DNA of 28,583 bases. Origin: Microbotryomycetes sp. JL201 (Eukaryota; Basidiomycota; Microbotryomycetes). Position numbers and translations under genes: made by a program. The stretch is from NCBI GenBank assembly GCA_033819885.1, contig JAQYUZ010000076.1, positions 1-28,583 of the forward strand. Direction: 5' to 3'. Numbering within the stretch: position 1 is the stretch's first letter; each line of letters opens with the position of its first letter. Shown here piece after piece: positions 1 through 28,583 of the stretch. The notes under the pieces are model-generated. The model searched no databases, was not told the origin of the DNA, and was given only the letters and a program-made list of their open reading frames with translations.

Positions 1-410
1 GCGGGCGTGGAAGCTTCGAGCAAATTCCTCTGGCGTCCAGGCGGGAACTCGTCAGCGCTCGATTAGCAAAGCATTCATATGACGTATATCGGCAGAAACA
101 CGATCGGTACAACAAGCTCCTGATGCTGCCAAGGCACTAGTGCGCCTTGCTGCCCTGCATGACCGATGTGCGTCACAATTTCTCTGAGTACACCAGTCAA
201 GGGTTCTCGACCGGCATCACCAAAATCATGGCATCAGTCATTACATCATCTCCTTGGATTTTGGCTGGCAATCATGTACGAAATAAGTTACAAGCGACTC
301 GCCACAGCTATTGCTCCACCGGAAGCCAGCGGGTGCATTGACGTCAGGCAAGCATCGCACCATTCGTGCCTCACGCTCCTGACAGTAGTCTACATTTCAA
401 CACACCCGCA
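1..410. other. Left edge without a resolved gene
   Basis: No gene can be called here. At the extreme left the minus strand reads TPEEFARSFHAR off the window edge, which looks protein-like and could be an exon of a gene lying mostly outside, but it is too short to identify. The plus strand has two overlapping short open frames with no recognisable domain. The part next to position 410 is the 3' flank of the minus-strand hydrolase gene. Confidence 0.3.
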
Positions 411-1266
411 TCAGGCCTTCACATCAACGGACTGAAGAACAGTGCCGATGGCGTCTGCCAATTCGTGCGTCACGACTTCTACAAGAGTCGATGCTGAAAC
501 GGTGGATTTGCCATCTTGAGCGGGAATGTCACGGTCTCCGATGGCATCTTTGACAATGACGACATCGTAACCATTTTCCATGCCTGACCGAGCCGTGCCC
601 GTAACACAGACTGAGTGCGCAGCCAGCCGTCGTAAATGATCATTGTGAAGTAGATCAAACATTTGGCGAGTCGTTTTGGGTAATGTTGACAACGTGAGGC
701 ACACGGGCACAGTCAGTCAATGTTTCGGTACTATTCACATGGCCTAGCTCACCGTGAGCCATGTAACCGGTCAACACAATTTGCTTGATGTTTTTTGATT
801 GCAAGAACTCGTGCAAGTCTGTTCCGGTGAAGCTTGATGGAGCTTTCTTGATGATGACTTTTTCTCCGTCTGTAGGTCGCAGGTCGCCGATGAAGTCGCC
901 GCTGGCGTCTTTCAAATTAAAAATGGGTGCGTCTCCAGCGTCATGCTGAATCCAGATCACAGGAGCATTGGCCTGTGAAGCGCGGATTCGTCAGCAATGG
1001 GCCCCACACGGGTTTCAACACGTCCGGGGCTGCATGCGGCGCCTGTCGACCAATATTCCAGTTCCGACTTATGAGCTCACCTTGCGGTACGTGTCTACGA
1101 GCTGAGCGATGACGCCTTGTGCGGCATCGATGCCCGAGATCGCGAGCGGGGCGCCCGTGGCATACGTTCCCTGGGCATCTATCACGACGAGCGCCGTGCT
1201 GCCAGACGAAGCAGACACGTGAGAAGGCTTCAAGCCAATCAACTGGCGGAATGAAGGCGGAGTCAT
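411..1266 (-). CDS. Isochorismatase-family cysteine hydrolase
   Basis: Three exons on the minus strand (1266-1081, 972-753, 610-411) join in frame to 201 residues. The fold is the isochorismatase-like (nicotinamidase/cysteine hydrolase) Rossmann-type domain. The catalytic triad is visible: Asp30 in VVIDAQG, Lys105 in KAPSSF, and Cys137 in AHVCVTGTARSG. The second intron splits the Val codon just before the catalytic Cys; splicing rebuilds the family motif exactly, which supports the model. Family members hydrolyse amides, ureides or the vinyl ether of isochorismate, usually in the cytosol; the substrate here cannot be told. The length is usual for the family. I chose Met at 1266 (MTPPSFRQLIGLKPS); an upstream in-frame Met at 1320 would add 18 residues. 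Confidence 0.88.
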
Positions 1267-1406
1267 TGGGCAAGTGAGAGGGGAATGACGGTGCCGCAGA
1301 AAGTCCTTCACGAAACCCACGCCACCGTGTAAATGTCTTCTCTATCAACTCCGACTGCATCAATACATTGCAAAAGTTGCAAAGTCAACTCCATTTGCCT
1401 AAAGAA

Positions 1407-2314
1407 TTATTTCCGTGGCTTTGGCTTTGCTGCTTTTGGGTTCCATGCTTCAGGCTGGAAAGTGTCACTCGGATTGCCCTTGTGGACGCCAAAGGTCGGA
1501 TGCGCGCGAGCTATCGAGCATTCACACACGACTCAGATCACGGCTCAAGACTGAGAAATTCAAAAGACGTACCGAATTCTTCCTTTTTCTGCCTAAGAAG
1601 CTGTCGCTCGCGTTCTCGCTCTTCTTGCGCCATTTGTGCCACTCGCTCATCTCCTAAGCCTCCGCTACTTGCTGGATCGCCTGTAGAGCTCGATCCGGGC
1701 CCAGAACTGGGGCTCTCAGCACGGCTTTCGCTTTCGATCTCAGCTTGCCCGGTCGTCGGTTTGGCGAGCAAATTGTCGCGCTCGCCCTTCAGGCGTTGCT
1801 TCTCTTCCGCATAAGCTAGCCTCAGTTGCTCGACATTGTCTGCCAGTCTTGCTTGTCGTGCAGCATCTACTTTCAATTCCTCGATGCTCGGCGGATGCTG
1901 CCTCGTCCTTCTCATCCACGACGACCATTGCACTGTTTCGATTGTCAATTAGCTTCAGAAGGCATGCATACGTGCGATTACTCACCTGGGATAGACACAA
2001 ACTGATAATCGCTCAGAGGGCGCTCCTCGGCGTACTCGACGACTCGCTTTGCATGACGCCAGTCTTCTACAGTTGCACAAAGCAGTGATTGAGGGTCAGA
2101 CAGGGGTCATCCCGCTTATCAGTGAAAGACTTTAAACGTACTGGGATCGTTCGGTGACGGCCATTCGTAGAATGAGTTGCCTACGAATCGACAAGGGGAC
2201 GTAAGCCGAGTGAGCGCAGTGCCGACAAGGTCATCATTTACCTTCGAGATCTGATCCGACATAGAAGCGCTCCTTGCCAATGCGCATCATCCGCGCTATC
2301 CGTCTGAGAATCAT
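1407..2314 (-). CDS. Complex I assembly factor, NDUFAF2/N7BML-like
   Basis: Five minus-strand exons (2314-2242, 2180-2142, 2066-1986, 1932-1573, 1510-1407) give about 218 residues. The N-terminal half is an NDUFA12/NDUFAF2-family domain: RFYVGSDLEGNSFYEW, then a Lys/Arg-Arg-Val-Val-Glu-Tyr stretch, then VQWSSWMRRTRQHPPSIEEL. The motif W..W.R..R..PPS is typical of the NDUFAF2 (mimitin) assembly factors, which act in the mitochondrial matrix on a late complex I intermediate. The middle is a charged helix rich in Glu and Arg. The C-terminus FQPEAWNPKAAKPKPRK resembles the W-P-E-x-W-x-P tail of fungal homologues and is why I add exon 5. The acceptor of exon 5 is ambiguous: 1531 also keeps frame and adds 7 residues. 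The alternative, structural subunit NDUFA12, is less likely because of the long charged tail. Confidence 0.8.
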
Positions 2315-2328
2315 GGCGAGAGCAAGCG

Positions 2329-2348
2329 GAGAGAGAGAGAGAGAGAGG
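2329..2348. repeat. (GA)n microsatellite
   Basis: About nine GA units lie 15 nt upstream of the start codon of the minus-strand NDUFAF2-like gene, so they read as (TC)n in its leader. A pyrimidine-rich tract so near a start is common in fungal promoters and leaders and may be part of the core promoter. This is inference from position only. Confidence 0.7.
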
Positions 2349-2531
2349 GTTGTCGCGGCGCGGCACGACCAGTGAGCGACAGGTCAGAAGGTAGACATGT
2401 AAGATATATACAACAAGACGAAAACACACGCCGTCTCTCAAGAGCAAGCTTGAAACAGAGTCTACGCCACATTGCCTCCACCATCGGCACTCGTGGCGGC
2501 ACGGCTGATGCTCAGCAGCACGATTGGATGC

Positions 2532-3417
2532 CTAGACGCCGCCCATTGCACTCAGACCAACCCTGTCGCGAATGAGCGCCTTGTCGCCTGCTGAAATCCA
2601 TTCTCTCGCGCCACCGAGCCAAGACTCCCATGCTTGCTGAGCTTCGACCTCGTTGTCCTCGCCAAAATGCTGCTTCAACAAATCCCATGCACCTATCCAC
2701 AACGCGGGATCCGAGATCTTGGTGTTGAAGGGTGGAGGCGCTGACGGCGTTAGTGAACCGTCATCGATTGGCAGTGACGTCGTGTTGATCTGCAGCGAGG
2801 GCGGTCCTGCGCTCGTCGCGGGTGCAGGTTCCGATAATGTGAATGACGGAACGCTGACGGGGTTAGCCGCATTCGTAGGCTGTGCAGTGGCGGAGGGCGG
2901 AGCTGCTGCCTTTGTAATCATGAGGTTGACGACGGAGCCGTTCTCGACGGCGAACTCTTTCAAGAGGCGGTCTCCACCCATCGCCTTTCCCTTGAGAATC
3001 CATCTTTGCGCCTCTGGCTGTGGCGCGTCGGGGTATTGAGCTCTCAACTGCTCTTTGAGCGAGCTGATGGTAACGGTCGGCGCGCATTCGAGCGAGAACG
3101 TCAAGGGCGGCTTAAGTGACTTGATTGTCAGCGTAACAGACTCGTTCGTCTGGGCGGCTGCGTCCTCATCGTCCATTGGTGCTGGGGGCTCGACAACTGC
3201 GATCTGCACGTGTCAAAGGTCGTGTCAGCATGTCCAGTGCGGCAAGCAGTTCTTTCAACTGACTCACGTTGACCAAAGTGGGCTTCTTGTGCCTGTGCTC
3301 GATGGGCGGAATGTACGTGCTCACATATTTGAGCCGTTGCGTCGCGAGAATGTCTGCTTGTCGTTTGACAAAGTCAAGCTCGTCGTGGAGTTTCGTGTCG
3401 CTCAGGATCGTCTCCAT
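2532..3417 (-). CDS. GET5: Get5/Mdy2, ubiquitin-like GET-pathway protein
   Basis: Two exons (3417-3268 and 3203-2532) make 273 residues. Three parts are visible. Residues 1-50 (FVKRQADILATQRLKYVSTY and following PP) resemble the Get4-binding N-domain. Residues about 72-146 are a ubiquitin-like fold ending in LLKEFAVENGSVVNLMI. After a Pro/Ala/Ser-rich linker the last 60 residues (WIGAWDLLKQHF, IRDRVGLSAMGGV) match the Get5 homodimerisation domain. Get5 bridges Get4 and Sgt2 in the cytosol and hands tail-anchored proteins to Get3 for ER insertion. An in-frame Met at 3516 would add 33 Ser/Ala/Arg-rich residues; I prefer 3417 because the N-domain begins there. The gene is divergent from the MDR gene, with 446 nt between starts. 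Confidence 0.85.
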
Positions 3418-3863
3418 CTTGAAGTGACGAACGCGGTGCGTCGATTTGGCAGAGGCCGAGGCTCGCCCAGCTGGCGCGGCGCGTCGACTTGAAGAGCTCG
3501 AGTCCGCCGCGTACAATTGCAGCTTTCGGCATGCCTAAACTTCGAGATCTCAATGCGCTACATCTGTAGCAGGTGCACATTTCTGCTGGAATAGCTTGCC
3601 TCTTGTGCAAGAGCAGCGAGGTGATGCCTAGCCCCTGTCGGTCACGTGACGATGGGCTACGTCATCGGCCAATCTGTCGTAAAAGTTGGATGGTGGAAGC
3701 ATCGCAGTGAGACTCGGGTTTGGATTTACGTCCGAGAAGCGGATGTCTTTGAACTTCCAGTCAGAGTTCAGCTCAGACTTTTCGGTAGAGCCTTCGAACA
3801 GTTGCGAACCCTGCGACTCTGCTCAGAACCTTCGACAATCCTCAGCGTATCAATCCTGTCAAC
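3418..3863. promoter_or_regulatory. Divergent intergenic region, Get5 and MDR genes
   Basis: This 446-nt stretch separates the start codons of GET5 (minus) and the MDR oxidoreductase (plus) and must hold both promoters and leaders. Open frames in it have no recognisable domain. The GET5-proximal 99 nt are open in frame with GET5 and could be coding if the upstream Met at 3516 is used. I see no clear TATA box or other named element. Confidence 0.5.
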
Positions 3864-5412
3864 ATGAAAGCCTGGGTGTTTCGCAAGGCAAGATCACTTC
3901 ATGCATGCATGGCCAATGCTGCCCTTGCGCACAGACGCTTCGCACGCAGCCGCGCCGAGCAGGACCGTGCTGACCTGCAGGCTCCTTTTCCAGGCGGGCA
4001 AGCCTACAGATGTCCTCAAACTAGAGTCAGACTACCCCAAGCCGTCTCCGGCGGGCAAGAAGCTGCTCGTCGAGGTGCATGCCGTCGCACTGAACCGTTA
4101 GTGTTCTCGCCTTTGGGCATCTCATGAATCTCATCATGACCAAACCTTGAGCAGCTGTCGCGTGGAAAACGATGGGAACCGCGCCACTCTGCTGGGCTCA
4201 CAAAAAGCCAGCGGTCCCTGAAGCTGACATTGCTGGCAAGCTCGTAGACGGCGACGTCTCGGGCACAAATCTCAAAATCGGAGATGAAGTCATTGGCTTC
4301 ATACCGTACAACACGATCATGAAGCACGGTCAGGGTGGACTAGCCGAGTTCACACTTGTTGAATCCCACCTCGTGAAAAAGAAACCCGCCAACGTTTCGT
4401 TTGAAGAGGCGGCTTCGCTGCCATTGACAGCATTGACGGCGTGGCAAGCTCTCATTGATACAGGCAAGCTCACGGAAGCTGACGGAAAGCGCGTCTTCAT
4501 CGTAAGCTCTCGTGCGGCTCTCAAAGATCAAGGAAAACTTGCTGACGCTTGGCGACCACAGAACGGTGGCAGCGGCGGAGTGGGTGCTTATGCCGTGCAG
4601 GTGCGCGATCTGTAGTTCCGGCAAGCTTCGTGCTCCTGATATCGTGCTTCGCAGATCGCCAAGGCTTTCGGAGCATACGTCGTTACGACGAAATCAGAGT
4701 CATCGAAACAGCTCGTCGACTCGCTCGAGCCAGCCGAGTCGATCGACTACAAGAGCGTAAATCTGTCTCGACACCTCGCCGAAAACTACAGCGGAGATAA
4801 GGCATTCGACATTGTCTTTGACACAGTCGGTGTACCGGAACTCTACATCAACTGCGCTCGCTTCATCAAGGTGCGGTCGAGGTGAATCAAAAACTTCCTT
4901 ACACGTACTGAGCGTTCTGATCATGCAGCCGTCCGGCACATTCGTCGATATCGGTGAGCCCGGCGCCTCTCGTGACCACACGACGGCTGATCCTTGCCCT
5001 GCTGCAGCTGGTCCTCACCTGGGTGGCGGCGTTCTCTCCGCTGCCAGCACGGCACTCTCATTCGCCTCCAAAGCTTTCCTTCCAACATTCCTGGGAGGAA
5101 ACCCTTTCAAGTATAATATCATCATGCTGAAAGGTCTGACCATGGGAGACGAGTTTCAGCAGCTGGTCGACTTGGTGGCCAAGGGTACGCAGCTCGCCGC
5201 TCGCAGACTCCCAATAGGCAGCTTACAATGTTGTGCAGGCACCGTCAAGCCTCTCGTTGATTCTACTCACAAGTTTGAGGACGCTCTCCAAGCCTACGAA
5301 AGGCAGATGTCGTCGCGGTTAGTGTTGACTCTGTCTTTGAACGAGGCCTTTGCTCATGCGCTCGCTCGGGTTCAGTGCCAAGGGCAAAGTCATTGTTAAA
5401 GTCAAAGCCTGA
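3864..5412 (+). CDS. Zinc-less MDR oxidoreductase (quinone reductase-like)
   Basis: Nine exons (3864-3887, 3994-4096, 4155-4501, 4562-4600, 4655-4870, 4929-4953, 5008-5184, 5239-5317, 5376-5412) join in frame to 348 residues, the usual length of the medium-chain dehydrogenase/reductase family. The GroES-like N-domain has LNPVAWK, GDEVIGF and SLPLTALTAWQAL. The Rossmann NAD(P)H site is VFINGGSGGVGAYAVQIAKA. No structural-zinc Cys cluster or catalytic Cys/His pair is evident, so it belongs with the quinone reductase/RTN4IP1-like branch. The C-terminus GKVIVKVKA is typical of the family. Substrate unknown. Intron 1 follows an eight-codon first exon and has a GC donor (AAG then GCAAGA) with a CAG acceptor. 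It is tandem with the esterase gene. Confidence 0.87.
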
Positions 5413-5871
5413 CATGAATGAAGATCAAGGCTTGAAAGAGGAGTCCTGTAGTCTGTGCATATTTGTCTTGAAAACTCGACTTTCAAGCCCGCTTGTTTTC
5501 AGCTGTTAAGCTGCCAGCTTGCTGCAAGATATTGGCCGGAGGATCTGTGAGAATTTTTAAAACATGGCACAAAGGCCGGCTGTCGACCCAGTGCAGAGAA
5601 GGGCTGACTAAGAGTCGGCGAGCTGCGAAAAGATCGCCGTTCCAGTTGGAACTTGTAATAAGCCAGAGCACCTATTTAACGCCTCGCATATAGCTTCATG
5701 CTGTGCTGGTTCTGGTTAAAGACTACTCAATTTCGTGAGGGTGGGCTGGGTATTCCCCGCATCATTTTCTGCGAAGCCGCCTTAATTTTAGCGTCTCCGG
5801 CGACTTCTGAAATGAGGAGAGCAGTCCGTGTGGGGTTGTTCTCTACCTGTCAGGTCGTCTGATCAAACGAA
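5413..5871 (+). promoter_or_regulatory. Intergenic region upstream of esterase gene
   Basis: There are 459 nt between the MDR stop codon and the esterase start. It must contain the MDR 3' end and the esterase promoter. No conserved ORF, tRNA or repeat is visible; the two short open frames on either strand have no domain signal. Confidence 0.5.
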
Positions 5872-7946
5872 ATGGCTACTTCTTGGATCTCGTTTCAAGG
5901 CTTCGCCTGGTTTGCATGGCTGTCACTCGTCGTTTACCAAGTCAGACCGGCGAACGGGTTGCCGAAGCGCGCGCCGCCGACTGTCAAGACATCGGATGGC
6001 ACCACATGGATTGGAAAGCAGAACCTGGACATTGAAAACTTTCTGGGAATGCCGTTCGCTGAGCCGCCTTTGGGAAACTTGCGCTTTGCGCCACCAAAAC
6101 CACTCACGAAAGGCTTTGGAACGTTCGATGCATCTCAGTATGGGTACTCGTGCCCACAGATGCTTGGAGACAATACTGTGAGGCTATACAAAATCTTCAT
6201 GGAAGAAGATTGACTGAGTAGTATGTGTCCGCAGCCCATTCCCGCAGTTAGCAACCTTTTGTCCAGTGCGTTGACAGACGCTCTAAAGCTGCCTATCTTT
6301 GTGGCAGCTGGCGGAAAGTATGTGAGCGGGCGCGCCATTGATGCAGAAATGCTCATTCTTGTTTTGAGCAGCGCCAGTGAAGACTGCCTTACGATCAACG
6401 TCCAACGGCCAGCTGGTACGACTTCGAAAGCAAAGCTGCCAATTATGGCATTCATCTATGGAGGCGCCTTTGAATTAGGCGCTTCCGCCACATATGACGG
6501 CTCCTCGATCGTGCGAAGGTCGATGGCGAACAAACAGCCGGTCATATATGTCAGTTTCAACTACCGCCTGAACTCGTTTGGATTCCTCCCCGGCAAAGAA
6601 GTCGCCAGCGACCCAACGACATCGGTCAATGCCGGTCTCCTTGACCAGAGGCTCGCACTTGAATGGGTTGCAAAGAACATCGCTCAGTTCGGTGGCGACC
6701 CGGACAAGGTCACAATCTTTGGCGAAAGTGCCGGTGAGTGCCCAAAGGAACCATTGGCTTGCAGTTTGAGCTCAATCTGTTTCATTTTCAGGCGCCATCA
6801 GCATTGGCTTCCAGCTGATCGCCTACGATGGCAATATCGCGTCGGTGAATACAGGCAGACCCCTGTTTCGAGCTGCGATTATGGACTCTGGCGCTGTGCG
6901 TCCATTTGAGTGTATTCTGAGATGATCCGTCAGGTTGAAGATTCTGACTTGTCGTTTGCCAGCCCATTCCGGTCTTGGGACCAGAGAATGGCCAAGCTTC
7001 CTTCGACGTTGTCGCTCGAGAAACGGGATGCTCGACTGCAAGCGACAAGATTGCATGTCTGCGTGCCGTGCCTTATCAGAAACTTCTCGACGCGACAAAC
7101 AAGCTCCCAGGAATTTTTTCGGTCAGATCTGTCTCGCTCGCGTTCTTGCCGCGAACCGATGGCAAGTTCCTTCCTCGACTGGCCCAAGAGGCCGCGCGCA
7201 AAAAGACATTCGCGCGAGTGCCAATCATCAGTGGCAATCAATTTGATGAAGGCACGATCCTAGCTCTCGGCACGTACAACATTACGACCGATAATGCCGT
7301 CAAAAACTGGCTTCGCGACGTCTGGTTCCCGCGCACGACGGACGCTCAGCGAACAAAGATGCTGGAGTTGTACCCACGCAACCCTACACAGGGCAGTCCA
7401 TTTGATACGGGCTTGCTGTACGCTTACACGCCTCAGAACAAGCGGATCTCTGCGATGGTCGGCGACTTTGTTTTCCAAGCGGAGAGGAGGATCTTGCTCA
7501 AAGCTGCTCAAGGCATCATCCCGACCTGGTCTTATGTCAGCAGGGCACTCAGAGCGACACCTTTCCTGGGCAAGTTGCCGGTCGAGGAACTAGATTCACC
7601 TCGTTGCTGACTTGCGTTAGCTTACCCAGGTACTTTCCACGGTTCCGATCTCCTCTCGCTGTTCTTTTCCCCACTCGACCCGGCCACCGAGATCCAATCT
7701 CGATACATTGCCTTTGCGAACAACCTAGATCGTAAGTGGGCTTGCTGCAGATCACTTGTCGTGTTCCTAGCTCAGTCGCGTTTGCCACTCGCAGCCAATG
7801 TGCCGGGCTATCCCTACTGGCCTCAATACGGCACAAACCAGACGTTGTTGCAGTTCACCGACACAAAGTCTTCTTCGATGTTTGACACATACAGGAAGGA
7901 TGCGATTGCGTTCTGGGGTGATAACGCGGACGTGCTGTCACTATGA
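5872..7946 (+). CDS. Secreted type-B carboxylesterase/lipase
   Basis: Seven exons (5872-6177, 6235-6317, 6372-6733, 6792-6895, 6963-7569, 7621-7731, 7795-7946) give 574 residues, the usual length for fungal Candida rugosa-type lipases and cholinesterase-like enzymes. A signal peptide is visible: a hydrophobic stretch [14 protein letters not shown], then an Lys-Arg that may be a Kex2 site. Family marks in order: [14 protein letters not shown], oxyanion-hole YGGAF, nucleophile Ser249 in FGESAGAISIG (split by intron 3), likely acid Glu381 in NQFDEG, and His494 in GTFHGSDLL. It should hydrolyse lipid or other carboxylic esters outside the cell or at the wall. Intron 5 needs a GC donor (GCAAGT) to restore YPGTFHGSD; no GT donor there keeps the frame. 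Confidence 0.9.
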
Positions 7947-8111
7947 TAGCGCTGAGCGTGCAATTCCGAAATGACCTGCTTATGTACGGTTTCAAGGCAG
8001 TGATCTGGGATGCAAGAGTGATAAATTTGACAACAAGGTTTTCTGGAAGAGTAGACACGCGACGCAACCATTCAGGACAGCACAGAGAACAGGCCAGAGA
8101 TAAGAGCCTCT
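7947..8111. other. Convergent 3' region, esterase and RPB10
   Basis: This 165-nt stretch lies between the stop codons of the plus-strand esterase and the minus-strand RPB10. Both transcripts must end within or across it, so their 3' UTRs probably overlap. No separate feature is seen. Confidence 0.5.
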
Positions 8112-8576
8112 TTACTGCTGAACTTGCTTTCGTTCCATGGCTGTAGAGTCAGTAGTGGAGTCAGAGTCGGAGAACGCGCGTAATAGCAGGGCAAATGAGC
8201 GCTCACGATTGTCTGTGCGAAAGAGCAGCAGATAGTCAGCTCCTGCAGTAAAAGCACAGGGACAGTCGGGCTTACAGTGCAGCAACTTTTCAATCAAGTC
8301 GACGTGCGTCAAAACCATGCGCCGGCAGCAATACCGCTTCAGTCCGAGGCCATCGAGCGCCTCTCTGTGTACACAAGCGGCCAGGAAAATGACCCAGAGC
8401 CTGTGTCAGTCCACTGTCCCTAGAACCTAACGCAAGTGATGGCAGTCGGCTGCCGACGAAGCCTTGAAAAGGACGCCTCACCCTTCAGTGTGGTTGTTCT
8501 CGAGCAGGGCGAGGTACTGCGTCCACTTGTCACCGACAACTTTGCCGCATGAGAAACATCTGACGGGGATGATCAT
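8112..8576 (-). CDS. RPB10: RNA polymerase I/II/III subunit Rpb10 (ABC10-beta)
   Basis: Four exons (8576-8482, 8364-8276, 8212-8207, 8140-8112) make 72 residues. The sequence is near identical to known Rpb10: [54 protein letters not shown]. The zinc ligands are Cys7, Cys10, Cys44 and Cys45. Rpb10 is shared by all three nuclear RNA polymerases and caps the Rpb3/Rpb11 platform. The third exon is only 6 nt (ACAATC), between a CACAG acceptor and a GTGAGC donor; it completes Tyr, adds Asn and starts Pro of the conserved HYNP. Introns 2 (63 nt) and 3 (66 nt) are multiples of three with no in-frame stop. The start codon lies 322 nt from that of divergent ProRS. Confidence 0.93.
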
Positions 8577-8898
8577 GGCGACCGCGAGAGTGTGGCAGAG
8601 CACGACAACGCGCTGGTGTCTGCGGCTTTTTTCAATAGGCGGTTTTCGTAGTCGGGGCTCTTACAGACTATCTGTCGTTTGTAACTGCGAATTCATCTGC
8701 CGTTGCCCTCTCAGAACAACCACGGTGGCCCTGCGTCGACTCGCACACAGCCTCTGGACAGCTTCACGTCAACGTTCAACAGTCGTCCAGCCCGAATTCA
8801 CGCCTTTGCGCGCGTGCCCTCGTCGCGTACAGCACTTGGCGTTTCACTCAAGCGCCAACCTCGGAAAGCGTCGGTTCACGAGCGTCGACCACGTCAAG
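8577..8898. promoter_or_regulatory. Divergent promoter region, RPB10 and ProRS
   Basis: The 322 nt between the two start codons serve both genes. The whole stretch is also open in the ProRS reading frame, back across the RPB10 start, and encodes a basic, Ser/Arg-rich sequence (see findings). The context of the ProRS ATG at 8899 (A at -3, G at +4) is favourable, so I treat this region as non-coding by default. Confidence 0.55.
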
Positions 8899-11525
8899 AT
8901 GGACGTCGCAGCCCTCTCGCAGCGCCTCGACACGCTCTCACTCACCAGCGCGCCCGCTCAACCCGGTGCGACCGCGCTCGTCTCGTACTTTTTCACGCCA
9001 AAGAGCGGCTCGAAACACCCCAACAATGCAGAGGTCGACTTGAAACTCGTAGTTGTCACTATCGAAGACTCCAAGAACCTCGGCCCGGCCAAGCAGATCG
9101 CCCAGAGCGTCGGCTTGAAAGACATGCGAGCGATCGGCGCAGCAGACTTGGACAAGCTGCTCGGACGCAAGCGTGAAGAGGGTTAGAAGCCTTTCTCGCA
9201 GCAATCGCGATACTCAAAAGGCTTGCCAGACTGACATTGTGACCCTCCGTGTTTCTGTGCAGCCTCGCCTCTGTCCGTGCCCCCGTCACTCGCGTCCCAG
9301 ACTCTGCTCGTCACGTCTGCTTCGCTCGCAGGAGCCCAAAGTTTGTCTGTGCCGTCTCCTGCCGACCCATCGCAAACGGTTGCGTTTTCCGCAGCCGAAT
9401 TTGAGAAGGTCGTCGCCCAGCTTGCTTCAGAAGGCGCCGCCACCGCGCAGGCCGATTTCCTCCTCAAGGGCGAGGAAGCTCCGTGAGTAGTTGCCCACAG
9501 GATGTGCCACTGAGGTGTACTCATGCATTTACGCGATATCAGCGCCCCGGCTCCCCGAGCTCAACAGCCAGCAGCTGCCGAGGGCTCACTCGCTGCTGCC
9601 GCCGCGGCTTCCGCCGCTGCCAGAAAGGAACTTGACGGCAAGTCTGGCGTACAGCTCGGCATTACTGTCAAGAAGGAGCAAGCCGTGTTTGGCGAATGGT
9701 ACTCCCAGGTAAGACGACTTTCTCTCAGTAGATGAGTATTAGTTGATCTGACAGCCCGCCCTCTAGGTGTTGACGAAGGGAGACATGCTGGACTACTACG
9801 ACATCTCTGGATGCTATATCCTTAAGCCTTGGTCATACGGTATCTGGCAAGATATTCAGAGTAAGGAGACGAGGAATGGAACAAGTCAGATAGCTAACGT
9901 ATGCGACGTTGCGCAGCTTGGTTTGACGCAAGGATGTGAGGCACAACCCATGGCTCATATAGTGTTTTCTATTGACCGAGGAAGTCCTCTTGCAGCAAGG
10001 AGCTCGGTGTCCAGAACGCCTCGTTCCCGTTGTTTGTCTCGAACCGCGCACTCGAACGCGAAAAGGATCACATCGAAGGATTTGCTCCTGAAGTCGCTTG
10101 GGTTACCAAGGCCGGCAACAACGACCTTGACGAACCGATTGCCATTCGACCGACGTCAGAGACCGTCATGTACCCGTACTACTCAAAGTGGATCCGCTCG
10201 CACCGCGACTTGCCGCTGAAGCTCAACTTGTGGAACTCTGTCGTGCGCTGGGAGTTCAAGAATCCGCAGCCTTTCTTGCGAACACGCGAGTTCTTGTGGC
10301 AGGAAGGCCACACTGCGCATTTGACGAAGGACGAGGCCGGAACCGAGGTGTTGCAGATTCTTGACTTGTACAGGCGAGTGTATGAAGAGTTGCTGGCCGT
10401 GCCTGTCATTCCAGGTGTCAAGTCGGAGAAGGAAAAGTTCGCCGGCGGCTTGTACACTACCACCGTCGAAGGTTTTGTACCGACGACTGGTCGAGGTATC
10501 CAAGGTGGCACGTCGCACTGCCTTGGTCAAAACTTTTCGAAAATGTTTGACATTACGGTCGAGGACCCCGTCAAGAAGGGTGACAAGCTGTTCGTGTGGC
10601 AAAATTCCTGGGGTTTGTCGACTCGAACGATCGGCGTCATGGTTATGGTTCACAGCGACGACAAGGGTCTCGTTTTGCCTCCTCGCGTCGCTCAACTCCA
10701 AGTCGTCATTGTCCCAGTCGGTATTACGGCAAAGACGACTGACGAGGTACGAGACAAGATTTATGATGAGACGGACAAGCTTGCCAAAGAGTTGAGCAAG
10801 GCTGGCTTGAGGGTCAAAGCGGACTTGAGGGACGGCTACACGCCCGCGTTCAAGTACAACGATTGGGAGCTGAAGGTGTGTGGCATGCCAGACTACTGTC
10901 TCGCGTGACTCGCGACTGATAATCGCGTCCATAGGGCGTGCCGATTCGTCTCGAGCTTGGACCAAAAGATCTCGAAAAGGGCACGACCGTCGCCGTCCGC
11001 CGCGACAACGGGGCCAAGTCCGATCTGTCGTTGGCCAACCTGACGACAGAGATTCCCGCCTTGCTGAACCAGATCCACGATGACATGTATTCGCGCGCTC
11101 GCAAGACGTATGACGAATCAATCATCAAGATTGAACAATGGAAAGATGTTGTTCCGGGACTCAACAAGAACCACGTTCTGGTGCTGCCATGGTGCGAGGT
11201 CGAGCAGTGCGAGGACGACATCAAAAAGAGGAGTGCCGAGGAGTGAGTCGCCAAGTTGCTCGGCTGCCCTGATCTTTGGCGTCGTGACTGATTTACGCTA
11301 CACCAGATCGGCAGTGGTGCAAGACGACAAGGCCCCTTCTGCAGGAGCAAAGTCGTTGTGCATTCCTCACGACCAAGCACGTTTCGGAGACATTACGGGC
11401 AAGAAGTGTCCTGCATGCGGCCAAGATGCCAAGAGATGGACATTGTTTGGCAGGAGTTGTAAGCTTTGTGTGCGCGCGCAACTCGAATTACAATCGGCTG
11501 ACTCTTGTAACATCCGACAGACTGA
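8899..11525 (+). CDS. Cytosolic prolyl-tRNA synthetase with editing-like domain
   Basis: Nine exons (8899-9181, 9263-9482, 9543-9708, 9767-9860, 9917-9935, 9996-10875, 10935-11242, 11307-11458, 11521-11525) give 708 residues. Residues 1 to about 160 resemble the YbaK/ProX editing-like domain also found at the N-terminus of yeast YHR020W. An Ala-rich linker precedes the class II catalytic core. It shows [30 protein letters not shown], motif 2 [16 protein letters not shown] and motif 3 [19 protein letters not shown]. The C-terminal zinc-like domain has CPACGQ and ends in the conserved FGRSY. The enzyme charges tRNA-Pro with proline. Exon 5 has 19 nt and restores TWFDARIKELGVQN. The last coding exon has only 5 nt, supplying two bases of the final Tyr and the stop. 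It converges with CUE3, stops 110 nt apart. Confidence 0.93.
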
Positions 11526-11635
11526 GGACTTTCTCCAATTGGGCAATTTACTTGGCCGTGTGACTGCACATTGTCGATGACACAAGAGAATATGTTTTGT
11601 GCTGCAACATTGCGCTTTTCTTTTGCAATATGGGA

Positions 11636-14137
11636 CTATTGTGGGGCGACCCCCATCTTTTGCATTTTGCGATCATTGCCTCTTACCCTTCGCTCGTGAG
11701 CCATCTTGCCACCATTATGTCTACCTCTTCCACCTCGACCAAGACCTCTTTGTCCATCTCCTCGCGCACCATTGCTCGCCTTGTCAGCCTCTGAAGAGGC
11801 AATCGCCAGTTCCGACTCTGCAGCTTCTGCGCGATCAGTGGCGGCCTTTGTCGAATCGACCTTGTTGCCTTTGAACTCGTGTTTGTTCTGCATCTTGCCC
11901 AGCAACTTGTCCTTGTTGGGCTACGGAATCGGCGTAACCAATTGCAAGGCATGTCCATGTTAGATCCCGCAAGAACTCGAAAGTGAAGGAAGAAAAGGTT
12001 GTGCTCACGTTTCGTTCAATCATTCTCGCAAATTCTTCGATCCGGTCATCGCCCAATCCGCTAGCTTTGCGCATCTGCTCACGTGGCTTTGATTTTCTTG
12101 TGGCACTATCTTTTGCAAACAGAGCTGGGTTGTCGAGATACATTTGCTCGAGGTAAGACGTGATGATTGGGGTGAAAGGGTTGTCGGCGGGAGCCTGTTT
12201 TGATCTGGGAGGGCCGGAAGCCGCAGGAGTTGAAGGTCGAGTGTGCTGTTGAGGGAGCGATTCGGACCTGTCAGAGGAATGGAGCAATGTAATTTGCGCC
12301 CACTTGCACTCACAGCAGGCGTGGGACCCGTGCTTCCCATCCCTTGTCCACCGTCCGTATTGTGACCGTCATTGACGCCCAACTTGATTGTTGGAGCTCC
12401 GTAATCATCTTGATCTTCTACAAACGCGTCACCAAGATCTCGTTCGCTGTCTTCGTCATCAGATGAGTCGCGCTCGGCTCGTGCAATGATGGCGGCCTTG
12501 AGCGCCTCGCTCATGAAAGACTTGTCAAGTACGTCGTCAGGCGCTCTGGAACATGTCGGAACAGTGTCAGGAGACGGACAGAAATACGCAAGTGACTGGA
12601 TTCTTACGAAGTTTTGCCCCGCCTGAGCATGTTCGAGTCGATTTTAGCATCGTCAAACACATTGCGACGCTCTGGGACTGCGGACACCGGCGCGATGGGT
12701 GGGATACCCGCTTTCTCTCCCTGTTGCACCATTCGCAGACCTGGCGGTAACGAGTCTTCGAGCAGCGCGGCGATGATGGCTTCCGCCGGGACTGGCGCAT
12801 CGATGAAGTGCGGATGCTGCAAGCACGTGCGTAGGAATTCGGGTTGTTGGTCTGGCAGAACATCCAAGATCTGGGAAACTGCTGCGTCTAAGGCGACCGG
12901 ATCGACCTGGTGCATGAACCGTCAGCATTCCGGAGGCGCAGCGAGCTCGATCACTCACCTCCGAGGACGATTTTGCTTTTCCCTTGTCGTTTGATACGGC
13001 TTGACCGCCAAGCTTTAATCTCCTGATAACCTCCAGCCCGTCGTCTGTGTCGAATGCGCCATTGTCGATAGTGCGGACCCGCTCACAAAGTGCGTGTGCA
13101 CTACGTGCCAACTCTGTTCCTCTATCGAGTCCGTCAGCAGCGAGATCGAGCTTTGTCGCGAGCTTGTAGTATCGCTGCAAGTCTCGAACGAGCGTGGCGT
13201 TGATGAGTGGCGTTGAATGCGACGGTATCGAATTCGTTTTGATGTTTTGCAATAGAGTGTCAAGGCAGACGATCAGCTCGGACCAAAAATCACACCTGTC
13301 TGTCGTTGTTACGGGTTTTGTTTTGTCGAGTATGGGCGTGAGGAACGCCTTGTCGAGCAGCGCAAACGTTGTGGCGAGCAAGTCGAGCTTGAGTTGGAGC
13401 GTGGCAAGATCCTTTTCTGTCGCGGAGGACTTGTACAAGTGAGCGATGGCCGTATACGTGTGCGTCACTTGTCCGAAACTTGATGCGACCAAAGGATGTG
13501 AGCGCGCCAGGGCGAGCAAGCTCGTGAGGGCCTGCCTTGTCCACATGGACGAGTGCGTCGGCAGCGAGGACGCTGCTGCGTCGCAGGCCTGAATAAGTAG
13601 CGTTGGACCGTGCTCGCAAACATCAATCTGTAACTGCGGGTCGTTGTCGAAAGCGAGCGCGACAGTATCGTGCACGAGCGTCGAGTTTGTGCGCTGGAAT
13701 GCGCCACAGAATACGGCGAGCAGCGGGACAGTGAGCGTATCTGCTCGAGCTGCGAGCCGAGTGACGAGTTGGGCAAGTTTGGCACGCTCCACCGCAGGCG
13801 CGTCCAAAGTCGAGTCGGTGAGCGCACGGACCAAGCTCGCGTGCACGACTGGGCTTCTAATCACTGCAGGCAGGTTATCGAGGGCACATTTGAGCAATCT
13901 GTCGACCACCTCGTCCATGACTGCTTGCCGCAAGCGAGGCGGGGATGCCAAGTAATGACGTAAAAGTGCACGGGACAAGCGCGTCTCGCTCTGCGGGCCT
14001 ACCCACCTTGTCTCCGCCGCAATACAACGCTCACCCGTGTCAGAGTTGAACAAGAGTCTGGCAAGGCAATAGGACGACGAACTCTGTGCGAGTGCCTTCG
14101 CCTCGTCGGCGATAACCGATTCGACCAGGTGACTCGT
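11636..14137 (-). CDS. CUE3: Cue3/ASCC2 ribosome quality control protein, 5' end open
   Basis: The minus-strand exons are up to 14137-12959, then 12906-12608, 12545-12314, 12245-12009 and 11920-11636. A large helical N-terminal region is followed by a CUE domain (DAAVSQILDVLPDQQPEFLR to LLEDSLPPGLRMVQQ). Then come the RRNVFDDAKID segment, an acidic Tyr/Asp region, and a Gly/Arg/Asn-rich tail with MAHERRVRGNDRKMQKMG. This order matches ASCC2 and yeast Cue3, the ubiquitin-binding subunit of the RQT complex that splits collided ribosomes. The 5' end is not resolved: the frame is open to 14137, just inside an in-frame stop, but the first in-frame ATG is at 13918. Either translation starts there or an upstream exon is missing. 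The divergent transporter starts at 14163, leaving almost no room. Confidence 0.8.
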
Positions 14138-14162
14138 TCAGCCTATCGCGCGAGGCACCACC

Positions 14163-16702
14163 ATGTTTATCGTCCAGTCGACGCCGTTGGCCGAGATCCA
14201 AAAGAACAAGAACCCGCTGCCGGCACTCGTCTTGGTCGTTGTCGAGTCGTCAGTCGCCCGGATTTGAATCGCCGCAGCCTGCGTGGAGGCGGCGGGTGAC
14301 AAGACATGATAATGTGCTGACGCCGCCCTGTTGCAACAGCATCCTCGAGGTATTCTTCCTGTGGTGAGCCCGGCTAGCATCACGCAGTCACACCTCTGTC
14401 CGGGTTATGGACGTCGAGGCGATGCACAGCGCACAATGACGCGCACTCGGCCTGGGCGGTGAACGATGCACTGCACGAGCTGACAGGAACGGCATCATAT
14501 CGTCGCTAACTGATAATCGTAGTGCAACAGGATGGTACCTCGCAAAAAGGGGCATTGTGGATGACAAGGCCAAAAAGGTACACCATGCGCGCACGCTCAG
14601 GCCCCTCTGCATCCCTCTCGGCTGACGCGACCTGTGCAAACAGACTCTTAACAAGCGTCAGTGGTCTCGGAATACATTTGACACGAAAACACATCCACGT
14701 CATCTCATGTCTACTTTCGACAGTCAACGTCTCGCTGTTTACACCGGCGCTCTTGTTCTCCAAAGTCGCCTTTAGTCTCACTCCAGAAAAGCTTGCAGAC
14801 TTGTACATCATCCCAATCGGATTCGTCGGCATCACTGCGTTCTCAGCCGCAGTCGCATACGTCTTGGGCAGACTATGCCGCCTCAAAGACAATCAACGCA
14901 ACTTTGCCAGTGCGCAATTTCTACGTTTCAAAAGCTCAAAAAAGCGCGACTGACGCCGCAACTCAACCTCCCAGTCGCTTGCGCCATGTTCCAAAACTCA
15001 AACAGCTTGCCGATCGCGCTGATGCAATCGCTCATAGGCGAAAAGATGCCCTTGTCCTGGGGCCCACACGACACTCGCGATCAACAACTCGGTCGTGCTT
15101 TGTCGTGTCAGTTGACCATGTCTCAGCTGTCGGATGATGATGTGCTGACCAAGACCCAACTGCGCCCTTAGACCTCGTCCTGTTTTCGACCCTCGGTATC
15201 ATTGTGCGTTGGTCGATTGGCGTTCGCCTGCTGACGTCTGCCGAAAACCAAGACGACGAGGACGACCTCAGTGACGACGCCGATCCTTTCGAAGGTAATG
15301 GCGCAGCGGAAGAGCAAGATCGAGAAGCTACATACTATGTCAACGGCAGTCGTGAAAACGGCGCCGACGACCCTTTGATAAAACCAGCTTCGAAAACCTC
15401 TTCGTCCGCTCGCAACACTGAACCCAGGCGCAGGAGAGAAGGTAACGGAATCGAAAACGGTATCGAAGGGGACGGCGCGAGAGCTTGGAGAGAGCCGCAT
15501 CAACTCAGTAGCGAGGCCACGGTCGTTGCCGGTTCAAATGGTCAGGCCCAACCCAACGTCACCCAAGGCAAACAAAAGAAGAGCGATCGCATTTTCATGT
15601 CGTTCCCAAATACGCCCATTCCGTCCCAATATGGTGGATCGGACGCAGGCGGGGACGATGACGAGGAATTCGACGATGACGAGCACGATGACGAGTGGGG
15701 AGCTCGACGGGGAGTCGGAAGAAGTGCCGTCGATGGCAATGACAGCGAATTCTGGTCTAGATTCAGGGCAAAGACTGCTCGCGTTGCGAGACCTTTGAAA
15801 AAGATTGGCAAGAAAATCGGTTCCTTCGTGAGTTGGCACGCAAGTTGCGAGGGCTATGCTCGTCACTGACGGTTGACGTGTCGGATGGCAGATGACGGTA
15901 CCACTATGGGCAGCTCTGCTTTCACTTATCGTCGCGTGCATTCCACCCTTGCAGTGGGCTTTGAACGAGGCTGAGCCGCTCAAATCAGCTATAAAGAACG
16001 CAGGCAATTGCTCGGTTCCAATCACGCTCGTCACCCTCGGAGCATACTTTTACAGGCCTTCGGATCCATCCCGTCCGCCGCTCATGAAACGCCTCAATCC
16101 GTTCTCGAAAAAACCGACGTCGTCAGCGTCGTCAACTGCATCATCATTCAGATCACACAGGACATCATCGAAACCTGGCGAGACGATGACAATTGTTGTC
16201 TCTGTCGTTGCGAGGATGATTGTCGTGCCGTTGTGCTTGCTGCCGCTGTTTGCTTGGTACGCAAGGGAGACGTTCAATGTTGCCGATGACCCTGTCTTTG
16301 TCGTCACGGCTTGCCTCTTGATTGGGTCAGTCTCAGATCACGCCTGCTAAAAAGTGAAGCTTGCAGCTGACAGTGGACAAATGCTTTGTGCGCTGCACAG
16401 ATCGCCAACTGCCATCACGCTGGCTCAGATCACGTCCTCGGCTTCCGGAGCTACATTCGAGAAACTCAGTGAGCAGGCCCAATGCCGCCGCGTACTGCCT
16501 TCTCAGCGTGCTGAACGTATCTTTGCACAGTCTCAAAGACTTTGTTTGTTTCTTATGCCATCATGACGTGAGTCGGCGGGCAGAGATGCGCAACTACAGA
16601 GCGAAAACTGATGTCTCGTCCGCCGGTAGCGCACCTTGCACCATCTTGTTGGTCATCGCTGCGTTGTACATTGACAAAATTCAGTCTCAACATCACCACT
16701 GA
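14163..16702 (+). CDS. PIN-like (auxin efflux carrier family) membrane transporter
   Basis: Eleven exons (14163-14248, 14340-14363, 14523-14577, 14644-14656, 14724-14909, 14975-15106, 15172-15827, 15892-16325, 16401-16468, 16531-16567, 16630-16702) give 587 residues. The N-terminal membrane half has ESILEVFFLCATGWYLAKRG, then LNKLNVSLFTPALLFSKVAF, and FQNSNSLPIALMQSL. A long hydrophilic loop rich in Asp, Ser and Lys follows (EEFDDDEHDDEW), then the C-terminal membrane half (LITLV-type helices, MIVVPLCLLPLF, SPTAITLAQIT, TLFVSYAIMT). This two-half layout with a central loop is that of PF03547 proteins, in fungi the Ecm3/YNL095C group, thought to sit in the ER or plasma membrane; the cargo is unknown. 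Exons of 24 and 13 nt were needed to restore the conserved first helices. Four donors read GTCAGT. Confidence 0.88.
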
Positions 16703-16944
16703 GTATGACTTCCAACCTTTGATATTGGCAGAGGGACACATAGATTGCGTTTTTTTTCTTTGAACGCGCAATGGAATGTAATACTGTCCATATTCTTCAT
16801 CATGTTTGACGGTCAACGCAAGCGGACTGAGCGCGAAGGATGGTCGAAGAATTTTACAACAAGCAAAGATGGAACTTCTAGACAACATTCATTGTTTTCC
16901 CGTGTCTCGCGGTTGGCCAACAGTCGCCGACTGTACGGCGGAGA

Positions 16945-17554
16945 CTAGTACCATTGGGAACCGCCCGGTCCGGCGTCATATTGGCCCATGCCACCGTACC
17001 CACCACCCGTGCCACTAGCGAACCCGCTGCCGGCATGTCCACCAATCGCAGCGCCACCGCCGCCAAATTCATCTTGAGCAACTTGTTGCCTCGCAACTTC
17101 ACTTGTGAAGGCAGCCTTCATCTTGGACAAAGTATAGATGAGTTGCTTGCACGCGTTGCGAACGACTTCGACGGGCGATTCAGTGCCGTCGGTCTGAACC
17201 TTTAGAACGACGGCTGGTTCGAGAGGATGAGGTACTTTGTAGCCGGCGAAAATGACCGAGTTCATCAACAACAGTTGACTAGGAACCATGTGAGACTCGT
17301 TAATTCAAACGATTTGAAAATGCGACGAGCCGAGAGAACGGACTGACCCTCTGAGCATGTTGGCAAGCGTATGATCTTCCTTGTTGATCGTTATAGTCGC
17401 CGCATTTGGAATTTTCGTGTCTTCATCGATGATGAGCCTGCAGGGACGCGTGAGCGAATCAGATCAAAGCGTCGCGTGATGAATTCGAAGCTGAAACGCA
17501 CTTTTGCTCGCCATCTCCGAGGATGAACTGCTCGGCTCTGTTTGGTGCGTTCAT
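16945..17554 (-). CDS. RPB11: RNA polymerase II subunit Rpb11 with glycine-rich tail
   Basis: Three exons (17554-17502, 17437-17348, 17278-16945) make 158 residues. The sequence follows known Rpb11: MNAPNRAEQFILGDGEQK, DEDTKIPNAATITINKEDHT, LANMLRGQLLLMNSVIFAGY and KVPHPLEPAVVLKVQT. Rpb11 pairs with Rpb3 as the alpha-like heterodimer that nucleates Pol II assembly. Rpb11 is usually about 115-120 residues; here the last 35-40 residues add a Gly-rich stretch (GGGGAAIGG, GGGYGGMG) ending in QWY before the stop. This tail is continuous with the core and not separated by an intron. Intron 2 has a GTCAGT donor. The gene is convergent with the PIN-like gene and divergent from uL15. Confidence 0.92.
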
Positions 17555-18472
17555 CGCGTAGCCTACAGAGGGGCTGCCGTTCCGACGACACGCGACCTGC
17601 CCTGTGACGGCCCCGCGTCACGGACTGCTGAGCGTACTACGGGAATCGGTAGTCAGCAAGGTGATCCACACACAGTGACAAGTTCTGTGTCTGCGCGTGC
17701 GTGCGTGGCGTTCCAACATCTCGTTCCTCCCGACCGTCAAAGCGTTGTCAGGAAAATAGCTCTATGTTGATTGTCATCAATGGTGAGACGACAAGAGTCG
17801 CCCCACACGATTCAGGGGATTGACAGATTGTATTGAAGTTCAACATTGGTTGGTCATCATTGATGATTGACGCCGAGAGAAAGCGAGAGCGTGTCGCACA
17901 TTGCGCGTGCCCGAGTTGCGGGCCGATAAGCCAGATATGCGGAGCATGCACTTACATTCGACGGGCGGAAACGGTCTGCGGCGGTTGACCGACGCCCAAA
18001 TGAATGGGCGGATGCAGGCCTCAAATTGGCGCCTGCCGAGGATGGCACGCTCGTGCATCCGAAAAGTGAGTCTCAGTCTCGCATACAGTTTCACAATGAT
18101 TGCTTGAGTATATCGCCTCGACTCTCAAAACTCTGCCCCTCATATTGCCACGTCGTGGATGTGAGCCTGCCCCCTGTTTGAGCTGCCTTGGCTTGACCGC
18201 TGCCCGCTGAACGATTTGCCCTCGTACCCCCAAAAGGGTGAGCTCGCGCACAGCACACACGCACGACGACGCACGATCAAACACAGACGAGTTCGAGTCG
18301 ATGTTACCAGCAACGCAGGGCAGTTGAAAGCTTGCTTGCGCCCGTCGGGAAACAAGTTTTCCTGCGACCGCTGTGCACTCGACCGACGCGTCCGTGTCTT
18401 GTATCGACGCTTCGTCGTCAATTGTGTTGCACATAAAAAGTCATTTTCGACGCTAACCGTGTGTTTGTGCAG
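17555..18472. promoter_or_regulatory. Long divergent region, RPB11 and uL15, with probable leader intron
   Basis: 918 nt lie between the two start codons, the longest gap in the window. The uL15 ATG at 18473 directly follows a canonical intron end: a CTAAC branch site at about 18453, then GTGTTTGTGCAG. A 5' UTR intron ending at the start codon is therefore likely; its donor is not determined. Overlapping minus-strand frames (for example 18434-18021) show no domain and I do not call them. The rest probably holds the ribosomal-protein promoter. Confidence 0.55.
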
Positions 18473-19293
18473 ATGCCGACCCGATTCAACAAGACTCGCA
18501 AGCTTCGAGGTCACGTCTCGGCCGGTCACGGTCGTGTCGGCAAGCACCGCAAGCATCCTGGTGGTCGTGGTTTGGTCAGTCGACATTTTCCGATACGTCT
18601 CGAGGGACAGCATTGCCAAGAAGGGGAATTTCGCCAGCGCCTCGATGAGGGAGAGCTGTGCAAGGCACTGCATGCCGGATGACACGACAACTCAACTTGC
18701 GTTCGGGTTCAGGACGTTGTGCTGACACCATCCTCGTTCTTTCGACAGGCTGGTGGTCTTCGTCACCACAGGACCAACTTCGACAAGGTACGAGCATCGC
18801 GAGACGACGATAGATACGCCAACAGCTTGCTGAATATGCTCTCGTACTTTATAGTACCACTATGGATACTTCGGAAAGCTTGGTATGCGATACTTCCACA
18901 AGACCAACAACCAGTTCTGGCGACCGGTCATCAACGTCGAGACCTTGGCTGTACGTCCACGGAAAGTGCCTCCATTCTGAAGCACAAGGCTGATGTGATA
19001 TCTGGCGGCGAACTCGCAGACCTTGATCCCTGAGGAGCAGCGCAAGGGCTTGACGGCTTCATCCACCACCGTCCCCGTTGTCGACACGCTCGCCGCTGTG
19101 AGTTTACGAACTGCAGAGTTCCACTCGGTGACTATTTCTGACTCTTTCGTTCTGCTTCTTTTAGGGCTACGGCAAGGTCCTCGCCAAGGGCCGCCTCCCC
19201 GAGTTCCCTATCATCGTCAAGGCCCGATTCGTCTCGCGCCGAGCAGAGGAGAAGATCAAGGCCGCAGGTGGTGCCGTTGTCCTCGAGGCATAA
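18473..19293 (+). CDS. RPL28: 60S ribosomal protein uL15 (L28/L27a)
   Basis: Five coding exons (18473-18574, 18749-18787, 18855-18950, 19020-19097, 19165-19293) give 147 residues, matching the family length. The product is unmistakable: [70 protein letters not shown], and a C-terminus [10 protein letters not shown]. uL15 is an essential protein of the large subunit near the peptidyl-transferase region. Intron 1 is 174 nt, longer than most here, with a GTCAGT donor; I looked for C/D box elements of a hosted snoRNA and found none convincing. A leader intron probably ends right at the ATG. The gene converges with the pericentrin-like gene, with 379 nt between stops. Confidence 0.96.
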
Positions 19294-19672
19294 ACGAAAT
19301 GATACCCTGAGAATGATGCAACTTGAACCCGAAGGCATGCGGGAACGCGGTAGAGCGCCACTTTCTCATCCTTCGAGGACGCTGTTTGCAATTGTTTTTT
19401 TCGGACGATGCCGGGGTTGTTTCGATGCATATGACAGGAGTAGAGGGCAGTGTTCATTAGGAATGAGGGACACACTCTTTGCTCTCCGTTTATAAGGTGC
19501 TTGGGATGCTACTATTTTCCTTTGTGTTTGTAAACACTCGATCTCTCATTCCCTCAATTCTCGCTATGTCAACAAAGACTGAACGGTCACTGAACAATAC
19601 AACATCGGTCCGATATGCGACAAAAGGCACGAAAGTATTACTCCCACAACCCGAGAAGACGCTTCTAATTGA
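19294..19672. other. Convergent 3' region, uL15 and pericentrin-like gene
   Basis: The 379 nt between the two stop codons contain short T-rich stretches that could serve 3'-end formation. A plus-strand frame starting at 19479 has no recognisable domain and overlaps the antisense of the last pericentrin-like exon. I see no separate gene. Confidence 0.5.
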
Positions 19673-22600
19673 TCACGCGGGGAAAGACCTGCCGCGAACT
19701 TGGGGGTAAGACTCCTTGCGCATCGACAGTTTCGTCGTTTCGATTGATTTCCAGTGTTCGCTTAACGTCCTGTGAGTGAATCCCAAGCCGTTAGCCAAAC
19801 CAAAAAAAAAGAAAAAAAAAATCCACAAAATTTGAGAACGGCATCTGACCTCATGCGATTCAATGCAATGATCGAGAGAGCGACGGCTTTAAATGTTCGT
19901 CGTCGTCCGCCACGCTTTGTCGTCCTCGTCTGCTTTGTGTCAGACTCAAAGCTCGCCAGACCAAGTTGTTTCGAAACGAGGTCGAGTCTGCAACGCAATC
20001 AACCCACCTCAGCATCATTCGTTCCGAGCGAAAGTGTGCGCGATTAGAACATCACTTACGCAGATTGCTTGTCTTGCAATGTGGCTTGCAAGAAGCCCTT
20101 CTGAAACGACAAGTCGCTCCTAAATGACGCCTCGCGTTCGACTCTTTGCTTAAAGTACTTGACCAAACTCAACAAGCCCTTTGACTCTGCTGAGTGTCGC
20201 TCCTTCAGGTCAATCATGATGGTCGAGTCGCTGCAGTAAAGGCAAGCAGTCAGACGCGAGCGGAAAAATCTATCGGTTGAAAACGAACGTCGAGCAAGTG
20301 TGCTTCGTCACTTTGTCCTCGTACACATTCAGCTTGCGTTTGGTCGCTCGTAGCTCGTCCCTGAGCTTTCCGATTTCGACCGACATCTCGCCTTTTTGGG
20401 TTTCAGTGTTGGACTCTTGCCGGGCGGCAGCAAAATCGGCGGACAGGCCGGAGCTATCGTGCCTGACTCGTTGCAAGTGCGCCTGCAGTTCTGCGATTGA
20501 CTTTGAAATCTTGTCCCGGTGACTCTTCGCAATGACTGTGTTTGTCGCCAGATCATTGCGAAGTCGAGCAGCCAATCTCAGGTTGTCGTCCAGCTGTAAT
20601 CTGATGTCATCCAAGACAGATCCTGAAGCCCCCAAGCCAGTCATGACGGTGTGAACACGCTTTGAATCGATACATCAGCTTCGCTTTCGTCAAATTCTGT
20701 TTCTTCCGGCTCACCGTTTCAGCAGAAGCCAGATTCTGCAACAGTTCGGCCCGTTCAGACACGAGATCGTCTCTTTCGGCGCGTAGCCTGATAGACTCGT
20801 CGCGCGAAGCCGCTTTCGAGAGGTCGACCTTGACGAGCCGCAAATCCTGACAGTGCGACCGGTTTAGCATGTGCTCAAGAACATCAACGCCGCCAGCTCA
20901 CGCTCTCGGCTGAAGCAAGCCTGCTTCGAACGGAAGCTTCCGCTTGTATTGCGGAGGCTTTCTCGTCTGCAAGCGTTTGCAGACGACAGCGCTTGTCCCG
21001 CAGATCCGTCTCGAGATCGACCAAAGCGCCGCGGGCGAGACCGAATTGCTGTTTTATTCGTCAGCACTCTGCAAGGAGGCACACCTGGTCATCTCCTGAC
21101 GGTACCTTTTCAACGGCGGCAATCGACTCGGACACGAGATCGACACGCCTTTCCGACGGCCAAGATTGAATGCGCTCGCTCAAGGTACGAAGAGCTTCCT
21201 TCAAGGCAGCAAGTGATGCAGTACTGGTAGTCGACAATTAGAAAAACATCATAGTTGCGCACATGGAGTCTCGCGCGCACCTGAGCTCGCCATCTGTCAG
21301 GTCGTCTACGCGTAACCTCACGACCTTGTTGGCGTCAAAGATAGCGGCGCATGCCGGGCAGCTCAGGTTTGTCAACTTCGTCTTTGCTTTCTGTAAAACT
21401 CCCGATCGACCGAGCAACCTGTCGAGTTCTGCTTCCAATCTTGCAATCTTGGCTTTCGCATCCGACAATTGTCGAACGAGCGACACGGTGCCGGATCCAG
21501 CTTGTTCGAGTTTGATAAGCTTATCGTCAACACTATTGTTTGCGGAATTAAGTTGCTCGATAAGGCGTTCCTTTTCTAGCTCGAGTTCTTCGATCTGAGC
21601 GAGCAATGGCTGGATGGTCGTGTCGCCAGATGCAGGCGTCCATGCTGTCATCTGGATACAGACATTCGTCAGACCTATGAAAGACATATAGGCGCAATGC
21701 TCACATTGCTGAGGAATTGGCCAGGCGTTTTCGGCGTCTTGAGTCCGAGGATTGATCGGAAGAGCAATGACTTTTCGGGTGTCCTCAGCGGAGACGTCTG
21801 TGACATGGATTGCTGCTTCAGTTGGGTGACGCGGCTTTCGAGCTCGGTTCTGTGCGACTCGAGCGCCTGAATTTGCAAGTCTTGAGCTTTGACTAGATCT
21901 GTTGCAGAGTCGCGACGGACGAGCTCGTCCTTAAGACGTATGACGTCCTTCTGTGCATGATCGAGCTCATCCTCGAGAGATTGTATAATGGCGTCCTTGT
22001 CTGCATTGAAAGCCTCGTTGGCAAGCGGCGACTTTGCCTTTGTCAAGCTCAACTGTGAGATCTGTGCTTTAAGCGAAGAGACGGCGTGCTTCTCTGCCGC
22101 AAGTTGCTGTCGAAGAGACTGGAGCTCCTCCTCAGCCTGCACGAGCTGTCGAGCTGACTCATCAAGCGCCTCTTCTGTCTGCTTGAGGTTGTCTGCGTGC
22201 TCGACGTTGAATTGACGAGCTTGCTCCTCGCGCTGCTCTGCAATCTGCACCCTGCTTTCAAGCTGAGACACGAGAGCCTGTAGTTCCGAGACTTGTCGCC
22301 CAGATATACGTGCTTGCTCGTCGCCATCGCTGTCCACGTTCGAGTCCTCCCTCGTTCGTTTGAGCTGGTCTCTTTCGGCCGTCACCGCCTCGAGCTCCCG
22401 CTCAAGCTTCGTCAACATTGTGCGCGTCTCTTCAAGCTTTGCCGACTCAGCCTGCCAATAAGCCTCGTCCGCTTGTCTTTTGGCTTCAATCTCTTTGCGT
22501 GCTTGTTCGACACCTTGCTCTTGCTCCTCCATGACACGACAGAGCTCCTCTTCGAGCCTTTGCATCTTGTCTGCGAATTCACCTTCCTGCTCGTCGACAT

Positions 22601-24263
22601 GCTTGCGCGCATTCTCTAGCTCTCTGTCCTTGTCTTCCAAGTCGACCAACAGCTCGTCCACTCGACTCGTCAGCTGCGCCACCTTTTCGTGCATGGCTCG
22701 CTTGGCAGTATCAGCTTCGGAACGAGCGTGGTCTAATTCGGCTCGCAATTGTTGCAGCGCGGCCGGATCGTCGCGGCTTTGCTCCATTCGACTGCTGGCG
22801 AGGCTCTCCTCGCGCAGCCTACCGACTTCTTGTCGACTTTCGTCGAGCTCTTTGCTGAGCGTCTTGTTCTCATCACTTAGATGAGTATTGAGCTGGTGCA
22901 GATAGGCGTTCAATTTTGCGCCGTTAAATCTAGCTCCTGTAGCCGGACGCGTGTCGGGATCAGCGCCTTCGACAGCCGTCGGCAAAGACGTGTTGGCTCG
23001 ACGGGAGCCGACGCCTCGAGCGTGCAGGTTGGTCAGATCGGATGACGAATTTGAGGTCGCGGTGACGTCCTCCTGCGCATCTGATTCGTCCGTCTGTGCG
23101 ATCTGGCCAGGTTTCGGCGTGTCCACAAGTTGCGGGCCCAGGGGACGGCGCGGATGAGGCGTCCCGCGCACCATGCGCAACTTGGCTGTCGATCGTAGAG
23201 TCGTCAGGACATGATTGGCGCGTCGCTGCGCTTCGGGAGAAGCTAGCTTGAGCGTCGCAGGCGGAGTCAAGTCGAGCGAGACCTGGGCCGTTTGCGGAGC
23301 AGGAGTGGCAAAAGTGTGCGATTCGAAGTCGCTGTGGGAGGCATGAGGCGTTGACAGTGACGGAAACGAGTCTGAAGGTGCCGGAGATTGATGCCTGCCG
23401 ACTTCTGGTGTTGGCAATGTGAGATCCTGGTTGTTGACATCTCGTTGGCGTAGAGGCGTTTGCGCAGGATGTGCTTTCAACGGTTCTGGATCGCGCTGCG
23501 CGTCCGTGCCCGCTGAAGCCGATATTCTGCCGGCCTTGCGCCTGACAGAAATGTTTGCTGAAGCTGCCGAAAGTCGCCTCGCTCTGGCCGATTCGGGTAC
23601 GTCCAGCTGTCGAGCATGTTGAGACTGTGTACGACGTCTCTGGTCGCTCTCGGTGCCGCTGCCGCCGCTGAGGACTACCATATCCTCGTCGTCTTCCTCG
23701 TCGTCGCTGGTGACGGTGGCGTTCGGCGCCGAGTCATCGCGACTGAACTCGTCATCAAGAATGCTTGGTAGGTGCAAACTCATGCGAGAGTGTTGTGTGC
23801 TCGTCGCGTCCCGATCAAGGAAGGGTCTATCGTCTGTGCGTTGCTGCAAGCGTGCATGTTGACTGACTCTTACGGTCGCCTCGCTTGACGTTGTCGTGCG
23901 CTGCGTCATGGCCGTCATTGGCATCGCTGTCCGGTCAGAGAGCGTACCAAATGATGCAGGAGTTGACGTAAATGGCGTGTCTGCGTGCCTGTTGCTGTGG
24001 TCGGGTGCGCTTGGTACGTTGTTGTTGTTGTTGTTATTGGCTCGGGGCGTGTCTGTCGCCACCCGAGGCGATAGCAGGCGCGACATGCCGCCAGACTGAT
24101 ATCTCTGCTGCTGCTGTGGGGATTCTGGCAGCGTGTACTCGTTGTCAGACATCGTCGGCAGCTCTGGCAAGTCCGGTAAACTCTCGTCCTCGAGCGCGTC
24201 CAGGCGGCGCATGACGCGCGACGGCGTCTCGACGACGAGCAAATCCACTGCATCACAAATCAT
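19673..24263 (-). CDS. PCP1: Pericentrin/Pcp1-like spindle pole protein with PACT domain
   Basis: Nine minus-strand exons (24263-21705, 21651-21281, 21223-21106, 21048-20902, 20846-20715, 20659-20325, 20230-20060, 19987-19850, 19769-19673) give about 1355 residues. The first 440 or so are Ser/Thr/Pro-rich and disordered, with a run of seven Asn. From about 450 on, heptad-like Glu/Leu/Gln-rich coiled coil dominates. A CPAC motif follows in exon 2. The last four exons rebuild a PACT domain: LKERHSAESKG, VKYFKQRVEREASFRSDLSF, QKGFLQATL, FKAVALSIIALNRMR and TLSEHW. PACT anchors pericentrin, AKAP450 and Pcp1 to calmodulin at centrosomes or spindle pole bodies, where they recruit gamma-tubulin complexes. 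I see no clear CM1 motif by eye. The start could instead be the Met 16 codons later (MRRLDALEDE). The exon 6 donor (GTACGA) was chosen by frame. Confidence 0.85.
19801..19820 (-). other. Long polypyrimidine tract in last pericentrin-like intron
   Basis: Two runs of nine to ten A on the plus strand read as T runs inside the last intron (19849-19770) of the minus-strand gene. They lie upstream of a CTAAC branch site and a CACAG acceptor. Other introns here lack such a tract. It probably assists splicing and is prone to sequencing and replication slippage. Confidence 0.6.
24018..24038 (-). repeat. Asn-coding trinucleotide repeat
   Basis: A (GTT)n tract on the plus strand reads on the minus strand as one AAT and six AAC codons, a run of seven Asn in the disordered N-terminal region of the pericentrin-like protein. 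It is an in-frame microsatellite and likely to vary in length between strains. Confidence 0.8.
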
Positions 24264-24707
24264 TCCGTCAGATCCTGGGCAGTCACAGCCGCGCCACGTC
24301 GTCTCACTTGCTGCTGTCGCTCGTCGCGGTCAACTTGCGCAGGTCAAAAGCTAAGAGCGACCGCTGCTGCGGATGCTTCAGCCGGTGCACAGCATCTCAC
24401 ACAAGAAGCACATCGTTACACGAATTAGATTGAACTTGCTCAAGGGAGCAGTTTTGCGACAATGCATCCTCTATACCTGACACAGGGGGGAACGGCAAGG
24501 ACGATCACTCTGTGGCAGGTTCGGTGACAAAGCTGGGAAACAGTGAACGTTTCTAGATTGTGAGTTGGGTGTGACACATTTCGGCCAAAGCCTTGTGCTG
24601 TCTCTGCAAGATAAGAAATTACTTTCTAGGCTGGACGTCTTGGCTTCGCGAACTCGCGCTCCACCGATTTCGTGCTTTGTGTTCGCGGCCTAGATTGGAC
24701 CGGGGTC
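24264..24707. promoter_or_regulatory. Divergent promoter region, pericentrin-like and Clr2-like genes
   Basis: The 444 nt between the two start codons must drive both genes. No ORF with a recognisable domain, tRNA or repeat is visible. The pericentrin-like leader may contain an intron, since a GATGCAG acceptor-like sequence lies 14 nt after the called start; this leaves that start uncertain. Confidence 0.5.
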
Positions 24708-27700
24708 ATGCCCGCGCACCAGCAACATGACCATCGGACAATGTGGTCCACCGTCCCCTTTCCCAACTGCCAAAAGGACCGGCCGAACGTGATCCGGCTC
24801 GAGCGCTCGTTCGGGGACGGGCAGCGGACGAGGTGGCCCGCGCAGGACAAGGACATGACGCTCCTGCCGCTCACGCACGACAAGCACGTACTCTGGCGCA
24901 AGACGGCCGGAGACTGGCTAGCACGCGACCTTGGCCTGTACGATGGTCAGTCTTCGCACTCCCCACCTCTCGCAATTTCGGCCAGGGGCGCTTGCATCGC
25001 ACCGCGCGCACTGCTCGCTCCGCAGGGCCACCCAAAGATATGACACGGCGGCTCATATCGCCCGGCCGGGGCAGGGCACGTGCTCGCAGCTTTCGCATAA
25101 TGTACATGTCAATCTCGAGGTCTCGCGCTGACTGTTGCTCTCTGCTCATCACTCCCTCCTCGTGTTGCGGCACTGCTGTCGACGTCCCTCTTTCTGTGGT
25201 GTGGTGCCCACATGGACCCGGTTCCTGCAAAATCCCCTCCCGGCGCCGCCGATCATCCGATTCTGCCGCCGCGTCTTGGCCTGGCCCAACGCCGGCGCGC
25301 CATATTGCACATCCCCAATCACGGCGCAAATGCCCTGCACCTCACGGCCAACTTGATAATTGATCGCGTTTAATGCATTCACTCGACGTGACGTCTGCTC
25401 TTCGCAATGGAACGTCTCGCCCTTCGATCCTGGGGCACCGCGTCTTCCGCAATTTCCTGCCCAACTGCGCGCGGCACCAATCGGCGCCGTGCCCGCAACG
25501 CGCCCGTCCGCCTGCGCATTCCCAATACTCGGACAATGACTCGTCCAAATCGTGACCATATATGACATCGATCATTTTCCCCCATTTCGTATTGACCCCA
25601 CACAGAGCACGTCGCACCGTACTGGATTTTGGAAGACTTGCCGCGCGACTACGGGCTCTTCGAACAGGTCACGCACCCGAAAGCCGAGCGGTCAAGCACT
25701 GGGAAAATCCGGCTCGACCGCTTCATTTTTGGTGAGCTTGAAACGGTTTTCGAATGTTTCCCAGCCCATGACCGACTTCTCTGGCCATTCTGACTAATAG
25801 GACACGACGGCCGGAAAATCCGATCAGCAATCTCGCTCGGCAAACATATCAGCTGGGCACTGCATGGCTCAGTCGGCCCATGTACATGCGACGGCTGCAA
25901 AGTCGTGACCAAGCCGTCAGCATCAGGGTCGAACGTGCCGTCGGCGACCGCTTCGCCACGTCGCACGAGTCCAGCTCCAAGCGTCGGCATTCAATTCTTG
26001 GGCTCGCCTCTGGCCACCGAGAGCGCGAACAACCCGGTCGTCAAAGCACAGGTGGCAGGTGATGCTGCTGCTCCAGTGAAGGCGGGCCCAGCCGTCGAAG
26101 CCACGGAGCCACCGTCCGGCGACTCGAAGTCGCGCAAGAAACGAGCCCGCAGCAGCGACGACGAGGATGGTCGATCAGACTCGCAACTTGCAGCCGCTAC
26201 GCCGGCAGTCCCGCCCGTACAGGCTGTAAGCACGGCGAAGAAGGGCCGACCACGCACCAGCTCGAACGCTACCGACCCGAAAAGTCTGTTGCCGGTCATT
26301 CGCCGGGCGAAAGCAGCTAGCAGGAGGGGATGGGACTATGACAGCGATGACTGCGGTAGCAGTCTCGGACTCTCGGGAATGGAGGACCAGGACGACGGCA
26401 ACGCGTCGGACGCAACTGTCGTACAGAGACACTCTGCGCGAGATGTTTTGCAGCCTGCTGCCGAACGGACTGACGCCAAGATCAAGTCTACAAGTCCCAC
26501 GAGTTCTATACTATACTTGCCTCAAGACCCGTCCGCACGACAGCGCGTTGACTTGGCAGAGCCGTGCTGGCGTAGAGCGGGCGAACTTGTATGGTGCCGG
26601 ATGCCCCAAAACTTTGCCAGCATCGACCATACTCTCCATCGACGATTGACACACTGGCCGGGAATCGTCAGCTCGCGAAATGATAGCACTGCGGTGCCAA
26701 CGTACAACGTATGCCTTTTGGCCATTTCGCAGCAAGACGTATTGCTCCAAGTCCATGCAGATGACGTTCTGCCATGGCTTGGCTTTGTACCTCATGAGCT
26801 TTCACAGTACGAGGTCACACAGGCCGTTCAGGCTGCACAAGCGCGCTTTGGAACCGCCTTGTCGAAGCGAGTTGCACTGGCCGACGTAGCAACGAGCGGG
26901 TCGCTGGTCTTGCGAGCGATTTGGTACGCTGCTTGCGAGGCCGGCCGGCAGCTCTCGTCGATTCACGTCCTCAGGTGAGCTAATTGTGGCCCATTGAAGC
27001 AAACTTTCTGACCTCGCTCTCGCCTGTGGCAGCCCGCCAAGAATTAGCAACGGAGCACACCTGAGCCCTGCCACTCAGCCAAAAGACTCGCCCATCCGCG
27101 CACTCTATGTTCCAAGGTCCAACATGCGGACAATGTCATACGGCTACGTGTTTCTCGGACCTGAGCTGATTCACGCGGGAGATTTTGTACGACTCGCGTC
27201 AAGAGTTGACCTGCCCGCCGCCGTGTCAGAGCTCGTTACCAATAAGAGTCCGTGGACCGTGCACACGTCGCTCATCTTGCACGTTGCGCTGTTTATCAAG
27301 CAAGTGGGCAGAGGCTCGATTCCGCTAGTCCGCGGCAAGATATACGAAATGGTTTCGTGCGGCATTCGCAGTCCAGAATCGGTGCACGAGGGCGATTCAT
27401 CGGCAGAAGACGAAGGGACGCCTCCGCTCTACAAATCTGGCCCCAGCTTGCCCGCCGCTTACCCTGGACATAGAATGCGCTGCCTGACTCCTGGCTCAAA
27501 CTTGTTTGTCGATCTGTCACTTGACCAAATTGCCGGCCGATACTACCCGCTGGCTCACTCGCTTCAGGCTGATCTCGGCCTCGTTGACGAGATTGTCGAG
27601 AGAGCCCGAATGACAGGTTTGGCGGGCGAGAGCGGTTCGAGGCCGATTTCTTTGTTGCTAGGCGGTCTTGTTACTGGAGCTGGCGTGCCAAAAATCAATG

Positions 27701-28393
27701 TCAGGCAGCGGCTGTTTTCTTTCATCGCGATGGGACTAACAAATGTTCCGTGTTCAGGCTCCTGACACTTTGGCTGTGATCGACTCTAATGGGCGGGGTC
27801 TACCGCAAGACGAAGAGCGGATGATGGAGCTGGAACTGCGTGAGCGGATCCGCATAGCTGATGAACAGGGACTGGTGCGCACAATCTTCTTCACACGCCG
27901 CACTGCCAAATCTGACCACGATCCTACTCAGATCGCAGCAGGCCTCCTCGCTACTCCCGAGGACGAAATCACTCTGTCTAAACCTTCAGAAATTCGCACG
28001 AGGTCGCCCCCATCGCTGCCTTTGCCAGGTGGGCTGCCTTATTCGCAAGCCCAACCTCCGCCTTTCCTACCGCACGGCATTCCAGCATACCCAAGTCCAC
28101 TCACGCCGGGTCAGTTACATTGGTCACCGCTGCCATCGTACAAAGCAGAGCATCACTCGACCTCTCAAATCATGCATGCCAACATGTATCCGTTCCCATA
28201 TGTTGCCACTGTTGGCTCTCTTCCCGCCGTTCCGCCACCGCCACCTGCTCATATGCTTCCCCCGCCCATGATGTCTCCCAGCAACGGACAAGCAACGCAG
28301 TCTGTGGTTGGTTCTGTTCATCCTGCACAGCAGGTAAAGCACGCTTCAGGTGGACCTCCCCTGCCGACAGTCGTCGTCAAAGCATGGGCCTGA
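24708..28393 (+). CDS. clr2: Clr2-like transcription-silencing protein
   Basis: Five exons (24708-24945, 25606-25731, 25801-26974, 27033-27699, 27758-28393) give 946 residues. The N-terminal part has WRKTAGDWLARDLGLYDEHV leading into YWILEDLPRDYGLFEQVTH, FIFGHDGRKIRS, LGKHISWAL and CTCDGC, which is the Clr2 transcription-silencing domain with its Cys cluster. A basic, Ser/Ala-rich linker with KSRKKRARSSDDEDGR (likely nuclear signal) follows. The C-terminal Clr2 domain shows AGELVWCRMP, HWPGIVSSRND, DDVLPWLGF and YVFLGPELIHAGDFVRL. A Pro-rich tail ends the protein. In fission yeast Clr2 is a subunit of the SHREC histone deacetylase/remodeller complex at heterochromatin. Intron 1 is 660 nt, far longer than any other here. 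Two donors begin GTCAG. Confidence 0.85.
24946..25605 (+). other. Exceptionally long first intron of the Clr2-like gene
   Basis: This 660-nt interval has a GTCAGT donor, an acceptor ACACAG and a TTGAC-type branch sequence shortly before it. Joining its flanks keeps frame and gives a continuous Clr2 domain, so no exon is missing on protein grounds. The content is GC-rich with many stops in the gene frame. An antisense open frame (25329-24871) spans part of it but shows no known domain. Confidence 0.65.
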
Positions 28394-28583
28394 CCATGAC
28401 CACTCCAAATCCATCGTCTCTGTTTCTAGTAGATATACGCAAGCCTTGACTTTGTATCTCTTACACTGTTGTACAGTGGACGCCATTTTTTCCTTCGTAG
28501 CGTCTCCCTAGACGCTGTTCTGCCCTTTGATGTTTTTTTTTTTTGACTTGACTTTGTATGTTCGTATTCCAAAGCCTGAATCC
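28394..28583 (+). other. 3' flank of Clr2-like gene
   Basis: 190 nt follow the stop codon to the window edge. A run of twelve T at 28533-28544 is present. T-rich and GTTGTA-like stretches fit a 3' UTR and polyadenylation region. No further gene is seen before the edge. Confidence 0.45.

Follow-up and report, generated by a model that had tools for sequence, protein, structure and literature searches.

Very short exons are described for both fungi and plants. In basidiomycete yeasts, they occur in the bglA genes, whose exons were established by comparison with cDNA and whose mean intron lengths are 59, 81, 60 and 60 nt in four species (PMC9142197). The minimum exon length is 6 bp in Rhodotorula minuta and 5 bp in Sirobasidium magnum, and 10 of the 22 exons of R. 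minuta bglA are shorter than 30 bp (PMC9142197). The bglA product is a cell-bound glycosidase, whereas the gene considered here specifies an RNA polymerase subunit, and the table in that report leaves unstated whether the smallest bglA exon is internal or terminal. Similarly, the shortest exon among P450 genes of the basidiomycete Phanerochaete chrysosporium is 6 bp long and the introns are small (PMC1184071); that case concerns a P450 gene family, and its exons appear to be largely genome gene models. In Fusarium CYP621A, a 1-nt exon was deduced from a conserved motif within an overlong intron of 139 nt, compared with a median of 56 nt (PMC12940212). CYP621A and RPB10, the gene of interest here, are alike in that a tiny exon within an overlong intron is called for by a conserved motif. 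However, the CYP621A exon is a single nucleotide, is essential for the frame, and is backed by reads in two species and by many orthologs (PMC12940212), whereas the RPB10 exon has 6 nt, is frame-neutral and is known from one DNA sequence alone. In Trichoderma virens, a microexon of Xlr2 acts as a glucose-dependent switch (PMC11121469); the RPB10 microexon, in contrast, would be expected to be constitutive. Plant microexons, including the 1-nt exons of APC11 and VPS55, are conserved and often unannotated, with retention more frequent than skipping (PMC8831610). These differ from RPB10 in being plant genes, and the term 'RNA polymerase' is absent from the main text of that report. No RPB10 microexon was found in literature searched by the names Rpb10 and RPABC5 (titles and the starts of abstracts), and the accessible portions of PMC3990503, PMC8022950 and PMC2219887 yielded no microexon in a named gene. 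The RPB10 microexon is no new kind, given that exons this short or shorter are already known in fungi; among the reported fungal exons below 10 nt it provides a housekeeping case, and it opens no new mechanism.

The window, i.e. the whole stretch of DNA that was analysed, comprises 28,583 nt of a contig of Microbotryomycetes sp. JL201 (JAQYUZ010000076.1, assembly GCA_033819885.1). Seven genes were modelled in it from reading frame, splice signals and homology, giving 41 introns; curation was by eye, guided by generic splice signals and by known sequences of the families. Automatic models of five further stretches were kept out of all counts. One of the seven is RPB10, which specifies the small subunit common to RNA polymerases I, II and III (Rpb10, ABC10-beta or RPABC5). 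When spliced with the microexon, its product has 72 residues, matches PF01194 above the cut-off of 26.9 with 109.1 bits, and aligns without gaps over residues 1-68 with 3h0g_J (120.8 bits). A Cys-X2-Cys near the N-terminus, a Cys-Cys pair and the HVDLIEKLL tail are all present in the spliced translation, and the cysteines of the first two together form the zinc-binding motif of Rpb10. The coordinates are collected in Table 1.

Table 1. Features of the RPB10 gene and other short exons and unusual introns in the window.
Feature	Position	Strand	Remarks
RPB10 coding exon 1	8482..8576	-	95 nt, ATG at 8576, ends ...HTEG; Pfam PF01194
RPB10 intron 1	8365..8481	-	117 nt, GTGAGG...CACAG; retention gives in-frame stops
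RPB10 coding exon 2	8276..8364	-	89 nt, ends CAC T, phase 1
RPB10 intron 2a	8213..8275	-	63 nt, GTAAGC...CGCACAG; length a multiple of three (3n), no in-frame stop
Intron 2a branch site, best-scoring	CTGAC, A at 8236	-	24 nt upstream of exon
RPB10 microexon ACAATC	8207..8212	-	6 nt; completes Tyr62, Asn63, first base of Pro64
RPB10 intron 2b	8141..8206	-	66 nt, GTGAGC...CTCTACAG; 3n, no in-frame stop
Intron 2b branch site, best-scoring	CTGAC, A at 8161	-	21 nt upstream of exon
RPB10 last coding exon	8112..8140	-	29 nt, (C)CC ATG GAA ... stop
24-nt and 13-nt microexons	14340-14363 and 14644-14656	+	Mem_trans (auxin-carrier-like) gene, start 14163
Prolyl-tRNA synthetase 19-nt internal exon	9917-9935	+	
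Prolyl-tRNA synthetase last coding exon, 5 nt	11521-11525	+	completes final Tyr and stop codon
Likely GC-AG introns	3888-3993 and 7570-7629	+	oxidoreductase gene and carboxylesterase-like gene, respectively

The six bases ACAATC are almost certainly a real and normally constitutive coding microexon of RPB10, with flanking introns that would be recognised across the intron and removed stepwise. The inclusion of the microexon in mRNA, its constitutive use and the stepwise intron removal are what we infer from the genomic sequence. The original prediction had placed these bases at 8212-8207 between a CGCACAG acceptor and a GTGAGC donor, and a reading of the sequence bears this out. Introns 2a and 2b are both in phase 1 (T|AC AAT C|CC), and the translations reproduce these predicted phases as well as the contrast between LLHYNP and, when the exon is left out, LLHSMERK.

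On both sides the microexon is flanked by GT-AG introns with branch-site-like sequences. For scoring, we used a position model that covers donor, acceptor and branch site; its training set comprised the 38 introns of the six other genes, with RPB10 left out. Under this model introns 2a (23.8) and 2b (22.7) rank second and fifth of the 41, a ranking that is only partly independent in that the training introns were themselves curated with generic signals and known family sequences. Intron length points in the same direction: 32 of the 38 training introns measure 54-69 nt and three reach 100 nt or more, so two introns of 63 and 66 nt are a better fit than a single one of 135 nt. In addition, a gene model that makes no use of protein comparison, with hand-set generic signals whose values and penalties were picked after the sequence had been read, selects the 6-nt exon at intron penalties of -14, -17, -19 and -21. 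At -23 and -25 the exon is lost and the open stretch is read through, which corresponds to retention, and skipping is chosen at none of the penalties tested from -14 to -25. Elsewhere in the window, the first intron of uL15 was overlooked by the automatic model and was placed by hand.

Introns 2a and 2b each have a donor, a branch site and an acceptor of their own, all strong, and would each be recognised as a unit, i.e. by intron definition. With 6 nt between the AG of 2a and the GT of 2b, the factors for both introns could probably not be bound together, so simultaneous occupancy of the two sites is improbable and stepwise removal likely. For plant microexons the same has been concluded (PMC8831610). 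The two introns would then be taken out one after the other, with the conserved Rpb10 tail as the product. Rpb10 is an essential protein, and constitutive inclusion is expected because this tail is conserved in it. Romfo et al. (2000) reportedly described intron definition in S. pombe. For ascomycetes and basidiomycetes alike, splice sites have been proposed to pair mainly across introns (PMC2397502), in which case exon length would be no barrier. The original prediction regarded an exon this short as below the size that normal exon definition handles; that limit is probably not relevant here, given such pairing and the typical length of both introns. The RPB10 microexon agrees with the view that under intron definition there is nearly no lower limit to exon length. 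Signs of exon-based regulation in Cryptococcus are a caution in this respect (PMC5851062).

The microexon could also be real and used alternatively, or lie within a regulated retention event, so that retention forms or a Ser-containing skip form would arise in some conditions. We consider this unlikely; it would not conflict with constitutive inclusion as the account of the main form. From 8275 to 8141 on the minus strand, the 135 nt that span both introns and the microexon are open in frame throughout, a property that the original prediction did not mention and that lets retention keep the frame too. Retention of 2a, 2b or both adds 21, 22 or 43 residues to the included form, and with 3n, stop-free introns the included, the skipped and the three retention forms are all open. 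The usual splice variant in fungi is intron retention, as opposed to exon skipping (PMC2397502; PMC5851062), the introns flanking plant microexons are concluded to be removed consecutively, with the upstream one often detained (PMC8831610), and the Trichoderma Xlr2 microexon works as a switch (PMC11121469). Retention, being common in fungi and in frame here in each of its forms, would be a likelier variant of RPB10 than skipping. The Tyr-Asn-Pro to Ser variant by skipping, raised in the original prediction, is possible in that the frame is kept, but it is not the form to be expected, as retention is common in fungi and in frame here.

Against alternative use, both introns carry strong signals, and 7 of the 41 modelled introns are 3n and stop-free, so that this property is not rare and by itself no sign of regulation. 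Two adjacent 3n, stop-free introns were considered as a signal of regulated retention and were set aside for the same reason. The RNA fold of 8300-8112 is unremarkable (z -0.61; 59 of 200 shuffles fold with equal or greater stability), and an essential subunit shared by the polymerases would be an improbable site for a switch. A more specific proposal, which we regard as very unlikely, is that the microexon acts together with its two stop-free, frame-neutral introns as a regulated unit tuning Rpb10. If it were true, slow stepwise removal would yield Rpb10 whose C-terminus is altered or extended, or unspliced RPB10 RNA would be withheld, and the unit would tune a subunit common to all three RNA polymerases.

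Constitutive inclusion has further to be weighed against direct splicing of 8276 to 8140 as the main form, with ACAATC as a chance match, which is extremely unlikely. Direct splicing preserves the frame, and the 135-nt intron that it would use is strong at donor, branch site and acceptor alike, which together score 22.9, as good as 2a and 2b. Long introns are also present in the curated models (106, 117, 159 and 174 nt). Splice signals and length are compatible with skipping, given this score and the 117 nt of RPB10 intron 1. What speaks against it is the protein. With the six bases the tail reads LIEKLLHYNPMERK, including LLHYNPMERK; without them it reads LIEKLLHSMERK, including LLHSMERK. The alignment of the skip form with 3h0g_J falls to 110.1 bits and ends at residue 60, compared with 120.8 bits and residue 68 for the included form. 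Family profiles separate the two forms poorly: Pfam, for which the matched part extends up to residue 59, gives 109.1 bits for the included and 109.3 for the skipped form, and NCBIfam barely differs (92.6 and 90.4 bits).

At the place of the microexon, Tyr is found in 8 of 8 alignments with solved Rpb10 sequences, these being the ones inspected of 17 distinct solved sequences matched, and all eight are Rpb10 by name. It stands in YNP in three of them (3h0g, 5x4z, 1i3q), which we take to be yeasts, 3h0g_J presumably being S. pombe Rpb10. YNT occurs in two (8hil, 7eu0) and YAP in three (28jc, 9mu7, 9eh1), presumably from plants and animals, respectively. After the HVDLIEK stretch the order is thus Tyr, then Asn or Ala, then Pro or Thr; RPB10 fits it solely with the 6-nt exon (YNP), while the skip form has Ser. 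Tyr62 was also compared with 82 further loci, which were chosen by sequence patterns and aligned pairwise and do not make up a random sample. Opposite it stand Phe in 45, Tyr in 34 and Leu in one, with a gap in two; Tyr or Phe is thus present in 79 of the 82. Both gapped loci are the viral-collection ones and are unaligned at this place. The set consists of two loci from viral contigs and 80 with prokaryote titles, the latter being the best 80 of at least 576 genome-contig relatives, and no fungal RPB10 relative was found among the two distant viral-contig loci or those best 80. Because Tyr or Phe prevails in these loci and Tyr in the solved Rpb10 proteins, the place of Tyr62 is an ancient aromatic position, where direct splicing would put Ser.

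The internal signals also argue against a chance match. A scan of the window on both strands covered 6318 AG-(1-30 nt)-GT pairs, of which the RPB10 6-mer ranks first (23.6). Also within the top ten are four curated internal exons (24, 13, 19 and 25 nt), all four of which were in the training set while RPB10 was outside it, and five of the ten lie outside exons of curated genes; the scan is useful, not clean. Further, the 135 nt were dinucleotide-shuffled 20,000 times in their inner part, with the first 6 and the last 25 bases kept fixed. One shuffle contained any microexon of up to 30 nt with equal internal signals, and none contained one that was also in frame and open. HYNPM arose at any score in three of the shuffles and HY[NA]PM in 11. 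Across the 39 admissible positions, the number of AG-6 nt-GT arrangements encoding YNP that base composition would predict is 6e-5; with YAP allowed as well, the figure rises to 2.7e-4. The YNP microexon exceeds chance. Protein conservation and RPB10-free splice-signal scoring together support the predicted role of the 6-nt microexon in restoring the conserved Y-N-P. The last alternative, that the transcript stays unspliced after exon 2 and 8275-8141 codes for a lineage-specific C-terminus 43 residues longer, agrees with the open frame and with the gene model at penalties of -23 and -25, but its probability is next to negligible, as it interrupts the conserved tail just before Tyr62, leaves two consecutive complete sets of strong intron signals unexplained and is at odds with residues beyond YNP that still align with other Rpb10 proteins.

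The locus is foremost a matter of annotation: the correct sequence of a 72-residue protein that is widely conserved depends on six bases, easily overlooked or merged by a gene finder. The outcome would be a protein with Ser in place of Tyr-Asn-Pro, or one with a spurious 43-residue extension.

The microexon is ordinary in its surroundings, as short exons are common in the genes of the window. Internal exons of at most 30 nt make up 5 of the 34 in the seven modelled genes (6, 13, 19, 24 and 25 nt). The 13-nt exon of the Mem_trans gene encodes TLNK directly upstream of LNVSLFTPALLF, and the 25-nt exon belongs to the oxidoreductase gene. The prolyl-tRNA synthetase model aligns with a solved enzyme over residues 205-708 of 708, and because the alignment runs through the 19-nt exon it supports the gene-modelling approach. 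The family search covered RPB10 and five other modelled genes; the name of the seventh, the carboxylesterase-like gene, is putative. The window contains a second gene for an RNA polymerase subunit: RPB11 (Pfam RNA_pol_L_2, 97.1 bits) lies at 16945-17554 on the minus strand, about 8.4 kb from RPB10.
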